DNA of 64,000 nt from Rhizorhabdus histidinilytica. GTDB lineage: Bacteria; Pseudomonadota; Alphaproteobacteria; Sphingomonadales; Sphingomonadaceae. Location: positions 310,001 through 374,000 of the forward strand of contig NZ_FUYM01000003.1 in NCBI RefSeq assembly GCF_900167915.1, in the 5' to 3' direction. The position numbers and the translations under genes are program-made. A model generated the notes under the pieces. That model saw only the letters and a program-made list of their open reading frames with translations, had not been told where the DNA came from and did not search any database. Positions 1 to 64,000 of the stretch are shown here, one piece after another. Each line of letters begins with the position of its first letter. Within the stretch, counting starts at the first letter, position 1.

Positions 1-243
1 CGCTTCACCGCCGCCCAATATGCGCTGATCTCGGCCGCGGCGAGCATCGTCGGCCGGCTGCTGACCGGCACCAGCGCGGGCGCGATGCTCGACGCGATCG
101 GCTTTGTGAACTTCTACCTGCTCACCACCGTCGTCGCCCTGCCCGGCATCATCCTGTTCTGGCTGATGATGCGCGCCGGCCTGATCGATCAGTCGATCGG
201 CAGCGCGGGCGAGGAGGAGGACGGGACGAAGCCCGCCATCTGA
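1..243 (+). CDS. ampG: AmpG-like muropeptide MFS permease, C-terminal end (partial)
   Basis: Open from base 1 in frame 1 to TGA at 241-243, giving the last 80 residues of a membrane protein. Two hydrophobic helices are visible, including a stretch around FYLLTTVV and LPGIILFWL, followed by an acidic tail (GEEEDG). The pattern AQYALISAAASIVGR...G resembles the last two helices of AmpG, the inner-membrane importer of anhydromuropeptides used in peptidoglycan recycling. The 5' part lies outside the window, so the family call rests on the tail only; another MFS permease is possible. Confidence 0.7.
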   Translation, partial: RFTAAQYALISAAASIVGRLLTGTSAGAMLDAIGFVNFYLLTTVVALPGIILFWLMMRAGLIDQSIGSAGEEEDGTKPAI

Positions 244-276
244 CCGTCATGCCAGCGAACACCGGCATGACGGTCA
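241..276. terminator. Bidirectional hairpin between convergent genes
   Basis: A perfect 13-bp stem (241-253 with 264-276) encloses a 10-nt loop and overlaps the ampG stop codon. It lies between the convergent ampG and cysK genes. There is no clear T-tract, so it may equally be a dispersed palindromic repeat doing terminator duty. Confidence 0.6.
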
Positions 277-290
277 TGAGTTGATGCCAC

Positions 291-1208
291 CTACTCCGGC
301 AGGAAATCCGGCACCGACAGATAGCGCTCGCCGGTGTCGTAGTTGAAGCCGAGGAAGCGCTTGCCCGCGAAGTCGGGAAGCTTCTGGGCGATCGCCGCGA
401 GGGTCGCGCCCGAGCTGATGCCGACGAGCATCCCCTCCTCGCGCGCCGAACGGCGGGCATAGTCCTTGGCGTCGGCGGGATCGACCTGGACCACGCCATC
501 GAGAAGCTGGGTGTGGAGATTGGCGGGCACGAAGCCGGCACCGATGCCCTGGATCGGGTGCGGACCGGGCTGCCCCCCCGAGATGACCGGCGACAGGGTC
601 GGCTCGACCGCGAACACCTTCAGATTCGGCCAGCGCGGCTTGAGCACCTGCGCGACGCCGGTGATGTGGCCGCCGGTGCCGACGCCGGTGATCAGGACGT
701 CGATGGGCGTGTCCTTGAAGTCGGCGTAGATTTCCTCGGCAGTGGTGCGGACATGGACGTCGATGTTCGCCGGATTCTCGAACTGCTGCGGAATCCACGC
801 GCCCGGGGTCTGCGCCTGCAGCTCCAGCGCCCGCTCGATCGCGCCCTTCATGCCCTTCTCGCGCGGGGTGAGGTCGAAGCTCGCGCCATAGGCCAGCATC
901 AGCCGGCGCCGCTCGACCGACATGCTTTCCGGCATGACGAGGATCAGCTTGTAGCCCTTGACCGCCGCGACCAGCGCCAGGCCGATGCCGGTGTTGCCGC
1001 TGGTCGGCTCGATGATCGTGCCGCCGGCCTTCAGCTTGCCCGTGCGTTCGGCATCCTCGATCATCGCCAGCGCGATGCGGTCCTTGATCGATCCGCCCGG
1101 ATTGTTGCGTTCGGACTTGATCCACACCTCGGCGTCGCCGAACAGCCGGTTGATACGCACATGCGGCGTGGCGCCGATCGTCTCCAGTATCGATGCGTAT
1201 TTGGTCAT
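291..1208 (-). CDS. cysK: Cysteine synthase A (O-acetylserine sulfhydrylase)
   Basis: 305-residue PLP enzyme that makes cysteine from O-acetylserine and sulfide in the cytoplasm. The PLP lysine is K42 in the motif [10 protein letters not shown], the substrate loop TSGNTGIG follows, and the phosphate-binding loop [10 protein letters not shown] lies near residue 180; length is normal for CysK. The ATG at 1208 overlaps the TGA of the upstream MFS gene (ATGA), so the two are co-transcribed and translationally coupled. Frames upstream of this ATG are open only by chance. The pairing with an exporter behind a palindromic operator suggests joint control by a cysteine or thiol signal (inference). Confidence 0.93.
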
Positions 1209-2494
1209 GCTGCCTTCTCCTGACCTGGAATGGTTTCGAACGACGTGGGCGGATCGAAGGTCCTCGCCCGCAATATTTCCGGAAAGAGCCGCGCCCACAA
1301 GACCGCGACCATGATCGTGCCGATGCCGCCCGCGACGACCGCCGTGACCGGGCCGACCAACGCGGCAAGGAAGCCCGACTCGGCTTCCCCCAGCTCGTTC
1401 GATCCCGAGATGAACAGGGTCGAGACCGCCCCCACCCGGCCGCGCATCTCGTCGGGCGTGTAGAGCTGGATCAGCGTCTGGCGGACGTAGACCGAGACCA
1501 TGTCGGCGCCGCCCAGCAGCGCGAGGCAGACCAGCGAGAGCGCCAGCGGATCGGGGAAGCGATAGGAGATGCCGAACAGGATGGTCGCCGCCCCGAACAC
1601 CGCCACCGCGACGAGCAGCTTGAGCCCGACGTTGAAATGGAGCGGCCAGCGGCTCAACCAGATCGCCACCACCGCCGCCCCGATCGCCGGCGCCGCGCGG
1701 AGATGGCCTAGCCCTGATGCCCCGACATGGAGGATGTCGCGCGCATAGATGGGCAGCATCGCCGTCGCACCGCCGAGCAGCACCGCGAACAGGTCGAGCG
1801 AGATCGCGCCGAGCACCAGCCGATTGCGCTTCAGGTAGGAAATCCCCTCCAGCATCTGCCCCCAGGGATGCTGCGACCCGGTGACGACGGCGCGCGGCAC
1901 CGGGCCGATCCGCATCAGCATGACGGTGGCGAGGGCGAGCAGGCCGGCGCTGACCGCATAAGCGAGCGGCGCGTGGATCGCGTAGAGATAGCCCCCGAGC
2001 GGCGGTCCGGCGATCGCGCCGACCTGCCAGGCGAAGGAGCTGACCGCGATCGCGGCGGGAAGCACTTCCTTCGGCACCAGATTGGGCGCCAGCGCCTGGA
2101 GCGCCGGCCCGGCGAAGGCGCGCGCGACACCGAGCAGCGCGGCGATCACGAACAGCGCCGGAAGGTTGACGGCGTCGAACCAGGTCAGCAGCGCCAGCGC
2201 TGCGGCACACAGCATTTCCAGTGCGGCGGTGCTGCGCGCGATCCAGCGCCGGTCGATCCGGTCGGCCACCAGCCCCGTCACGAGCGTCAGCAGCATCAGC
2301 GGCAGGAACTGGACGAGGCCGATCAGACCGAGCTGCAACGCCGCCTCGCGCGGAGGCATCGTCCGCCGGGCGACGTCGTAGACCTGCCAGCCGATGATAA
2401 CGACCATGCCGTTGAGCGCGAGCGTCGAGGCGAAACGGGCCAGCCAGTAGGAGCGATAGGCCGGGATCGAGAGAGGGTGCGCGCTCTTCGCCAT
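1205..2494 (-). CDS. MFS transporter, EntS/TetV-like exporter
   Basis: 429-residue polytopic inner-membrane protein with the expected 11-12 hydrophobic segments of the major facilitator superfamily. The cytoplasmic loop 2 signature appears as [11 protein letters not shown] near residue 78, and the second-half equivalent as [11 protein letters not shown] near 355, as in the DHA3/EntS group of drug and siderophore exporters. The ATG at 2494 has a good ribosome site (AGGAAGG). It is the first gene of the operon with cysK. The substrate cannot be read from sequence; its coupling to cysK suggests efflux of a cysteine-related metabolite, but that is only context. Confidence 0.85.
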
Positions 2495-2557
2495 TACCTT
2501 CCTCTAGGCGGTCGGCCGGGCCTCCCGCAACCGCCCATCGCAGGGACGCGGACAATT

Positions 2558-2574
2558 TCTACCTAAGTGGTAGA
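2558..2574. promoter_or_regulatory. Palindromic operator upstream of the MFS-cysK operon
   Basis: TCTACC-TAAGT-GGTAGA forms a perfect 6-bp inverted repeat with a 5-nt centre in an AT-rich patch 64 bases upstream of the MFS start. Size and position suit a dimeric repressor site. Rrf2-family regulators often sit next to cysK in alphaproteobacteria, which makes that family the first guess, but no regulator gene is visible here. Confidence 0.5.
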
Positions 2575-2583
2575 TATATATTC

Positions 2584-4863
2584 TCAGGCCGGGCTGACGA
2601 AGCTGTCGAGCACCCGCTTACGGCCGGCATGCTCGAAGTCGATCTCGAGCTTGTTGCCCTCGATCTCGGCCACCGCGCCATAGCCGAACTTGGTGTGGAA
2701 GACGCGCTGGCCGAGCGCGATGTCCTTGCGCGGCGGCTGCGCGAAGCTGACCGCCGAGGCGCGCGCCTCGACGACCCGCGACCCGGCCTGCGGGCTGCCG
2801 AGGCCACCCGCCGCGGTCGCGCGCTGCCAGCCGGGGCCCCGGCCTTGCGACCGGCCGACATGGGCGAAGGGATCGGCATGTTCGGACCATTGCGCGCGCC
2901 ACAGCGATTCGCCGCCCGACATGGTCGTCTCGGTCTCGATATGCTGGTCGGGCAGCTCGGCGACGAAGCGCGACGGGATCGAGGAGGTCCACTGGCCGTA
3001 GATGCGGCGGTTGGCGGCATGGATGATCGTGCAACGCCGGCGCGCGCGGGTGATCGCGACATAGCCGAGCCGCCGCTCCTCCTCGAGGCTGGCGAGCCCG
3101 CCTTCGTCGAGCGACCGCTGCGACGGGAATACGCCTTCCTCCCAGCCGGGCAGGAACACGGTGTCGAACTCCAGCCCCTTGGCGGCGTGGATCGTCATCA
3201 CCGTCACCTTGGCGGCCTCCGCCTCGGCGTCGTTGTCCATCACCAGGCTGACATGTTCAAGGAAGTCGCCCAGCGTCGCATAGTCCTCCATCGCGCGGGC
3301 GAGCTCGTTGAGGTTCTCCAGCCGGCCCTCGGCCTCGGTCGACTTCTCGTTCTGAAGCATCGCGACATAGCCCGACTCCTCCAGCACCTGCCGGGTCAGC
3401 TCGGGATGCGACAGTTGCGACAGCAGGTCGCGCCAACGGGCGATGTCGCCGACCAGGTTGCCGAGCGCGCGGCGCGCCTGCGGGGTCAGCTCGTCGGTGC
3501 CGAGGATGCGCGCGGCGGCCAGCGTCAGCGGAATCCCCTCGGCACGCGCGAGCTGGTGGAGCTTGGCGACCGCCTTGTCGCCCAGCCCGCGCTTGGGCGT
3601 GTTGACGATCCGTTCGAAGGCGAGGTCGTCGGCGGGCTGGCTGATCGTCCGCAGATAGGCGAGCGCGTCGCGGATCTCGGCACGTTCGTAGAAGCGGAAG
3701 CCGCCGACGATACGATAGGGCATGCCGATCGCGATGAAGCGGTCCTCGAACTCGCGGGTCTGGAACTGGGCGCGGACCAGGATCGCGACGTCGTCGAGCT
3801 TGCCGCCGCCACGCTCGTGCGCCTCGATCTCGTCGCCGACGCGGCGCGCCTCCTCGGGTCCGTCCCAGACGCCGACGATGCGAACCTTCTCGCCCTCGGC
3901 TTCCTCGGTCCACAGCGTCTTGCCGAGCCGCCCGCCATTATGCGCGATCAGCCCGCTCGCCGCCGCCAGGATGTGCGGGGTCGATCGGTAATTCTGTTCG
4001 AGCCGGATCACCGCCGCGCCGGGAAAATCGCGCTCGAACCGCAGGATGTTCGCCACCTCGGCGCCGCGCCACGAATAGATCGACTGGTCGTCGTCGCCGA
4101 CGCAGCAGATGTTCTTGCGCTCCTGCGCGATCAGGCGGAGCCAGAGATATTGGGAGCTGTTGGTGTCCTGATATTCGTCGACCATCACATAGCGGAAGCG
4201 CTGCTGATAATCGGCGAGCACGTCGCGATGCGTCTTCAATATGGTCAGCATGTGGAGCAGCAGGTCGCCGAAGTCGCAGGCGTTCACCGCGCGCAGCCGT
4301 TCCTGATATTGCTGGTAGAGCTCCCCGCCGCGGCCGTTGGCGAACTGTTCCGCCTCGCCCGCGTCGATATCCGCCGGGGTCAGGCCGCGATTCTTCCAGC
4401 GGTCGATCAGCCCCGCGAGCTGGCGCGCGGGCCAGCGCTTCTCGTCGAGGTCGGCCGCTGCGAGCAACTGCTTGAGCAGGCGGAGCTGGTCGTCGGTGTC
4501 GAGGATGGTGAAGCTGGGGGTGAGGCCGACCAGCTCGGCATGGCGGCGCAGCATCCGCGCGGCGACCGAATGGAAGGTGCCGAGCCACGGCATCCCTTCG
4601 ACCGCCTGACCGAGCAGCCGCCCGACCCGCTCGCGCATCTCGCGCGCCGCCTTGTTGGTGAAGGTGACCGCCAGGATCTCGGACGGCCAGGCCCGCCGCG
4701 TCGCGACGAGATGCGCCAGCCGCGCGGTCAGCGCCGCCGTCTTGCCGGTACCCGCGCCGGCGAGGACGAGGACCGGCCCCTCGGTGGTGAGCACCGCCTC
4801 GCGCTGCGGCGGGTTGAGGCCGCGCAGATAGGCGGGTTCGGGAACGGGGGCATCCTGAGTCAC
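2584..4863 (-). CDS. uvrD: ATP-dependent DNA helicase UvrD/PcrA
   Basis: Superfamily 1A 3'-5' helicase (759 residues from the GTG) used in nucleotide excision and mismatch repair. Motifs run in order: Q motif LNPPQREAV, Walker A AGAGTGKT, Walker B DEYQDTN, QSIYSWRGA, motif IV QNYRST, motif VI VAITRARR, and a C-terminal Tudor-like tail with GQRVFHTKFGYG. The GTG at 4863 is preferred because a LexA box ends five bases upstream and the conserved part begins soon after; an in-frame ATG at 4899 would put that box inside the gene. Confidence 0.93.
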   Translation of the reverse strand: MTQDAPVPEPAYLRGLNPPQREAVLTTEGPVLVLAGAGTGKTAALTARLAHLVATRRAWPSEILAVTFTNKAAREMRERVGRLLGQAVEGMPWLGTFHSVAARMLRRHAELVGLTPSFTILDTDDQLRLLKQLLAAADLDEKRWPARQLAGLIDRWKNRGLTPADIDAGEAEQFANGRGGELYQQYQERLRAVNACDFGDLLLHMLTILKTHRDVLADYQQRFRYVMVDEYQDTNSSQYLWLRLIAQERKNICCVGDDDQSIYSWRGAEVANILRFERDFPGAAVIRLEQNYRSTPHILAAASGLIAHNGGRLGKTLWTEEAEGEKVRIVGVWDGPEEARRVGDEIEAHERGGGKLDDVAILVRAQFQTREFEDRFIAIGMPYRIVGGFRFYERAEIRDALAYLRTISQPADDLAFERIVNTPKRGLGDKAVAKLHQLARAEGIPLTLAAARILGTDELTPQARRALGNLVGDIARWRDLLSQLSHPELTRQVLEESGYVAMLQNEKSTEAEGRLENLNELARAMEDYATLGDFLEHVSLVMDNDAEAEAAKVTVMTIHAAKGLEFDTVFLPGWEEGVFPSQRSLDEGGLASLEEERRLGYVAITRARRRCTIIHAANRRIYGQWTSSIPSRFVAELPDQHIETETTMSGGESLWRAQWSEHADPFAHVGRSQGRGPGWQRATAAGGLGSPQAGSRVVEARASAVSFAQPPRKDIALGQRVFHTKFGYGAVAEIEGNKLEIDFEHAGRKRVLDSFVSPA

Positions 4864-4867
4864 CCGC

Positions 4868-4882
4868 GAACAGTTAGGGAAC
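4868..4882 (-). promoter_or_regulatory. LexA (SOS) box at uvrD
   Basis: On the coding strand GTTC-N7-GTTC, the direct-repeat LexA operator known from alphaproteobacteria, ends five bases before the uvrD GTG. UvrD is SOS-induced in other bacteria. About two such 8-base matches are expected by chance in 64 kb, so the position is the argument. Confidence 0.6.
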
Positions 4883-4933
4883 AGCACGCGCCGGGGCAAG
4901 GCCCGGATCGGCGCGCGCCTTCCTCCACCGCAG

Positions 4934-4964
4934 AAAACCCCGGCCGGGGACGCACCGGCCGGGG
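4934..4964 (-). terminator. Rho-independent terminator of the Flp pilin gene
   Basis: A 10-bp GC-rich stem (4938-4947 with 4955-4964, 7-nt loop) is followed on the minus strand by TTTT. It lies 26 bases after the pilin stop codon. Confidence 0.8.
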
Positions 4965-4989
4965 CAGCGGAAGCGGGTTGGAGAAGCCC

Positions 4990-5157
4990 TTACGAGGCCT
5001 TCATATTGTTGCTGACGTTGTTGAACGTCGTGGAAAGCTGATTGCCCAGCGCCGTCATCGCGGTGATCGCCGCGACCGCGATCAGCGCCGCGATGAGGCC
5101 ATATTCGATGGCGGTGGCGCCGCGGCTGTCGCGAAGGAGCTTCGTGAACTTGTGCAT
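4990..5157 (-). CDS. flp: Flp/Fap-type pilin subunit
   Basis: 55-residue type IVb (Flp) prepilin. After a short basic leader (MHKFTKLLRDSRG) comes the hallmark ATAIEYGLIAALIAVA with the conserved Glu and Tyr, then a polar Asn/Ser-rich tail. Such pilins are cleaved after the Gly by a TadV-type peptidase and assembled by the Tad machinery for adhesion. It stands alone here with its own terminator; no tad genes are in the window. Confidence 0.9.
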   Translation of the reverse strand: MHKFTKLLRDSRGATAIEYGLIAALIAVAAITAMTALGNQLSTTFNNVSNNMKAS

Positions 5158-5399
5158 TCGGACCATCCTTTTGCCGTCCCGTACGACTTTGGTCTAAACC
5201 GCCCCGCCTTAAAGGCGCGTAACCCGCAAGGGTTAAGCCGCCGAAAACCAAGCTTTCCGACGAGCCTCCCGATCGGGCCCCGCTCCGCCGGTTAGACTAA
5301 GATCGAATGAAACGCCCACGCCGGTCCGGCCCGGCCGATTGAGCCGCGGGATCGCCGGCCCTATCTGGCGGGCCAAGGTCAAATGAGGATTTGCAGTCG

Positions 5400-5504
5400 A
5401 TGGTCGAGCGTTTTCCCGGTCATGCCTATCTCGTCGCCGCGCTGATCGGCGCGGGCGCGCTGTGGCTCCTGGCGAGCCAGATCATCAGCATCTTCGTACC
5501 CTGA
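5400..5504 (+). CDS. Small single-span membrane protein
   Basis: 34-residue ORF from ATG at 5400 with one hydrophobic segment (roughly residues 10-32) and no known motif. Codon use is GC3-rich like its neighbours, and GAGGA precedes the start at a slightly long distance. It is a plausible but unproven gene between the pilin gene and the prophage. Confidence 0.4.
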   Translation: MVERFPGHAYLVAALIGAGALWLLASQIISIFVP

Positions 5505-5533
5505 GAGCGGGCCGGCCGATAGGCGGCCCATGG

Positions 5534-5553
5534 ATTCCCGCTTTCGCGGGAAT
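5534..5553. repeat. REP-like palindrome
   Basis: ATTCCCGC-TTTC-GCGGGAAT, an 8-bp inverted repeat of the kind widely dispersed in proteobacterial intergenic regions. It produces the familiar spurious peptides MDSRFRGND and PSFPRKRES. It lies 29 bases outside the prophage left end. Confidence 0.6.
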
Positions 5554-5581
5554 GACGGAAAGATAGGGAAACTGGCAGAGT

Positions 5582-5598
5582 GTCTGGTGGGTCCGCCG
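5582..5598. repeat. attL core (17 bp)
   Basis: gtctggtgggtccgccg is identical to 49280-49296. It is the orphan copy of the tRNA-Lys 3' end left at the far side of the prophage. Confidence 0.9.
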
Positions 5599-5662
5599 CC
5601 CATCACACTAAACCGAATTAATGGCAGAAATCCGCGATCTCATGAGATCGTCTATTTTCAAC

Positions 5663-5682
5663 TGCCCCCAAGAATGCCCCCA
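5663..5682. promoter_or_regulatory. Integrase arm-type sites, left end
   Basis: Two TGCCCCCA octamers start at 5663 and 5675, 12 bases apart and 65-84 bases inside the core. The same octamer with the same 12-base step occurs at the integrase end, as expected for arm sites bound by the integrase N-terminal domain. Confidence 0.65.
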
Positions 5683-5700
5683 GATTATTTTCGTCGGCCG

Positions 5701-5955
5701 TCAGGGACGCGGGCTCACCGAATCGTACTTACGCTTCAACCAATGCTCCATGCCCCCGCCGGAGCCTGAACCCTCGACCGGCTTTCCGATCGATTCTAGG
5801 TAGCGCTGGCGGATCGCATCTGCCTCCTCGGGCGGAAGTTGATCATCGACGCGAGGCGCCGCCTGTAGCTGCGCCTCTATCACCGACCGAGCCGAGCCGA
5901 TCGGCGGTGCGGCTGGCTGAACGGCCGCCGAGGCAAAGATCACCAAGGTCAACAT
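5701..5955 (-). CDS. Small exported protein of unknown function
   Basis: 84-residue protein from ATG 5955, chosen because GGGGGA lies at good distance upstream; a longer in-frame start at 6009 lacks this. The N-terminus (MLTLVIFASAAVQPAA) looks like a short signal peptide or anchor, and the rest is polar with a Gly/Ser tail before KRKYDS. It is the first gene inside attL, a usual place for lysogenic-conversion genes. No family was recognised. Confidence 0.5.
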   Translation of the reverse strand: MLTLVIFASAAVQPAAPPIGSARSVIEAQLQAAPRVDDQLPPEEADAIRQRYLESIGKPVEGSGSGGGMEHWLKRKYDSVSPRP

Positions 5956-6061
5956 GGCTAGTTCCCCCTTGTGCAACCGGCGCGACGCCCCCGCCCGCCG
6001 GTCGGCCATCCGAATATCGCAGTAGCCGCCTTGCCGATATCGGGGAAACTACAGCCCATGA

Positions 6062-6454
6062 TCAGGCCGCCCAAGCTTCCGCCGGGTCGAACGGCTGAGC
6101 CGCATCGCCGTCAATTGTCGGGTCGTCCCCTTCCATGTTGATCAGGATCACCAGGCCGAGCGTGGCGCCTTCGAGGTGCGCGCCCTTCACGCGCTCGACG
6201 ACCGCGCGGACATCATAGCCCCGGTCGATCTTGCTGCCGATCCAACTGGCGTGCTCGGCGGCGAGATAGCCGAGTTGAACGCCTCGGCAGGAGAAGATCG
6301 CGACGGCGGCCGGATCATATTCATTGGCCGGCTCGCGGATGAGGTTGACGCGCTCGCCGCGCGCGCAACGGCGCAGCTCGTCCTGCCGGCTGGACCCGTC
6401 GGCATTCGGATATCGCTCGCCCCGCGCCGCCAGCCGGAAGTCGTTCCACCCCAT
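6062..6454 (-). CDS. HIRAN-domain protein
   Basis: 130 residues consisting of little more than one HIRAN domain. The typical pattern is present: GERYPN near the start, R-containing strand, NEYDPAAVAIF near residue 45, and GYLAAEHA about ten residues further on. In HLTF/Rad5 helicases this OB-like fold binds DNA 3' ends; stand-alone copies occur in phages and defence-linked operons with unknown roles. A strong ribosome site (GGAGGGG) supports ATG 6454. A LexA box 21 bases upstream suggests damage-induced expression. Confidence 0.75.
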   Translation of the reverse strand: MGWNDFRLAARGERYPNADGSSRQDELRRCARGERVNLIREPANEYDPAAVAIFSCRGVQLGYLAAEHASWIGSKIDRGYDVRAVVERVKGAHLEGATLGLVILINMEGDDPTIDGDAAQPFDPAEAWAA

Positions 6455-6475
6455 TTCTCACCCCTCCAAATTTGA

Positions 6476-6490
6476 GAACAAAATCGGAAC
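6476..6490. promoter_or_regulatory. LexA (SOS) box between divergent prophage genes
   Basis: GAAC-N7-GAAC (GTTC-N7-GTTC on the minus strand) lies 21 bases from the HIRAN start and 74 bases from the YozE-like start, in the divergent promoter region. Same type as the box at uvrD. Confidence 0.55.
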
Positions 6491-6564
6491 ATCGTATGAA
6501 GGGGCCGCTTCGAGTCGGGCAAGAGCGATTCAGTCCGATCCGGATAAACCCCTATGGAGGCACC

Positions 6565-6786
6565 ATGGCCGACCTATCTTCCCGCCAGCCGTTCGGCGCC
6601 TGGCTGCTGAAGCAGCACGATCGCCCCGGCTTCATAGGCGCGCTCGCGAAGGGCATGCGCGCTGATCGAACCTTTCCCCGCAACGGCAGCGTCGACGACG
6701 TGCGCAAGCACCTGTCGACGATCAGGGCCGAGGGCGACGCCTTCGAGGCCCTGGACGACGCCGAAACCGATTGGCTCTGCCATTGA
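6565..6786 (+). CDS. YozE/DUF1250-like small protein
   Basis: 73 residues resembling the YozE SAM-like fold: PFGAWLLKQ at the start, a central LAKGM..DRTFP, and an EAFEALDDAETDW-type C-terminal helix. YozE-like proteins of Firmicutes are about this size; their role is not known. ATG 6565 has TGGAGG upstream, and its TGA overlaps the TTG start of the next gene (TTGA). Confidence 0.6.
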   Translation: MADLSSRQPFGAWLLKQHDRPGFIGALAKGMRADRTFPRNGSVDDVRKHLSTIRAEGDAFEALDDAETDWLCH

Positions 6787-7061
6787 GCGCGATCCCCTGC
6801 CCCGACACCGTGCGGCGGACGGTGGTGCGGCTGGTGCGCGATCAGGGCCTCGATCTCGCCTCAGTGTCGCGGATGATCGGGCGCAATGACGCCTATCTGC
6901 AGCAGTTCGTGAAGCGTGGGACGCCGCGGCGCCTGCCCGAGCAGGAGCGGCTGCACCTGGCTATCGCGCTCAACGTCGACGAGCGCGAGCTGGGCGCGCG
7001 AGATCCATGGGCACCGCCCGTTAACCGAGCGGGGCTATTGTCCGAATCGGTCGGGTCGTGA
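6783..7061 (+). CDS. HTH protein related to the N-terminal domain of sphingomonad S24 regulators
   Basis: 92 residues from a TTG that overlaps the previous stop codon. The core LASVSRMIGRNDAYLQQFVK followed by GTPRRLPEQERLHLA is the helix-turn-helix module that precedes a LexA-like S24 peptidase in many alphaproteobacterial repressors (from memory of that family). Here the peptidase half is absent, so it would be a stand-alone DNA-binding protein that cannot self-cleave. Co-transcribed with the YozE-like gene downstream of the LexA box. Confidence 0.65.
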   Translation: MSAIPCPDTVRRTVVRLVRDQGLDLASVSRMIGRNDAYLQQFVKRGTPRRLPEQERLHLAIALNVDERELGARDPWAPPVNRAGLLSESVGS

Positions 7062-7086
7062 GAGCGTGGCCGCAATAGGAGGGGCT

Positions 7087-7338
7087 ATGATGGAAGGTGC
7101 CGCATTCGATCCGGGCTTAACCGGCGGCGAGGTGGTCGACCTCGCGAGAGACGTCATGCTTGCCTATGGCGATCTATCGAAAGGCTTCGTTATGGCCATG
7201 GTGAGAAAGACCGCCGTCGATGCCGACCCGGTCGCCCGCGATTTGTGGCTCGCGGTCGCGGATATCGTCTGGACGCTCGATCCCGTGCCTAGCGCCGGGT
7301 GCCCTGCCGAACTGGCGGACGAGATCAGACTGCACTGA
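7087..7338 (+). CDS. Hypothetical prophage protein
   Basis: 83 residues starting with Met-Met at 7087 behind a near-ideal ribosome site (AGGAGGGGCT). The sequence is acidic and mostly helical, with Cys in a PSAGCPAEL tail; no motif was recognised. Third gene of the small plus-strand group behind the LexA box. Confidence 0.6.
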   Translation: MMEGAAFDPGLTGGEVVDLARDVMLAYGDLSKGFVMAMVRKTAVDADPVARDLWLAVADIVWTLDPVPSAGCPAELADEIRLH

Positions 7339-7730
7339 TCGCCACCCAAATAGCGCGAGTCATGCCCATAGGATTCGCTCGGTTTTCCGTCGGAAATCTG
7401 CGGGTTTTGGTCGAGTCGCTCAGCAAGCATTCGCGACGCGATTGGGGTGCCGGCTGGTCGAGAGAAATCGGATCGCGGAGGATAGAAAGCGGCGGATTTC
7501 AGAGCTTTTTCAGTCGAGATAACCCGGCCGGCTGAAGGGGCTCTTGAGTGGAGCGGCCCGACGGGCTCCCACCGTCCTCACACCCCTTGGAAGGGGCTCG
7601 TCGTCTGGACGGGCCGCACGATCCTGCTGCCCCTGCTGCCGGCGAACTGCAACAGGGAAAAGGTAACCGCCGGTTACCTTTTCGGGTCGGACCGAAGTTC
7701 GACGCATCCCCGCCGCTTGGCGCATCCATC
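7339..7730. other. Gene-poor stretch between convergent genes
   Basis: No ORF here has a ribosome site or coding character. The only clear structure is the palindrome at 7657-7683. Confidence 0.5.
7657..7683 (-). terminator. Perfect 12-bp hairpin downstream of mom
   Basis: GAAAAGGTAACC-GCC-GGTTACCTTTTC. The stem is flanked by A/T runs on both sides, so it can terminate both the minus-strand mom transcript (48 bases after its stop) and transcription from the left. Confidence 0.6.
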
Positions 7731-8492
7731 CTAAGGTGAGATTTGCTCACCATAATCAGGCTTCGGGAACGGCAGCGCGGGGTATCGGCATGCCTTCGCG
7801 AACCGGGGCTTCAGGAACCGCAGATATCGAAACTGCCGCAGCTTGTGCATGGTCGCCCGGTCGCGGTTCGCGCGCAGGTGCGCGGCGCGCGGACCGATCG
7901 ACTTGCCGTTCGTCATGAGGCTGTCGTGATACCAATCCCCGTCCAGTTCCCAGAAGCGGCCCAGATGCTCGCCATGGAAGGTGAAGCCAGCCGCCTGATA
8001 GACCGTGCCGAACAGGCCGCAGCGCTCGTCGGCGAATGACTGTATCCATTTGACCGCTGGCCGGATGCGGCGGATCAGCCGGATCGAGAAGGCAAGCGCC
8101 CGGCTTTCGCTGTTGCGCGGCGCGCTGTCCGCCAGCCACATGCGATTGAGCTCAAGATATTCGGTCATGAGCGTGCCGGTGACGACGCTCCCAGCCGAAG
8201 CCGGATTCATCGCATAGCCGTATTGCAGCACGCCTTCGAAGCGCCCGCCGACAAAGACGCCAAGGTGCAGCGTCGAGGCCGAATAGACGCGGCGGCTGTA
8301 GTGGTTGGCGATGATGGTCGCGTTCGCCAGCGCGCGGTCAATGACGGCGACATAGAAGCCCGCCTCGCCGAAGCCGATGGCCTCGCGCTTGCCGAGCGCG
8401 TCGCCTGCCTGGTCAAAGATATATCCGGCGCATTCGCCGGCAGTGCCGCCGATCGGGATGATCGGCGCATTCAACGTCGTGTGAGACTCCAT
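7731..8492 (-). CDS. mom: Mom-family adenine modification protein
   Basis: 253 residues closely resembling phage Mu Mom, a GNAT-fold enzyme that turns adenine into N6-carbamoylmethyl-adenine and so hides phage DNA from host restriction. Shared blocks are ANHYSRRV, VLQYGYAMNP, EYLELNRMWL, APRNSESRAL, VKWIQSFADERCG, YQAAGF, DGDWYHDS and the C-terminal RQFRYLRFL. Conservation of these blocks suggests an active enzyme. It stands alone near attL, divergent from higBA, with a long hairpin-rich leader and no good ribosome site, which hints at post-transcriptional control as in Mu, where the zinc protein Com is needed. No Com homologue lies next to it. Confidence 0.88.
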   Translation of the reverse strand: MESHTTLNAPIIPIGGTAGECAGYIFDQAGDALGKREAIGFGEAGFYVAVIDRALANATIIANHYSRRVYSASTLHLGVFVGGRFEGVLQYGYAMNPASAGSVVTGTLMTEYLELNRMWLADSAPRNSESRALAFSIRLIRRIRPAVKWIQSFADERCGLFGTVYQAAGFTFHGEHLGRFWELDGDWYHDSLMTNGKSIGPRAAHLRANRDRATMHKLRQFRYLRFLKPRFAKACRYPALPFPKPDYGEQISP

Positions 8493-8562
8493 GGGGGTTT
8501 GGCCCTAGATGGTCCCGCCCGGTGCACGGGTGCGGGATCGTAGCGGCTGGCCGGCCGCGCGT

Positions 8563-8645
8563 GACGAGGTGCTAAGGCTCGTCGGTTTCCGGGTTGCAGC
8601 CCGGAACCCCCGCCCGGCTGAGTTTTACGGGAAAGTCGTAAAACT
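8563..8645 (-). ncRNA. Three tandem hairpins in the mom leader
   Basis: Stems pair 8563-8568 with 8578-8583 (6 bp), 8587-8593 with 8600-8606 (7 bp) and 8621-8629 with 8637-8645 (9 bp). A fourth, imperfect GC-rich fold lies nearer the mom start (8512-8539). As part of the mom mRNA these would form a structured 5' leader. The region is non-coding on both strands. Confidence 0.5.
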
Positions 8646-8720
8646 ACCGTGCGGACGTGTCTTCAGATAGGCTCTGGATCAGGGGCGGCCCGCGAAAAGG
8701 ACCCGCTCTCCCACACTAGC

Positions 8721-8749
8721 TGTATGCCTGATCGTCAGTCGATGGTCAA
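8721..8749 (-). promoter_or_regulatory. Candidate sigma-70 promoter for mom
   Basis: On the minus strand TTGACC (8749-8744), a 17-base spacer and CATACA (8726-8721). It would give a leader of roughly 220 bases. The -35 box is eight bases from the first HigA operator. Confidence 0.4.
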
Positions 8750-8756
8750 GAAAAAT

Positions 8757-8818
8757 GTATGGTGATACCATACTTTTCTGTTGCACGGCCCGCCCCTTCG
8801 TGTATGGTGTGAGCATAC
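8757..8818 (+). promoter_or_regulatory. higBA promoter with two HigA operator copies
   Basis: GTATGGT-GAT-ACCATAC (8757-8773) is a perfect palindrome; a weaker copy GTATGGT-GTG-AGCATAC lies at 8802-8818. The promoter TTGCAC (8781), 16 bases, TATGGT (8803) has its -10 inside the second copy. A third copy occurs ahead of higA. Confidence 0.65.
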
Positions 8819-8832
8819 AGGGAGGAACGGCG

Positions 8833-9132
8833 ATGCAGATTATATCGGTTCGGGACAAGCGGGTTAAGGCTTTGGTCGAGGATGACACCCTGACGGCGGT
8901 TCGCGGCTTCACCGCTCTTGAAGTCCGCAAGATCGCCGAGATGATCGTTGCCATCCGCGTGATGACCGACCCGGCCCAACTCGCCGCCTTCCCCGCATGG
9001 CGCGCCCATGAACTGAAAGGCCAGCGGGCCGGGACGTGGAGCCTGACCGTCACCCGGAACTACCGCCTTACCTTCCTCGTCGACATCGAGGCGCAGACCG
9101 TCGCGGTGATGGATTACGAGGACTATCATTGA
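8833..9132 (+). CDS. higB: HigB-type toxin (RelE superfamily mRNA interferase)
   Basis: 99 residues of the HigB/RelE fold. Typical features are MQIISVRDKRVKALV at the N-terminus, AFPAWRAHELKGQRAGTWS in the middle and the NYRLTFLV and AVMDYEDYH strands at the end. The toxin cleaves ribosome-bound mRNA. GGAGG lies eight bases before ATG 8833. The toxin precedes its antitoxin, the usual HigBA order, with an unusually long 101-base gap that carries another operator. Confidence 0.85.
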   Translation: MQIISVRDKRVKALVEDDTLTAVRGFTALEVRKIAEMIVAIRVMTDPAQLAAFPAWRAHELKGQRAGTWSLTVTRNYRLTFLVDIEAQTVAVMDYEDYH

Positions 9133-9149
9133 GGGGCCGCGAGCCCCTC
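9131..9149. terminator. Hairpin after higB
   Basis: GAGGGGC (9131-9137) pairs with GCCCCTC (9143-9149) at the higB stop codon. Without a T-tract it may only attenuate read-through. Confidence 0.35.
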
Positions 9150-9190
9150 AATTGCTGTCTTGCCGCACCATACATTTCCACTTGCAATAT

Positions 9191-9207
9191 GTATTGCGAT
9201 GCCATAC
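9191..9207. promoter_or_regulatory. Third HigA operator copy, ahead of higA
   Basis: GTATTGC-GAT-GCCATAC keeps the outer arms and GAT centre of the operator at 8757. It lies 27 bases before the higA start; a half-site ACCATAC precedes it at 9167. Confidence 0.55.
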
Positions 9208-9233
9208 ACCTGCTAGGGTGGAGGAGTGACATC

Positions 9234-9608
9234 ATGTCCAAGCGCAACCCTGACGAATTCAAGATCACCGACCCGGCGGAAATGCTGGTGACGAAGCAGC
9301 CGCCGATCGACAAGCACCCCGGCGTCTTTCTGCGCGAAACCATCCTGCCCCAATGGGGTTTGAACGTCGCGGAGGCGGCGCGCCGGCTTGGCGTCAACCG
9401 GCCGAACCTCCACAACGTCCTTCAGGGCAAGGCGGACGTGTCGCGTGATCTCGCCTATAAGCTCGGCGCGCTGATGCGTGACGAGGTCGCCGACCTCCTG
9501 ATCGCCCACCAGCTCCAGTATGATCTCGCGCGCGAGCGGGAGAAGCGGGAGGCGTTCAAGGCGACGATCGAGCGCATGCAGCCGGTCGCGCAGAGTGAAG
9601 ACGCATGA
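9234..9608 (+). CDS. higA: HigA-type antitoxin (XRE family)
   Basis: 124-residue antitoxin and autorepressor. The HigA signature HPGVFLRETILPQWGLN opens the domain, followed by the XRE helix-turn-helix AARRLGVNRPNLHNVLQG and a C-terminal helix rich in charged residues. ATG 9234 is preceded by GGAGGAG. It should bind and neutralise HigB and repress at the 17-bp operators. Its TGA overlaps the ATG of the next gene. Confidence 0.85.
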   Translation: MSKRNPDEFKITDPAEMLVTKQPPIDKHPGVFLRETILPQWGLNVAEAARRLGVNRPNLHNVLQGKADVSRDLAYKLGALMRDEVADLLIAHQLQYDLAREREKREAFKATIERMQPVAQSEDA

Positions 9609-9883
9609 TCGCCGCTGAAGCCCTTCAGGAGCATATCGACGAACTGCGCGCAGCTTGGATGAAGTTGGCGCGCAGGATGCCACATCCGGTTGGGCAATGG
9701 CCTGCCCATTGGTTGATGACGCCCGATTTCGCCTGGGATCTGCGTCGGTGGGCATGGGCGGACGGCGATTTTCTCACACCAGACTTGCGTGATGAAGGAG
9801 GTTGGCGCTTGCTGGGATTGCGGATCGAAACCGGTTCCCCGGCTCAGGGGGCGCTTTGGGAATTGATCACTCCGTCTAGATAA
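9605..9883 (+). CDS. Hypothetical protein coupled to higA
   Basis: 92 residues, Trp-rich (WPAHWLMTPDFAWDLRRWAW), starting in an ATGA overlap with higA and so probably a third gene of the toxin-antitoxin operon. No family was recognised. Its 3' end overlaps the convergent 9844-10110 gene by 40 bases. Confidence 0.55.
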   Translation: MIAAEALQEHIDELRAAWMKLARRMPHPVGQWPAHWLMTPDFAWDLRRWAWADGDFLTPDLRDEGGWRLLGLRIETGSPAQGALWELITPSR

Positions 9884-10110
9884 CGCGCCGTGACGCGCGT
9901 GTACCCCTCGACCGGGCTCTTGCTGACGCCCAGCACCTCGACCGGCTGGCCGGCGACCGTCCCGGCGGCGTCATAGGCGCCGCGGACGCTCGGCTTGCGG
10001 ATCGCCACGATGGTGGTGCGATCCTCGGCCATGGGCGACACGCCAGCCGGACCGGTGAAGAAGGAGAAGGCGACCTCGAAGCGGCCGCCAGCGGCGATAT
10101 CGTCCGTCAT
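9844..10110 (-). CDS. Phage protein, last gene of the late operon
   Basis: 88 residues from the ATG at 10110, which overlaps the upstream stop codon; the longer open frame before it is in-frame read-back only. The sequence looks like a small beta-rich structural protein (FEVAFSFFTGPAG, TTIVAIRKPSVRG). The function is unknown; being next to fibre genes it may be a fibre accessory protein. Confidence 0.55.
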   Translation of the reverse strand: MTDDIAAGGRFEVAFSFFTGPAGVSPMAEDRTTIVAIRKPSVRGAYDAAGTVAGQPVEVLGVSKSPVEGYTRVTARYLDGVINSQSAP

Positions 10111-10490
10111 TTCTGCACGATCCTTATGAGATAGGTCTTCTTCCGCTTCCGCGACGGAACCGAGTTCGTCCTGATCCTGCCCCGGACCGGAAATGCGGTG
10201 CCGCCTCCGTCGAACATCGGGTCTTGCTGCATCGCCTCGGTCACCTTCAGCCACAGCATGACCGCCGTATTGTCGCGCATATCGGGGCGACCGGTGATCA
10301 GGTGATGATCGCGGCCGTCCCCGGTCATGATGATCACGCCCGCTTCGATCGCCTCAGGCGACAACTCCAGTTCGTAGCTTTCGACCTGCTCGTATTCCTC
10401 GAGCAGCAGCCAGAACGGGGCGATCCACTCCATCTCCTCGGCTGGGTCCATGGTTTCGGGCCACGGCGTGGCGGTCGACGGCGTTGCCAT
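10107..10490 (-). CDS. Hypothetical phage protein
   Basis: 127 residues, acidic N-terminal half (PAEEMEWIAPFWLLLEEYEQ) and a basic C-terminus (SRKRKKTYLIRIVQK). It starts ten bases after the tail-fibre stop codon and overlaps the next gene by four bases. No family recognised. Confidence 0.55.
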   Translation of the reverse strand: MATPSTATPWPETMDPAEEMEWIAPFWLLLEEYEQVESYELELSPEAIEAGVIIMTGDGRDHHLITGRPDMRDNTAVMLWLKVTEAMQQDPMFDGGGTAFPVRGRIRTNSVPSRKRKKTYLIRIVQK

Positions 10491-10500
10491 ATCCCTATCC

Positions 10501-12447
10501 TTATTGAGCGATGCGGTTGGAGAGGCGGGAGAAGCCCGAAAGGGCGATGCGGCTGCTCGGCGTGACCAGGCTGATGCCGGTCTCGCCCGAGCCCGCCGCG
10601 ACGTCGTCCCCCTCGACGATCGCGGCGGTGCCCTGCACCTTCACCCGGCCGGTGCCGGCGACGGCGTCGCTCGCCTCGATGGGCGCACCGGTACCTGTGA
10701 TCGGCTTGGTGAAGGCTTGGAGGATCGCGTTCGGCAGGCGCTGGCTGAAGTAGCGGATTCGGCGGATATGGCCGTTGAAGATGAAGTTGCCGTTCCGGTT
10801 ACCAATGCCCAGCCGGTCCAGCCCGATGGGGACGGCGCCGGCCGCATCCGTCACTGGCGCCCCACCGTCGAGCACCGAGGCGAAATCGTCGACCTTATAG
10901 GCCGTCGCCAGCCTGCGAACGACGCCCATCGTCGGCGTTGAATGCGCCAGCGCAGCCACCAGCGCTCCGCCCGAGGTATACTGCGAGCGTGTGGTGACGG
11001 CGTCCGTCAGCCGCAGCTCGATCAGGTTGTTGTTTCCCCCGTCCGAAGCGGTCAGAAGCATGTTTTGCGCCGTGTAGCCCAGCGCCTCGAAGTCGACGAC
11101 TATCGTTCCCTCGTCAGGGTTGAACCAGCCGGTGAAGTTCGGCCCCGAAGCGACCGGCTGCTCGGGCGCGCGCGTTGCCGCGCTGGCGCCCGTAGGAATG
11201 TAGGAGGTGGGGAAGGATCCTTGCTCAAACTGCCAGCCGCTGGTCGAGAAGCCCCGCCCGCTGTTGCCGCCATATTTGATGACGCCCGCATAGGCATTAT
11301 CGGAAGCTGCGGCCGCGCTGAACCAGACGCGATATAGACCGCCGCCATAATCCTCGATCGTGTAAAGCGACGGACTCGTCACGGACCCGCCGACATTCAG
11401 GACGAAATCGTTGAGGGGGTTGTTCGTGCCGGCCGACCCGAACACGGGCGGCCCGCCATCGTCCATCCTGACGAAGATAGAGAAGGTGTAGATCGTGCCT
11501 GCGACCGTCGGCACCGTCTTATAGGCATACACCGTCGTTGCCGGCACAAGCTGCAGCGACAGGCCGGTGCCACAGAATAGACCGGCAAATGGAACGGCGG
11601 TGACTGAGCTGCGCGTCGGAGCGTCGGCGACCCCGTTCACGAATTCGCTCTGGGTCGCGATATTCGACCGCGTCTCCTCGTTCAATTCGCCGCGCGCTTC
11701 CAGCGTCCGCGGATTATAGTTGAAGCGCGGGCCGTGATAGGCTGCGGTGGTCGTCATCAGATAGGCGCGCGCCGAACCCTGATATCCGACCGGCTCCAGC
11801 TGCGCGCCCCACAAATAGACGCCAGAGGTGCCGTCGCCGGCATAGGAGGGCGCGTTGTCGGCCGCGCAACAGAAGATGGCGTTATAGCCGGACGTCTGGC
11901 GCAGCCCCTTCAGCGAGCAGCGATAGAAGCCGTTCGCGGCTGGCGTGATCGTCGCGACAGCGCCGGTACCAGTCACGGTGCCAACCGTACCGGTCGCGAC
12001 GTTGAAATAGGCCGCGTTCGCGGTGCTCAGATTGAGGCCGATCCAGTCGCGCCCTGCGGGCTTCGCATAGACGGTCAGGACTTCGTACAGCCCGACGGTC
12101 CCGACGTTCTGTTGCACATAATGGGTACTGCTGCTCGCCGCCTCTACCAACTTGTCGGCGGTCGTCTTCCCGTCCGGCGCTATCGTAGCGTCCGCGACGA
12201 CGGTCAGGTTGCCCTTGACCCAGGTGCCGATATCAAACTCTTGGGAGCGCGCGAACAGGTTCGCTGGCGCGAAAGCGATCTTGCCGGTCTCGTCGACCAG
12301 CGTCGCAATGCTCGCCCGCGAAAAGGTGATCTCCGGCGGCAGTGCACCGAGACGAAAATCCCAATCGATCGCCGGCACATAGGTGCTGCCGCCGGCCACG
12401 GAATCGGCGGCCTCGATGATATTGGCGTTGCCCGTAATCGCCACCAT
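10501..12447 (-). CDS. Tail fibre / phage spike-fibre domain protein
   Basis: 648 residues. Tandem beta-sandwich units resemble the phage head-spike/fibre carbohydrate-binding domain: the blocks VYAKPAGRDWIGLNLS, GTVTGTGAVATITPAANGFYRCSL and VYLWGAQLEPV recur in altered form further on (FSIFVRMDDGG, GGGLYRVWFSAAA, GWQFEQGSFPTSYIPTG). A G-A-x-I-E-A-x-D-x-V-A-G motif stands at the N-terminus and twice near the C-terminus. It probably forms the distal receptor-binding fibre. A hairpin with TTTT lies just upstream. Confidence 0.75.
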   Translation of the reverse strand: MVAITGNANIIEAADSVAGGSTYVPAIDWDFRLGALPPEITFSRASIATLVDETGKIAFAPANLFARSQEFDIGTWVKGNLTVVADATIAPDGKTTADKLVEAASSSTHYVQQNVGTVGLYEVLTVYAKPAGRDWIGLNLSTANAAYFNVATGTVGTVTGTGAVATITPAANGFYRCSLKGLRQTSGYNAIFCCAADNAPSYAGDGTSGVYLWGAQLEPVGYQGSARAYLMTTTAAYHGPRFNYNPRTLEARGELNEETRSNIATQSEFVNGVADAPTRSSVTAVPFAGLFCGTGLSLQLVPATTVYAYKTVPTVAGTIYTFSIFVRMDDGGPPVFGSAGTNNPLNDFVLNVGGSVTSPSLYTIEDYGGGLYRVWFSAAAASDNAYAGVIKYGGNSGRGFSTSGWQFEQGSFPTSYIPTGASAATRAPEQPVASGPNFTGWFNPDEGTIVVDFEALGYTAQNMLLTASDGGNNNLIELRLTDAVTTRSQYTSGGALVAALAHSTPTMGVVRRLATAYKVDDFASVLDGGAPVTDAAGAVPIGLDRLGIGNRNGNFIFNGHIRRIRYFSQRLPNAILQAFTKPITGTGAPIEASDAVAGTGRVKVQGTAAIVEGDDVAAGSGETGISLVTPSSRIALSGFSRLSNRIAQ

Positions 12448-12471
12448 TGCCCGCCCTCCCGCTTTAATAGG

Positions 12472-12498
12472 AAAAGCCGGCGAGCAATGCCCGCCGGC
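12472..12498 (-). terminator. Hairpin with T-tract before the fibre gene
   Basis: A 7-bp stem (12476-12482 with 12492-12498) is followed on the minus strand by TTTT. It may reduce transcription into the fibre gene. Confidence 0.5.
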
Positions 12499-12505
12499 CG
12501 GCCGA

Positions 12506-12985
12506 TCAGTTGGCCGAGGTCAGCGAGAAGCTGCCGATCGTGACTTCCTGCCCAGCGGTGATGGAGACGCTGTCGAGCGTCATGTCGCCACCACCGCCGG
12601 TCAGGGTGAACGTCCCCTGGATACCGCAGGTCGTGCCGTCCGAGCTGAAGATCGTCCAATAGCCAGCCGTGCCGGTCGCATCGGCGGTTGTGTCGGTCCA
12701 GGTGCCCAGCTTCGCCTTGCTGCCGCCGGAGGCGGCGGCCATCCAGTCGGCCGGGAGCGAGATCGTCGCCAGCACCGTGCCGGTGCGCGTGTCGGCGCAG
12801 GTCGCCGGCTTGGAGCCGGTGTAGACCTTAAGGATCGCCGAAGCGCCGATCGTCGATTCGACAGCATCAAGGCGGGCGTTCTTGACCGCCGTCGAATAAT
12901 TCATGGCCGCCGGCGAGGGCGTCATCGGGATGATGAGCAGCGCCGCCGCGGCGATCAACGCGCATAGGTTCTTGATCCGCTTCAT
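12506..12985 (-). CDS. Phage protein with N-terminal signal-like segment
   Basis: 159 residues. ATG 12985 has GGAG at eight bases and yields a typical signal peptide (MKRIKNLCALIAAAALLIIP). An internal ATG at 12904 (MNYSTAVKNARLDAVES) would give a plain cytosolic phage protein but has no ribosome site. The rest is a small beta-rich domain (ASAILKVYTGS, DTTADATGTAGYWTIF). The ATAGYW-type core suggests a structural protein; export would be unusual. Confidence 0.6.
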   Translation of the reverse strand: MKRIKNLCALIAAAALLIIPMTPSPAAMNYSTAVKNARLDAVESTIGASAILKVYTGSKPATCADTRTGTVLATISLPADWMAAASGGSKAKLGTWTDTTADATGTAGYWTIFSSDGTTCGIQGTFTLTGGGGDMTLDSVSITAGQEVTIGSFSLTSAN

Positions 12986-13039
12986 GTCGGTTCTCCAATG
13001 TCGATGATGGTGGTGGCCCGCCCGCGTCGGGCCCGAAGA

Positions 13040-13387
13040 TCAGCGGGAAGCAGCCCGGTCGGGGGCTTCGTTCGGCGGGTCGCAGTCCGGCGTCGGAACG
13101 CCGAGATCGCGGAACCATCGGCAGATGCGGCCGACCTGCGCCCAGCCGCGCCGCCCCCAGCTTGCATGCGCAATGTCGTATTCGTCGAGTGCGGCGCCGC
13201 TGTCGTTGAGCACCGCGTTCATGTCGAGCTGAGGCTCGGCCTCGACGACCAGGTCAGCAGCCGGGGGCGCCTTCAAGCCCGCGCTCGCGGGCCTGTCGGA
13301 GCAGGATGGCGCAAGCACGAGCGCGCTGGCGATCAGACAGGCCAGCAGCAGGGAGGGCGGCGACGGCCGCGCGTTCAGCGTCTTCAT
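13040..13387 (-). CDS. Rz1-like outer-membrane spanin
   Basis: 115 residues starting inside the Rz-like gene in another frame, the classic nested spanin layout. The N-terminus has a hydrophobic signal (SLLLACLIASALVLAPSC) with Cys as a possible lipidation site, although the -3 residue Ala is not ideal. The mature part is longer than lambda Rz1 and ends in a Trp/Cys-containing region (WFRDLGVPTPDCDPP), where WFRDLGVPTPDC-like ends are seen in other phage Rz1 proteins. ATG 13387 was chosen because it begins the signal. Confidence 0.6.
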   Translation of the reverse strand: MKTLNARPSPPSLLLACLIASALVLAPSCSDRPASAGLKAPPAADLVVEAEPQLDMNAVLNDSGAALDEYDIAHASWGRRGWAQVGRICRWFRDLGVPTPDCDPPNEAPDRAASR

Positions 13388-13634
13388 CGGCTTGGTTCCT
13401 CTTCTGGTCGGAGATCCGCGTGTCGGCCGCATTGGCATCGGCCTGGCGCACGGCGGGCGCGAGCCGCGCGGCTTGATCGGCATCATGGGCAGCGATCAGC
13501 CGGCGATCGTAGGAGCACTTGGCGAGCACCAGCAGGGCAACCAGGGCACATATTGCACCGGCTGCGACGATGGCGCGGGCGAAGCGATCGGGAACGCCCG
13601 CGCGTACCGCGAGCGAGGCGAGAAATTTGAGCAT
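13254..13634 (-). CDS. Rz-like inner-membrane spanin
   Basis: 126 residues with one transmembrane helix (AIVAAGAICALVALLVLAK) followed by a charged, Ala-rich helical region likely to be a periplasmic coiled coil. It carries the start of the Rz1-like gene within its 3' half. The pair would fuse inner and outer membranes in the last step of lysis. It lies about 3 kb away from the endolysin gene. Confidence 0.6.
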   Translation of the reverse strand: MLKFLASLAVRAGVPDRFARAIVAAGAICALVALLVLAKCSYDRRLIAAHDADQAARLAPAVRQADANAADTRISDQKRNQADEDAERAAVAALPAAGLSDRQRARACAILLRQARERGLEGAPGC

Positions 13635-13648
13635 GGCAGGGACTCCGA

Positions 13649-15178
13649 TCAGGGCGTCGCGGCAGGCAGCGCCGGGTTGGACACGATGCCCAGACCGAAG
13701 ATATCGACCGAGCCGGAGACGGGCACGTTCGCGAAGAACGGGAACTGCACCTGTAGTTGCAGCGTCGACGGGGCCGAGGACTGGATGATGCTCGTCGGAT
13801 AATAGGGCGTAATCCGGCCTGTCGCATGAACGAGCGCGTCGGCGTTTGACGCAGGCACACCGATGCCGCCCATGTTCGCCCCCGGTCCCGCAATGCGCAG
13901 GTTGAGGCCGTTGACGTCGGTGAAATAGAGGTCCGCGTCGATCATGATCGGGACCGTGTAATCATAGTTCGGTAGCGAGCTGACGGTGATGGACGCATCG
14001 ACGGCCAAGGTGCCCGCCGACGTCGGCGTGCCGCTGAAGGTGAGCCGCGTCGCCATGAGGTCGCTTCGCCCATAGAGGTCGATGGCCGGCTGATACGGCA
14101 CCTGCGAGATCGCCACCGCCATCGTGCCGGACATTGTGCCGGTCAGCTTGGGATAGACGCCGAACAGCTTGGCCGAGGGCCAGTTGGCCGTCCCCGTGAC
14201 GCCGCCGCCGCCGCTCGCGGTGATCTGGCCGGAGACGCCGCCCGTATCCTCGAAGCGACCCTGCCGAAGCAGCAAATTGCCACGAATGGCGCGCGGTGCG
14301 GTGCCGGTCGGCGACGAGGGGTTGGCATAGGCGTCGCCCGCGCCGATGCTCAGGCTCTTTTCGCGCGGCCGGCAAATCTTCGCCAGGACGTCGGCCAGCG
14401 GCTTCGCCATCTGCCAGGCGCCATAGGCGCTCTCATGGAGCGCGGGGTTGTCGTACATCACCGCGCCCGGCGCCTGGGTGTTCTTGCCGAGCGATTCGTA
14501 GAGCACGCTCGTAGGGTCGATCAGACCCAGTTGGGTATCGCAGATGAACACGGCGCGATCGCTCTGGGCGAGCGCCCGCATGGCGCGGTTGGTGGCGATG
14601 AACTGCGCCGCCTGACCAGCCGTGAGGCTCGCACGCGGGTCGATCGTCATCAGGATCAGGTAGGCAGCGCCGGCCGCCTTGTAGGAGGCCCATGCCTTAC
14701 GGATGTTGGCGATGATCGAGTTCGCCCCGTTGTCGTTGGTCACCGTCAGGTCGTTCGTGCCGATCTTCAGGATGACAACCGGGTTATGGCCCATGGCGGC
14801 AATCGCGGCGATGCGCGCCGCGGCGGTCGCCAGGCGAGCGCCGGAGGTCAGGCCCGTCGTCGAGCTCGCGCCGTCGCTCGTCGACGAGCCAATCGCCAGG
14901 TTGTCGGCGGCCGGGTCGAAGATGAGATCGAGCGGATTACGCGCGAGCGCCCAGAACAGCGCCGACCGCGAGTTGTAGGCGGCGACGAGTTGGCCCTTGC
15001 TGTCGCCCTCGACCATGAGGTGGATCGGCTTGTTGATCTGGCCGATCTGAGCGCCCAGCGCCGCGTCGGCGGCGTAGAGCTCGTCGAAGTTGCTGTTCGT
15101 CTTGCCGAAGGCCGCCCGGAGGTTGTCGCCGGTACCGTCGTTCGCAGCCGCGCCGATGTTGATGGTCTGCTTTGCCAT
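13649..15178 (-). CDS. Tail fibre protein with SGNH-hydrolase domain
   Basis: 509 residues. The N-terminus (INIGAAANDGTGDNLRAAF) is a standard tail-attachment start of phage fibres. An SGNH/GDSL esterase domain follows: block I VEGDSKGQ with nucleophile S59, block III IGTND, and block V DNPALH with the Asp-His pair. The C-terminal third is beta-rich. Such enzymes on fibres deacetylate or cleave surface polysaccharide, so this is a likely capsule- or LPS-active receptor protein. Confidence 0.78.
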   Translation of the reverse strand: MAKQTINIGAAANDGTGDNLRAAFGKTNSNFDELYAADAALGAQIGQINKPIHLMVEGDSKGQLVAAYNSRSALFWALARNPLDLIFDPAADNLAIGSSTSDGASSTTGLTSGARLATAAARIAAIAAMGHNPVVILKIGTNDLTVTNDNGANSIIANIRKAWASYKAAGAAYLILMTIDPRASLTAGQAAQFIATNRAMRALAQSDRAVFICDTQLGLIDPTSVLYESLGKNTQAPGAVMYDNPALHESAYGAWQMAKPLADVLAKICRPREKSLSIGAGDAYANPSSPTGTAPRAIRGNLLLRQGRFEDTGGVSGQITASGGGGVTGTANWPSAKLFGVYPKLTGTMSGTMAVAISQVPYQPAIDLYGRSDLMATRLTFSGTPTSAGTLAVDASITVSSLPNYDYTVPIMIDADLYFTDVNGLNLRIAGPGANMGGIGVPASNADALVHATGRITPYYPTSIIQSSAPSTLQLQVQFPFFANVPVSGSVDIFGLGIVSNPALPAATP

Positions 15179-16044
15179 TAGGCCATGTCCCCGGTCAGAG
15201 TGGTGTTGTCGGCCGTGACGCTCGTCCGGTCCGCGCTGGTGCCGTCATCGTTCAAGATGATGCCGGTCGCGGTCCTGGTTCCAACGCCGGTCACGGTGAG
15301 GGTCAGGAGATAGCTTTCGTCGAACTCGGGCAGCAGGTCGCCCTGAATGCTCCAACTGATCGTCTTGGTGGTCTCGCCGGGGCCGAAGGTTCCCGACCCC
15401 GAGGGGAAGACGCCGCCGGCGAAGTCGCTGGCGTTCGCGGGGCGAACGCCCGTACCGCTGATCGACCAGTTGAAGGCATAGGAACCGTTGGAGCCGTTGC
15501 GGTTGAGCGTGGCCGTCGCGGTGCGACCGACCGTGCCGGTGTTGCCCTCGGTCGCCGGGGCAATGGCCGATAGTGATATGCTCGGCGGGTTGGCGGGCAG
15601 GTCCGCCTGGTTGACGCGCACGATCTCCTTGCAGAGCTCGAAGGTCGGCGAGACGGTCAACGCGCTGTCTGCGCCGTCGACGTTCTCTGGCCAGCCGAAC
15701 GCCTTGCCCTGAGAATAGCGGATCGCACCGCTCGGATAGATGGTCCGGGAGGCGAAGAGATCATTGTTCTTCGGGTCGGCCGCGATGCGGAACAGCGCCT
15801 GGCCGGCGTCCTCATCATCGAGCAGCATGTTAGGCTGCAGCGTGCCGTAGTCAGCGCCGCCCTTGTGCTTCTGCTTCGCACCGATCAGCGGCTGAAATTC
15901 GATCTTTGCCGATACCGGCCCGATCGCGCCGAGCTTCTCGATACCACCGACCTCGATCCACGGCAGCAAGGCGTAATCGGCGGCAGTTTCGCCCGCTGGC
16001 AGCGTGGCGGACAGGGCGAACGTCGTGCCCGAGGCGCTTCCCAT
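15178..16044 (-). CDS. Second tail-tube paralogue fused to a Calx-beta domain
   Basis: 288 residues. Residues 1-145 align without large gaps to the tail-tube protein at 27105-27554: both share EVGGxEKLGAIG, GTLQPNM, DAGQ, AADP/FADP, IRYS and PENVDGAD blocks. Residues 150-280 form a Calx-beta type domain (PPSISLSAIAPATEGN, PANASDFAGGVFPSGS, ESYLLTLTVTG). ATG 16044 was chosen because homology begins there. Its place among fibre genes suggests a decorated tube subunit or a tail-tip ring. Confidence 0.75.
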   Translation of the reverse strand: MGSASGTTFALSATLPAGETAADYALLPWIEVGGIEKLGAIGPVSAKIEFQPLIGAKQKHKGGADYGTLQPNMLLDDEDAGQALFRIAADPKNNDLFASRTIYPSGAIRYSQGKAFGWPENVDGADSALTVSPTFELCKEIVRVNQADLPANPPSISLSAIAPATEGNTGTVGRTATATLNRNGSNGSYAFNWSISGTGVRPANASDFAGGVFPSGSGTFGPGETTKTISWSIQGDLLPEFDESYLLTLTVTGVGTRTATGIILNDDGTSADRTSVTADNTTLTGDMA

Positions 16045-16055
16045 GGTGATGCTCC

Positions 16056-16244
16056 TCAGCGGTCGAGAATGAAGGCGTTGGGGTCGCGCCGATGCGGGGC
16101 CATGATCTTCGGGCAGGCCTCGTAGGCATGGTCGCGCCCGCCGCAATATGTGCAGCGCAGGTGGAGGCGAGCGGAGGAGCCGCCCCACGTCTTTGGACAG
16201 AGGCGGAGCTGATGGCGGCTGCTACCGCAATATGAACACCTCAC
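16056..16244 (-). CDS. Double CCHC zinc-knuckle protein
   Basis: 62 residues with two zinc knuckles: CSYCGSSRHQLRLC at residues 3-16 and CTYCGGRDHAYEAC further on, each C-x2-C-x4-H-x4-C. Zinc knuckles of this type bind single-stranded RNA or DNA. The GTG start overlaps the holin-like gene stop (GTGA). Small zinc proteins of this kind occur in phage late operons; their role is unknown. It could be a nucleic-acid-binding regulator, possibly of mom (see findings). Confidence 0.75.
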   Translation of the reverse strand: MRCSYCGSSRHQLRLCPKTWGGSSARLHLRCTYCGGRDHAYEACPKIMAPHRRDPNAFILDR

Positions 16245-16585
16245 GGCTCATCCCTGCCGCCGATGCTACCGCCGATGCCGCCCGGTCCGTTGAAGTTGAT
16301 CCGGGCGCCGAGCAGCGTCACGACCATGGCGACGAACGACAGGCCGAGCACGATCAGCAGGCCCGTGATCGCATGGTCCTTGAGGTCCAGCAGGCGCAGG
16401 ACGATCGTTGTGCAGTCCTCGGCAACGGGCCGCGTGCCCGCCATCTTCGCCGCGTTGATCGGAACCACACACCACCGCGCGGGAGTGAGGCCGTAGAGCT
16501 GCCAGACCAGCGTCGCGCCCATGGCGAGCGCGCCGATCAGGATAACCCAGACCGTCCAGCGGAACGGCCGATCGTGGCCGCTCAT
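16241..16585 (-). CDS. Two-helix membrane protein, holin candidate
   Basis: 114 residues with two transmembrane helices (WTVWVILIGALAMGATLVW and ITGLLIVLGLSFVAMVVTLL), separated by a polar loop with two Cys (WCVVP, AEDCTT), and a Gly-rich C-terminus. It follows the endolysin gene with a four-base overlap, the place expected of a class II holin. Length and topology fit, but no sequence family was recognised. Confidence 0.55.
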   Translation of the reverse strand: MSGHDRPFRWTVWVILIGALAMGATLVWQLYGLTPARWCVVPINAAKMAGTRPVAEDCTTIVLRLLDLKDHAITGLLIVLGLSFVAMVVTLLGARINFNGPGGIGGSIGGRDEP

Positions 16586-17184
16586 GCCCCGAACCTCACC
16601 CACCAGCCCTCGGAATGTCCGGGCGTGAAGTAGTCGGAGCGGTTGTCCCAGCCCTTCAGGTACATGGCGTCCGACGGCCGGCGGAGAACGAGATCCTCGT
16701 AATATTCCTCGCGCATCGCCCACCAGGCGCCGGCCAGGAACTCCTCGCCGCGCCCGAGGCGCTTGGCGAAGGCCTTGGCGGTCTCGCCCCCGACGCCGAT
16801 CTTGCCGTCGATGCCGCAGTCGAGAAGATCCTGCATCCGCTTGATCGCCGGCACGGGCCCGGCGCCCCAGCCGAAATCGAGCAGCGAAGCGGTCACGCGG
16901 GACCATGCGAGCCGGTCGAGCCCGACATCGGAATAGAACAGCTTCTTCGCTACCGCGCAGGCCTCGGCGAACGGCAGGCGCTCGATGTCCGCCATCGTCA
17001 GCGTCTCGACACGGATGCCGCGATAGGCCGCCAGAGTGCGGCCAGTGACGCCATAGTTGGAGCCGAGGAGCACGCCGACACCCTTCTGGCCGGTGCTCCA
17101 GTTGCCCGCATCGTTGGGGTGGCGAGACATACCTCCCTCCCATCGCCGAATATAGTCGGCGACGAACTGGTCGACGTTCATCAT
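16582..17184 (-). CDS. Endolysin, GH108 muramidase
   Basis: 200 residues. The N-terminal domain matches the glycoside hydrolase 108 family: catalytic Glu in RRWEGGMSRHPND (E16) and the typical KGV..SNYGVT region. A peptidoglycan-binding domain follows (LLDFGWGAGPVPAIKRMQ, IDGKIGVGGETA). There is no signal peptide, so it depends on a holin. Two ATGs stand in tandem at 17184 and 17181; the first overlaps the stop of the upstream gene (ATGA). Confidence 0.85.
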   Translation of the reverse strand: MMNVDQFVADYIRRWEGGMSRHPNDAGNWSTGQKGVGVLLGSNYGVTGRTLAAYRGIRVETLTMADIERLPFAEACAVAKKLFYSDVGLDRLAWSRVTASLLDFGWGAGPVPAIKRMQDLLDCGIDGKIGVGGETAKAFAKRLGRGEEFLAGAWWAMREEYYEDLVLRRPSDAMYLKGWDNRSDYFTPGHSEGWWVRFGA

Positions 17185-17633
17185 TGTCCAGCTTCCTCGA
17201 TATCGCGAGCCACGCGTTGTGCGCTGGTGGCTGCCTGGGCCGAGTTGCGAAGGTCGCCGATCTCGGGGCGCATGCGACGCAGGAAGGCCTTGGCACGACG
17301 CTCTGCCGCCCGGCGCTCGGCCTCGCCCTCGGCGTGCAGGAGCGCGTGGATATGGTCGAGCGCCTCGTCCAAGTGCGCGACCCGAGCGATGATTGGTCGC
17401 AGCTCGGCGAGCTCGCTGCGCAGCGCCGCGCCCCACTCGCCCGCCGCGTCGAGCAGGTCGAACGTCAGCTTGTCGCGCCGCGCTTCGAGGCGCGCGTCTG
17501 CCTCGCGGTCATCGCGCCGCATCTCGGTGCGCGATTTCCACCAGGCCGCCACGCCCTGGAAGATGAGCGTTCCCCCGCCGCCGCTGGCTGCGGCCACGAC
17601 AAGTTCGACGGCGCCGGTCACGCGCCGCCCCAT
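17181..17633 (-). CDS. Coiled-coil membrane-associated phage protein
   Basis: 150 residues. A weakly hydrophobic N-terminal segment (GAVELVVAAASGGGGTLIF) is followed by about 100 residues of highly charged helix (EMRRDDREADARLEARRDK and others). This architecture is seen in small phage lysis-cassette proteins. It is directly upstream of the endolysin with an ATGA overlap. An accessory lysis function is likely but not proven. Confidence 0.5.
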   Translation of the reverse strand: MGRRVTGAVELVVAAASGGGGTLIFQGVAAWWKSRTEMRRDDREADARLEARRDKLTFDLLDAAGEWGAALRSELAELRPIIARVAHLDEALDHIHALLHAEGEAERRAAERRAKAFLRRMRPEIGDLRNSAQAATSAQRVARDIEEAGQ

Positions 17634-17706
17634 TCAGTGGAGCGCATATATCCCCCTGGGAGTGTGGCCCGACTGGCGGGCGGATGATTAGCGTCGAGAT
17701 CGGCCG

Positions 17707-18324
17707 TCAGGCCGGATATCCCGCCTCGATGTCGACCGCGAATACGGCCTCGGCGGTGTCGGCCGCCTGGATGGCGTCGCGGATCGCGGCCGCGGCCTCC
17801 TGACAAGCGTTGAGGTGCTTCTGGACCGCGCGGTGCATGGCGATCATCGCACGCGCATCATGCGTGACGACCATGTCGTCGGCCATGGTGAAGCCAACGA
17901 TGAACGGCTCATCGGAAGCGAGCGCGGCGAGTGCGTCGGTGGCATAGCCGGTGATCTTGCTCTGGCTGTTCGGATCGGTGTCGACCCGCCCGAGCATGGT
18001 TGCGCAGCCGCCTTCGGCGCGGCGCTGGCGGATATCCTTGGCGCGGGCCCAGACGATCGCGCGGGCCTCCTCGATCGGTAGCGGCTCGGTTAGCCAGATA
18101 CGATGCGGCACTGACGTCCCGGCGAGCGACGAGCCGAGAACGCGCACATGCTCCGCAGGTGCTTCGGGCTCGACGATCTCGACCAGACCGACCTCGGCGC
18201 GCATGTCTGCCGTGACCTGGTCGGGCCAGCCCGCCGCAAACTGGATCATGTCCAGACCTTCGCCGATCGTGAACGAACCGTCGATTTCATGCCAGCCGGT
18301 GGCGTCTTTGTGGGCGTACCGCAT
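17707..18324 (-). CDS. DUF4376 protein, probable tail-fibre assembly factor
   Basis: 205 residues. The C-terminal half is a DUF4376 domain: AKDIRQRRAEGG, a central SQSKITGYATDALA-like strand and the helix MHRAVQKHLNACQEAA. Proteins of this family lie next to fibre genes in many siphophages and are thought to help fibre attachment. The N-terminal part is a small unknown domain (MRYAHKDATGWHEIDG). Confidence 0.65.
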   Translation of the reverse strand: MRYAHKDATGWHEIDGSFTIGEGLDMIQFAAGWPDQVTADMRAEVGLVEIVEPEAPAEHVRVLGSSLAGTSVPHRIWLTEPLPIEEARAIVWARAKDIRQRRAEGGCATMLGRVDTDPNSQSKITGYATDALAALASDEPFIVGFTMADDMVVTHDARAMIAMHRAVQKHLNACQEAAAAIRDAIQAADTAEAVFAVDIEAGYPA

Positions 18325-18962
18325 CAGATCCTCAGCAGTTCGATGATGTAGGCGTCGTAGGAGCCTCCGGCCGTGTCCCAGCCGAAGCTGAAGCCCTGAC
18401 CGTCGTAGAGAGGCGCGTTGGGCTGGAGCCGGTCGTAGGCGAGCAGCTGCGTCGCAACGTTCGGGTTTTCGGCGCCGTTATAGAAGGTGCGGGTTCCCCA
18501 CGAGTTGAACCCGCTAGGAAGGGTCGGCTCTACCTCGGTGAAGTTGGCCCCGACCGAGACGGTGGCAAGCAGTAGTCCCGCATGCGACGGCCCGCGCGAA
18601 AAGCCGGACGTCGACATGCTGGTGCGGGCGCCGCTGGTCCCCGTTGCCTTGGCCAGAGATAGTGCATTGACGCCACGATAGACCGCGACATTGCCGCCGC
18701 GGCCGAAGGTCACGCCTGATCCGATGTCGCCGGCGGCCAGTATCTTGCTGCTGATGGCGGTGGCACCCAGCCTTGTCCAACCACCCGCAGCGCTGGAACC
18801 GGCGAGGTAGAAAGAGCCGAGGCCGATCGCGAAGTCGCCGGCCCGTGCCCCGATCGACGCAAGCGCCGCGCTGGGAACGGCGTTGTCGCCGGCCGACAGT
18901 GTGCCGATCCGGCGCGCATTGATCGCGGAGGGCGTCAGGAGGCCGCTCGCGAAGGGGAACAT
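18324..18962 (-). CDS. Tail structural protein of unknown family
   Basis: 212 residues, Gly/Ser/Ala-rich and beta-rich, resembling a jelly-roll lectin fold (WTRLGATAISSKIL, VSVGANFTEVEPTLPSG, YDAYIIELLRI at the end). Start and stop overlap its neighbours by one or more bases. It is probably part of the tail tip or adhesin assembly. Confidence 0.6.
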   Translation of the reverse strand: MFPFASGLLTPSAINARRIGTLSAGDNAVPSAALASIGARAGDFAIGLGSFYLAGSSAAGGWTRLGATAISSKILAAGDIGSGVTFGRGGNVAVYRGVNALSLAKATGTSGARTSMSTSGFSRGPSHAGLLLATVSVGANFTEVEPTLPSGFNSWGTRTFYNGAENPNVATQLLAYDRLQPNAPLYDGQGFSFGWDTAGGSYDAYIIELLRI

Positions 18963-19798
18963 CAGCCGGCCACCTCGCCCTTGCCGAAGCCCATGGTCAC
19001 CGTCAGGTCGTCGTTGACGATGCCGGTGAACTTGTCGACGGCGTTGGCGGTGGTGCTCAGTTGGGGCACGACGCCGAAGAAGCGCAGCGCCGCCGCATAG
19101 GCGAGCGCGCGATTGCCGGTACCGTCCTGCCGCACTTCCAGCGTGAAGCTTTGCCCGGGCCGTCCGCCGGTCACGTTGAGCACGGCCGGGCCGGTCAGGG
19201 TCGTCTTGAAGTTCACGCCGGCCGTCAGGTCGAGGGCGATCGTCGAGGCATAGGGCACCGTCACCCAGGCAACCGCGTCGATCAGCGACTTGGGCGTCAG
19301 CATCGCCTCGACCGAGGTGCCGGCGCGGACGTCGGCCGCGCTGGCTGCCGGACTCAGCACCACTGGGGCGGACGGCCCGATATTCCAGTCGGTGAACGAT
19401 CCGCTCCCGAGCGTCTTGCCAACCGCAATCGCTAGTTCGCCGGTCGCCGCGTTGTAGGAGGCGACCTGCCCATGCATCCAGACCCCGGTCGCGCCGGTGG
19501 CGGCGGCCAGGACGTACATGTTGGCGCGGAAGCTCTTGCCCGTCTCGACGAAGAAAGTCTTCGTGCCGGTGCCGACAGTGACGTTGGTGGTGCTGTGGCC
19601 GTTGACCGCCGGCGCGTTCATCGCGCTTGCTGCCGCATCGATCGCGGCGGCGAGCGCCGCGTTCAACTGGTCGACCAGCGTCAGCAACTGGCTGACGAAC
19701 AGCACCAGCCAGAGGAGGAAAGCCTCCATCTTGGATGAAAAGGCGGCGCGGCCCTCCGACCGCAACGGCGGGTCGGGCGGCGCGGTCAGCGTCGTCAT
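18962..19798 (-). CDS. Tail fibre-like protein
   Basis: 278 residues. An N-terminal helix region (FLLWLVLFVSQLLTLVDQLN) is followed by an Ala-rich coil and a beta-rich C-terminal region with a TSVEAMLTPKSLIDAV block. That block (x-A-x-x-P-K-x-L) is typical of phage tail fibres where it precedes repeat units. The hydrophobic helix may anchor the fibre trimer. Follows the tail-tip gene by 12 bases. Confidence 0.65.
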   Translation of the reverse strand: MTTLTAPPDPPLRSEGRAAFSSKMEAFLLWLVLFVSQLLTLVDQLNAALAAAIDAAASAMNAPAVNGHSTTNVTVGTGTKTFFVETGKSFRANMYVLAAATGATGVWMHGQVASYNAATGELAIAVGKTLGSGSFTDWNIGPSAPVVLSPAASAADVRAGTSVEAMLTPKSLIDAVAWVTVPYASTIALDLTAGVNFKTTLTGPAVLNVTGGRPGQSFTLEVRQDGTGNRALAYAAALRFFGVVPQLSTTANAVDKFTGIVNDDLTVTMGFGKGEVAG

Positions 19799-19810
19799 AA
19801 TGGTCTCCGA

Positions 19811-20713
19811 TCAGGTGAGGCTGCGCAGCGTCCAGCTGAAATAGCTGACGTTCTCGGATGCGAACGAAAACTCGAAGGTCCGCATGAAGCCGAAGACGGT
19901 CAGCGTGTCATACTGGCCTTCGACGATCCAGATGGACGCCTTCGCGCGCTGTGCGACGACGGCCTGGTACATCGCATCGGCTTCGCTCGTGTCGATCAGC
20001 GATTGGCCCTGCAGCGTCCGCGCGAAGGGCCGCTCGTCGATGGTGATGTTACCGTAATCGTCCTCGCGCACCTTGCTGAAATCATTGCCGCCCAGCTTCA
20101 CGCCGGCCTCGGTCGTGCCCATGTCGAGCTGCCGCCCGATCCCCAGCGTGCCGCAACCGACCGGACCTCCCGCGTCCGCGCCAAGCAGCGTCACGGTCAG
20201 CACGCCGTCGCCATAGGCAGGGATATCGAGAAAGCGCAGGCTGGAGCGGATGCCGATCGGTTCGAAGAAATAGGTCCAGGCGTCGGTGATCGCCTGGCCG
20301 CCGGCATTGGTCGATTGGGTCTGGCTATAGACCACCGTGCCGTCGACCGTCATCTCAGCGGTCACCAATTCGGCATCCGTATCGAGAATGACCAGCGCGT
20401 CGATCGCGCCCGGCGTCAACACGATGACGATCTCGCCCGTACCAACGGTGGAGCTGCCGACGCTCTGGTCGAACATCGCCCAGGCATTGGTCGGGCCGAG
20501 ATAGACCCACCAGACCGGCACCTTGCGATCGTCCAGCAGCGGATCATGTCCCGAGTTCGCATCCTGGAGCGATTCGAAGCGCTGATGCTCCCGGATCACC
20601 TTGTCGCCCTTGGCGTAGATGGTGGGGGCGTCCCAGGCCGGATGCTCCGTCTCGGCGACCGAACTGCTGGACAGGATCGCGTCGGTAACGTCGGTTGGTC
20701 GGATCAGCTTCAT
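19811..20713 (-). CDS. Tail-tip/baseplate protein downstream of tape measure
   Basis: 300 residues from ATG 20713, in an ATGA overlap with the tape-measure gene; a longer open frame upstream is tape-measure coding shadow. The N-terminus contains a carbohydrate-binding-like motif (APTIYAKGDKV, FESLQDANSGHDP), and the body is beta-rich. It stands where distal-tail or hub genes are usually found, but it is short and resembles none of the standard hub families. Confidence 0.6.
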   Translation of the reverse strand: MKLIRPTDVTDAILSSSSVAETEHPAWDAPTIYAKGDKVIREHQRFESLQDANSGHDPLLDDRKVPVWWVYLGPTNAWAMFDQSVGSSTVGTGEIVIVLTPGAIDALVILDTDAELVTAEMTVDGTVVYSQTQSTNAGGQAITDAWTYFFEPIGIRSSLRFLDIPAYGDGVLTVTLLGADAGGPVGCGTLGIGRQLDMGTTEAGVKLGGNDFSKVREDDYGNITIDERPFARTLQGQSLIDTSEADAMYQAVVAQRAKASIWIVEGQYDTLTVFGFMRTFEFSFASENVSYFSWTLRSLT

Positions 20714-23700
20714 GCGGCCTCCACCACCGTCACCGCGAGCGTGCCCTCGCCCTCCTCGGACGCGCGCTGCAGCGTCGCGTCGATCCGGCCAGTGCTGCCG
20801 GCGATCGCCGCGAGCTGGGCCCGCATCGCTGCCCGGTCGTCGGCCATCTCCTGCCGCATCTGGACGATCTGAGCGCTCAGTTCGCTGGTCGACGTCGAGG
20901 CCGAAGCGGCAGCGGCAGCGGCCGACGCCTGCGCCATCCACTCGGCCGCCGCCGAACTGTTGTCGTTCGTGGCCGCCCGGGATGAGACCCCGCCGTTGAT
21001 CATGTCATAGACCGATTGCAGGCTGTTCGCGGTAAGCGCCTGGATGCGGATCAGTTCCTGGCTGCTTGTCGCCTCGGCGGCGGCGGCTTCGAGCAGGCTC
21101 TTGGAGAGGCCCGGCAGGTTCTTCGCAGCATCGATGTCGCCGAGCCGGGCCGCCGCGACCGCCGCATTGAACGCGCCCTGAAGGCTGGCGAACGATCCGC
21201 CGGTCGCCCCCGCCGGGACTCCGCGGATGCGGTTGATCTCGTCGAGGATGCTGTCGCCGACCGAACTCCACGCGCTGGCAAGCTCCTTCGCCTTCTGGGC
21301 GGCTTCCTGGGCGGCGGCGATCTCGTCCTGCCGCGCCCATACCTGCTGCTGGAGCGCCTTCAGCTCGTCGGGGACGAGCGCCAGGTCGCGGGCCCGGAGC
21401 GCGGCGGTGTTCCCGTCGAGCTGGAGAAGCTGGCGCTCCAACTGGTCCCGCTGCTGGCTGATTGCGGCCTCGTCGCGCAGCGCCTGGATGCGATCGTAGA
21501 GGGCCCGGTTCGACGGATCGAGCGCATCGCGCTCCATCTGGCGAAGCGCGGCGGTGTTGCCCTCCGCCTCGTAAAGCTGCTTCTGAAGGTCGTTCGCTTC
21601 GCGCAGGATCGCGGCGGCCGAAGCCGCATTCTGCCCCGAATTGACGATCTGGGCGAACGCGGGCGCGATCTCCAGCAGCGTCGCGTACATCTGCTGCCCT
21701 GCGGCCGTGGTAAGGTCTTGGGCTTCGACCAGGGCGCGGAAGCTCGCGATGCTGTCCGGCATCGTGATGCCGAGGCTATTGAAGACCTTGCCCAGCTGCG
21801 CGGTGCGCGCGGCGGCCTGCTCGGCCTCACTGTAATAGGTCGAGAAATATGCGCCGACGGCATCTTGATAGGCGGAAGCACTCTCGAAATAGCCCGCTAT
21901 CGCCATGCTGGCGTCGATGCCGAGCGACGTAGCCGACAAGCCGAGCTGCTCGAGCGAGGTGGTGACGACATCGACCGTGGAGGCGACCCGAACGAGGGTC
22001 TCGAAATAACCCTCCCCGACCTGCTGGAACTTCTCCAGGCCCGCGATGGCGAATTGCGCCATCTTGTCGGCCTCGGCGCCGAACACGGATTCCAGCTTTT
22101 CCTGGATTTCGTCGCCGGAAAGGCCCTTGAGGTCGATCTTCCCTATCGACACAACGAAGCTGTTGAGCCGGGCGGTGATGGTGTCGAGGTCCACACCCAG
22201 CGGCCCGGCGGCCATCTTGATGGCGTCGCCGAAGCTGGTCAGCAGCAGCCCGAATTGCTGCTGGATGGACTCATCGAGGTCGCCATACTTGGTCGAATAT
22301 TTTGTGCCGGTGCTGACGCCGAGGAACTTCTTCGTCTTTTTGATGTCGGCATAGGTCTGCGCATCGAAGCCGACACTCGCGATATCGCCATAACTCTGTG
22401 AGCCGGCATAGATGCCGCTTCCGACGATGCTCGTCTTGGTGCCGAACAGGCCACCGAGCAGCTTCTGCGCGAAGCCCAGGATATCGCCGATCACCGGAAT
22501 CTTCGACAGCAGCGGCCCGACGATGAGGCCGGGAAGGCCGCCGAGCACGAGGTTCGACAGCGTCTTGCCGATGACCGGGTTATAGCCCGTGTTCACGCCG
22601 GCCGAGGCGTTCGCGCCGATCCCGTCGGTTCCGCCCAGCCGAATGACAAGGTTCGTCAGACCGCCGATATTGGTCTCGATCGACTTGAGCGACGCGGCCA
22701 TCTGGCGCGTGAATACGAGCGTCTCGCTATCGAGATCGCCGAGCAGGTCGAGCGAACGCTTTACGCTGTCTGATTTGGCCGAGGGATCGCCGAACACCGT
22801 GCCGGTGCCGCCGTTGGTCTGGGGCGCCGCGCCGGCGCTGCCGCCACCACTGAAGCCCAGCGACGCCATGACGCCGAGCATGGCGGCGACGGCGGGAAAA
22901 GCGAGCGGCCCGAGGGTCGCGAACATGCGCGCGGCACCGCCAGCAACGTCAACCGCAGTCCGGGCGAGCTGGACGACGGTCAGCGCCCGCTCGGCCGCAA
23001 CCATGGCGCGATAGCCCTTGCTATTTTCGCCGAAGAATCCCTTCGCGGCGTCGGTGAGACCGATCAGCGACGACATCTGAAGATCGGCGGTCAGCTTGGC
23101 GCCGGCGGCTTGGCTGATCTGCTGGCTCTTGACCTGCTTGTCGATCTCATCCTGCCGGGCGCCATAGGTGCCGAGGATTTTGACCATGTCGCCCAGCGCA
23201 GCGCCGCCGCGGCCAAACGCCTTTGCGAGGCTGTCGCCGAGCGAATCCGCAAGGTCGGCGGCTAGACGCAACTGCTCGTTATACTGCGCGGTTTCGGCGT
23301 TCACCGTCTGCTGCTGGACCGCGATCTCCACCTGAGCCGCGACATAGGCAAACGCGTCGTCGATGTTCCAGCCCGCCCGCTGCGCTTCCTGCCACGCCTT
23401 CAGCGTGGCGAGCGCACGGACCCGCGCCTCGGTCGTGGCGTCGATCATGCGCTGCTCAAGCTGGAGCCGTTCAATCTCGTCGTTCGCGCTGGCCTGCGCG
23501 GATAGAAACTGTGCCGCGCGGGCCGCATCGGCGGCCCGATCGCGCGCCGCGCGTTGATCCTCTAGCGCCCTCGTCGCCTTCGCCGCCTCTGCGACAAGCC
23601 CCCGCTGCTGCGCGGCCTCGATTGCGGCGAGCAGCGGCAAATCGGCGATGCGATCACGCACGAGGTCGGCGGTGCGCTCCGCCGGCACCAGGCCGGCCGC

Positions 23701-25770
23701 GACCATCGCATTGACCTGTTCCTGCGCCAAGGCCCGCGCGCGAGTCGTCGCGGCGTCCTTCTCCCCGTCCGAGACGCGCTGCGCGATCGCTAGCCGGACC
23801 TGGCGGTCGACGGCCGCCTCGACATCAGCCTGCCGCTTGATCGCCTGACTTTCCGCCTTGACACGAGCCTCGGCGATGAGAGCCGCCGCATCTGACACGC
23901 CATACGCTTCCGCCAGCGCATAGAGGTTCCGAATCTGCGCTTCGGTCGCAGCCGCCTCGCGGGCGAGTTGGTCGGCGCGGCTGTTCGTCTTCGGCGTGCG
24001 ATCCGCGATGATGTCCTTCGCCTTGGCGTCGAGACGGTCTCGCGCGGCCTGCTGGCTGTTCTTCGTCCAGTCGTCCGAGAACTTCTTCAGCCCGTCATTC
24101 CATTCCTTGCGGCTGTCGCTGAACGCCTTCGACCAAGCATCGCCTACCTTCTTCGCGGCGCCCGCAAAGGCGTTCTCCATCGGTGCGATCTGACCGAACA
24201 GGTCGACGCCGAGAAACTTGTTCGTCGCCTGGCCGAGGCCGTTCAGCTTCTCGATCGCGGCGTTGACGGCCTGGATGAAGATGTCGGCGAACGCCGCGGG
24301 AAGCTGATCCCAGGTCGCGACGAAGCCGCGATAGGTGCCCATGGCGACCGTGTAGAGGCCGCCGGTCAGGCCGAGGATCGTGTCCCAGAAATTGGCGGTG
24401 AACCCCTTGATGAAGCTCCACACTTCGGAGACGAAGCCGCCGATCGCGGTTGTATCCCCGATCGTCTTCCACAGGCCCTTGATCATGTCGCCGGCCGTGA
24501 CCGACACGTCGCCGAGCTTCTTCATTTCCTTGTGGGTCAGCCCGAGGCCGGCGGCATATTCCTTGAGCCCCGAATCCTCGTTCATCTGCTTGTTGAGCAG
24601 CGCGAGACCTCCGGCAACAAGGCCAGCCGCGATGATCAACGGCGCGAAGGGGATGAGCGCAGCGCCAGCGGCGCGCGCGAGCCCCCAGAAGCCCCCCTCA
24701 GCCGTCTGCACGACCTGGATAATCTGGCCCGCTTGCGTCGCGAAGATCTGCCCCGCCGATGCGCCGGCCATATACATCGTGATGATGTCGTTCCCCTGGA
24801 ACGATAGCTGGGTCAGAGAATGGCCGACCTTGGCGTGCCCGCGCGCAACGGCGTCATTGACTTGGCCAACGGTGCGAAGGCGCGCGGCAAGCACCTCCTG
24901 CTGACGCGCATATTCTGCCGGGGCGGTGGCCCCAGCGCGGTAGAGGCGCGTCGACTCCGCAATCTCGGCATTGATCCGCTTCATGGCCGCGTACAACGGA
25001 TCGGTCGAGGCGCGGAGGCGCTCTGCGGCCAGCGCATCGGCCTCCTGTGCGGCGTGCGAGGCTCGAACCTGTGCCGCCAGTCGAGCATGCTCGGCGGCCA
25101 GGTTCGCCGCAGCGGCGGCTTCGGCGCGCATCTGCTCGGCGGCCTGATCACGCGCCGCCGCCCGTTCGAGCGCCTCCTTTTCTTTCATGGCGGCGACGCC
25201 CTGGCGGACCTTGGCCTCGAAAATAGCGTGTGCCTGCGCCGCGGCGCGAACGGCCTCCGCCTCCTGCTGCGCCACCAGCGCCGCCTGCGCCTTTGCCTCG
25301 GCCAGCGAGGCAGCTTCGGCCCGGGCTCGCCGCATGGCGGCGAATTCCTGATCATATAGAGCCTGTTCGGCCGCGCGAAGACGGGCGGCCTGCTCCGTGA
25401 GCCCGGCCTGCTCCAGTGCCAACGCCATCGTCTCGACCTTGGTCGCGCGCAGCTCTTCGCGGGATTTTCCGAAGGCGGAGCCCTGCCGTTCCAGCGATCG
25501 GATCAGGCCATCACTCTGCTTTTCGAGCTTGTTGGCCGCCTGACGCGCCGTCTCCAGTTCGCGGGTCGCAGCAGCGCCGAAGGTTTTGACGCTCGCGGTC
25601 GCATTGCCGAGGTTGAGGAAGCCCTTCGCGAGCCGCTCGACCTTAGTGAACTCGCTCAGCGCATTCGCCGTCACCTCGTCGATGACGCCGTCGAGGCGCG
25701 CGAGATCCACAAACGAATTGGCGATATCGATCGCAAATCCGACCTCAAGCGTCGGGGTGCCGTCAGACAT
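20710..25770 (-). CDS. Tail length tape measure protein
   Basis: 1686 residues, the largest gene of the prophage. The first 350 residues are long Ala/Glu/Arg coiled coil (repeated AAQAHAIFEAKVRQG-type helices); hydrophobic segments follow around residues 370-400 (AAGAALIPFAPLIIAAGLVAGG); coil continues, then a Gly-rich region (FSGGGSAGAAPQTNGGTG) and a long helical C-terminus. About 1,690 residues predicts a tail near 250 nm by the usual 0.15 nm per residue rule. ATG 25770 has GGGAGGA upstream. Confidence 0.9.
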   Translation of the reverse strand: MSDGTPTLEVGFAIDIANSFVDLARLDGVIDEVTANALSEFTKVERLAKGFLNLGNATASVKTFGAAATRELETARQAANKLEKQSDGLIRSLERQGSAFGKSREELRATKVETMALALEQAGLTEQAARLRAAEQALYDQEFAAMRRARAEAASLAEAKAQAALVAQQEAEAVRAAAQAHAIFEAKVRQGVAAMKEKEALERAAARDQAAEQMRAEAAAAANLAAEHARLAAQVRASHAAQEADALAAERLRASTDPLYAAMKRINAEIAESTRLYRAGATAPAEYARQQEVLAARLRTVGQVNDAVARGHAKVGHSLTQLSFQGNDIITMYMAGASAGQIFATQAGQIIQVVQTAEGGFWGLARAAGAALIPFAPLIIAAGLVAGGLALLNKQMNEDSGLKEYAAGLGLTHKEMKKLGDVSVTAGDMIKGLWKTIGDTTAIGGFVSEVWSFIKGFTANFWDTILGLTGGLYTVAMGTYRGFVATWDQLPAAFADIFIQAVNAAIEKLNGLGQATNKFLGVDLFGQIAPMENAFAGAAKKVGDAWSKAFSDSRKEWNDGLKKFSDDWTKNSQQAARDRLDAKAKDIIADRTPKTNSRADQLAREAAATEAQIRNLYALAEAYGVSDAAALIAEARVKAESQAIKRQADVEAAVDRQVRLAIAQRVSDGEKDAATTRARALAQEQVNAMVAAGLVPAERTADLVRDRIADLPLLAAIEAAQQRGLVAEAAKATRALEDQRAARDRAADAARAAQFLSAQASANDEIERLQLEQRMIDATTEARVRALATLKAWQEAQRAGWNIDDAFAYVAAQVEIAVQQQTVNAETAQYNEQLRLAADLADSLGDSLAKAFGRGGAALGDMVKILGTYGARQDEIDKQVKSQQISQAAGAKLTADLQMSSLIGLTDAAKGFFGENSKGYRAMVAAERALTVVQLARTAVDVAGGAARMFATLGPLAFPAVAAMLGVMASLGFSGGGSAGAAPQTNGGTGTVFGDPSAKSDSVKRSLDLLGDLDSETLVFTRQMAASLKSIETNIGGLTNLVIRLGGTDGIGANASAGVNTGYNPVIGKTLSNLVLGGLPGLIVGPLLSKIPVIGDILGFAQKLLGGLFGTKTSIVGSGIYAGSQSYGDIASVGFDAQTYADIKKTKKFLGVSTGTKYSTKYGDLDESIQQQFGLLLTSFGDAIKMAAGPLGVDLDTITARLNSFVVSIGKIDLKGLSGDEIQEKLESVFGAEADKMAQFAIAGLEKFQQVGEGYFETLVRVASTVDVVTTSLEQLGLSATSLGIDASMAIAGYFESASAYQDAVGAYFSTYYSEAEQAAARTAQLGKVFNSLGITMPDSIASFRALVEAQDLTTAAGQQMYATLLEIAPAFAQIVNSGQNAASAAAILREANDLQKQLYEAEGNTAALRQMERDALDPSNRALYDRIQALRDEAAISQQRDQLERQLLQLDGNTAALRARDLALVPDELKALQQQVWARQDEIAAAQEAAQKAKELASAWSSVGDSILDEINRIRGVPAGATGGSFASLQGAFNAAVAAARLGDIDAAKNLPGLSKSLLEAAAAEATSSQELIRIQALTANSLQSVYDMINGGVSSRAATNDNSSAAAEWMAQASAAAAAASASTSTSELSAQIVQMRQEMADDRAAMRAQLAAIAGSTGRIDATLQRASEEGEGTLAVTVVEAA

Positions 25771-26158
25771 GGGCGGTCCTCCCTACGTTGCGGGGGCGAT
25801 CAGCGCGGCGGATTCAAGGCGCGGGTCAGGCGGCAGCGGTCACAGGCATAGTTGTGACGCGGCGAGCGCTGTTCTCACCGAATGAGGTTCGGGTTGCGGC
25901 TCGTGCAGGAGCCGCAGCAGCGTTGCTTCAAGGGTTAATAGCGAGCGACTGTGCGGTTAATACTGTCTCGCATCCCAGCAGTCTGGGCATTCCTTGTCAG
26001 GATCATGCGGGCAGCCTTTCGGAAGTTTGAGCGATCTGACCCAAGCCAGCACGCGCTGCCACATGCTCAATCCAGCCCTAGTCACCGAGCGATCTCCGCA
26101 TCCGAATAACGTTTCGGGTGTAATGGACTATGGATGGCGCGGTCTTCAATACCGTAGT
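25771..26158. other. Stretch between tail chaperone and tape measure
   Basis: 388 bases without a long gene on the coding strand. It contains one plausible short ORF (25957-26064). No strong hairpin was found. Confidence 0.45.
25957..26064 (-). CDS. Possible 35-residue Cys-containing peptide
   Basis: ORF from ATG 26064: MWQRVLAWVRSLKLP then GCPHDPDKECPDCWDARQY. Three Cys in a short tail (C-x8-C-x2-C) with a His suggest zinc binding. The codon pattern is plausible and it fills an otherwise empty stretch in a tightly packed operon, but no clear ribosome site is present. Confidence 0.35.
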   Translation of the reverse strand: MWQRVLAWVRSLKLPKGCPHDPDKECPDCWDARQY

Positions 26159-26593
26159 TCAACCAAGCACCATCCGTAGCCGCTCTTCTTCCAGTTCAAT
26201 GTCCCGGCGGGTGATCGGCGCACGCCAAGGCGGCGGGGCGGTCTCGCTTTCGGCGCGAACCGATTCCGCCAGATATGCCTTCGATAGACGGGCCAGCAGC
26301 CGGCTTTCGAACGGCGGAAGATCGATGTGGGTGCGCCGGCACCATGCATCGATCTCCACCATGCCGATCGGCGACGGCGCGCCGCCCGTCGTCACGATAA
26401 AGCCCATTTCCATCAGCCAGTCGACGATGTGCGGCGCCGGGTTCGGCGGCATGGGCGGGAGCGACTTGCCCAGCTTCATCCGCTTGATCCGGGACACCTT
26501 GGGCTGATCATCGGCCTTCTTGCCCCGATTGGAGCGGGGGTCCGGTTTCGGCGTGGCATGGAGCCACGCCAGATACCGGACGTAGAGGGTCAA
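26159..26593 (-). CDS. Tail assembly chaperone, T-type frame
   Basis: 144 residues read from a TTG that overlaps the stop of the G-type gene, but more likely made as the second half of a -1 frameshift fusion (about 283 residues, 131 + 152), since this frame is open upstream to the slippery site. A helical core (HIVDWLMEMGF, EIDAWCRRTHIDLPPFESRLLARLSKAYL) matches the gpT-type part of lambda-like tail chaperones. The GT fusion binds tape measure during tail assembly and is absent from the virion. Confidence 0.78.
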   Translation of the reverse strand: MTLYVRYLAWLHATPKPDPRSNRGKKADDQPKVSRIKRMKLGKSLPPMPPNPAPHIVDWLMEMGFIVTTGGAPSPIGMVEIDAWCRRTHIDLPPFESRLLARLSKAYLAESVRAESETAPPPWRAPITRRDIELEEERLRMVLG

Positions 26594-27009
26594 TTCCCGG
26601 CCGAGCCGGGCTGCCAGTTTCCCGCGTCGGTGAGCGACTTGGTGACCTGCTTGTGGAAGTGGGTCATCTTCGGATCACCGTAGAACGCCTTGAACATCGG
26701 CGTGCCCTGGGCCTCGAAGCCCGGATAGGTGAAATTCTCGAAACTATGCGTGATCTCCGCCAGGTCCTCGGCCTGCTCGGCGTCGCGGATTTCCTTGGCG
26801 GGGACGGTAATCTTGTTGTCATTGTCCTGCATGCGCTTCATCGCGCGCTGCGTCTGGCGCGCCTCAACGCGAGCGAACTGCTCGCTACCGGGGCCGTACA
26901 GGACGATGCGGATCGGTTTGCCGTCGTGATAGAGGAACTCGCCCGCGGCGCTCTTGAGGTGGATCGGCGCGGTGTCCAGCAGGGACTGCTGGGTGATGTC
27001 ATAAGCCAT
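26590..27009 (-). CDS. Tail assembly chaperone, G-type
   Basis: 139 residues from ATG 27009 (AAGGA upstream; an earlier in-frame start at 27024 lacks support). It lies between tail tube and tape measure, the invariant place of gpG-like chaperones. The sequence is a small acidic domain (IHLKSAAGEFLYHDGKPI, MKRMQDNDNKITVPAKEI). Near its end it carries a canonical -1 slippery heptamer and hairpin. Confidence 0.8.
   Translation of the reverse strand: MAYDITQQSLLDTAPIHLKSAAGEFLYHDGKPIRIVLYGPGSEQFARVEARQTQRAMKRMQDNDNKITVPAKEIRDAEQAEDLAEITHSFENFTYPGFEAQGTPMFKAFYGDPKMTHFHKQVTKSLTDAGNWQPGSAGN
26596..26623 (-). promoter_or_regulatory. Programmed -1 frameshift signal
   Basis: On the coding strand GGGAAAC (26623-26617), in phase G-GGA-AAC with the G frame, then a six-base spacer, then a CCCGGC-TCG-GCCGGG hairpin (26610-26596), and the G stop TGA (26592-26590). 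The -1 frame is open from the heptamer into the T gene. Lambda uses GGGAAAG at the same place. Confidence 0.85.
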
Positions 27010-27078
27010 TGGTTTTTCCTTCACGGGAGGGTGCGCCGACCCGCCCGACCCCGTGAGAAGGGCGAGCCGGCGCGGTTC

Positions 27079-27097
27079 TTCGAGCCGGAGGCTCGAA
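27079..27097 (-). terminator. Hairpin after the tail-tube gene
   Basis: TTCGAGCC-GGA-GGCTCGAA, an 8-bp perfect stem starting eight bases after the tail-tube stop. No T-tract. It may protect the abundant tail-tube mRNA or attenuate downstream transcription. Confidence 0.45.
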
Positions 27098-27104
27098 CTC
27101 GGGA

Positions 27105-27554
27105 TTAGGGGGCAGAAACCTTGACGATCTTGCGGGTCAGCTCGATCGTCGGGGTCTCGGTCAGGGCCGCATCGGCGCCGTCCACATTCTCGGGTGAGCC
27201 GAAGACCGGGCCACCCGAATAGCGGATCGCGCCATCCGGATAGACCACCTTGGTGCTCAGCTCATCCTTGTTGTCGGGATCGGCAAAGGTGCGGATGATG
27301 GTCTGGCCGGCGTCGTCATCGTCGTGCAGCATGTTGGGCTGCAGCGTGCCGTGATCGGCCGACCCCTTCAGCTTGAGCTTCGTGCCTTTGAGCAACAGAA
27401 ACTCGGTCTTGTTCACCGACGCGCCGATCGCGCCGAGCTTTTCGACGCCTCCGACTTCGGTCCAGGTGAGCGCCACATAACCCGCAGCGTCTTCGGTTGC
27501 CGGCTTTGCGGCGGATACGGAGAGCGTCGTGCCCGCCGCGGTACCTCCACCCAT
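27105..27554 (-). CDS. Major tail tube protein
   Basis: 149 residues. Its place directly before the G/GT chaperones and tape measure, its size and the beta-rich sequence (EVGGVEKLGAIGASVNKTEF, ADHGTLQPNM, IELTRKIVKV) fit the tail tube of siphophages, whose subunits stack into the hollow tail. An excellent ribosome site (AAGGAG) precedes ATG 27554. A longer paralogue with an added domain is encoded at 15178-16044. Confidence 0.82.
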   Translation of the reverse strand: MGGGTAAGTTLSVSAAKPATEDAAGYVALTWTEVGGVEKLGAIGASVNKTEFLLLKGTKLKLKGSADHGTLQPNMLHDDDDAGQTIIRTFADPDNKDELSTKVVYPDGAIRYSGGPVFGSPENVDGADAALTETPTIELTRKIVKVSAP

Positions 27555-27595
27555 GTCACTTCTCCTTTGGGCGAGCCGGCAGTGCCGGCGGGATT

Positions 27596-27613
27596 ATCCC
27601 CGTTGCCGGGGAT
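27596..27613 (-). other. Intercistronic hairpin before the tail-tube gene
   Basis: ATCCCC-GTTGCC-GGGGAT, a 6-bp stem between the 61-residue gene and the tail-tube gene. A second fold, GCCGGC-AGT-GCCGGC, lies alongside. Confidence 0.35.
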
Positions 27614-27618
27614 CTCGA

Positions 27619-27804
27619 TCAGGCGGCCTTGGGCTGGCTCGCCTTGACTTCGGACGGCGTCGGATCGCGAACGAGGCCGGCGACTTCGAAATTGCGGAAG
27701 CGGCCCGGCTCCAACTGGATGATGGTCCCGGCCTGGAACTCTTCCTCGGTGCCGGCATCCTTGAAGAAGCGGACAACGAAGGCGTCTTTCTTCTGGGTCG
27801 TCAT
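27619..27804 (-). CDS. Small phage protein
   Basis: 61 residues from the second ATG (27804), since AGGAGA is at normal distance from it and only two bases from the first ATG (27810). The sequence FVVRFFKDAGTEEEFQAGTIIQLEPG looks like a small beta fold. It lies between tail terminator and tail tube. Function unknown. Confidence 0.6.
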   Translation of the reverse strand: MTTQKKDAFVVRFFKDAGTEEEFQAGTIIQLEPGRFRNFEVAGLVRDPTPSEVKASQPKAA

Positions 27805-27824
27805 GGTCATTCTCCTGGTGTTGA

Positions 27825-28238
27825 TCAGGCCGCCGCGACGAAGCTGACGCGGAAGTCCTGGGTTTGCTCGAAGCTGTCGCCGGGGCCGTCGAGATCGGGC
27901 CCAGTGCCCGCGGGCAGGATCGACACGTTGGTGCCGCCGCCGATGTCGCCTACGCGGCCCGCGCAGGCGGATTTGATAAGCTCGATGATGTCGACCTGGT
28001 CGCGATAGCTCGCGGCCCGGACAGTGGCGGAGACGCGATCGGTGCGCAGCACGGTCGCGCCGCGCTTTAGTGCCTGCCGCTCGACCACGCTGACGGTCTT
28101 CACGACGATCACGGGCAGCGGCCCGTTGGGCACGCGCCCCTGCTTGATCTTCGGAGCCGCCACCATCGCGGTAAGCGGCACATTATCGCGCAGCAGCGTC
28201 GCGATGATGTGTCCGCCGGTGATCCGGGTGGTGCTCAT
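27825..28238 (-). CDS. Tail terminator / tail completion protein
   Basis: 137 residues. Place after the HK97-gp10-type gene and before the tail tube, and the pattern ITGGHIIATLLRDN...RVSATVRAASY...FEQTQDFRVSF, match the DUF3168/gpU-like tail terminators that cap the tail and join it to the head. ATG 28238 overlaps the previous stop. Confidence 0.68.
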   Translation of the reverse strand: MSTTRITGGHIIATLLRDNVPLTAMVAAPKIKQGRVPNGPLPVIVVKTVSVVERQALKRGATVLRTDRVSATVRAASYRDQVDIIELIKSACAGRVGDIGGGTNVSILPAGTGPDLDGPGDSFEQTQDFRVSFVAAA

Positions 28239-28792
28239 TCGTCCACACCTTCCGCGCCGGCGACGATCACGCCGCCGGGCGTGACGTGGTTGTTGATGTG
28301 AGCCTGTGCAGCCGCGACCGCTGCGCCTTCGTTGTGATCGAGTGCAGGCCGCAGGAAGGGCTCAGGCCGGGCGCCGGGGTGGCGCACGGTGGTGCCGACG
28401 AACTTGCCGTTGATGACGAGGGATTCGGCACCGCCGATTTTGCCCTCGCGGCGCGCCGCCTTGTCGGCTTCGTTGATCTTGCGAACGGACAGCCCGCCGC
28501 GCTGACTGTCATCCACGCTGATGAAATGAGCATCGGTACCGTATTCGAGCCAGCCGGCCTCTGCCGACCCCGGCCCGCTCGTCTGCACCGAGGTTGTGAC
28601 TTTGCTGTCGCCGGCCTTCACCTTGACCTTGATCGAACCGCGCACGCGGTCCGACTTGCAGCGCTCGCGCGCATCGTCGGCGACCACGTTGCCGCCCGCG
28701 CGGCCGGCGCCGACGAGCACCTTGCGGAGGTCCTGCGGCGTCTGCTGGAGGATGAACCGCTTGACGTCGGCCCTACCCTTCGCGGTTGCCAT
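28235..28792 (-). CDS. HK97-gp10-like tail/neck protein
   Basis: 185 residues. Family features: an N-terminal helix, a central beta region with VRGSIKVKVKAGDSKV and AEAGWLEYGTDAHF, and the HPGARPEPFLRPALD motif near residue 140 that is typical of HK97 gp10 proteins (RPQPFLRPA). It acts at the head-tail junction. Adjacent genes overlap at both ends. Confidence 0.82.
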   Translation of the reverse strand: MATAKGRADVKRFILQQTPQDLRKVLVGAGRAGGNVVADDARERCKSDRVRGSIKVKVKAGDSKVTTSVQTSGPGSAEAGWLEYGTDAHFISVDDSQRGGLSVRKINEADKAARREGKIGGAESLVINGKFVGTTVRHPGARPEPFLRPALDHNEGAAVAAAQAHINNHVTPGGVIVAGAEGVDE

Positions 28793-29142
28793 CAGGCACT
28801 GTTCCCCGCCGGTCGGTATTCCGCGACCATGAGCTCTAGACCGGCCCGGTTGCCGAGCACGGCCGGCCCGCCGACGATCTCCATCGTGCGGGAGCCAAAG
28901 GTGACGCGCATGTCGGGCGTGATGTCGGCCCGGTAGCGCATGATGATGCGCGACCTTCGGGCGACGACGGTCATGCCGCTGCGGATCGCCTCATCGCCGC
29001 CTGGGCGAATGGCTTGAACCTCGGCGCGAATGTTCGCCGCCACCAGTTCCCATTCGCCAGAGCCGGCGCCGTCCGGCGCTTCGTCAGCAACGGGCCGATG
29101 GAAGGTGATGCGATCCCGGAGCCGGCCGGCGCGAATGATCAT
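28792..29142 (-). CDS. Head closure / head-tail adaptor protein
   Basis: 116 residues of the SPP1 gp16-like head-tail joining family: MIIRAGRLRDRITFHRPV at the start, WELVAANIRAEVQAI, RSRIIMRYRADITPDMRVTF and the C-terminal LELMVAEYRP. The ATG at 29142 overlaps the upstream stop (ATGA); a GTG at 29151 is possible but less likely. Confidence 0.82.
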   Translation of the reverse strand: MIIRAGRLRDRITFHRPVADEAPDGAGSGEWELVAANIRAEVQAIRPGGDEAIRSGMTVVARRSRIIMRYRADITPDMRVTFGSRTMEIVGGPAVLGNRAGLELMVAEYRPAGNSA

Positions 29143-29666
29143 AGCCGCCACCCGCGCGCGGCAGAGCCACAGGCGTTTCGCGCGGCCGTCTCGATCTCCG
29201 CCGCCAGCCCGCCGGTCTCGCGATCGGCATAATAGCCGCCGATCAGCAGCAGCATCGCGCGGATCATCCCCGGCGGGATATCGCCGGGCGTATCATACCC
29301 CGCGTCCAGTTCGACAATGATCTGGCCGGGGCCGACGGCAACGCGCGGCCAGGTCTGTCCCGCCTTGAGCATCAGGCGCGCCGGCCGGCGAACGGCGGCG
29401 AGCGCATAGACATCTTCTGAAAGGACGAACTGCGTGCGGTCCGCAGCGTTGTAGGAAATCTGGTATACGGCCGCGATCGGCCAGACGGGAATACGATCCG
29501 TGAACCGGTCCAGAGCGACAGTGACCCGCCGCGGCGTCAGTATTTGGCCGGTATGGTTCTCTACCCAGCCACGGGCGCTAACGATGCAGCTTTCGATGAC
29601 GAGGTCGTCATCGTCACCGGCATTGACCTGCGCCTTGGCGAGGTCGAGCGACACGGGTTCGGCCAT
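29139..29666 (-). CDS. Head-tail connector (gp6-like)
   Basis: 175 residues. The N-terminus (MAEPVSLDLAKAQVNAGDDDDLVIESCI) and the pattern ARGWVENHTGQIL, then DIPPGMIRAMLLLIGGYYADRE, are those of HK97 gp6 / DUF3199-type connector proteins that sit below the portal. It follows the small 81-residue gene and leads the neck gene group. Confidence 0.82.
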   Translation of the reverse strand: MAEPVSLDLAKAQVNAGDDDDLVIESCIVSARGWVENHTGQILTPRRVTVALDRFTDRIPVWPIAAVYQISYNAADRTQFVLSEDVYALAAVRRPARLMLKAGQTWPRVAVGPGQIIVELDAGYDTPGDIPPGMIRAMLLLIGGYYADRETGGLAAEIETAARNACGSAARGWRL

Positions 29667-29746
29667 CTGTCACCTCGCTGGAAAATGGTCGGCGCCGGCC
29701 GCAAAGGGGAACAGCCGGCGCCGGGTAAGGCGACTGGAGGGGCGCC

Positions 29747-29992
29747 TTACTTCTCGTCGTCGGCCTTGAGACCGAGGTTGCGCGCCACGGCGACATGGCC
29801 GGGGATGGTCGGATCGTTGAAATCGATCCGGTTCTGATCGGCGGTCGTGTTCGCGCGCGGGTCGTTGTCAACCGCGGGGTGATCGAGGTTGACGTCCGGG
29901 ACGATCTGGGCGGGAGCGCCCGACGGGTCGATCGTGGTGGCCGGGGCGACGCCGTTATCACCGGCCGGGGCGTCGGCTTTCTTGGTGGTCAT
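29747..29992 (-). CDS. Small Pro/Ala-rich phage protein
   Basis: 81 residues from ATG 29992, low-complexity N-terminal half (KKADAPAGDNGVAPATTIDP) and a C-terminal DPTIPGHVAVARNLGLK. It lies between capsid and connector genes and is flanked by GC-rich hairpins (30048-30073 and about 29690-29722). It may be a head decoration or fiber-like protein; no family recognised. Confidence 0.55.
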   Translation of the reverse strand: MTTKKADAPAGDNGVAPATTIDPSGAPAQIVPDVNLDHPAVDNDPRANTTADQNRIDFNDPTIPGHVAVARNLGLKADDEK

Positions 29993-30047
29993 GTGGGTTC
30001 TCCTGCGAGGTTCACCGAAACGTCGGGCCCGCCGGCGCTTCGAGGAA

Positions 30048-30073
30048 CCGGGCCGACGCGAACGTCGGCCCGG
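30048..30073 (-). terminator. Strong hairpin after the capsid gene
   Basis: A 10-bp GC-rich perfect stem (30048-30057 with 30064-30073, 6-nt loop) starts 15 bases after the capsid stop codon. No full T-tract, so it probably lowers read-through or protects the capsid mRNA. Confidence 0.55.
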
Positions 30074-30087
30074 TGGAGCAGCATGGC

Positions 30088-31467
30088 TTAGGCGCCGGTG
30101 CCGATCTTGATGGCCTTCATGGAATCGGGGTTCTTCACCCCGCCGCCGGTACGCTTGGTGACGTAGAAGCAGATGTAAGGCTTGTTGGTGTAGGGATCGC
30201 GCAGCACGCGCACGCCGATCCGGTCGATGACGAGATAGGTTTCGCGCATGTCGCCGAAGAGCGCCGCCAAATTGCCGGCGGTGGCGTTGGGGAGGTCCGG
30301 CACGTCGATCACCGCATAGCCCGCCAGGGTCGACGGCTGCCCCGCGACGAAGGTGGGCTGCCAGAGATAATTGCCCTGGCCGTCCTTCAGCTTGCGGATC
30401 GCACCGAGCGAGGTGCGGTTGAGGAACCACTTCGCATTCGGCGTGTAAGCGGCCGGCAGCTTATAGATCGTGTCGATCATGCCGTCGGCGGTGAACGCCG
30501 CCGCGGCGCCGCTGTTCACGACCTCGATCGCGCCCCACGGGTGGCGATCGTCGTGCGCGCCGCCAGTGACATAGCCGAGCAGACCATGCGGCTTGTTGGT
30601 GCCGTCACCCGAGATATGAGCGATACCTTCCTGCCGGGTGAATTCGGTGTCGATCTCGCCGACGAGCCAGTCGTCGAGGGCGATCTCCGCATCGTCGAGC
30701 AGGTCCTGGCTCGCCGCCGCATTGGCATAGATCTCGCCCATGGCGAATGGCAGCGCCGTGAACTGCGGCGTCGAGGTGGCCGGGCGCGACGCCGTTTCAC
30801 CGACCCAGCCGCTGCCGACCGCGCGGTCGGTGAACAGCTTGGTGAAACCGCGCTTGCTGATGCGGATGACGGTAGCCTCCTGCCGGATCGGCGAGATCAG
30901 CTTCAGCCGGCCGGTGATCGTGCGATCCCACTCGATCGGGGCCAGCAGGCCGCCGTCGGCATCGACGCCCTCGGACATCGCGGCGCGCGGGCCCTTCTTC
31001 TGCTCGGACTTGAGCTTGTCCTCGGCGTCGCGGGTGCCGTCGCGCATGAACGAGGTGAAGGTGTTGGTGTAGTCCGGATCGGACGGCGTGCCGCGCTCGC
31101 CGTTGACCGTTACCGATGCCAGCTTGAGGGCGTGCTCGTTGAGCGCGGCCTCCAGCGTGTTCATCGTGCCGTTGATCTTTTCGAGCTTGGCGGTGACCTC
31201 GGCACTATCGGCCTTCGCCCCGATATTCGCCTCGATCGTCTCCTTGAACTCGTTGTGCGCCTGCTGGAGCGCCTGGATCATGGCCTTGGGGTCGCCCGTG
31301 GCGTCGGCTCGGATGGTGGTTCCGATCAGGGCACGCGGCATGGCCGGAGCGATGACGGTAGGGGCGGTAAGGCGCAGCGCCGGCTTGTCGGCGCCGAGCA
31401 GCTTGCGAAACGGATGCGCGAGCACCGTCGCAACCGCGACGAGCGCGGTACGGTCAAACTTCTTCAT
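30088..31467 (-). CDS. Major capsid protein, HK97 fold
   Basis: 459 residues. An N-terminal helical delta region (about residues 60-120, ALQQAHNEFKETIEANIG) is followed by the capsid domain: GLLAPIEWDRTITGRL, AVGSGWVGETASRPAT, DLLDDAEIALDDWLVGEI, FLNRTSLGAIRKLKD, and the C-terminal AALFGDMRETYLVIDR. These are hallmarks of the HK97 major capsid family. The gene follows the ClpP-type protease that should remove the delta region. Confidence 0.93.
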   Translation of the reverse strand: MKKFDRTALVAVATVLAHPFRKLLGADKPALRLTAPTVIAPAMPRALIGTTIRADATGDPKAMIQALQQAHNEFKETIEANIGAKADSAEVTAKLEKINGTMNTLEAALNEHALKLASVTVNGERGTPSDPDYTNTFTSFMRDGTRDAEDKLKSEQKKGPRAAMSEGVDADGGLLAPIEWDRTITGRLKLISPIRQEATVIRISKRGFTKLFTDRAVGSGWVGETASRPATSTPQFTALPFAMGEIYANAAASQDLLDDAEIALDDWLVGEIDTEFTRQEGIAHISGDGTNKPHGLLGYVTGGAHDDRHPWGAIEVVNSGAAAAFTADGMIDTIYKLPAAYTPNAKWFLNRTSLGAIRKLKDGQGNYLWQPTFVAGQPSTLAGYAVIDVPDLPNATAGNLAALFGDMRETYLVIDRIGVRVLRDPYTNKPYICFYVTKRTGGGVKNPDSMKAIKIGTGA

Positions 31468-31482
31468 CGTCTGGTTTCCTTG

Positions 31483-32481
31483 CTACTTGCGGAAATCTGC
31501 GAGCAGGGACCGCATCGCGGCCATCAGCTCGGGGTCTTCGCCGCCAGCGCCAGGCGTGTCGGCAGGATCGAGGGCAGCGTCCGGCTTGCCCTTGATGCTC
31601 TTGATGCGGGCGCGCGCCTGGGCGCGCGTCATGCCGCTGTTGATGAGGGTGATTTCGAGCGCTCGGACCTCGTTCGCCTCGCGATCGGCCGCCTTCGCGT
31701 TCTCGTCGACCTTCATCTGGTCGGCGGACAGCAGGGCATCGGCGAATCCGCGATCGATTGCCATCGATCCGGACATCCACGTCTCGTCGTCCATCCACTT
31801 CGCGCAGTCTGCCGCCTTCTGCGCGGTCCGCTGGGCGTAGACGTCGGCCATGGCCTGATCGAACGGCGCGAGATAGGCGGCGACCTCGGCGAAATCGTGC
31901 CGGTTGCCGGCGGCTATGACCCAGCAATTATGGATCATGATGAACGAGGCGGCGCCGATCTCGATCGTGTCGCCAGCCATGGCGATGATCGATCCCGCCG
32001 AGGCGGCCATGCCCATGACCTTGATCGTCACCGGCTGCGGATGCTCGCGCAGCACGTTGTAGATGGCGAGGCCCTCAAACATGTCGCCGCCGCCGGTGTT
32101 GATCTGCACCTCCACCGGCCGATCGCCGATCGCGCGGAGTTGAGAGGAGACCTTCTTCGCGGTCACACCGCCGCCGGTCCACCAGTCCTCGCCGATGACG
32201 TCGAACATGGTGATGACATTGTCGCCCTGTTCCAGCGCGGCCGGGCGGATGCCGGCAGCATCGGCGCCCCAGCGCTCCATGACCGGGAGCGGCGAGAAGG
32301 CCGAAACGCGGCGGTCCGCCGGAACGGGGAGCGCGTTCGGCCGCTCGCGCGCCCGCACCCCACCGATGATCGACCGGGGCATGCCCGGCGCGCCAGGCAC
32401 CGGCTTCGAGCCGGGGATCTGGCGACCGCCGAACGACGGAATCGGCCCCGGCTTGCCGGGTGCTGGGCTGGATTTAGTCAT
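31483..32481 (-). CDS. ClpP-like head maturation protease
   Basis: 332 residues from ATG 32481, which overlaps the portal stop by eight bases. The ClpP fold is clear after about 70 Pro-rich residues: INTGGGDMFEGLAIYNVL, catalytic Ser in GMAASAGSIIAM, catalytic His in FIMIHNCW, and a later Asp. It should cleave the capsid delta domain during prohead maturation. The C-terminal tail (TPGAGGEDPELMAAMRSLLA) may bind capsid. Confidence 0.88.
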   Translation of the reverse strand: MTKSSPAPGKPGPIPSFGGRQIPGSKPVPGAPGMPRSIIGGVRARERPNALPVPADRRVSAFSPLPVMERWGADAAGIRPAALEQGDNVITMFDVIGEDWWTGGGVTAKKVSSQLRAIGDRPVEVQINTGGGDMFEGLAIYNVLREHPQPVTIKVMGMAASAGSIIAMAGDTIEIGAASFIMIHNCWVIAAGNRHDFAEVAAYLAPFDQAMADVYAQRTAQKAADCAKWMDDETWMSGSMAIDRGFADALLSADQMKVDENAKAADREANEVRALEITLINSGMTRAQARARIKSIKGKPDAALDPADTPGAGGEDPELMAAMRSLLADFRK

Positions 32482-33805
32482 CAGCGTCATCATCCTTCGA
32501 CTTCGACGGGGATTTTTCGGCGGGCTTGGGGAGGCCGTTGCCATCGGCAACGGGGTTGAGCTCGAAATTGGCGCGAACCTCGTTCGGCTCCATCCAGGCA
32601 GCGTTGTTGCCGAGAGCCTTCGAGAAGAACTCGGCCTGTTCCTTCAGCGAACCGCGCAGCAGCGCGCCGTCGTTGAACTTGATGTAGAGCTCGTCGGCAT
32701 CCTGCTCGGCCTGGGTCAGGCAGGTGCGTTCGAAAGCCTGCTCCCAGGCGACGAACCATTTCGTCAGGCAGTAGGTGACGAGGAACAGGCCCAGCTCGCG
32801 AATGCCGGTGCCCCAGCTCGTCTCGTCCATCATCAGCAGCGGGCGCGGAATGTCGGTGAAGCGCGCGAGATCCTCAGTGCTGAACTTGCGCATCTCGACA
32901 TGCTGCGCATCCCTCGCGTTGCTGACGAACGGCTTCGCCGTCAGCCCCTCTTCCAGAATCAGCCAGTCGCCAGCATTCTCGGCGCCGGCATGATCCTCGC
33001 GGAGGCTTTCCTTCAGGCGGCCAATCGTCTCCTCGCCGAGGGAATCCTTCGTCTCCAGCGCGCCGCCGGCCATCACGCCCTTGTCGAACAGCTTGCCGGC
33101 CGCGCGCTCGGCGGCGGACGCCACGCCGATCGTCTCCACGATGACGTCGAGCAGGCCGATCCCCTTAAGGCCGTCGCGGCTCAGCGGGTGGCGAAAGTGG
33201 AAGACCTCGTTGGCCGCGAGCGTCTTCTTGCCACCCTTGGGATTCGTGTAGTCGAAGGTCAGCTCCCAGTTGTCCGAAAGCTTCGGCTCGATCGACCGGC
33301 GCTCAAACGGAATGAGCGCGATGACGGTCTTCACCCCGCCCCGCACGCCCCAGACGGCGCGCGCGTAGGCGTTGCCATCGCAGAGCGCGACTGACTGCAT
33401 GTAGCTCTTGAACTCGAATGCCGTCTGATAGGGGTTCGGGCGCTTGTGCAGGACGCGATAGAGCGGGTGGTCCTTCGCCTTCTCGGTCGTGCCGTCGGCC
33501 AACCGGCGATGAAGCTGGGTCGGCAACATGCCGATCGACGAGGCGATCAGGTTGGTGGCCCGGAAAAAGCTGCTGTTCCGGAATGCGCTCCGGTCGTTGA
33601 CCGCGATACCGGCGGCGCTCATCCGGCCGCCCCGAACAAACTCCTCCATTTCCGGGCTGTTCAGCGACATGTCGATCCACGCGCTGACCGGCCCGGCCCT
33701 GTCGACCAGCGCGGGGCCACCATTGTGGCCGATACCCGGCCCTGTCGCCTCGTTCCGGCGATAGCCAGCGGCGCGCCGATAATCGTCGGGGGACAAACCT
33801 GCCAT
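32474..33805 (-). CDS. Portal protein, HK97 family
   Basis: 443 residues forming the dodecameric DNA channel of the head. Typical blocks: SAAGIAVNDRSAFRNSSFFRA near residue 60, DHPLYRVLHKRPNPYQTAFEF, GNAYARAVW, and LPRPLLMMDETSWGTGIRELGLFLVTY-like C-terminal region. A small acidic tail (KSKDDDADD) ends the protein. ATG 33805 is ten bases from the terminase stop. Confidence 0.92.
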   Translation of the reverse strand: MAGLSPDDYRRAAGYRRNEATGPGIGHNGGPALVDRAGPVSAWIDMSLNSPEMEEFVRGGRMSAAGIAVNDRSAFRNSSFFRATNLIASSIGMLPTQLHRRLADGTTEKAKDHPLYRVLHKRPNPYQTAFEFKSYMQSVALCDGNAYARAVWGVRGGVKTVIALIPFERRSIEPKLSDNWELTFDYTNPKGGKKTLAANEVFHFRHPLSRDGLKGIGLLDVIVETIGVASAAERAAGKLFDKGVMAGGALETKDSLGEETIGRLKESLREDHAGAENAGDWLILEEGLTAKPFVSNARDAQHVEMRKFSTEDLARFTDIPRPLLMMDETSWGTGIRELGLFLVTYCLTKWFVAWEQAFERTCLTQAEQDADELYIKFNDGALLRGSLKEQAEFFSKALGNNAAWMEPNEVRANFELNPVADGNGLPKPAEKSPSKSKDDDADD

Positions 33806-33815
33806 GTCGCCTCCC

Positions 33816-35630
33816 TCAGACGCGGATGATGCCGCGGGTCGCGTAAACCGACTTCTTCTTCGGCTTGACCGTCGCGGTGGCGGCTCCGACCGCCATCGCG
33901 ATCGTGACCATGCCGTCGATCCGGCCGCGGGATTTCTTCTTGTTGAACATGCGGTTGTTCAGGCCGTCCGCCTCGATCACCGCGTTGGCCGCACACGAAT
34001 AGGTGACCGGCGAATCGTCGACCAACAGCTTCCCGTCGAGGATGAGGTCCTCAGTTCTGGTGATCGAGTGCGGCATGCAGAGCTGCCGGTCCTCGAACAT
34101 GATCCGCTGCCCCTGGGCGTGCTTGACGATCTTCAGGCCACGGCCTTCCGGCTTGCCGGGGCCCTCCCACAACCACCAGGCCAGGCTGACCTGGTCGCAG
34201 GCGTCGGTGAACGAGGTCAGGAAAGCCGGATCGACCACCAGCGCCTCGACCTCGTGCTCGGTGACCTGCTGTTTCACCTGCATCGCAACGAAGGTGTAGT
34301 CGATCGTCGCGCCGGGCGTGGCGGTCAGATATTTGTCTTCAACCCAATCGAGATACGGCGCCTTGTCGTTGTCCGCGCGCTCTTCGAGACCTTCCCGGGC
34401 CGTCCAGTACCATGTCTTCACGGCAACCAGCTCGTCGGGAAGCTCCCATGCCTGCGACAGCGCGGTGAGGTCATTCTTCTGCGACAGGTCCAGCGACAAC
34501 CACGACTTGCGGCCGCGCATCGCGCGGGCGTCGACCACGCCCTGCACCGCCAACCACTTCTCCTCGCTGATCCAGAAGTCCGCCGCCGCGCTGTCGATGC
34601 CGAAATACAGACGCTTGACGCTCGACTTCGTGGACGGACGCAGCTTCGCCGAATTGACCGTCTCGCGGATGTTTTCGATCGGGAACGTCTCGCCGAGCGC
34701 CGGCAGTGACTTCTGCCAGGCGCGCTCGTTCTCGAAGATTGTCTCGCGGTCGCCCTTGTCGATGCGAGCGATGAAGGCAAAGGCGGTGTCGTCCTTCGCC
34801 TCGCCCTTCACGATCGCCTGATAGGTGTCGGAATACGACGTGCCGACATGCTGGGTCGAACGCGCAGGCGTGTTCGTTCCCAGCAGCATCAACGCGTTGC
34901 CGGCGACCTTGTCTATCGCCGCCTTCCACGTCAGCAGGGCCGCTTCCGACTTCAGTTCGTGGATCTCGTCTGCCGCCACCAGCGATGGACGCGGCCCAGA
35001 CTGAGACTCCCCGCTGGCGATCGGCATGAAGAACGAACCGCTATCCGGGTGCTCGATCTTCCAGGCGTTCTCCAGCTCGCCGCGGATGATGACCTCGCCA
35101 AGCCCCTCAAGGCTTTCACCTTCCTCGCCGCCGGGGATGTCGGCCCGGCACATCGCAACGGCATCGCGGAACAGGACGTTGGCGGTCGCCTTGTCCTCGC
35201 CGATCGCATAGCATTGCGCGCGCGGGATACCGCACCAGCCCATGATATAGACGCCAATCGCGCCCATCAGGGGTGACTTGGCTTGCCCCTTGCCGGTCTC
35301 CAGCCAGCCGGTGCGGAAGCGCCAGCGGTTCGTCGCGGTGCGCCATCCGAAGAGGCTGCCCCCGCAGAATGTATGATATTCCAGCGGGTAGAACGGTTCG
35401 CCGGCCGCCGGACCGTCGGTGACCTGGAACACCGACGGCAGGAAGTTCAAGAAGTGCGCCGCTTCTTCCGGGCGCCAGTAGATGCCGCGGCGCTCGCCGT
35501 CGCGGAGGTCGCGGAGATGCCGCTCGGCCGCATGCCGGACGAGGTCGCCGCAGACAAACAGCTTGCCCTCGACGGCCGCTTTCGCCCACGCCGTCGTGGG
35601 GTCGGGCTCGGCCAGGAAGCGATTAGCCAC
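33816..35630 (-). CDS. terL: Terminase large subunit
   Basis: 604 residues. The ATPase domain has a Walker A-like loop ETGKGQAKSP (about 111-120) and Walker B VAADEIHE near 215-222. The C-terminal nuclease domain has Asp residues in SLDLSQKNDL and LVVDPAFL. It belongs to the HK97/phiE125-type terminases. The GTG at 35630 overlaps the small-subunit stop by eight bases. Confidence 0.92.
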   Translation of the reverse strand: MANRFLAEPDPTTAWAKAAVEGKLFVCGDLVRHAAERHLRDLRDGERRGIYWRPEEAAHFLNFLPSVFQVTDGPAAGEPFYPLEYHTFCGGSLFGWRTATNRWRFRTGWLETGKGQAKSPLMGAIGVYIMGWCGIPRAQCYAIGEDKATANVLFRDAVAMCRADIPGGEEGESLEGLGEVIIRGELENAWKIEHPDSGSFFMPIASGESQSGPRPSLVAADEIHELKSEAALLTWKAAIDKVAGNALMLLGTNTPARSTQHVGTSYSDTYQAIVKGEAKDDTAFAFIARIDKGDRETIFENERAWQKSLPALGETFPIENIRETVNSAKLRPSTKSSVKRLYFGIDSAAADFWISEEKWLAVQGVVDARAMRGRKSWLSLDLSQKNDLTALSQAWELPDELVAVKTWYWTAREGLEERADNDKAPYLDWVEDKYLTATPGATIDYTFVAMQVKQQVTEHEVEALVVDPAFLTSFTDACDQVSLAWWLWEGPGKPEGRGLKIVKHAQGQRIMFEDRQLCMPHSITRTEDLILDGKLLVDDSPVTYSCAANAVIEADGLNNRMFNKKKSRGRIDGMVTIAMAVGAATATVKPKKKSVYATRGIIRV

Positions 35631-36051
35631 GGTTCTTCAGGTAGCCGCCGCCCGTTGTGCGGCGCTGCTTCTTCTCGACCCGGGCGCCGGAGCCGCGATC
35701 GCGCGGGCTGACGCAAAGCTCCTTTTCCAGCGCCTGCGCCTGGCTCGCGGCGTTCGACATGGTGGTCCACCACGGATTGTAGGTCGGAACCTTGGTTCGC
35801 TTCGCCTTGATGACCGGGCCGAGCTTCAGCACTTCGCGGGCGCTGATGTCGAAGGTCACATAGGCGACGACAAGGCGCTTGATCGAATGGGCGTTGGCGA
35901 AGGACAGCTTCTCGGCCGCCTTCATCTCGCTGATGATCGCGCGCCAATAGTCCGCCGCGGCGTTCCGGTCGGCCGCGCGGCCGAAGATGGTCCGCCAGTT
36001 CGGCTCGGGCGGAACGCCGTCGCCGCCGTCGAGCGCGATCACGTCGGCCAT
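35623..36051 (-). CDS. terS: Terminase small subunit, P27 family
   Basis: 142 residues of the P27-type family: YWRAIISEMKAAEKLSFANAHSIKRLVVAYVTFD, then NPWWTTMSNAASQAQALEKEL, a conserved pattern in this family, and a basic C-terminus. It recognises phage DNA and starts packaging. Next to HNH and terL in the usual order. Confidence 0.85.
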   Translation of the reverse strand: MADVIALDGGDGVPPEPNWRTIFGRAADRNAAADYWRAIISEMKAAEKLSFANAHSIKRLVVAYVTFDISAREVLKLGPVIKAKRTKVPTYNPWWTTMSNAASQAQALEKELCVSPRDRGSGARVEKKQRRTTGGGYLKNRG

Positions 36052-36181
36052 GCCAACCTCCAGCGGAGAGCCCGAAACCCTCCCCCCTCAAAAATTGCTC
36101 GCAGTGCGCACGGAGGGCGGGGGCGGTGTCCGCCGCGCGGCCCCTCAGACTTTCGACCGGGGGGTGGGCCGCGCAACTTTG
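36052..36181. other. Candidate packaging (cos) region
   Basis: 130 non-coding bases between the HNH and small-terminase genes, rich in G/C runs (cctcccccctc, ggcgggggcgg, ccggggggtggg). In HK97-like phages with this gene set the cos site lies here. No exact cleavage site can be named. Confidence 0.35.
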
Positions 36182-36502
36182 TTACGCTGCACCCCCGATA
36201 ACCCCCCGGTTCCACGGATGATCGGGACTGGTCGGCCGACCCGATCGGTCGACGCCCCTGCCCTCGATCGGTGAAGCATGCCCGAACTGCTCGGCGGTCA
36301 CGTCGAGGTGGCACGGCTCGCATAGGTTGCGCGTGTTCTCGTCGACGTCTTCGCCGCCGAGGGCGAGCGGCTTGATATGGTCGACGCGGGTAGCGAGCCG
36401 GACGCGGCCAGCCTTGCCACAACGCTCGCACAGGCCACCGGTGCGGGCCAGACGCCGCTTGCGCAGCTTAACGCCGGCCGATCCTCGGATGCGCTCGCCC
36501 AT
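36182..36502 (-). CDS. HNH endonuclease
   Basis: 106 residues. The fold is complete: CxxC (CERCG), then VDHIKPLALGGEDVDENTRNLCEPCH with the catalytic His, Asn and final zinc Cys/His pair. HNH proteins next to terminase assist cos cleavage in HK97-type phages. ATG 36502 overlaps the previous stop by one base (TGATG). Confidence 0.9.
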   Translation of the reverse strand: MGERIRGSAGVKLRKRRLARTGGLCERCGKAGRVRLATRVDHIKPLALGGEDVDENTRNLCEPCHLDVTAEQFGHASPIEGRGVDRSGRPTSPDHPWNRGVIGGAA

Positions 36503-36708
36503 CAGCGACCGCCGTTGATCAGCCGAAGCGCCGGGCGGCGTTCCGTGACGATCCGGACGAACAAATCTAGATCGGCATCGACCTGCGCGGCGGCCCAGGC
36601 CATCGCGCGATCTTCACCATGCGTCTCCGCGATCTCTTGTGCGCAGGTAATCAGCGCATCAAGCGCGGGGCGACACTCGCATTTCAGGGTGAGCACCGTC
36701 TGGGCCAT
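36502..36708 (-). CDS. Small phage protein upstream of HNH
   Basis: 68 residues (MAQTVLTLKCECRPALDAL ... VTERRPALRLINGG), predicted helical, with a CEC motif. No family recognised. It is the first gene after the terminator at 36868-36895, so it opens the late (morphogenesis) transcript. Confidence 0.55.
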   Translation of the reverse strand: MAQTVLTLKCECRPALDALITCAQEIAETHGEDRAMAWAAAQVDADLDLFVRIVTERRPALRLINGGR

Positions 36709-36742
36709 GTGCGCCCCCTATGATAGATGCTGGCCGGCGCGC

Positions 36743-36847
36743 CTAGAGACCAGTCGGGCGGTCAGCATCGCACGGACGCTCGATCGTCGGCCTCCGTACC
36801 GTGCGATTGTTCGTGATAGCGAATGGCGGCATTACCCGCCGAGACAT
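36743..36847 (-). CDS. Possible short ORF between regulator and late genes
   Basis: 34 residues from ATG 36847 behind GGAGGCTCCC. The sequence is basic (MSRRVMPPFAITNNRTVRRP). The good ribosome site is its only support; codon use is not convincing. Confidence 0.25.
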   Translation of the reverse strand: MSRRVMPPFAITNNRTVRRPTIERPCDADRPTGL

Positions 36848-36867
36848 GGGAGCCTCCAGAAACGACC

Positions 36868-36895
36868 GAGGCCGCAACCCGGTGGGCGCGGCCTC
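36868..36895 (-). terminator. Hairpin between Q-position gene and late genes
   Basis: GAGGCCGC (36868-36875) pairs with GCGGCCTC (36888-36895), 12-nt loop, about 50 bases after the stop of the upstream gene. The layout matches lambda Q, terminator, late genes. Confidence 0.55.
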
Positions 36896-36946
36896 TGCTG
36901 GTCAGATTTCCGACGGTTCCTGAAATGCCATATCCACCCCCCAGCT

Positions 36947-37654
36947 TCAAGCCCCATCAGAAACCAGCCGCGCAGTGGTGCCCGTCATGATCTTGAGCGC
37001 GTCCAGGAACTCCTGTCGGATGATGCCGGGATGCGCGCTGGACTTCGGCACGATCTCCTTGGCGACGCGGGGCTTCTTCTTCCCCGACCCGATGACGATG
37101 CGTTGCCGGTCGCGGCTTCCCCACCGCTCCATAGCGACCTGGGCAAAGCTCTTGTCCTCCAGCGCGACAGCCCGGAGCGTATGCACCAAGGCGCCCAGCC
37201 CCACCTCGCAATCCTTCACGCCACGAGCCGACAGCAACGTGATAGGCAGGCCAATCGCCTCGCCGCTGCCCCGCTCCTGATTGAGCGCACAGCGCGTTTC
37301 CGAAACGACCGTCAGTTCGTGATTGGCACGATAATACCGCAGCGCCCGCAACTGGTCGGGCGTGATGAGCCGGGGCCCCTTCTGATCCGACGCGCGGAGG
37401 GGCATCTTCGCCAGGGTCTCAAAGTATGGCTGGCGGCGATAGGCCCGGCCGATGACCTGGCCCTTTTCGGTTCGCACCGGGCCCAAGACGAAATGACCGA
37501 TCTGCTCCGGCGTCGGTTCCTGGGTCTCGCGCGTGCGCACGGGTGCGCGAGGCGGCTCAGGGGCGGCATGGACCGGCTTCTCGCCCCGCAACATCGCCGC
37601 CGCATTCGCGGCACGGCTGGCGGCGCTGCGCTGGATGACGTTACCCTTGCCCAT
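36947..37654 (-). CDS. Unknown protein in the position of a late regulator
   Basis: 235 residues from ATG 37654 (AAAGG upstream; earlier frame start not supported). A disordered Pro/Ala-rich N-terminal third is followed by a helical domain (LRALRYYRANHELTVVSETR, LHTLRAVALEDKSFAQVAME), then basic GSGKKKPRVAKEI and a C-terminal helix. The ERWGSRDRQR region recalls alphaproteobacterial DUF6456-type domains, not certain. It is the last gene before a hairpin and the late genes, as expected of an antiterminator or late activator. Confidence 0.55.
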   Translation of the reverse strand: MGKGNVIQRSAASRAANAAAMLRGEKPVHAAPEPPRAPVRTRETQEPTPEQIGHFVLGPVRTEKGQVIGRAYRRQPYFETLAKMPLRASDQKGPRLITPDQLRALRYYRANHELTVVSETRCALNQERGSGEAIGLPITLLSARGVKDCEVGLGALVHTLRAVALEDKSFAQVAMERWGSRDRQRIVIGSGKKKPRVAKEIVPKSSAHPGIIRQEFLDALKIMTGTTARLVSDGA

Positions 37655-37847
37655 GATCGACCTTTCGCTTTCCAAACAGTTTCTCGGCCAGGATTTCGAG
37701 CTGTTTCCGGTCGGCCCAGCCGGACAGCCATTCGGGATTGATTAGGACGATGCCGTGGGCGTGGTAGGCTTCCCGGGCCGCGCGGCGCGCACGGGCCGGG
37801 TCCGGCTCCTCGCTGAGCGACGCGAAGCGGGCGAGCGGCGTTGCCAT
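37641..37847 (-). CDS. Small hypothetical protein
   Basis: 68 residues from ATG 37847, which shares a base with the previous stop (TGATG). The sequence ARARRAAREAYHAHGIVLINPEWL then a Lys-rich end (FGKRKVDHGQG) suggests a small helical, possibly nucleic-acid-binding protein. It overlaps the next gene by 14 bases. Confidence 0.6.
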   Translation of the reverse strand: MATPLARFASLSEEPDPARARRAAREAYHAHGIVLINPEWLSGWADRKQLEILAEKLFGKRKVDHGQG

Positions 37848-38008
37848 CAGCGAATAGCCTCGATGATATCTTCCAGCGCCTCGTCGGCCGAGCGGCGCAG
37901 TTCCCGGGCCATCGTCGGCATGGCGTCCTTCATGTCCGCGATCGTCACGCGAACAGCCTCCAGCCGGGCGACGAGCTCGGCTTTGTCGGCTTTCCTGCGT
38001 CTCGGCAT
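37847..38008 (-). CDS. Small basic coiled-coil protein
   Basis: 53 residues (MPRRRKADKAELVARLEAVRV ... DEALEDIIEAIR), a basic head and an amphipathic helix. ATG 38008 has GAGGA at about seven bases. It starts just past the repeat-rich stretch 38009-38379. Confidence 0.6.
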   Translation of the reverse strand: MPRRRKADKAELVARLEAVRVTIADMKDAMPTMARELRRSADEALEDIIEAIR

Positions 38009-38379
38009 TTTTCCATCCTCCTCGACCGATACCCATGGCAGGGTTGCAATCGGCGGGTTTAAGGGGTAGGCCAAGGGCCTCCCCTTAACCCACCACCCCC
38101 GCCGCCCGCCGCGACAGCCTCGCTGGCGGGTTTGTTCTTTCTCCGTTCGCGCTGGGGTCGTATGGAAATCCAACCGACCCCCAAGTGTTGCCCGAAGTGT
38201 TGCCCCGCCGGGGCAACAGCGCAGGGCGGGCACAATGCGAAACGTCGATTTTTCGGGGATTTCGTGCCGTTGCCCAAGTGTTGCCCAGCGGTTGCCCTTC
38301 GGGGCAACACTTCGCAGACTGGACACGATGCGGCCGAACATGAACGGCGCAGGCAACAGCGGGCAACACTTCGTAAGGT
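38009..38379. repeat. Repeat-rich intergenic stretch with AAGTGTTGCCC elements
   Basis: Non-coding 371 bases inside the replication module. AAGTGTTGCCC occurs at 38183, 38195 and 38276, its reverse complement at 38302 and 38361, and shorter GTTGCCC/GGCAACA cores at 38211, 38269, 38291 and 38352. The clustering of direct and inverted copies within 190 bases next to primase and DUF3987 genes suits an origin (iterons) or a multi-site regulator. Confidence 0.65.
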
Positions 38380-38817
38380 TCATCGACGTCGCCCTTTCCC
38401 CATGCGAGCGAGCTCCCACAGCAACGGCGAATCGTCGGGCATGTGGCGATAGTGAAACCGGCATCCTCGCTCATGCGGAATCCAGGCCACGTTCGGATCA
38501 ACGCGCAGAACGGAAGCGCCGCGGATATCGATCACCAGCCCCACGAAGCCATCCGGCTGGTCGGGGTCGAAGCCGAACACGTTCCCGAGCGTCCAGCCGG
38601 CCTGGACCGCTTCCTCGGCGCGCGTGTTGGCGAATATGACGGCATCCTGCACCACCTGGGCCCAGCGCGCGGAAGACGCGTAGGACGGTCGCGCGGCATC
38701 CTGAAGTAGCGTAATGGCGTGCTGCCAGTCCGAAGGCAGGGGCGCGGGACCGATCGCAACTGGCGCGCGGATCTCGCCGACAAAGCGGTCGGGATCGAAG
38801 GAGGCGAACCCGCTCAT
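38380..38817 (-). CDS. Hypothetical protein of the replication module
   Basis: 145 residues, mixed alpha/beta, with a basic end (ARMGKGRRR). Region WTLGNVFGFDPDQPDGFVGLVIDI resembles small proteins encoded beside DUF3987 replication genes in other alphaproteobacterial prophages; function unknown. ATG 38817 overlaps the upstream stop. Confidence 0.6.
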   Translation of the reverse strand: MSGFASFDPDRFVGEIRAPVAIGPAPLPSDWQHAITLLQDAARPSYASSARWAQVVQDAVIFANTRAEEAVQAGWTLGNVFGFDPDQPDGFVGLVIDIRGASVLRVDPNVAWIPHERGCRFHYRHMPDDSPLLWELARMGKGRRR

Positions 38818-40331
38818 TCGGCCGCGTCCTCGATGACGGTGTAGGCGTCCTTGAAGAACTGCTCTTTCTCGCCGAGCCGCATGTGCGCGCCACCTTTGAT
38901 CGGGACCAAGTGACCGTGCTCGATCAGTATCTCGATCGCGCGCGAGAGCGGCGGTGCCGGTCGGATCGATTTGGGGATGACATTGTTACTGAGCCACTTC
39001 TTACCGACGATCCGGTGCCCTTTGTCGCGAATCCACGCGATCAGGGCGGCGGCGTTTTCGCTATCCTCGTCGGCGGTTCCGATGCCGATCAGACGCAGCG
39101 CTTCCATGGCGTAGAACTTGGCGAGCTTGATGCCAGCCGACAGCGCGGTAGCGCTGATCTGGACGGTCTGCCGGTCTTCGAAATATGCCATCACCGCGGC
39201 GATGCGCACCGAATGTTCGGGCAGCTTCGCTGCGAAGCCGGTGATGTCGTCGAACATACCACCGGGCCGCAGTTCGACCTCGACCGCATCATGCCATTGC
39301 CGGAACATCTCCTTCGCCTCGGGGGACAGGTCGATGATCTTCGGCGTCAACGCGCGGGTCTGCGGGTCCATCGGCATTTCGCCGCTGAGAAGGCCGTAGA
39401 GCTTGGCGTCGAACTTCTCCAGGTCGAGATCGGAATTGGCATCCGGGTCGCGCCACATGCGCTGCCCCTTCATCGTCTCCGGCTGGCAGACGAGGATGCG
39501 CGACAACAGGCCCTGGTCCTTCAGGTCGGGGTCAGAGAGCAGGCGCTTGGCGATCCGGTGCTGGATCATCAGATGAAGCGACAGCCGGCGGCCGCGCAGG
39601 ATGGTGACGCCGTCGGTGCCACGCACCCGCTTGATCGGCGATCCGTCCCACAGCTTCGACAAGGCCGCGCCGGTTTGCCCGCGCTGTTCCTCGGCCATGG
39701 CGAAGCCGCCCAGCCATTGGCCTCCCTCGTCCGAGAATAGGCCCAGCGACGGCATCGCGTCGGCGAACAGTTTCTGCAGGCCCTGGAGCGTGCCCTCGTC
39801 GCTGACCAGCATCGGCAGGGGCGGCGCGATCGGTTCGGGGCCCAGCCGTTCAAGGTCCTCGCGAATATCCCGCCGGTTGCGGTTGCCTGCGGTGCTCGTC
39901 GCCTTCTTGTGGGCAGCGCCATACGCGGCCTTGTCGGCGAGATATGCAGTCTGGGCGATCTGCCAATCGTCGTGCATCCTGGCCTCGCGCTCGCGGATCG
40001 CGTGCAGCGCCAGCTTGTCGGATGACGACTTTCGATCGCCCGACGCCGCCACGGTGATCGCAAAGATCGAGGAAGGGATAACCTCGCCTGTTGGGAGCCG
40101 AACGTCGACGAACGCCTGCACGCCGAGCGCAGCGGCCGAGAGGATCGACTGCGCCGCGATCGCGGCCGGCACCTGGACCTTGTCCATGATCGCGAGTGTT
40201 GCCGCCCGCAACTTCGGGCTCAGGGCATCGACGGGGTATTCGCCGGCCTTGGGCACGGCCGGCTTGATAGGAATCGGCTGGCCTGGGATCAGGTCGGCGT
40301 CCTCATATTGCCGGCTGAAGGCCCCGCTCAT
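38814..40331 (-). CDS. DUF3987 (YfjI-like) replication protein
   Basis: 505 residues. An N-terminal helical region leads to the P-loop-like AASGDRKSSSDK (about residue 95, the family's GxRKS variant of Walker A), followed by LVSDEGTLQGLQKL, GLFSDEGGQWLGGF and RRLSLHLMIQH blocks, then a winged-helix-like C-terminus (KKWLSNNVIPKS). DUF3987 proteins act with the primase as phage or plasmid helicase-like initiators. Overlaps primase and the next gene by four bases each. Confidence 0.82.
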   Translation of the reverse strand: MSGAFSRQYEDADLIPGQPIPIKPAVPKAGEYPVDALSPKLRAATLAIMDKVQVPAAIAAQSILSAAALGVQAFVDVRLPTGEVIPSSIFAITVAASGDRKSSSDKLALHAIREREARMHDDWQIAQTAYLADKAAYGAAHKKATSTAGNRNRRDIREDLERLGPEPIAPPLPMLVSDEGTLQGLQKLFADAMPSLGLFSDEGGQWLGGFAMAEEQRGQTGAALSKLWDGSPIKRVRGTDGVTILRGRRLSLHLMIQHRIAKRLLSDPDLKDQGLLSRILVCQPETMKGQRMWRDPDANSDLDLEKFDAKLYGLLSGEMPMDPQTRALTPKIIDLSPEAKEMFRQWHDAVEVELRPGGMFDDITGFAAKLPEHSVRIAAVMAYFEDRQTVQISATALSAGIKLAKFYAMEALRLIGIGTADEDSENAAALIAWIRDKGHRIVGKKWLSNNVIPKSIRPAPPLSRAIEILIEHGHLVPIKGGAHMRLGEKEQFFKDAYTVIEDAAE

Positions 40332-41347
40332 ACAGAGGCCCCTTCCCGCCTGATGCCGCGCAGCTGGTCGTTCCAGTCTTTGTAATCGGGATGCGGGAAC
40401 ATCGTCCGAACCGAAAAGCCCAACTCGGTCAGGGCGGCGGCGGCCTGATCAACGGCCAGCGCTCCAGCCTTGTCGTTCTGCCCAGCAATGGTGATCCGCC
40501 TCACCTCGGCGGGATAGCGGATGGCCGGCATCATGGCGGTTCCCAGCGCCGCAGCGACCGTGCGCCCGGGAATCTCCTGCGCCAGGCTGAGCGCGTCTTC
40601 CGGCCCCTCGGTGATGATGATCTCGCCGGCAGGTGGCCCGAGCCAGAGGGCCCCGCCCATAACGCGCCCCAGGCTGAGCTTCGGCTTCTTCATGTTCGCC
40701 TTGGCGCGCCCGCCATCCCGAAGGAAAATGCGCTGGATGGCGACGAGATCCTCACCGATCGTGACAGCGCCGATGAGCGCCGGAAGGTCGCGCCCCCATT
40801 CGCCCGTTTCACGATCGCGCCAAGCCGGGACCATGCCGAAGCGGATCGAGGGCGGCAACGGCATAGTGATCCCTCGCGCACGCGCATACACCTGCGCGGG
40901 CGTGCCGGCTGCCGGGCGCGACCGATCCCAGAACATTCGGGCCTCGGCTATCGCTTGCTCACGATCGGCGGCGTCCTCGGCAGCGCGCTGCGCCCGCTGC
41001 TCCGGCGAGACGACAGGGAGATCGGAAGCGCCAAGCCAGGATAGCGCCTCGAGGAAGCTCATGCCCTCCTTGTCCATCACGAAGCGGATGACGTCGCCGG
41101 AAGCACCGCAGCCGAAACAGTGATAGGTGCCCTTGGCATCATTCACGCGCAGGCTCGGCGACCGTTCGTTGTGGAAAACGCACAGGCCTGCTACCTCGCG
41201 CCCGGTTTTCCGCAGCGTCGTATAGCGCCCGATGATTTCGCTGATGTTGTGCATCGTGCGGATCTCGTCGACCCGCTGCTGGAAGGCGGCATCAGCCGCC
41301 GGATCGCGGCCTCGCCAGCCCGACCTGTTTGAGCCCCGCCCGGCCAC
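40328..41347 (-). CDS. CHC2 zinc-finger / Toprim primase
   Basis: 339 residues. The zinc-binding domain has C56-x2-H59 and C77-x2-C80 (LCVFHNE, CFGCGASGD). The Toprim domain has the catalytic Glu in IIITEGPEDALS and a second acidic block in GQNDKAGALAVDQAA, where the usual DxD is weakened to ND. It would lay primers for phage replication together with the DUF3987 protein. Confidence 0.85.
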   Translation of the reverse strand: MAGRGSNRSGWRGRDPAADAAFQQRVDEIRTMHNISEIIGRYTTLRKTGREVAGLCVFHNERSPSLRVNDAKGTYHCFGCGASGDVIRFVMDKEGMSFLEALSWLGASDLPVVSPEQRAQRAAEDAADREQAIAEARMFWDRSRPAAGTPAQVYARARGITMPLPPSIRFGMVPAWRDRETGEWGRDLPALIGAVTIGEDLVAIQRIFLRDGGRAKANMKKPKLSLGRVMGGALWLGPPAGEIIITEGPEDALSLAQEIPGRTVAAALGTAMMPAIRYPAEVRRITIAGQNDKAGALAVDQAAAALTELGFSVRTMFPHPDYKDWNDQLRGIRREGASV

Positions 41348-41352
41348 GGCGA

Positions 41353-41586
41353 TCAGGCCGCCTGGGCCTGGTCCGTCGGGTTATCGGCGGCGCCTAGCTC
41401 AAAGAAGTCATTTGGCTGCAGGTGGCCTTCGGTCACGCGAACGATGTTCCGCATGATCGTCGGGCGCGGCGTGCGCGATCCGTCGATGTACTTCTGAACG
41501 ACGCCAGCGTTCGCGACGCCGATCATTTGCGCGAACTCCGAGTAGGAAATCCGCTGATCGGTGAGGTAGGCCTTGAGCTTGTGCAT
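41353..41586 (-). CDS. Cro-like HTH repressor
   Basis: 77 residues with one helix-turn-helix (YSEFAQMIGVANAGVVQKYIDG). It is divergent from the CI-like gene across 142 bases holding two operators, and it leads the long minus-strand transcript, which is the definition of a Cro position. ATG 41586. Confidence 0.82.
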   Translation of the reverse strand: MHKLKAYLTDQRISYSEFAQMIGVANAGVVQKYIDGSRTPRPTIMRNIVRVTEGHLQPNDFFELGAADNPTDQAQAA

Positions 41587-41595
41587 GTCGCCAAT

Positions 41596-41700
41596 TTATC
41601 CGCACAGGATAATTTCTGCAAGCGCCACCAAGCGGCGTGACGGTCATCACGGGATAAATCGCCGAACTTTCCACTATCGTTTCATATCCGCTTCGGATAA
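41596..41700. promoter_or_regulatory. CI/Cro operators between cro and cI
   Basis: TTATCC-GCACA-GGATAA (41596-41612) lies ten bases from the cro start; ATATCC-GCTTC-GGATAA (41684-41700), with one mismatch, lies upstream of cI; a half-site GGATAA stands at 41652. Right operator equivalent. Confidence 0.8.
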
Positions 41701-41728
41701 TGCGCGCGGGAACGTTGGAGAATTTGTC

Positions 41729-42322
41729 ATGAAATCGCTAACCGACACGGTCGCCAGTCGGCTGCACAGGGTGCGCAAGGCGAAGGGCATGACGCTACAG
41801 CAGGTGGCGGACAAAGCAAAAACGACGCTCGGTCAGATTCACAAGCTTGAGCGGTCGCAGCGCCCGCTTACGACCGAATGGATTGAGCGCCTCGCGAACG
41901 CGATGGATGTCGACCCCCAGGAGCTGTTGAACGATGCCCCTCCGGCGCCGATACGCGCCATCCCGCTTGTTGGCCGTATCGCCGCTGGAAATTGGCGCGA
42001 GGCGGTGGAGCACCCGCTGGGGCATGTCCACGCCGCCAATGCGCCGGCTGGCGCGTTCGCACTGGAGCCGGATGGGGATAGCATGAATAAGATTGTCCCA
42101 GCCGGCGGTTACGTCATCATCGATCCCAACGAGGCAGACCTTCGTGAAGGTGGCGTTTATGCGGTCATGAACGCGGAGGGCGAGACCACCCTCAAGCGCT
42201 ACCGCAGCGACCCCGCGCGACTCGAACCGTGCTCAACGAACCCTGCACACGCCACGATCAAACTCGGGCGTGAAAGTTTTTCAGTGCTAGGCCGGGCAAT
42301 TAATGCGGTGCTCACACTGTAA
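41729..42322 (+). CDS. CI-like prophage repressor with S24 peptidase domain
   Basis: 197 residues from ATG 41729. N-terminal HTH (TLQQVADKAKTTLGQIHKLER) and a LexA-like S24 domain: cleavage site A86-G87 in RIAAGNW, nucleophile S118 in GDSMN, general base K156 in TTLKRY. All residues for RecA-stimulated self-cleavage are present, so the prophage should be SOS-inducible. It should bind the TTATCC-N5-GGATAA sites on both sides of its gene. Confidence 0.9.
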   Translation: MKSLTDTVASRLHRVRKAKGMTLQQVADKAKTTLGQIHKLERSQRPLTTEWIERLANAMDVDPQELLNDAPPAPIRAIPLVGRIAAGNWREAVEHPLGHVHAANAPAGAFALEPDGDSMNKIVPAGGYVIIDPNEADLREGGVYAVMNAEGETTLKRYRSDPARLEPCSTNPAHATIKLGRESFSVLGRAINAVLTL

Positions 42323-42376
42323 TTATCCTGACCGGATAAATTCTGCTTGACCTTCGATTTATCCCGAGCGGATAAT
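42323..42376 (+). promoter_or_regulatory. Left operators and early promoter
   Basis: Two perfect sites TTATCC-N5-GGATAA at 42323-42339 and 42359-42375. Promoter TTGACC (42347-42352), 18 bases, GATAAT (42371-42376) has the second site across its spacer and -10 box. It drives the plus-strand early operon. Confidence 0.8.
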
Positions 42377-42497
42377 TCTGCGCATCAGTTGATCGCCCTC
42401 GGGCCGAAGACGCTGATGCGCAGGGATAAGCGAGAAACGGCCTCCGCTACGGCGAGATAACCGCGGATCGACCCTGCTACTCGAGCAGGAGGCCGCG

Positions 42498-42884
42498 ATG
42501 GTCGAACGTACCCCACGAATACCGGCGTCAGCCGACAGCCTGGCCGCGCGATTGGCGGCTTTCCCCACCCACGCTGGCCGCATGGCCGAGGTTGTTCGCC
42601 AAATCGACGACCTGCAAGAAGCCGCCGAAATCATCGAGCGCGATGCCGGCGTCGCGACGGAGGCCTCCAACGAACTGATCGGCGTTTCAATCAGCGCAAA
42701 TAACGAACTTTGCGCGGTGACCCCGACCAGCCTTGGCGACTGCCTGATCATCGCGACTACCGCGCTCGTCGTCGCTGAATTCGTCGCAGACAATCAGGAC
42801 GAGGGCGACAGCACCGAAGCCGCCAGCCGCGCCGTCGTCGCGGCGCTCAAGGGCATTGCCGCCCATCTGGAGGCATCGGCATGA
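42498..42884 (+). CDS. Early-operon protein, function unknown
   Basis: 128 residues, first gene after the early promoter, with CAGGAGG before ATG 42498. All-helical prediction with a hydrophobic stretch (CLIIATTALVVAEFV) and an Ala-rich C-terminus. Such first early genes of temperate phages often act on the host or on the lysogeny switch. No family recognised. Confidence 0.6.
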   Translation: MVERTPRIPASADSLAARLAAFPTHAGRMAEVVRQIDDLQEAAEIIERDAGVATEASNELIGVSISANNELCAVTPTSLGDCLIIATTALVVAEFVADNQDEGDSTEAASRAVVAALKGIAAHLEASA

Positions 42885-43117
42885 CCGAAGATCGCACCGC
42901 TTCTTCGCTGCAGTCGATCCTTATCGATGCCGTAGATATCGCCACCGCCAACCTTCACCGGATAAAGGCGGCCCTTTCGACGATCGACGAACTCAATCTG
43001 GGCCTCGGCGGCAAGCACTTCGAGTTGATGTGCATGCTCTGCGACGCCTGCAAGGAGGAAATCGACGAGACCCTGACATCCCTCCGCGCCCTCCACGACG
43101 GGAGCGCAGCGGCATGA
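42881..43117 (+). CDS. Early-operon helical protein
   Basis: 78 residues, ATGA overlaps on both sides. Helical with a Cys pair (CMLCDACKEEIDETL). Function unknown. Confidence 0.6.
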   Translation: MTEDRTASSLQSILIDAVDIATANLHRIKAALSTIDELNLGLGGKHFELMCMLCDACKEEIDETLTSLRALHDGSAAA

Positions 43118-43530
43118 CCGAGATCAGCCCGAGCCCCGCCGTGCTCACGGCGTTCAAGCATTGGCGCACCGCCGAGGCCGCGGTCCACTACGCCCAGCCG
43201 TGCCCCGACGTTGTCATGAGCGGGCTGACGCGAAGCGCTAACCAGGCAATCCGCGAACTTGCAGCCGTGCCGGCAGAGAATGCGGCAGACGTGGTGCTGA
43301 AGGTTTTCCCCCTTGCGCTGATCGAGAACGACCCACCGTTGGAGGGCAACCCCTTCCAGCCGGTGCATGAGGCCCAGCCGGGAACGAACTTTCAGGAGTC
43401 CGACCTCTGGCGCGCCCTGATCGCCGACCTTCCGGCGGTCTCGGCCATCATCGCTGAGACTGTCGCGCTGCCTCCGTGCCGCTACGCCGTCGAGCTGGCG
43501 GCCAAGATTGCTCAGCGAGAAGCCGAATGA
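43114..43530 (+). CDS. Early-operon hypothetical protein
   Basis: 138 residues from ATG 43114 in an ATGA overlap; longer open frame upstream is shadow. Helical (AVLTAFKHWRTAEAAVHYAQ, NQAIRELAAVPAENAADVVL). No family recognised. Confidence 0.6.
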   Translation: MTEISPSPAVLTAFKHWRTAEAAVHYAQPCPDVVMSGLTRSANQAIRELAAVPAENAADVVLKVFPLALIENDPPLEGNPFQPVHEAQPGTNFQESDLWRALIADLPAVSAIIAETVALPPCRYAVELAAKIAQREAE

Positions 43531-43991
43531 CCGCAGCGCCAGCCCCCATCCGCCGCGAGATGGTCGTTCTCGACGAGATCCCGCTCGGCTGCATCGCCTA
43601 TCGGGTCGATGACAACCGTTGCGAGCCGATGATCCGCCGGGGCGATATCGTCGCGGTCGACACCCGCGACCGCATGCCGATGCCGGACGAGCCCTATCTG
43701 ATCGAGTGGTCGAACGGCGCTCGGTCGGTGGTCGCGGCTTACTTCACCACCGCGCCGGAAGGATCGGCATGGTACGGCCGCCTCTGGGTTGGCGACCTTT
43801 TTCCCCGGCAGATGATGAGCCTCGGCGGAACGCCGGTCGGCGAGCCGCTCCGTTGGGGCGACGGCCCGTACACCTTCGAGCAGCTCGCCGAGAAGATGGT
43901 CGGCCGGGTCGTCGGCATTCTGCTCGACCAGCGCCTGGCGCCGCCGCTCGACGCCACTCCCCGCAAACTTGAATGGCGAGAGGTCCAATGA
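43527..43991 (+). CDS. S24/LexA-like fold protein lacking the catalytic dyad
   Basis: 154 residues from ATG 43527 (ATGA overlap). The block DNRCEPMIRRGDIVAVD is that of S24 peptidases (usually D-S-M-x-P-x-x-x-x-G-D), but Ser is Cys (C32) and no Lys follows in the second half (ARSVVAAY). There is no DNA-binding domain. It may be an inactive partner that interacts with CI or LexA, or only a fold relative; the similarity is short. Confidence 0.55.
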   Translation: MTAAPAPIRREMVVLDEIPLGCIAYRVDDNRCEPMIRRGDIVAVDTRDRMPMPDEPYLIEWSNGARSVVAAYFTTAPEGSAWYGRLWVGDLFPRQMMSLGGTPVGEPLRWGDGPYTFEQLAEKMVGRVVGILLDQRLAPPLDATPRKLEWREVQ

Positions 43992-44575
43992 CCGAACAGT
44001 GCAACCGCTGTCGCTTCTGGCTTGAGGACATGACGGATCGCGATCCGAACGATCCCGATTTCGGCTTCGGCCGTTGCCGGCTTCGGCCGCCGGTCGTCAG
44101 CGAGACCTACGTCGCCGCGCTCATGCCGAGGCTGGCCTATGGCCGACAGGAAGATCCGGATATGGACACCACGTCACTGGTGACGGCATCCCTCTACCCA
44201 GCCACGTTTTCTGCCGACTGGTGCGGCTGCTTCAAGCCCATGGCCCAGCCGACGTCGGTTATCCAGCAGCAGCTGGCCCGATGGTTCGATGCCTATCGCG
44301 AACTGCACGCCCTCGATGACGGCGCGTCCGAGGAAGATCAGGCGCCGTTCTGGGCGATCATCGACGACGCCGCCGAGCGGATCATGGCGAACCCGTCTGG
44401 ATCGCTGGGGGACGTAGCCGCCAAGCTGCGCGTGAACCTGATCCATACGGTCAGCACGCAACGCGATCACGATATCGTCGCCGGTCGTATCGACGACGAT
44501 CGGCTGTCCGATGCCGCCGATCTCAACGAACGCGGGATCTTTGCCGCCATCGTCGAACTGGAGCGCGGACTATGA
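43988..44575 (+). CDS. Zinc-site early-operon protein A
   Basis: 195 residues from ATG 43988 (ATGA overlap). The N-terminal 80 residues hold a CNRCRFWLED ... GRCRLRPP ... DWCGCFKP pattern, four or more Cys in the order C-x2-C ... C ... C-x-C that probably binds zinc or an iron-sulfur cluster. A long helical tail follows. A smaller relative with the same pattern is at 45329-45610. Confidence 0.6.
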   Translation: MTEQCNRCRFWLEDMTDRDPNDPDFGFGRCRLRPPVVSETYVAALMPRLAYGRQEDPDMDTTSLVTASLYPATFSADWCGCFKPMAQPTSVIQQQLARWFDAYRELHALDDGASEEDQAPFWAIIDDAAERIMANPSGSLGDVAAKLRVNLIHTVSTQRDHDIVAGRIDDDRLSDAADLNERGIFAAIVELERGL

Positions 44576-45336
44576 CCCAGCCGCTCAACTACACCAAGAG
44601 GGCATGGCGGGACCTGCGCACGATTGAGCGCACTGCGCCGCCGTTGAGCAAGCTGGGCCTGCGATATCTCGCCGGGAAGCTCGCCGCCGCCCAGACGATC
44701 ATCATGCCGGACTACGGCGTGATGTATGACAGGGGCTTGGTTCGACCGCAGATGCCTAACACGGCGCTGCGGCCACCTTTCCCGGTCGTAGCGCTCGAAT
44801 ACCAAGCGCCCTCGACGAGCGGTTGCCGCGTGCCGGGCTACACGGATTCACCGTGCTCGCGCCGCATTGCGCTGGTATGGGATTGGAAGGCCGACCTGCC
44901 GCCAGCGCTGGCCCCCCTGTCGGCCCATCTTAAGCCTGGCGTGGTCGTCACTTCGATTGCCTACATGGACGAAATGCGCCTCTGGGTGCCGGCGACAGCC
45001 GCCGGCATGCACATCGCATATGATGATCCGTGGTACACGCCACCGGAAACGGTAGCCTTCGAGCGTGCCAACGTCGCGGCCGGGCGCATAACTGCCGAGC
45101 AGTCGGCGGCTCCGAGGCCTCAGGCAAAGCTGGTGCCCCTGATGGCCGATGCGATGGCAGGGATTGTCGCGCAGCGCGGTCCCGAGTTCCTCTTCGACAT
45201 AACCGCCGCCGACATCATGGACGAGGCAAACGCCCACGCCGATCTCTGCCGCGCGATCGCCGACGGTGCGGTGACGATGCAGGGCGGCAAGCGCGGCAAG
45301 CCGATCGATCTCCGAGGGAGGGCCAACAATGTCTGA
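44572..45336 (+). CDS. Early-operon hypothetical protein
   Basis: 254 residues, ATGA overlap upstream. Mixed alpha/beta, Pro- and Trp-containing (CRVPGYTDSPCSRRIALVWDW, MHIAYDDPWYTPPETVAFER). No motif recognised. It is the largest gene of the early operon and overlaps the next gene by eight bases. Confidence 0.6.
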   Translation: MTQPLNYTKRAWRDLRTIERTAPPLSKLGLRYLAGKLAAAQTIIMPDYGVMYDRGLVRPQMPNTALRPPFPVVALEYQAPSTSGCRVPGYTDSPCSRRIALVWDWKADLPPALAPLSAHLKPGVVVTSIAYMDEMRLWVPATAAGMHIAYDDPWYTPPETVAFERANVAAGRITAEQSAAPRPQAKLVPLMADAMAGIVAQRGPEFLFDITAADIMDEANAHADLCRAIADGAVTMQGGKRGKPIDLRGRANNV

Positions 45337-45610
45337 CCGCCCGACCTGCCGCAATTGTGTGTATTGGGAACAGGCTGGCGCGAGGCTCGCCAACGCCATC
45401 GTCGACCCCAGCGCTCATGCAGACGTGGGCGTGTGCGTCTTCAATCCGCCGATGGTGAAAGAATCTCCGTCGTTCCCGTTCCCCATCAGCATGTTCCCGG
45501 AAGTCCACGCCGACCGCTGGTGCGGCGGGTGGGAAGCGCCAGCCGACGACGGAGGCGGTGGCGAGCGCCAGCCCCAGAATGTCGTTCCTTTCAACAGGAG
45601 GGTCGCATGA
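45329..45610 (+). CDS. Zinc-site early-operon protein B
   Basis: 93 residues: CRNCVYWE ... GVCVFNPP ... FPEVHADRWCGGWE, the same C-x2-C-x2-W/F ... C-x3-P-P ... W-C-G pattern as the 43988 gene. Such small proteins are common in alphaproteobacterial prophages, unknown role. The C-terminal 25 residues are Gly-rich. Confidence 0.62.
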   Translation: MSDRPTCRNCVYWEQAGARLANAIVDPSAHADVGVCVFNPPMVKESPSFPFPISMFPEVHADRWCGGWEAPADDGGGGERQPQNVVPFNRRVA

Positions 45611-46182
45611 CCGCGCCAGCTACCACCGATCAGTTCCGCGCTTGGATGGCGGAACGCGATGCCCACCATGCCGCCGCGAACGCGCCCGGCGCCACCGAGG
45701 CGCAGTCGCTCGCGTCAACCGATGGCTTGGTCACCTGCGAGAACAGAATCCTCGAAACCCCAGCCGCGACGCTCGGGGGCAACTATTTCCGATGCCTCGC
45801 CGCGGTGAAGCTGTCGGCCGATGGGAACGAAATCACCGACGAAACAGCCCGCGTGATCGAAGCCGAGGCCGACGCCTTCCTGGCGGAGCAGCGGGCGCAG
45901 CAGGCAGCCTTCGATGAGGCAGTCGCCGAATATCGGCGGGTCCGTGCGATCCACGACGCGATTCCCCTCGGCACCGAGGGCGAAGACGACGCCGTCGAAG
46001 CCTATTGCGTGGCGATGGATCGCGTCATCGAGGACATTCGGACGCCCTCGATCGCCGCGTTGCGGATCAAGCTAGAGTTGATCGAAAGCCGGATGGAGGG
46101 GTTCTGCGGCTGGCCGGACGAGTGGCACGCTGCCGTCGCCAAGGATCTCGACCACCTCGAAGGCATGGCGATCGCGTCATGA
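45607..46182 (+). CDS. Early-operon helical protein
   Basis: 191 residues from ATG 45607 (ATGA overlap). Long helices (EAEADAFLAEQRAQQAAFDEAV, IAALRIKLELIESRMEGF). No family recognised. Confidence 0.6.
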   Translation: MTAPATTDQFRAWMAERDAHHAAANAPGATEAQSLASTDGLVTCENRILETPAATLGGNYFRCLAAVKLSADGNEITDETARVIEAEADAFLAEQRAQQAAFDEAVAEYRRVRAIHDAIPLGTEGEDDAVEAYCVAMDRVIEDIRTPSIAALRIKLELIESRMEGFCGWPDEWHAAVAKDLDHLEGMAIAS

Positions 46183-46640
46183 GCGGCGACAGCACCGACG
46201 AGATTATCGCCGGCATGGCCGAACGGTCCAGCTCCCGACGGTTGGCGACGCAGGACGTGAAGGGCGCAGCTGCGCGCCTATCGCGCGTCGCCCGGTCGCT
46301 CCCACGCTACGTGCAGGCCAAGAAGTTGGCCCGGGACAGGGTCGCCTATTACTGGACGGTGCCGCCGTCCTCGCGTCCCGACATCAAGGTGCGTTCGTTG
46401 GCGCTCGGCGCCGATCGCGACGCGGCCGTAGCTATCGCGAATAGAATGCTGACCGATGCCGATGCCGCCCTGGCGAAGACCGGACAGCGCGGATTGGCGC
46501 ACCGCACCGAGCTCGCGCGGCGCTTTGCCGCCCTCGATGCCCTATCCCGCGAGCGGACCCTGACCAGCGAAGAAACCGACGAACTCGAACAGGTCATGGT
46601 CGACCTGGGCATGATCCAGCCGGAGCAGGACGATGGCTGA
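46179..46640 (+). CDS. Early-operon basic protein
   Basis: 153 residues from ATG 46179 (ATGA overlap). A basic stretch with VQAKKLARDRVAYYWTVP and RPDIKVRSLALGADRDAAV resembles the arm-binding domain of some tyrosine recombinases or a DNA mimic-binding domain (weak). Function unknown. Confidence 0.55.
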   Translation: MSGDSTDEIIAGMAERSSSRRLATQDVKGAAARLSRVARSLPRYVQAKKLARDRVAYYWTVPPSSRPDIKVRSLALGADRDAAVAIANRMLTDADAALAKTGQRGLAHRTELARRFAALDALSRERTLTSEETDELEQVMVDLGMIQPEQDDG

Positions 46641-46869
46641 CCGCTACGCCCGCGGCTTCCGCGCGGCCTCCGCCGCCGGGAAGCGCCTCATCCATGAAAT
46701 GGCGGACCAACTCGATCGGCGAACCGACGAGGAGTGCCGTTCCGGCCAGCCGCCCTCGATGGTCGTCCAGAAGCTCCACCTCGCCGCCCAGCGCGTCGGC
46801 GCTCTGAACCCCAATATCACCCGATCGAGGTCGGGCATCCCGCTTACGAAAGATCAAGCCGATGACTGA
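46633..46869 (+). CDS. Early-operon small protein
   Basis: 78 residues overlapping both neighbours by eight bases. Basic helical N-terminus (YARGFRAASAAGKRLIHEMA). No family recognised. Confidence 0.55.
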   Translation: MADRYARGFRAASAAGKRLIHEMADQLDRRTDEECRSGQPPSMVVQKLHLAAQRVGALNPNITRSRSGIPLTKDQADD

Positions 46870-47056
46870 TCCCCAACGCCCCAGCACGCCCGCCGATGTG
46901 ATCGCCGCATTCGCGAACTACGGCACGCTCATGAACAGCATCGCGAAGCATGCCAGCGATATCGCTCATGCCCGCCGGCAGCTCTACCTCGCCTACGTGA
47001 GCGAGGGCTTCACCGAAGCCCAGGCGCTGGAGCTGTGCAAGGTCATGCTGTCATGA
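46862..47056 (+). CDS. Early-operon small helical protein
   Basis: 64 residues. Two helices (ADVIAAFANYGTLMNSIAKH, QLYLAYVSEGFTEAQALELC). The second half resembles short helical modules in phage early genes; function unknown. Confidence 0.55.
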   Translation: MTDPQRPSTPADVIAAFANYGTLMNSIAKHASDIAHARRQLYLAYVSEGFTEAQALELCKVMLS

Positions 47057-47364
47057 GAGCACCCGTCGCGATCGTTGCAGCGCTTGGGCTCGCCGCATGC
47101 CAGAGGCCGGTATCCGCCGACCCCGACGCCAGCGCCAAGCTGAGCGCCGGGCGCGTTGCTCGGGCGGCCGTGGCGCCCGACGGCACGACCCTATGGGTGA
47201 CGCGGTGGGGCGGCCGGCTGGTCTTCTTCGCCGCGAGCGGGTCGAGCTGGCAGACGCAGCGGACCCATAAGACCGGGAAGACCACCACCACAATCACCGA
47301 AGACCACGCCGTGCCGACCGGCGACGGCATCGACGCGGCCAGCCGCGCATGGAGCGATCAGTGA
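47053..47364 (+). CDS. Prophage-encoded lipoprotein
   Basis: 103 residues from ATG 47053 (ATGA overlap). The start MRAPVAIVAALGLAAC has a perfect lipobox LAAC, so the mature protein is anchored to a membrane. The rest is beta-rich (TTLWVTRWGGRLVFFAAS). Early phage lipoproteins can block superinfection; that role is only inferred. Confidence 0.62.
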   Translation: MRAPVAIVAALGLAACQRPVSADPDASAKLSAGRVARAAVAPDGTTLWVTRWGGRLVFFAASGSSWQTQRTHKTGKTTTTITEDHAVPTGDGIDAASRAWSDQ

Positions 47365-47648
47365 CCGACAATATCATTCCCTTTAGGCCCCGCCCCGACC
47401 GGATCGCGCGCATCGAGATTGCGGGCGGCATCCAAAGTGAACCGATGGCTTGGACGGGCGCTGACGGAACGCGTCTCGACTACAGCAACGTCGGCGGCAT
47501 GGTCTATTGGGCTGTGCTCATTCATGAGGGCGGCGGGGAAGAAATCCTCTGCATAGATGAGAGCGTAAGGATTGTGGCCCGGTATGCCGGACAGGTGGCG
47601 TTGGAGCACCAAGTCCCGGTCGTCGACCGAACGGAGGAGGTGCAATGA
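47361..47648 (+). CDS. Early-operon hypothetical protein
   Basis: 95 residues from GTG 47361 in a GTGA overlap; an ATG at 47349 is also possible. Beta-rich (MVYWAVLIHEGGGEEILCID). The start DNIIPFRPRPDR is a common opening of small phage proteins. Function unknown. Confidence 0.55.
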   Translation: MTDNIIPFRPRPDRIARIEIAGGIQSEPMAWTGADGTRLDYSNVGGMVYWAVLIHEGGGEEILCIDESVRIVARYAGQVALEHQVPVVDRTEEVQ

Positions 47649-47830
47649 CCGATCGTCGCGGCGACACCATCTTGCGCCAGCCGGACGTGCTGGCGCGCAC
47701 GGGCCTCAAGCGGACGACGCTTTATCGCAAGATCGCGAAGGGCGCCTTCCCGGCGCAAATCAAGCTCGGCGAGAATTGCGTCGGCTGGTACGAATCGGAC
47801 GTCAGCGACTGGGTCGCAAACCCGCGTTGA
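47645..47830 (+). CDS. AlpA/MerR-like excisionase candidate
   Basis: 61 residues of the AlpA family: ILRQPDVLARTGLKRTTLYRKIAKGAFPAQIKL then VGWYESDVSDWVA, a winged helix-turn-helix. Small proteins of this type regulate or direct excision. It converges on the integrase gene with a 29-base overlap and ends the early operon, so induction of that operon would yield excisionase. Confidence 0.8.
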   Translation: MTDRRGDTILRQPDVLARTGLKRTTLYRKIAKGAFPAQIKLGENCVGWYESDVSDWVANPR

Positions 47831-49127
47831 TCAGTCGATCGACCCGGCCGTCGACGAGATCGTTCGCCGGTGCGAGCCCCTCCATCAGCATGTCGGCCCA
47901 TATCTGTGCCAGCTCGCGCCGGCGCGCCATGTGCTGCGATCGGTTGTAGGCGGCCTCGGACGAGGAAAGCCCCTTGGGGACGTGGGCGAGCATCAGGTCG
48001 ATGACCGCCCGATCGCCTTCCCGGCCATGCTCGCGTGCCCATTCGTTCATGATGGTCGAGAAGGCCGCGCGCCAGCCGTGAGGCACATGCCGGCCGCGGA
48101 AGCCGATGCGGTTGTACATGTACCCGATTGCGTTCTCGGACATGGGATCGATCGACCGGCGCGTCGACGGGAATAGCAGCTTGATCCGGCCCGACAGGCG
48201 GCGCACGGCGTGGAGGGCTTCCACCGCCTGCCGCGACAGCGGCATGACGTGCTCGAAAGCATCCTCGCCCTTCCGATCAAGCTCCAGTTTCATGCGGCTG
48301 GCAGGGACGCGCCAGAGCGCATCGGGGGCAGCGGCGCCGGGGGCATGCCAGTCGATCCCCTCAAACTCGCTCCAGAGTGCGGTGCGGACGATCCCCGGTC
48401 GGGCTGCCGTCAGCGCAAGCAGGCGCGAGGCCAGCAGCGTCAGCGGCTGGGCCGTGTCCTCCTCGCTCTTGATCAGGACGCCGCGCGCCTGGTCGAGATC
48501 GGTGAAGGCCGGCTGTTTCTTCTTCGGCGGGTTCGGCTTGAGCGCCTTGCCGACGATCGCGGCCGGGTCTGTCTCCGCCACGCCCTCCGATATGCCGAAG
48601 CAGAACACCGCCGAGCAATAGGTGCGGATGCGCTTGGCCGTCTCGATCGCGCCGCGCCGCTCGATCTTGCGCAACAGGTTGATCATCATCGGCGCCGTCA
48701 CCTCGGCGATCGGCAGCGCGCCGATCTCCGGGAAGACGTCGCGGACCAGCGCGCGCAGGACCAGCTTCCCCTGATGCTCCGACCACTTCGCGAGACTGGC
48801 CTGATGCCATGCCCGCGCCAGCTTCTCGAAGGTCGAGCCGGCGCTAGCCGCGCTGGCCGCGCGCTTCTTCGTCGCCTCGACACCCGGATCCTTGTCATCG
48901 CGCAGCAGCCGGCGCGCATCGTCACGGCGGTCGCGGGCCTCGATCAGCGACACCTCGGGATAGGGACCGAAGATCAGCCGCTTTTCCTTCCCGGCGAAGC
49001 GGTACTTGAGCCGCCAGGACTTGAAGCCCTTCTTCGTGACGAACAGGTATAGCCCGCCAGAATCAGCGAGCTTATAGTCTTTCTCGCCGGGCGCGGCCTT
49101 GCGGCATTGAGCGTCTGTCAGCGGCAC
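47802..49127 (-). CDS. int: Tyrosine integrase, DUF4102/P4 type
   Basis: 442 residues from GTG 49127. An N-terminal DUF4102 arm-binding domain (LTDAQCRKAAPGEKDYKLADS, GLYLFV) and a catalytic domain with Arg in LTAARPGIVR, the box II HGWRAAFSTIMNE with His-x2-Arg, then HVPKGLSSSEAAYNR with the nucleophilic Tyr. The frame extends to 49244, but GTG 49127 is where family homology begins. Arm-type octamers overlap its start, so integrase binding may repress its own gene. Confidence 0.92.
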   Translation of the reverse strand: MPLTDAQCRKAAPGEKDYKLADSGGLYLFVTKKGFKSWRLKYRFAGKEKRLIFGPYPEVSLIEARDRRDDARRLLRDDKDPGVEATKKRAASAASAGSTFEKLARAWHQASLAKWSEHQGKLVLRALVRDVFPEIGALPIAEVTAPMMINLLRKIERRGAIETAKRIRTYCSAVFCFGISEGVAETDPAAIVGKALKPNPPKKKQPAFTDLDQARGVLIKSEEDTAQPLTLLASRLLALTAARPGIVRTALWSEFEGIDWHAPGAAAPDALWRVPASRMKLELDRKGEDAFEHVMPLSRQAVEALHAVRRLSGRIKLLFPSTRRSIDPMSENAIGYMYNRIGFRGRHVPHGWRAAFSTIMNEWAREHGREGDRAVIDLMLAHVPKGLSSSEAAYNRSQHMARRRELAQIWADMLMEGLAPANDLVDGRVDRLINAGLRPSR

Positions 49128-49129
49128 GA

Positions 49130-49214
49130 TGCCCCCACCCTTTCTGAAATGCCCCCACGCCTGCCCCCAGATGGCGGGGATTGGGTGGAACGCGATGGAA
49201 CTCCGATGCCCCCA
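49130..49214. promoter_or_regulatory. Integrase arm-type sites, right end
   Basis: Four TGCCCCCA octamers start at 49130, 49150, 49162 and 49207, all in the same orientation as the two at the left end. The 49150/49162 pair has the same 12-base step as the left pair. They lie between the integrase start and the core. Confidence 0.7.
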
Positions 49215-49279
49215 ACAGGTGGCGCACCGGGCCCGGAAAATCAAGGGATTGGGACGCTATGGGCGTCAATGGGATGGGC

Positions 49280-49296
49280 GTCTGGTGGGTCCGCCG
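49280..49296. repeat. attR core (17 bp)
   Basis: gtctggtgggtccgccg, identical to 5582-5598, covers the CCA end and acceptor 3' strand of tRNA-Lys. Integration therefore leaves the tRNA intact. Confidence 0.92.
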
Positions 49297-49358
49297 GGAT
49301 TCGAACCCGGGACCTCTCGATTAAAAGTCGCTTGCTCTACCGACTGAGCTACGGACCC
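49283..49358 (-). tRNA. tRNA-Lys (anticodon UUU)
   Basis: On the minus strand GGGTCCG...CGGACCC acceptor stem, D-arm GCTC-AGTCGGTA-GAGC, anticodon loop CTTTTAA (UUU) and a TTCGAAT T-loop, followed by encoded CCA. Only three clear pairs form in the anticodon stem, with the two outer positions mismatched, which is unusual. The 3' end is the phage attachment site. Confidence 0.93.
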
Positions 49359-49395
49359 ACCGACCGCGCTTCCCTATTGGGCGCGGCTCTCGCGG

Positions 49396-49890
49396 TCAAC
49401 CCGCCCCGCGGAGAAGCCGGGCGCGGGCGTGACGGACCGTCCGGCGGCCCTCGCCCACCGGCCAGCCGGGCGCGATCGCCAGCAGCGGGCGGAGGACGAA
49501 ATCGCGCCGCTGCACCTCGCGATGCGGGATCGTCAGCCGCCGCCCGCGGCGCTGCGACCAGCGTCCGTCCGACCACAGCAATATGTCGAGATCGAGCACG
49601 CGGGCACCCCAGCGCCGTCCCCGCCGCCGTCCGAACGCCGCCTCCAGCCCCTTGAGCCGGGCGAGCAGCGCGGGCGGATCGAGCCGGGTCTCGACGATCA
49701 CCGCCGCATTGGCGAAGCTTCGCCCCGCCGGCCCCAAGGCCGGCGTCGCGATGATCGGGGAGCGCGCCACGACCGCGACGCCGTCCGCATCGATCGCCGC
49801 GATCGCCGCCCGCACCACGGCGGCCGGAGCGCCGTGGCGGCCATGGCGGCGGTTCGACCCGATACCGATCGCGTAACGATAGGGCTGCAT
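49396..49890 (-). CDS. folK: 2-amino-4-hydroxy-6-hydroxymethyldihydropteridine pyrophosphokinase
   Basis: 164-residue HPPK of folate synthesis. It transfers pyrophosphate from ATP to the pterin alcohol. Family motifs: YAIGIGSN at the start, the RWGARVLDLDILL block with the metal-binding Asp pair near residue 98, and IPHREVQRRDFVLRPL. Basic residues between are more numerous than usual. ATG 49890. Confidence 0.92.
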   Translation of the reverse strand: MQPYRYAIGIGSNRRHGRHGAPAAVVRAAIAAIDADGVAVVARSPIIATPALGPAGRSFANAAVIVETRLDPPALLARLKGLEAAFGRRRGRRWGARVLDLDILLWSDGRWSQRRGRRLTIPHREVQRRDFVLRPLLAIAPGWPVGEGRRTVRHARARLLRGAG

Positions 49891-49964
49891 GCGATCCGCC
49901 TATAGCGGCGGATCATGGCCTTACCAGAGCCTAGCTTGCCCGACGACCGCGACAGCCGGTCGAT

Positions 49965-50795
49965 CTACCCCCAGTTCGCGACCAGCGCCTGCATCACTTC
50001 GGTCGCCACGCGGGCGCCGACCTGATCGACGGTGGGCGGCAGCGGGCGTTCGCGCTGATAGCCGTTCGGCCCGGCGACCCAGCGCCCCGGCCCGCCCGAG
50101 GGCGGAATGCCCTGGGTGACGACGGTGGCCAGCAGCGTGCCGCTGCGGATGTCCTTGACGTCGACGCGGAAGGTGTAGCCGCTCGGCGCGCCGTCGTCGG
50201 GGGTCTGCAACACCTCGACCAGCAGATCGGCCTTGCCGACCAGCGCCGACATCTCGACCGACTGGGCATCGCTGCGATCGACGCCCTTGCCGAGCGCGGT
50301 CGAGCGCATGATCAACGTGCGGTCGATCAGCCGGGCGCCGCCGGCCAGCATGGTGCGATTGAAGCCCTGGGCGGCCTTCCAGTCCGCGCGCTCGGCGAGA
50401 CCGGTCATGCGCGCGCCGTCGGCGGCGGTGGCGGTGCGGCCCGAGCGCAGCTCAGCCTCGACAGCGCGGCCGGCAACCGCCGTCGAGCCGTCCTCATAAT
50501 AGGTCTTGTCGACCGCCCGGCCGTCGGTCAGCGTGAAGCGCGACCATTCCTCATAGCTGGTCGACAGCGAGTCCGTGAGCTGCCGGTTCCAGAAGATCAC
50601 CATGCGCGGGCTCTTCTTGCGCGCATAGGCCGACCGGAAGGCGCTGGTGGTCGCGGCGTTGTTCTGCGCCGCCATGTTGGCGCGCGGCGGCGCGGCCAGC
50701 ACCTCGGGCATGTTGTCGCGATATTGCTGCGCGGCGGCGGCGGTCGCCAGCAGCACCGCGACGGCCGCCCCCGCGGCCCCGGTCCTGATCCCCAT
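49965..50795 (-). CDS. Exported protein, last gene of the lpoB-like operon
   Basis: 276 residues from ATG 50795 (TGATG with the upstream stop). A signal peptide (GIRTGAAGAAVAVLLATAAAAQQ) and a mature part with DRTLIMRS, ADLLVEVLQTP, YTFRVDVKDIRSGTLLATVV and VGARVATEVMQALVANW. The strand pattern resembles the LpoB/CsgG-like fold used by outer-membrane accessory proteins, but the family is not certain. Confidence 0.7.
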   Translation of the reverse strand: MGIRTGAAGAAVAVLLATAAAAQQYRDNMPEVLAAPPRANMAAQNNAATTSAFRSAYARKKSPRMVIFWNRQLTDSLSTSYEEWSRFTLTDGRAVDKTYYEDGSTAVAGRAVEAELRSGRTATAADGARMTGLAERADWKAAQGFNRTMLAGGARLIDRTLIMRSTALGKGVDRSDAQSVEMSALVGKADLLVEVLQTPDDGAPSGYTFRVDVKDIRSGTLLATVVTQGIPPSGGPGRWVAGPNGYQRERPLPPTVDQVGARVATEVMQALVANWG

Positions 50796-51100
50796 CACAT
50801 GTCCCCCCACGAAGAATAGCCCCTATCGCCGAAATCGTCGTCGAAACCGGCGTCGGCATAGTCCGCATCATCCCCGTCCACCCATCCGACGACGGGAATG
50901 CGGCGATCGGACGACCAGCCCTCGATCACCGGCGGCGTGTCGCGCCACAGGGCCGGCATCGCACCATAGACGGCCGGCGACGGCGCCGCGATCAGCGCCG
51001 GCTGCACCGGACGGATCGGACGCGGCGGCGGCACTTCCTGCCCGGCCTGCGCCTGGCTCGCGGCACAGGCGATGACCAGCAGCAGCGCGGAGCGGATCAT
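50795..51100 (-). CDS. Small exported acidic protein
   Basis: 101 residues from ATG 51100 (ATGA overlap). A signal peptide (SALLLVIACAASQAQA) is followed by Pro-rich and then Asp-rich segments (GDDADYADAGFDDDFG). No family recognised. Belongs to the same operon. Confidence 0.68.
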   Translation of the reverse strand: MIRSALLLVIACAASQAQAGQEVPPPRPIRPVQPALIAAPSPAVYGAMPALWRDTPPVIEGWSSDRRIPVVGWVDGDDADYADAGFDDDFGDRGYSSWGDM

Positions 51101-51573
51101 GGCTGCGAGGTCCGCACCTCGACGAGGTAATATTTGACCTCGTCGCGGCCGATCGAAAGTCCGCGATAGACGCCGGTCGCCTTGGGTGCGAGGATGACCT
51201 TCTTCCAATAGGTCGAATCCTCGGTCGGCACCTGGTTCTCGTCCATGAAGGAGGAGCGCGCGTCGAGCTCGACCGTCTTCTTGGTGCAATTGACGAAGCG
51301 CGTGATCACCTCGACCGAATTGGTCTCGGTCCGCCGCGCGAACATCCCTTCGACCACGACGCGATTGGCCAGTTTCTTGTCGGTCATCTGAACGGCGTTG
51401 AGGTCGATCGGCGTCATCGCCGACGGCACGTTGGCGACCAGCGCGGGCCCGCCCGCCGAGAGCGACCGCTTGGCATCGCCGATGTCGCACTTGACCGGTC
51501 GGTTCTCGCGCGCCTGCGCCGGGACGGCGAGCAGGGCGCCGGCGGCGATCGCGCCGAGCAGATACATTCTCAT
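51097..51573 (-). CDS. YcfL-like exported protein (DUF1425)
   Basis: 158 residues from ATG 51573 (GGGAGA upstream). A signal peptide (YLLGAIAAGALLAVPAQA) precedes a beta domain with VEVITRFVNCTKKTVEL and FMDENQVPTEDSTYWKK, as in the DUF1425/YcfL family, whose E. coli gene sits beside lpoB. Probably periplasmic. Confidence 0.68.
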   Translation of the reverse strand: MRMYLLGAIAAGALLAVPAQARENRPVKCDIGDAKRSLSAGGPALVANVPSAMTPIDLNAVQMTDKKLANRVVVEGMFARRTETNSVEVITRFVNCTKKTVELDARSSFMDENQVPTEDSTYWKKVILAPKATGVYRGLSIGRDEVKYYLVEVRTSQP

Positions 51574-51594
51574 CGATCGTCTCCCATCAAGCAA

Positions 51595-53055
51595 CTAGCG
51601 CAGCTTCGCGCGAAAGGCCTCGTCCTTGGCCCACACGTCCTTGTCGCGCTTGCGCGCCAACGCGATCTTGGCGTTGTTGCCCGGCGCCTCGGGCGGCAGG
51701 GCCGACACGCTGCGCGAACGCGCCCAGACGATGCCGCACTTGCCGGCGCTGGCCGACATCGGCTTGGTCCCGGCCAGGTCGAGCGCATTGTCGTCCTGCC
51801 GATAGGTCATGCTGACAGACGGCATGCTCCAATCGCCCCCGCTCAGCGCAGCCTTGGGCGGCGCCTTCTTGCCCTTCGCGGCGGCCGACGCGGCGCCCCA
51901 GCGCGTGGTACCGACCATGATGGTCGACGGCAGGCCGTCCCACATCCGGGTGTCCGCGGTGGGGCGGACCGACTTGGAGAACATGCTCAGCGCCGCGCCG
52001 ATCCCCTGCGCGTAGAGGGCGTTGCCGCCCATCTGCTGGGCGAAGGTGCTGCCGACGGTGGTGGCGAGCGCGCTGGTCGTCTCCAGGCCGGACTTGAACT
52101 GGGCCTTGCCGTCGAGGATGCCGTCGATCGCCCGGCCGCCGCGGGTCGACGCCTGGGTGTAGATGTCGGCGGCCGGCGTCAGCGGCCAGGCGCGGGTCGT
52201 CTTGCCGCTGCCCAGCGTCACGATGGCGCCGTTTTCGGGCATGGCGGCGCCGGGGCGGAAGACCAGCTTCTCCTGATATTGCCCGTCGGTCGCCTTGACC
52301 GGGCCGATGCCGAGTTCGGTCAGCACCAGGACATTGTCGTTGGGACCCGGCACCTTGAGCTTGGGATCGATCTTCGCGGCCTGCTCGAACGCGTCGGCGG
52401 CCTGGCTTCCGTCGCCCGCGCATTGCGAGGCCCAGCCCTGCAGAAAGGTCAGCAGCGCGAAATCCGACTGGAAGCTCTCGTCGCCCGCGACCGTATCCTG
52501 ATATTCGGCCGCCTTGAACGAGGCGCGGGCATTGTCGTAGTCGCCCTTCCGCAGATAGAGCAGCCCGCGATAATAATAGGCCATCGCCCGTTCATAGGGC
52601 TCGCCCTTGAAGTCCTTGTTGACCTCCAGCCGCGTCGCCGAGGTCGCCTTCTCGGCCTGCTTGTCCTTGTTGTAGAAGGCCTCGATCCGGTCGAGCGCGC
52701 CGTCGAACGCCTTCTCCGCATCGGCATAATAGCCAAGCTCCATCGACAGCAGGCCGAGCCGCTCATAGTTGAGCACGGCGTTATGCTCGCCATCATAATA
52801 GAGGGTACGATAATAGCCGCGCAGCTCCTCCTGCCGGGTCTGGGCGAAGGCCTCGACCTCGTCGGGATAGGGGCCGGGGCCATATTGCGCCTTCCAGGCG
52901 GCGACCTGCTTGGCGCGCGCCTTGGCGGCGGCCTTGGCGGCCTTGGCGGCAGCCGGATCGACGGGAGCGGCGGCATCCTGCGCCACGACGGCGGAGGCGA
53001 GCGACAGCAGCGAGAAAGCGGCGATTCCGGTCGCCAGCCGATGGATGGTCTTCAT
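51595..53055 (-). CDS. Exported TPR protein (COG3014-like)
   Basis: 486 residues. A signal peptide (AFSLLSLASAVVA) is followed by Ala/Lys-rich helix and TPR-like repeats (EHNAVLNYERLGLLSMELGYY, YYYRGLLYLRKGDYDNARASF, FALLTFLQGWASQCAGD). The C-terminal half is a beta domain with TVGSTFAQQM. COG3014-type proteins are encoded with LpoB- and YcfL-like proteins in many Gram-negatives; their role is unclear. Confidence 0.72.
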   Translation of the reverse strand: MKTIHRLATGIAAFSLLSLASAVVAQDAAAPVDPAAAKAAKAAAKARAKQVAAWKAQYGPGPYPDEVEAFAQTRQEELRGYYRTLYYDGEHNAVLNYERLGLLSMELGYYADAEKAFDGALDRIEAFYNKDKQAEKATSATRLEVNKDFKGEPYERAMAYYYRGLLYLRKGDYDNARASFKAAEYQDTVAGDESFQSDFALLTFLQGWASQCAGDGSQAADAFEQAAKIDPKLKVPGPNDNVLVLTELGIGPVKATDGQYQEKLVFRPGAAMPENGAIVTLGSGKTTRAWPLTPAADIYTQASTRGGRAIDGILDGKAQFKSGLETTSALATTVGSTFAQQMGGNALYAQGIGAALSMFSKSVRPTADTRMWDGLPSTIMVGTTRWGAASAAAKGKKAPPKAALSGGDWSMPSVSMTYRQDDNALDLAGTKPMSASAGKCGIVWARSRSVSALPPEAPGNNAKIALARKRDKDVWAKDEAFRAKLR

Positions 53056-53066
53056 CGGGCCCTCCC

Positions 53067-53705
53067 TCAGCGATAGACGACGTCGTCGGCGCCGGCACGG
53101 CGGATCTTGTAGGTGCCGTTCCAGACGAGCGTGCCATATTCGAGGTCGAGCATCTCGAGCGAGATGACGGTCAGCCGCTCCTGCATGCCGGTGTCGTTGT
53201 TGCGGCTGTCGAGCGAGGTGATCTTGCCGACCAGCTTGTAGTCCGCACCCGCCGTGGCGCGGGTCAGCCCGGTGGTGCCGCTGTCGACGACGCCGTCGCG
53301 CTTCAGCGCGCGTTCCTGCTCGACCGCGGCGATGAACTCCCGGCTGACGAAACGCATCTTGCCGCGGGCGGCGCCCATCAGCTTGCCGCGCAGTTCGTCG
53401 GTGATGATGTCCTTGTCGATCCGCTGCGAGCTCTGGTTGCGCAGGTCGGAGCTGTCGAGGATGATCCGCGGCGGAGTCGCCCGGTTGGAAATCTCGGGAT
53501 TGGCCATCAGGTCGCGGACCATCTGGTCCGCCATGCGGCCGAGGTCCTGGCCCTCGATGCCGACGCCCGAGACCACGCCGCGCTGGTCGGGATCGAGATC
53601 GACCGCCTGGTGCGAACGATCCTTCTTGGCGATCGCAGGACCGGCGACCATCGCCAGGCCGACGCCAAGGATTGCGGCTTTCGCCACAGGACGCAGTTTC
53701 AGCAT
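53067..53705 (-). CDS. LpoB-like penicillin-binding-protein activator
   Basis: 212 residues from ATG 53705. A signal peptide (ILGVGLAMVAGPAIA) without a lipobox Cys, then the LpoB domain: RMADQMVRDLMANPEIS, PPRIILDSSDLRNQSSQRIDKDI, MRFVSREF, YKLVGKITSLD and YGTLVWNGTYKI. In E. coli LpoB is an outer-membrane lipoprotein that activates PBP1b; here no lipid anchor is visible, so it would be soluble in the periplasm. It is the first gene of a five-gene operon. Confidence 0.82.
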   Translation of the reverse strand: MLKLRPVAKAAILGVGLAMVAGPAIAKKDRSHQAVDLDPDQRGVVSGVGIEGQDLGRMADQMVRDLMANPEISNRATPPRIILDSSDLRNQSSQRIDKDIITDELRGKLMGAARGKMRFVSREFIAAVEQERALKRDGVVDSGTTGLTRATAGADYKLVGKITSLDSRNNDTGMQERLTVISLEMLDLEYGTLVWNGTYKIRRAGADDVVYR

Positions 53706-53839
53706 TGTTCCCCCGTTCGATCCGGATGCCGCAACGCCCCCGTCGCGACAGCCCCTCTTCCAGCCGGCGACGCTAGACCGGCTGCCCATGGCGTCAAGCC
53801 TTTCGTTACGGGGATCGGGCTGAATTTATATGACGCGGA

Positions 53840-54079
53840 TCACATGTCGCCCGGATAATCGAACCGAAAGAGGGGGATCGCCGGCCCGCAGAGCCGCGCG
53901 GCGAGGATCGGAAGCCCCATCCAGCGGAGCGACCACCACTTATCGCGGCAGGAACGCCGCAGCAGCCCCCTCACCCACCAGATGTTGTGGTTCCATGCTG
54001 GCAGGCAAGCTCGCTGCGCGCCCGAATCGCTGCACAAATCACCAGAAAATATCGGTAATTCAGCGTCAAAAGGGTGCAA
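53840..54079 (-). CDS. Possible small membrane-associated protein
   Basis: The frame ends ...RWMGLPILAARLCGPAIPLFRF before a DYPGDM tail and stop at 53840, with GC3-rich codons, Trp-rich basic region (WWVRGLLRRSCRDKWWSLRW). The start is unclear (TTG 54079 or an internal GTG near 53965). The rest of the 415-base gap 53706-54120 shows nothing else. Confidence 0.35.
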   Translation of the reverse strand: MHPFDAELPIFSGDLCSDSGAQRACLPAWNHNIWWVRGLLRRSCRDKWWSLRWMGLPILAARLCGPAIPLFRFDYPGDM

Positions 54080-54120
54080 AAGGACTTGATCGCGCGACTC
54101 ATCGGTGATTCTGTCCCTGG

Positions 54121-54429
54121 ATGAATCGCGTCCCTCTTTTCCAGATTGCCCGCAGCGCTGCGCTGCCCGCGGTCGCGATTCTGATCATCGGCTATTTCGC
54201 CAGCGCGGCGCTGATCGGTCCCAACGGTCTGCTCGCGCTCGGCGGCTACCGCACCCAGCTCCAGGCCAAGTCGGACGAACTGCGCCGCACCGAAGCCGTG
54301 CGCGACCGGCTGCGCCACCACGCCAAGCTGCTCGACCCCAGCCGCGTCGACCCCGATTTCGGCGAGGAGCTGGTGCGCCGCTCGACGGGCCAGGTGCGGC
54401 CGGACGAGATCATCATCCCGCGGAACTGA
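54121..54429 (+). CDS. ftsB: FtsB/DivIC-like septum formation initiator
   Basis: 102 residues with one N-terminal transmembrane helix (AVAILIIGYFASAALIG) and a periplasmic coiled coil (YRTQLQAKSDELRRTEAVRDR), then DPDFGEELVRRSTGQVRPDEIII. The architecture and the end motif match alphaproteobacterial FtsB, part of the FtsQLB divisome complex. It precedes pdhA as in other alphaproteobacteria. Confidence 0.88.
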   Translation: MNRVPLFQIARSAALPAVAILIIGYFASAALIGPNGLLALGGYRTQLQAKSDELRRTEAVRDRLRHHAKLLDPSRVDPDFGEELVRRSTGQVRPDEIIIPRN

Positions 54430-54476
54430 GCCACGCGCCATCGCCGGCGCGGCCAGAAGCTCCTTTCCGACAAGAT

Positions 54477-54494
54477 GTATCTCCATGGAGATAC
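54477..54494. promoter_or_regulatory. 18-bp perfect palindrome upstream of pdhA
   Basis: GTATCTCCATGGAGATAC, a perfect inverted repeat without spacer, 162 bases before the pdhA start. Likely a dimeric regulator site for the pdh operon; there is no clear -35/-10 pair next to it. Confidence 0.5.
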
Positions 54495-54655
54495 CGCCCA
54501 TGGATCGGCAGTCATGGATCGTCGGCGGTGCCCGCCGGTCCCCGCTCCCATAAGGAAGCTTTATTGCCGCCTGCCGCCAAGTCCGTTGAAATCGGCGCGC
54601 CCGACGGCCTATATGCGACCCAGTCACCCCCTCCCCGGGACAAGGAGCAATCCGC

Positions 54656-55783
54656 TTGGCGAAACCAGCACAGCCACGCGCAGCGGCCAAAAAGGCCGCG
54701 CCGCGCAAACCCGCATCTCCACGAGCGCAAGCCGCCACGCCGAAGCCGGCCGCTGCCGCCACAACCGCGCCGCCGATATCCAACCGCGAGCGCCCCGCCG
54801 AGCCGCAGCGGTACGAGGCGAGCAAGGAGGAGATGCTGGAGTTCTACCGGCAGATGCTGCTGATCCGCCGTTTCGAGGAGAAGGCGGGCCAGCTCTACGG
54901 CCTCGGCCTGATCGGCGGCTTCTGCCATCTCTATATCGGCCAGGAGGCCGTCGCGGTCGGCCTGCAGTCGGCGCTCGAGGTCGGCAAGGATTCGGTGATC
55001 ACCGGCTATCGCGACCATGGCCATATGCTGGCCTATGGCATCGACCCGAAGCTGATCATGGCCGAGCTCACCGGTCGCGCCGCCGGCATCAGCCGCGGCA
55101 AGGGCGGATCGATGCACATGTTCTCGGTCGACCATCGCTTCTATGGCGGCCACGGCATCGTCGGCGCGCAGGTCAGCCTCGGCGCCGGGCTCGCCTTCAA
55201 GCATAAATATTCGGGCGACGGCGGCGTCGCCATGGCCTATTTCGGCGACGGCGCCGCCAATCAGGGCCAGGTCTACGAGAGCTTCAACATGGCCGAGCTG
55301 TGGAAGCTCCCGATCATCTTCGTGATCGAGAACAACCAGTACGCCATGGGCACCAGCGTCAACCGCGCCTCGGCCGAGGACCAGCTCTATCGCCGCGGCG
55401 AGAGCTTCCGCATCCCCGGTATCCAGGTCGACGGCATGGACGTGCTGGCGGTGCGCGGCGCCGCCGAGGAGGCGGTCGCCTGGGTCCGTGCCGGCAAGGG
55501 GCCGATCCTGCTCGAACTGAAGACCTATCGCTATCGCGGCCACTCGATGTCCGATCCGGCCAAGTACCGCTCGCGTGACGAGGTCCAGTCGGTGCGCGAC
55601 AAGTCCGACCCGATCGACCACCTCAAGAAGGAGCTGGAGGCGGCGGGCGTCAGCGAGGACGATCTGCGCAAGCTGGAGAAGGACATCCGCGCGATCGTCA
55701 CCGAGGCGGCCGACTTCGCCGAACAGTCGCCCGAACCCGAGCCCGAAGAGCTCTATACCGACGTGCTGGTGGGACAATATTGA
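54656..55783 (+). CDS. pdhA: Pyruvate dehydrogenase E1 alpha subunit
   Basis: 375 residues from TTG 54656 (AAGGAG upstream). After an Ala/Pro/Lys-rich linker of about 45 residues the TPP-dependent E1 domain begins: [33 protein letters not shown], the TPP motif GDGAANQG ... NMAELW ... FVIENN, and the phosphoryl-loop region [15 protein letters not shown]. It decarboxylates pyruvate with pdhB and hands the acyl unit to lipoyl groups. Shares one base with pdhB. Confidence 0.93.
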
Positions 55784-57192
55784 TGGCTGTCGATCTGAAG
55801 ATGCCCGCGCTTTCCCCGACGATGGAGGAAGGCACGCTCGCCAAGTGGCTCGTCAAGGAGGGCGACACGGTCAAGTCGGGCGACATCCTCGCCGAGATCG
55901 AGACCGACAAGGCGACGATGGAGTTCGAAGCGGTGGACGAGGGCACGATCGCCGAGATCACCGTCCCCGCCGGCACCGAAGGGGTCAAGGTCGGCACCGT
56001 GATCGCCCGGATCGCCGGCGAGGACGATGACGCCGCCCCGGCGCCGAAGGCCGACGCAGCTCCGGCCGAGCCGAAGCCGGAGGCCGCCAAGGCCGAGGTT
56101 CCGGCCCCCGAGAGCCCGACCCCGCACAAGATGGAGACCGGCGCGCGCGACCTCGTCGCGGCGGTCGCCGACACCCGCGACGATCCCGAGGTGCCCGCGG
56201 GGACCGAGCTGGTGAAGACCACGGTGCGCGAGGCACTGCGCGACGCGATGGCGGAGGAGATGCGCCGCGACGGCGACGTTTTCGTGATGGGCGAGGAGGT
56301 CGCGCAGTACCAGGGCGCCTACAAGGTGACCCAAGGCCTGCTCGACGAGTTCGGCGACCGACGCGTGATCGACACGCCGATCACCGAATATGGCTTCGCC
56401 GGCATCGGCACCGGCGCCGCGATGGGCGGGCTCAAGCCGATCATCGAGTTCATGACGTTCAACTTCGCCATGCAGGCGATCGACCACATCATCAACTCGG
56501 CCGCCAAGACCAACTACATGTCGGGCGGCCAGATGCGCTGCCCGGTGGTGTTCCGCGGCCCCAACGGCGCGGCTGCCCGTGTCGCCGCGCAGCACAGCCA
56601 GAACTATGCGCCCTGGTACGCCAGCGTGCCCGGCCTGATCGTCATCTCGCCCTATTCGGCGGCCGACGCCAAGGGCCTGCTCAAGGCGGCGATCCGCTGC
56701 CCCGATCCGGTCGTGTTCCTCGAGAACGAGCTGCTCTACGGCCAGAGCTTCGACGTGCCCAAGCTCGACGATTATGTCCTGCCGATCGGCAAGGCGCGCA
56801 TCTGCCGCACAGGTTCGGACGTGACGATCGTCAGCTATTCGATCGGCGTCGGCGTCGCGCTGGAGGCGGCCAAGCAGCTTGAGGGCGAAGGTATCGACGC
56901 CGAGGTGATCGACCTGCGCACGCTGCGTCCGCTCGACAAGGCGACGGTGCTCGAAAGCCTCCGCAAGACCAATCGCATGGTCGTCGTCGAGGAAGGCTGG
57001 CCGGTCTGCTCGATCGCCTCCGAGATCGTCACGATCGCGATGGAGGAGGGCTTCGACGACCTCGACGCCCCGGTCCGCCGCGTCACCAACAAGGACGTGC
57101 CGATGCCCTACGCCGCCAATCTGGAAAAGGCGGCGCTGCTCAAGGTGTCCGATGTCGTAGCGGCGGCCAAGGCGGTCAGCTACCGGAGCTAG
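55783..57192 (+). CDS. pdhB: Pyruvate dehydrogenase E1 beta subunit with N-terminal lipoyl domain
   Basis: 469 residues. A lipoyl domain occupies the first 80 residues (attachment Lys K43 in [11 protein letters not shown]), then a Pro/Ala linker, then the E1-beta domain: [48 protein letters not shown], and [20 protein letters not shown] lipoyl-E1beta fusion is characteristic of alphaproteobacteria. ATG 55783 overlaps the pdhA stop. Confidence 0.94.
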
Positions 57193-57238
57193 CGCTAGGG
57201 GTTTTTGCGGACCGCCCGACTCTCGATCTGTGATAAAA

Positions 57239-57266
57239 CTCCCAACCGACCCGAGTCGGTTGGGAG
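57239..57266 (+). terminator. Hairpin after pdhB covering the next ribosome site
   Basis: CTCCCAACCGAC-CCGA-GTCGGTTGGGAG, a perfect 12-bp stem with a 4-nt loop. It follows pdhB by 46 bases and lacks a T-tract. The GGGAG at 57262-57266 that would serve the response-regulator start is inside the stem, so it may also control translation. Confidence 0.6.
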
Positions 57267-57273
57267 TATGCTT

Positions 57274-57711
57274 ATGGGGCAGAAAGGCCCGCGTTCCGCA
57301 GCGTCACCCGGCACCGGGCAGGTGAGCAACCCCTTTCTGGGCCGGCTCCTCTATGTCGAGGACAATGCGCAGATCGCGGAGATCACCTGCCTCATGCTCG
57401 AGGACACGGGCCTCGACATCGTCCAGGCCAGCTCGGCCGAGGAGGCGTTACGCCTGGTCGATACCCAGGAGAGCCCGTTCGACATCGTGCTGACCGACGT
57501 GGTGATGCCGGGCCTGAGCGGGGTGCAGCTCGCCCGCCGGCTCAACCAGCGCTGGCCGAATCTGCCGATCGTGCTGGTGAGCGGCTTCAGCGAGGAGCTC
57601 ACCATGGGCTATGGCGCGCAATATGAGCTCCTCCGCAAACCCTTCACCCGTGGCGCCCTGTTCGACTGCCTCCAGCGCCATCTCGACGGCAGCATCTATC
57701 AGCACGCCTGA
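57274..57711 (+). CDS. Single-domain response regulator
   Basis: 145 residues from ATG 57274 (57268 is an alternative). One receiver domain: acidic pair in VEDNAQIAE, phospho-acceptor D75 in VLTDVVMPG, switch Ser in VLVSGFSEE and Lys in LLRKPF. No output domain. Such proteins shuttle phosphate or act on partners; the LRKPF-type end is common in regulators fused to histidine kinases. No kinase is in view. Confidence 0.8.
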   Translation: MGQKGPRSAASPGTGQVSNPFLGRLLYVEDNAQIAEITCLMLEDTGLDIVQASSAEEALRLVDTQESPFDIVLTDVVMPGLSGVQLARRLNQRWPNLPIVLVSGFSEELTMGYGAQYELLRKPFTRGALFDCLQRHLDGSIYQHA

Positions 57712-58393
57712 CCCCGCCCCGTCCCCGCTGTCCGATCCCGAACGCCTGCTGGCACTGAGCTACGCGCCGGCGGCCCGCCGCGACCGGCTTGCCCTGCTGT
57801 GGCGGATCGACGAACGGATGGGCGCGATCGTCGCCGCCGCGCGCGAGCCGGCGATCGGCGCGATGCGGCTGATCTGGTGGCGCGATGCGCTGATCCGGCT
57901 CGACGAACCCGATATACCGGTCGCGGCCGAGCCGCTGCTGGCCGCCGCCGCCCAAGAACTGCTGCCCGCCGGCCTGTCCGGCGGGTCGATCTCAGCGATC
58001 GAGGAAGGCTGGGCGGCGCTGCTCGAAGAGGAGGTTCCGGGCGAGGCGCAGGTCATCGCCCATGGCGAGGGCCGCGGCGGTACGCTGTTCGCCCTGTCAG
58101 CCGCCCTGCTCGGCACGGTGCCCGAGGATGTCGGCCGCGCCGGCGAAGGCTGGGCGCTTGCCGATCTCGGCCACCGGCTACGCGATCCACAGGCGCGCCG
58201 CTTCGCCCGCGCCGCCGCCGCCGAACGGCTGGGCGAGGTCGCGATCGGCAGTTGGCCCGCGGCGCTCCGGCCGCTCGGCCTGCTCGTCCTGCTCGCGCGG
58301 ACGGACGCCGCGATGCCGACCGAGCGGCAACGGCGGCAAGGGTCGCCGAAACGGATGCTTCGGGCGCTCGCCTATCGCCTGACGGGGCGCTAA
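57611..58393 (+). CDS. Squalene/phytoene synthase-family protein (short; NDUFAF6-like)
   Basis: The conserved part begins near 57730 (PLSDPERLLALSYAPAARRDRLALLWRIDERMG) and includes GAMRLIWWRDALIRLDE. The DxxxD motifs of true synthases are not evident and it is shorter (about 220 residues) than them, as in the NDUFAF6-like subfamily linked to complex I assembly. The start is unclear: the only in-frame ATGs (57611, 57623) and a GTG at 57650 lie inside the response-regulator gene. Confidence 0.68.
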   Translation: MARNMSSSANPSPVAPCSTASSAISTAASISTPDPAPSPLSDPERLLALSYAPAARRDRLALLWRIDERMGAIVAAAREPAIGAMRLIWWRDALIRLDEPDIPVAAEPLLAAAAQELLPAGLSGGSISAIEEGWAALLEEEVPGEAQVIAHGEGRGGTLFALSAALLGTVPEDVGRAGEGWALADLGHRLRDPQARRFARAAAAERLGEVAIGSWPAALRPLGLLVLLARTDAAMPTERQRRQGSPKRMLRALAYRLTGR

Positions 58394-58428
58394 GCTCCGC
58401 CCCTGGGGATATCCGGGGGAGAGACGAT

Positions 58429-58866
58429 ATGTGGCGATATCTGGCGGGTGCGGCCGGCGGGCTGTTGCTGGCTGGCGGTGGCGTGATGCTGTGGCAGGGA
58501 CAGGACAAGGGACCGCAGCTCGCATCGGCCCCACTCCAGGCGGCCGAGCCCGCGCCGCTCGCGGAACCGCCCGCCGCGACCGAGAAGACCCGCGAGGAAA
58601 AGCGCTTCGGACGCTACGACAAGGACAAGGACGGCAAGGTCAGCCGCGAGGAATTCCTCGCCAGCCGGCGCAAGGCCTATGCCAAGCTCGACAGCAACGG
58701 CGATGGCCGGCTGAGCTTCGAGGAATGGTCGGCCAAGACCAGCGACCGCTTCGCCAAGGCCGACGCGGACAAGTCGGCGACGCTGACGGCCGAGGAGTTC
58801 GCCACCACCCGTATCGCCCGCAAGACGACCCGTCCGGCGCCGTGTGTGCCGGAGAGCGAGGGCTGA
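58429..58866 (+). CDS. Exported EF-hand calcium-binding protein
   Basis: 145 residues from ATG 58429 (GGGGAGAG upstream). An N-terminal membrane anchor or signal (YLAGAAGGLLLAGGGVMLW), an Ala/Pro linker, then three EF-hand loops: DKDKDGKVSREE, DSNGDGRLSFEE and a less regular DADKSATLTAEE. Probably periplasmic. Function unknown; such CREC-like proteins are frequent in sphingomonads. Confidence 0.82.
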   Translation: MWRYLAGAAGGLLLAGGGVMLWQGQDKGPQLASAPLQAAEPAPLAEPPAATEKTREEKRFGRYDKDKDGKVSREEFLASRRKAYAKLDSNGDGRLSFEEWSAKTSDRFAKADADKSATLTAEEFATTRIARKTTRPAPCVPESEG

Positions 58867-58896
58867 CCGCTACGACGGGGAAATGGGCCGATGGGA

Positions 58897-59952
58897 TCAG
58901 CCGACCTCGAATCCCGCCGGTTTCGGCCATTTCGGGCTGACCATCGCGATGGCGCGGAACAGGGTGCCCATCTCCTCCTCCGACGTCAGCCGGTGATAGG
59001 CGGCGCCGATTTCCTCGGTGCGGTCAGGATGGTGGCGGGATAGCGCGGCGGCACGGGCGGCGATGCCGAGCGTCGCCAGGAAATAGCTCTGCGACACCGG
59101 TCCCTCGATCCGCGCGCCGCCGAGCCGGCCGGCCTCGCCCAGCGCCGTGAAGTCGACATGGGCGGTGATGTCGTTGGCGCCGGGATTGCTGAACACGTCG
59201 GCATAGGCATGGGCGTTGAGCGCCTGCAGCGTGTCGCCCGCGGCATAATTCTCATGCCCATAGTCGATCGCGAGCAACGCGCCGCCCTGCTTCGCGACCC
59301 GCGCCGCCAGCGCGCGGGCGACGGCGAGCCCGGCCGGCGAAGTCTCGTAGATGCTCCCGGCGACCGCGTCGTGAAGATGCTCGGGGACGAGGTCCTCCGC
59401 AGGCACATCGCCCGGCACCGGGCGGAAGCCATCGGCATCATGGGTGACGACCCGCTCGCGCCAGCCGCTATAGGTCTTGATATATTGGCGATAGGGCAGC
59501 GCGTCGAAGAATTCGTTGGCGACGATGATCAGCGGCGCGTCGGTCGGCAGCGTCTCGATCCCCTCATGCCAGACGGCATCGGGCACCCGTTCCTTCTGCA
59601 ACCGCCGCAGCACCGGGCTGGTCTCGACGAAATGCACCTCGGGATGGCGGCGCAGCGCGCCCATCGCGCGCAAGGCGTCGGCGGCGAGCGTCCCGCGCCC
59701 CGGCCCCAGCTCGACATAATAGGCGCTGAGCGCGCGTGATCGCCCCCACAGATCGGCGATCCAGATGCCGATCAGCTCGCCAAACATCTGGCTGATCTCG
59801 GGCGAGGTGATGAAGTCGCCCTTCGCGCCGAACGGATCGTGCGCGGCATAATAGAGACCGTTCGCCGCCTCCATATAGTCGGCGACCGGGATCGGCCCCT
59901 TGGCCTTGATCACTCGAACCAGCGCGTCCGCCAGTTCCGCGGCTGTCTCCAT
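58897..59952 (-). CDS. SAM-dependent methyltransferase, MidA/NDUFAF7 family
   Basis: 351 residues of the DUF185 family: PISVADYM-like start (IPVADYMEAANGLYYAAHDPFG), FITSPEISQMFGELIGIWI, the SAM loop ELGPGRGTLAADAL, and ANEFFDALPYRQY. In mitochondria the homologue dimethylates an Arg of the complex I subunit NDUFS2. Follows lgt on the same strand, 60 bases apart, a common arrangement. Confidence 0.88.
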   Translation of the reverse strand: METAAELADALVRVIKAKGPIPVADYMEAANGLYYAAHDPFGAKGDFITSPEISQMFGELIGIWIADLWGRSRALSAYYVELGPGRGTLAADALRAMGALRRHPEVHFVETSPVLRRLQKERVPDAVWHEGIETLPTDAPLIIVANEFFDALPYRQYIKTYSGWRERVVTHDADGFRPVPGDVPAEDLVPEHLHDAVAGSIYETSPAGLAVARALAARVAKQGGALLAIDYGHENYAAGDTLQALNAHAYADVFSNPGANDITAHVDFTALGEAGRLGGARIEGPVSQSYFLATLGIAARAAALSRHHPDRTEEIGAAYHRLTSEEEMGTLFRAIAMVSPKWPKPAGFEVG

Positions 59953-60012
59953 CTCGCTCGCTTCTTCGACGTCGGAATCGCCGCCTGATAGGCGATCGTG
60001 GTTAGCAAAGCA

Positions 60013-60852
60013 CTAATCGACGTTGACCGGGGTCCGCTTCGAGGCGGTGGCGATCAGGTAGAGGCCGCCGAGCAGCATCGGCACGGTCAACGTCTGCCCC
60101 ATCGTCAGCCCCCAGCTCAACGTACCGAGCTGCGCATCGGGCTCGCGGAAATATTCGACGACGAAGCGGCTCAGCCCATAGCCGAGCAGGAAGATGCCGA
60201 CGAGCTTGCCCGGCTGGTTGCGGGCATCGGTGCGCCAGAAGAAGAAGGACAGGACAAGGCCGAGCACGATCCCTTCGAGACCGGCTTCGTAGAGCTGGCT
60301 CGGATGGCGCGGCAGGCCGTCGGGCGCGCCGGGGAAGATCATCGCCCAGGGAACGTCGGTCGGCCGGCCCCACAGCTCGCCGTTCACGAAATTGGCGATG
60401 CGGCCGAAGAACAGCCCGAACGGCGCACAGCAAGCGACATAGTCGTGGATGCGCAACCAGCTCAGCCCGTTCCGGCGCGCCATGTAGAAGATACCGGCCG
60501 CGACGCCGAGCGCGCCGCCGTGGAACGACATCCCCCCCTGCCACAGCTTGAGCACGTCGAGCGGGTGGAGGAGGATGTCGGGCTGGTAGAAGAATACATA
60601 AGCGAGCCGCCCGCCGATCAGGATGCCGAGCGTCGCGTAGAAGACGAGATCGTCGGCATGGCGCCGCGCCATCGGCGCGCCCGGCTGGGCGATCAGCCGG
60701 GTGAGATAATACCAGCCGAGTAGGATGCCGGCGATATAGGCCAGCGAATACCAGTGGATCTGCAGGAAGCCGAGGTCGAGCGCGATCGGGTTCAGGCCGA
60801 GATCGGCCCAGTGGATCGCCTGGGCGGCGTTGGCGATGACGGCTTGCTGCAA
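60013..60852 (-). CDS. lgt: Prolipoprotein diacylglyceryl transferase
   Basis: 279 residues, seven membrane helices. Lgt signature: [16 protein letters not shown] near the start, YHGGALG-type motif as [17 protein letters not shown], the signature [24 protein letters not shown] and [13 protein letters not shown]. It attaches diacylglycerol to the lipobox Cys of prolipoproteins, which here include the OmpA-like and prophage lipoproteins. Confidence 0.94.
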
Positions 60853-60906
60853 GGAACTTCCCCGAAGGCTGGACTGCGCCTGCCATAGCGGGGGGATCGA
60901 TCGTCA

Positions 60907-61326
60907 TCAACCGACCGGGATCGACAGCTCCATCCGGTTGCGTCCGCCCTCGCTGCGATAGTCGAGGATGATCGCCCAGGCGCGGACCAGGTTGAGTCCC
61001 GCGCCGCCGCCGCGATCGGGGATCGCCGCGTCGTCGGGTGCCTCACGCGGGTCGAAGGCGGCGCCATCGTCGCTCAACACCAGCGCCACCGGGCCACCAG
61101 CCGCGCGCGTCAGGCTCAGCTCGATCGCCTCGGCAGCGCCCGCGCCGCCATGCTCGACGAGGTTGGCGACCAGTTCCTCGACAATGATCGCCAGCCGCGC
61201 GGCGTCGCCACCGTCCAGCCCCGCCGCCGCACAGAAGCCGTGGACCGCGTCGACGGTCTCGCGGACGATCCCGTCGCCAATGCAACGGATTGTAACCGAC
61301 GCGGAATTCGAGTCGCGGGCGCTCAT
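60907..61326 (-). CDS. RsbW-like ATP-binding (anti-sigma/HPK-like) protein
   Basis: 139 residues of the GHKL ATPase fold: N-box IIVEELVANLVEHG, G1 box LVLSDDGAAFDP and G2 box RGGGAGLNLVRAWA. Single-domain forms act as switch kinases of partner-switching systems together with a PP2C phosphatase. One is encoded 1.3 kb away (62589). The divergent FecR gene starts 35 bases upstream. Confidence 0.82.
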   Translation of the reverse strand: MSARDSNSASVTIRCIGDGIVRETVDAVHGFCAAAGLDGGDAARLAIIVEELVANLVEHGGAGAAEAIELSLTRAAGGPVALVLSDDGAAFDPREAPDDAAIPDRGGGAGLNLVRAWAIILDYRSEGGRNRMELSIPVG

Positions 61327-61360
61327 AATTGCGCTATGTCACGACTCTCTGGTCATGGGG

Positions 61361-61804
61361 ATGGCGAGAATGATGCGTAGGGCAATATTGACGGTGCTGG
61401 GGCTGGCCATCATGGCGCAGCCGGCCTGGGCCGAGATCGGCCGGATCAAGCGCAGCGTGGGCGCGACCGCGGTCGAGCGCGGCAAGGCGAAGCTCACCCC
61501 CGCCCCCGGTTTCCAGCTCCTCCCCGGCGACACGCTGGTCACCGGCAAGAACGGCCAGATGAGCCTGACCTTCATCGACGACACCCGTTTCTCGGTGGGG
61601 CCGAACAGCCGCATCTCGGTCGACGACTTCACCTATGACCGCACCGCCCAGTCCGGCAGCTTCGTGACCCGGGTCAACCGCGGCTCGCTCGCGGTCGTGT
61701 CGGGTCAGATCGCCAAATCGAAGCCCGATGCGATGAAGGTCCGGACGCCGACCTCGCTGCTCGGCGTGCGCGGCACCCGCTTCATCGTCGAGGTCTCCAA
61801 ATGA
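61361..61804 (+). CDS. Exported FecR-domain protein
   Basis: 147 residues from ATG 61361 (61370 or 61373 also possible). A signal peptide (AILTVLGLAIMAQPAWA) and a FecR domain: LLPGDTLVTGKNGQMSLTFIDDTRFSVGPNS, VVSGQIAKS, TPTSLLGVRGTRFIVEV. FecR domains occur in envelope signalling. ATGA overlap with the OmpA-like gene. Confidence 0.85.
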   Translation: MARMMRRAILTVLGLAIMAQPAWAEIGRIKRSVGATAVERGKAKLTPAPGFQLLPGDTLVTGKNGQMSLTFIDDTRFSVGPNSRISVDDFTYDRTAQSGSFVTRVNRGSLAVVSGQIAKSKPDAMKVRTPTSLLGVRGTRFIVEVSK

Positions 61805-62391
61805 ACCGGGCCCTGCCGCTGCTGGCGGCCGCGGGTCTGCTGGCGGGCTGCGCCACCACGCCGACCCTCACCCTGCTTCCGACCGAGGAAGGCAAACAGG
61901 GCGCCGTCGCGGTGCTGGAGGAGAATGGCAGGCCGATGGAGACGGTGGTCAGTGAGCTCAACAGCAGCACCAACCTGTCCGGCACGCCGCGCACCCGATC
62001 GATCGACCCGGCGAAGATGAGCGCGCGGCAGCGCGCGCTGCTCGATTCCCTGCCGCCCGCACCGGTACGGCTGACGCTCTATTTCCTCGAGGGCACGACC
62101 GAGCTGACGCCCGAATCGCAGCCGGGTCTCGCTTTCCTGATCAAGGAGGTGTCGGAGCGGCCGGGCGCCGAGGTGCAGGTCACGGGCTATACCGACACAC
62201 TGGGCGACGCCGACGCCAACGACCGGCTGTCGCAGCAGCGCGCCGAGGAGGTGCTCGGCGTGCTGGCCAAGCACGGCATCGACCCGACGCTGATGAGCGC
62301 GGTCGGCCGCGGCGAGCGCAACCTGCGCGTCGCGACTCCCGACGGGGTCTCCGAGGCGGCGAACCGTCGCGTGGTGGTGACGATCCGCTGA
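61801..62391 (+). CDS. OmpA-family lipoprotein
   Basis: 196 residues. The N-terminus has a lipobox LAGC (LLAAAGLLAGCATT). The C-terminal OmpA domain (VRLTLYFLEGTTELTPES, VTGYTDTLGDADANDRLSQQRAEEV, GRGERNL, ANRRVVVTI) binds peptidoglycan. Co-transcribed with the FecR gene. It may sense or anchor the envelope for the signalling cluster. Confidence 0.88.
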   Translation: MNRALPLLAAAGLLAGCATTPTLTLLPTEEGKQGAVAVLEENGRPMETVVSELNSSTNLSGTPRTRSIDPAKMSARQRALLDSLPPAPVRLTLYFLEGTTELTPESQPGLAFLIKEVSERPGAEVQVTGYTDTLGDADANDRLSQQRAEEVLGVLAKHGIDPTLMSAVGRGERNLRVATPDGVSEAANRRVVVTIR

Positions 62392-62455
62392 CGACCCGTC
62401 GGAATATCGAAGCTCATTATCTGGCCCGCTCGTCCTGAGAGGCTGACTCAAAAGC

Positions 62456-62579
62456 CTCCGCTCACCCTGAGGAAGCATTGAGCGTAGCCGAAATGCTGTC
62501 TCGAAGGGGCGTTCGAGCCTCGAAATATCCTTCGAGACGGGCCTTCGCCAGGCTCTGTCCCACCTCAGGATGAGCGGAG
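62456..62579. repeat. Sphingomonad dispersed inverted repeat
   Basis: CTCCGCTCACCCTGAGG (62456-62472) and CCTCAGGATGAGCGGAG (62563-62579) are inverted copies with one mismatch, 90 bases apart. Between them lie shorter folds (GTCTCGAAGG, CCTTCGAGAC). This element type is common between sphingomonad genes and could also terminate the convergent transcripts. Confidence 0.65.
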
Positions 62580-62588
62580 ACGGGCGCG

Positions 62589-64000
62589 TCAGATTGTCTC
62601 TGAAGGATCACCCAGGTAGCGGACCGCCATCACCGTAAGGTCGTCGGTCGGGTCGGTGCCGTCTTCGAAGGCGCGCACCGCGTCGCGCATCGCCTCGACC
62701 ATCGCGGAGGCGTTCGTCCGCCCCCGCAGCGCCGCGAGCAGCCGGTCATGGCCGAACAGCGCGCCGTCGCCGTTCTGCGCCTCGCTGACCCCGTCCGAGA
62801 TCAGCACCAGCGCCTCGCCGGGCGCCAGCCTCATCGGCTCGTCGGGATAGGGGAAATCGACGATGCAGAAGGGCGGTCCGCCGTCGAGCTTGTGGATCGC
62901 GATCGCGCCGTCGCCGCGGATGTGGAGCGGGTCCTCGTGCCCCGCGCTCATCAGCACCAGCTCGCCGCTCGACAGGTCGAGGATGCCGACCAGCATGGTG
63001 ACGTTCATCGCCTCGCTATTGTCGCGCATCAGCTCCTCGTTGAGGATCGCGGCAGCATCGGCGAGGCTGGGCACGCCGCGCAGCACGACGCTCTTCGCCA
63101 GCGCCTTGGACAGCGCCATAAACAGCGCGGCGGGCACGCCCTTGCCGGTCACGTCGCCGACGAGGAAGGCGATGCGGTCGGCGTCGAGCCGGATCACGTC
63201 GTAGAGGTCGCCGCCGATCGACTTGGCGGGTTCGAGCAGCGCGTCGATGTCGATGCGCGGATCGAAACCGGCCAGTTCCTCACGCGGCGGCAGCATGCCG
63301 AGCTGGATCGAGCGCGCCGCCTGCAGCTCGCCCTCGGTCGCGGCGGCGGCGATCCGCTCGCGCACCAGCGTCTCGCGCAGCCGCTCGCGCTCGCGCCGCG
63401 CCTCGACGAACATGCCGCCCGCCACGCCGACCGCCGCGCCGCCCCCGAGCAGCAGCGGGCGCAACGGGTCGAGCAGCAGCGAGCCGAGGTCGAAGGCGAA
63501 CCAGCCGACCGCCGCGATCACGACCGCCAACCCGAGCGGAACGAGCATCAGGGTCCGGCGGCGCGCCGGCCCGCACAGCAGCACCGCAACCGCCAGCAGC
63601 AGCCCCGCCCCCCATTCGGCCGGCGCCGCCCAGACCGGCCGGTCGAGCCAGCCGCCGCGCAGGATCGCGTCGACCGCCTGCGCCTGCACCAGCGTGCCGA
63701 AGCCTTCCGCCTCCAGCGGGGTGGCGACGATGTCGGCGGTGCCCTCAGCGGCGAGGCCGAGCAGGACGATCTTGCCGGCGAAGGCGTCTGCGGGGAATTT
63801 CCGGCGGAGCACGTCGGCCGCCGAGCTGATCTCGGCGGCCGGGAAACGGCCGAAGCGCAGCCGCATCCGCCCCTCCGCATCGACCGGGATGTGCCGGCCG
63901 GCCAGCGCCACCGCGCGGCCCTCGGCCGTCACCGCCTCCTGGTCCCGCGCCAAGCGGGCTAGTTCGAGCGACAGGCTGGGCATCGGCCGGCCGCCGAGCT
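62589..64000 (-). CDS. CHASE2 sensor with PP2C/SpoIIE phosphatase domain (partial)
   Basis: Open to the window edge; at least 470 residues. The visible CHASE2 end (GKIVLLGLAAEGTADIVATPLE, LVQAQAVDAILRGGW) is periplasmic, followed by three membrane helices (GAGLLLAVAVLLCG, LMLVPLGLAVVIAAVGWF, LLLGGGAAVGVAGGMF), a short coil, and a PP2C domain with metal ligands in GGDLYDVIRL and VGDVTGKGVPAALFMAL, then EALVLISDGVSEAQN and DDLTVMAVRY. It should dephosphorylate an anti-sigma antagonist, likely partner of the RsbW-like protein at 60907. Confidence 0.88.
   Translation of the reverse strand, partial: LGGRPMPSLSLELARLARDQEAVTAEGRAVALAGRHIPVDAEGRMRLRFGRFPAAEISSAADVLRRKFPADAFAGKIVLLGLAAEGTADIVATPLEAEGFGTLVQAQAVDAILRGGWLDRPVWAAPAEWGAGLLLAVAVLLCGPARRRTLMLVPLGLAVVIAAVGWFAFDLGSLLLDPLRPLLLGGGAAVGVAGGMFVEARRERERLRETLVRERIAAAATEGELQAARSIQLGMLPPREELAGFDPRIDIDALLEPAKSIGGDLYDVIRLDADRIAFLVGDVTGKGVPAALFMALSKALAKSVVLRGVPSLADAAAILNEELMRDNSEAMNVTMLVGILDLSSGELVLMSAGHEDPLHIRGDGAIAIHKLDGGPPFCIVDFPYPDEPMRLAPGEALVLISDGVSEAQNGDGALFGHDRLLAALRGRTNASAMVEAMRDAVRAFEDGTDPTDDLTVMAVRYLGDPSETI

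Follow-up and report, generated by a model that had tools for sequence, protein, structure and literature searches.

In com/mom regulation of the phage Mu type, com lies upstream of mom and overlaps it, and the late promoter requires the activator C. The com/mom leader of Mu forms a translation inhibition structure, which is opened by the Com protein (PMC6483171). The mom locus presented here resembles that of Mu in its Mom homologue, in a folded RNA ahead of the start codon, and in a weak ribosome site. It differs in the absence of Com, in its five conserved helices, which do not resemble the hairpin of Mu, in having no conserved block of the start codon, and in a leader shared with D12 and com-C5 methyltransferase genes.

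Weinberg et al. are said to have described in 2017 a D12-methyl RNA motif, a candidate leader located upstream of D12 methyltransferase genes. The RNA presented here is likewise a candidate cis-acting element before D12-class DNA methyltransferase genes. However, it also precedes mom and com-C5 genes, and leaders of its type match no Rfam model even at E ≤ 10. The locus is also reminiscent of morons, prophage accessory genes with their own promoter, as mom lies close to an attachment site and next to a HigBA pair, and apparently has its own transcription start. In contrast to morons, it is headed by a conserved structured RNA that is found in several types of phage.

Mom gene and the prophage carrying it

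The window, which is the whole 64,000-nucleotide stretch of Rhizorhabdus histidinilytica DNA that was analysed, contains mom on the minus strand (7731–8492, ATG at 8492). The gene encodes a Mom DNA adenine modification enzyme of 253 residues. The protein matches PF25680 over residues 46–244 (E 5.3e-66), which constitutes a full-length family match, and also phrog_1384 (E 1.4e-52) and the solved Mom structure 8bv8 (E 1.4e-62). It is 47% identical to Mu Mom in the alignment and retains the blocks HYS, HLGV, ELNRMWL, RNSES, WxQSFADERCG, and VYQA, which agrees with the claim of an earlier note on this DNA that every conserved block of the Mom family is present. Judging from these matches, mom is an intact gene. 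A search with the Com family PF10122 yielded nothing over the cut-off in the whole genome of the host, so the absence of a neighboring Com, claimed in the same note, extends to the entire genome. Because the intact mom has a structured leader and no Com, any RNA-based control must rely on something other than Com.

The element bearing mom is a complete tailed prophage with an integrase, terminase, portal, head protease, major head protein, and tape measure. Its ends are identical 17-bp repeats GTCTGGTGGGTCCGCCG, attL at 5582–5598 and attR at 49280–49296, neither of which is assigned a strand. The attR repeat overlaps the 3′ end of tRNA-Lys (49283–49358). Near attL, the minus strand encodes a HIRAN-domain protein (6062–6454, PF08797 E 7.5e-14) with weak matches to the candidate defence proteins PDC-M03B. 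The segments 15760–16041 and 27264–27545 are 70–73% identical, lie 11504 bases apart, and are perhaps a duplicated module of the tail region. ARAGORN calls a tRNA-Phe at 29788–29869 on the plus strand, which does not reach the Rfam gathering score and is probably spurious.

Anatomy of the leader RNA

The leader RNA of the window occupies positions 8502–8660 of the minus strand and is matched by the covariance models R1 and R2 with 124 and 118 bits, respectively. From 8660 to 8512, it is composed of five helices, P1–P5. Helix P1 (8610–8654) has a CCGC/GCGG base, in which positions 8654–8651 pair with 8613–8610, as established from pair counts and the MFE structure. Beyond the base, P1 continues into a long variable extension, formed by AGTTTTACG/CGTAAAACT in the window copy. 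Helix P2 (8584–8608) is built by GGUUCCGGG and CCCGGA-A-ACC, with the A bulged, and has the strongest covariation of all the helices. Helices P3 (8563–8583, GACGAG/CUCGUC), P4 (8543–8558, GCGGC/GCCGC), and P5 (8512–8539, UCCCG/CGGGA, inner CCCG/CGGG) were delimited by pair counts and mutual information. The three tandem hairpins described previously are real and correspond to P1, P2, and P3; that description was incomplete, since P4 and P5 had been overlooked.

The linker between P5 and the start codon (8493–8511, minus strand) contains a weak Shine-Dalgarno (SD)-like AGGG at 8506–8503 and has fixed spacing across the copies of the RNA. This AGGG, about 11 nt upstream of the ATG, is the only candidate ribosome site, in line with the claim that mom has no good one. 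In most copies, 23–28 nt separate the end of P5 from the ATG, with a short SD-like GAG, GGA, or AGGG at near-constant spacing in between. This distance would fit translational control.

Conservation begins abruptly at ACACG (8660 in the window). The adjacent stretch at 8661–8672 of the minus strand is AT-rich and contains a candidate −10 element, TATCTG; over 30 copies, the AT content here is 61–64%, compared to about 42% further upstream. The 30 copies share no −35 element upstream of the RNA. Because conservation starts at 8660, directly after this −10-like stretch, the leader is probably about 168 nt long; the earlier note was right that there is a leader, but not about its length of roughly 220 nt. 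It had also tied the leader to a possible promoter beside HigA operators. We rejected a HigA-linked mom promoter, as the sequences upstream of the other copies are unrelated and a promoter scanner found no promoter for mom. The HigA operators lie further upstream, outside the conserved element, and the HigBA pair next to mom is incidental. It consists of a HigB-like toxin gene (8833–9132) and an HTH antitoxin gene (9234–9608), both on the plus strand and divergent from mom. An inverted repeat accompanies them at 8757–8773, and the pair is not kept beside the RNA elsewhere.

The Mom and D12 proteins that follow the RNA have a common start, ATGGAGTC or ATGGAAAGC, encoding Met-Glu-Ser (8492–8485 in the window). 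The GAGTC within it agrees with GANTC, and GANTC is the CcrM methylation site of alphaproteobacteria. At two mom loci (L032 and L033), a mini-ORF ATGGACCTTGAAAAGTGA located between P5 and mom extends over the GTG at which mom presumably starts, suggesting that the two are translationally coupled.

Comparative evidence for a conserved fold

The same block of 130–160 nt is positioned directly before mom in about 20 loci of relatives, and the sequence beyond it is unrelated. Eighteen leaders were aligned by sequence alone, without fitting to a structure. In this alignment, 97% of pair cells are canonical and 12 pairs are changed on both sides; none of 500 shuffles reached its covariation score, and slid controls were at most 44% paired. 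Covariance model R1 was built from these 18 leaders and used to collect 45 copies, from which the second model, R2, was derived. The alignment of 45 copies was fitted to the structure and is hence biased towards it; in it, canonical pairs fill 94% of the pair cells, both-sided changes occur at 29 of the 35 pairs, and none of 500 shuffles matches its score. Pairs of the model rank top in mutual information.

Folded as a single sequence, the window leader is moderately unusual, with energy z-scores of −1.5 (241 nt) and −2.7 (150-nt core). Across the leaders, the z-scores range from −1.2 to −4.8 and are moderately low, as expected for GC-rich sequence. The proof of the five-helix structure is therefore comparative. 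A search of Rfam 15 returned nothing relevant for the window leader at E ≤ 1, nor for seven related loci at E ≤ 10. We are highly confident that the leader is a real conserved structured RNA, and it represents a family absent from Rfam 15.

Additional pairings were considered. RNAalifold proposed that the 5′ strand of P5 pairs over a long range with GCGGGG. This is compatible with the alignment, but only near-invariant positions speak for it, and it was rejected; P1 and P5, unlike this alternative, carry both-sided pair changes. A closing helix in which the 5′ ACACG would pair with the GUGAGC tail was discarded, as it gave no improvement over tails swapped among the sequences. Inspection by eye found no consistent complementarity for kissing between the loops of P2 and P5.

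Genes downstream of the RNA

A scan of 398 Sphingomonadaceae genomes with R1, in which no protein was used, identified 34 genomes with a match at E ≤ 0.1, the weakest of which are probably chance matches. The gene after the RNA is mostly a D12-class N6-adenine DNA methyltransferase (PF02086) and sometimes mom; in one genome, the RNA is followed by a Com-like protein gene overlapping that of a C5 cytosine methyltransferase. The exceptions are interrupted, decayed, or weak matches (L110, with a transposase, and L119, L122, L126, L128, L130–L132, and L154). In samples of the order and the class, R2 detected the RNA in 14 genomes, all Sphingomonadaceae, and in one genome from another alphaproteobacterial family (L156), where it precedes a D12 gene.

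Viral contigs were searched by three DNA-pattern scans followed by R2, which gave 25 contigs with the RNA, a few near-duplicates and the prophage of the window included. The next gene belongs to DNA modification in 24 of the 25: mom in 12, D12 in 11, and com-C5 in 1 (L185). The remaining contig (L140) is cut off at this point, and mom is known on the same contig. Loci with the RNA before a D12 gene adjoin integrase, tail, head, or lysis genes. The leader is thus reused before three unrelated DNA-modification units: mom, D12 methyltransferase, and com with C5 methyltransferase. Like a cis-regulatory leader, the RNA combines a covarying structure with a fixed site ahead of genes that all belong to one functional class. 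The nearest relative of a mom leader is often that of a D12 gene, and vice versa (L099 before mom and L113 before D12 are 88% identical), and the leader therefore moves as a module between unrelated genes. Deposited phage records contain no DNA match, and a single plasmid match was found, in Sphingomonas paeninsulae. A search of a collection of papers returned no account of an RNA motif before phage methyltransferases, or of Mom in Sphingomonas.

Since the leader also precedes D12 and com-C5 genes, it is not specific to mom and is no simple stand-in for Com. Of the 37 genomes that contain the RNA or a close mom, 36 yielded no Com (PF10122). Where the two co-occur, com is the first gene after the RNA; RNA and Com are therefore not simple alternatives, and the RNA does not simply replace Com. 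The gene after the RNA at L123/L149 (G286:C3) and L185 encodes a Com-like zinc protein and overlaps a gene for a C5 cytosine methyltransferase, so Com may serve genes besides mom; in G286, a D12 gene comes next after the com-C5 unit. At L037, which has the arrangement of Mu, a Com-like ORF (PF10122 E 2.8e-7) lies directly upstream of mom and overlaps it, and no leader RNA was detected. Two further mom loci without the RNA (L034 and L102) share another block, strongly conserved and about 120 nt long, at about 150–330 nt upstream of mom, which is possibly a second type of leader.

Possible modes of action

We hypothesize, with reasonable but limited confidence, that the folded 5′ leader of about 135–160 nt acts in cis and independently of Com. 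Its transcription would begin at a start of its own near 8660, and it would act on the mRNA that carries it, most likely by gating the initiation of mom translation, as P5 ends at the edge of the ribosome footprint and the SD-like sequence is weak. On balance, we also favor conditional control of translation. A factor of the host or phage, or a ligand, could bind at the conserved loops and junctions, and DNA modification would in this way be made at the right time. The leader would then play in sphingomonad phages the part that leader and Com together play for Mu mom, although its structure differs and Com is absent. The earlier note had proposed leader-based control by another activator. Its premises hold as regards the intact mom, the structured leader, and the missing Com, whereas a Mu-like block of the start and a role of HigA are not supported; an activator is one possibility beside repression, a riboswitch, or a leader for constitutive translation or stability.

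The last of these would make the leader a fixed 5′ stabiliser or ribosome-recruiting platform, with no switching, for an accessory gene that has a weak ribosome site and its own promoter. The fixed distance to the start codon, the weak SD, the absence of a conserved start-codon block, and the occurrence of the same leader before unrelated enzymes are all consistent with it. We nevertheless consider it unlikely, since the invariant junctions and loops exceed the needs of a stabilising hairpin, and the association is confined to DNA-modification genes instead of accessory genes at large.

A riboswitch, binding a small molecule tied to the lytic state or to the modification of DNA, could explain why a compact RNA of several helices, whose unpaired positions are highly conserved, adjoins the start codon. 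Methyltransferases use S-adenosylmethionine; Mom is not known to do so, and a substrate shared by the two is therefore not obvious. Together with the absence of a match to Rfam riboswitches, this makes such a sensor very improbable.

The conserved block could also matter as DNA, its palindromes belonging to a recombination or packaging site that travels with the gene. Its sharp 5′ boundary and exchange between genes would suit such a site, as would the lack of a clear overall G-U excess: G-U cells number 37 against 43 A-C cells over all 45 rows, and 16 against 7 in the 30 best rows. As the excess is missing over all 45 rows, the strand of the RNA was assigned mainly from position. However, the block is always in sense orientation at a fixed distance from the start codon, the extension of P1 is variable, and the asymmetric loops and the bulge are conserved, which leaves a DNA-level function only a slight chance.

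A separate small RNA, cut or terminated from the leader and acting in trans, would agree with the compact independent fold, but there is no terminator downstream of P5 and the RNA is strictly tied to the start codon of the gene that follows, so that we deem it highly improbable.

Finally, we give virtually no credence to true Mu-type control, in which a structure blocking the start codon is opened by a Com encoded elsewhere: the window Mom is homologous to Mu Mom, which is controlled in this way (PMC6483171), but Com is missing over the cut-off from the same genome, as from nearly all the others, and occlusion of the start is not conserved. The start region is not paired to a greater extent than when tails are shuffled: over 33 loci, its accessibility equals that with shuffled tails and is lower in only 16 of the 33; the value is 0.34 against 0.47 for the window alone.

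Implications for the timing of phage DNA modification

Control of mom by an RNA leader, as the present comparison indicates, need not involve Com. More important than the mom locus itself is an RNA family, absent from Rfam, that is common to DNA-modification genes of Sphingomonadaceae phages. As the same conserved RNA precedes mom and two unrelated kinds of modification genes, these phages appear to have one control element in common for the disguise of their DNA. We tentatively speculate that the RNA is a dedicated portable switch, which would place Mom, D12, and com-C5 under one RNA sensing the lytic state or a host factor; if so, only DNA due for packaging would be disguised. The family supplies natural variants for tests and a sequence marker for finding more modification genes in alphaproteobacterial phages. 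Detailed knowledge of the timing of phage DNA modification comes mainly from Mu, and one RNA before three unrelated modification systems offers a second, independent route to the question.
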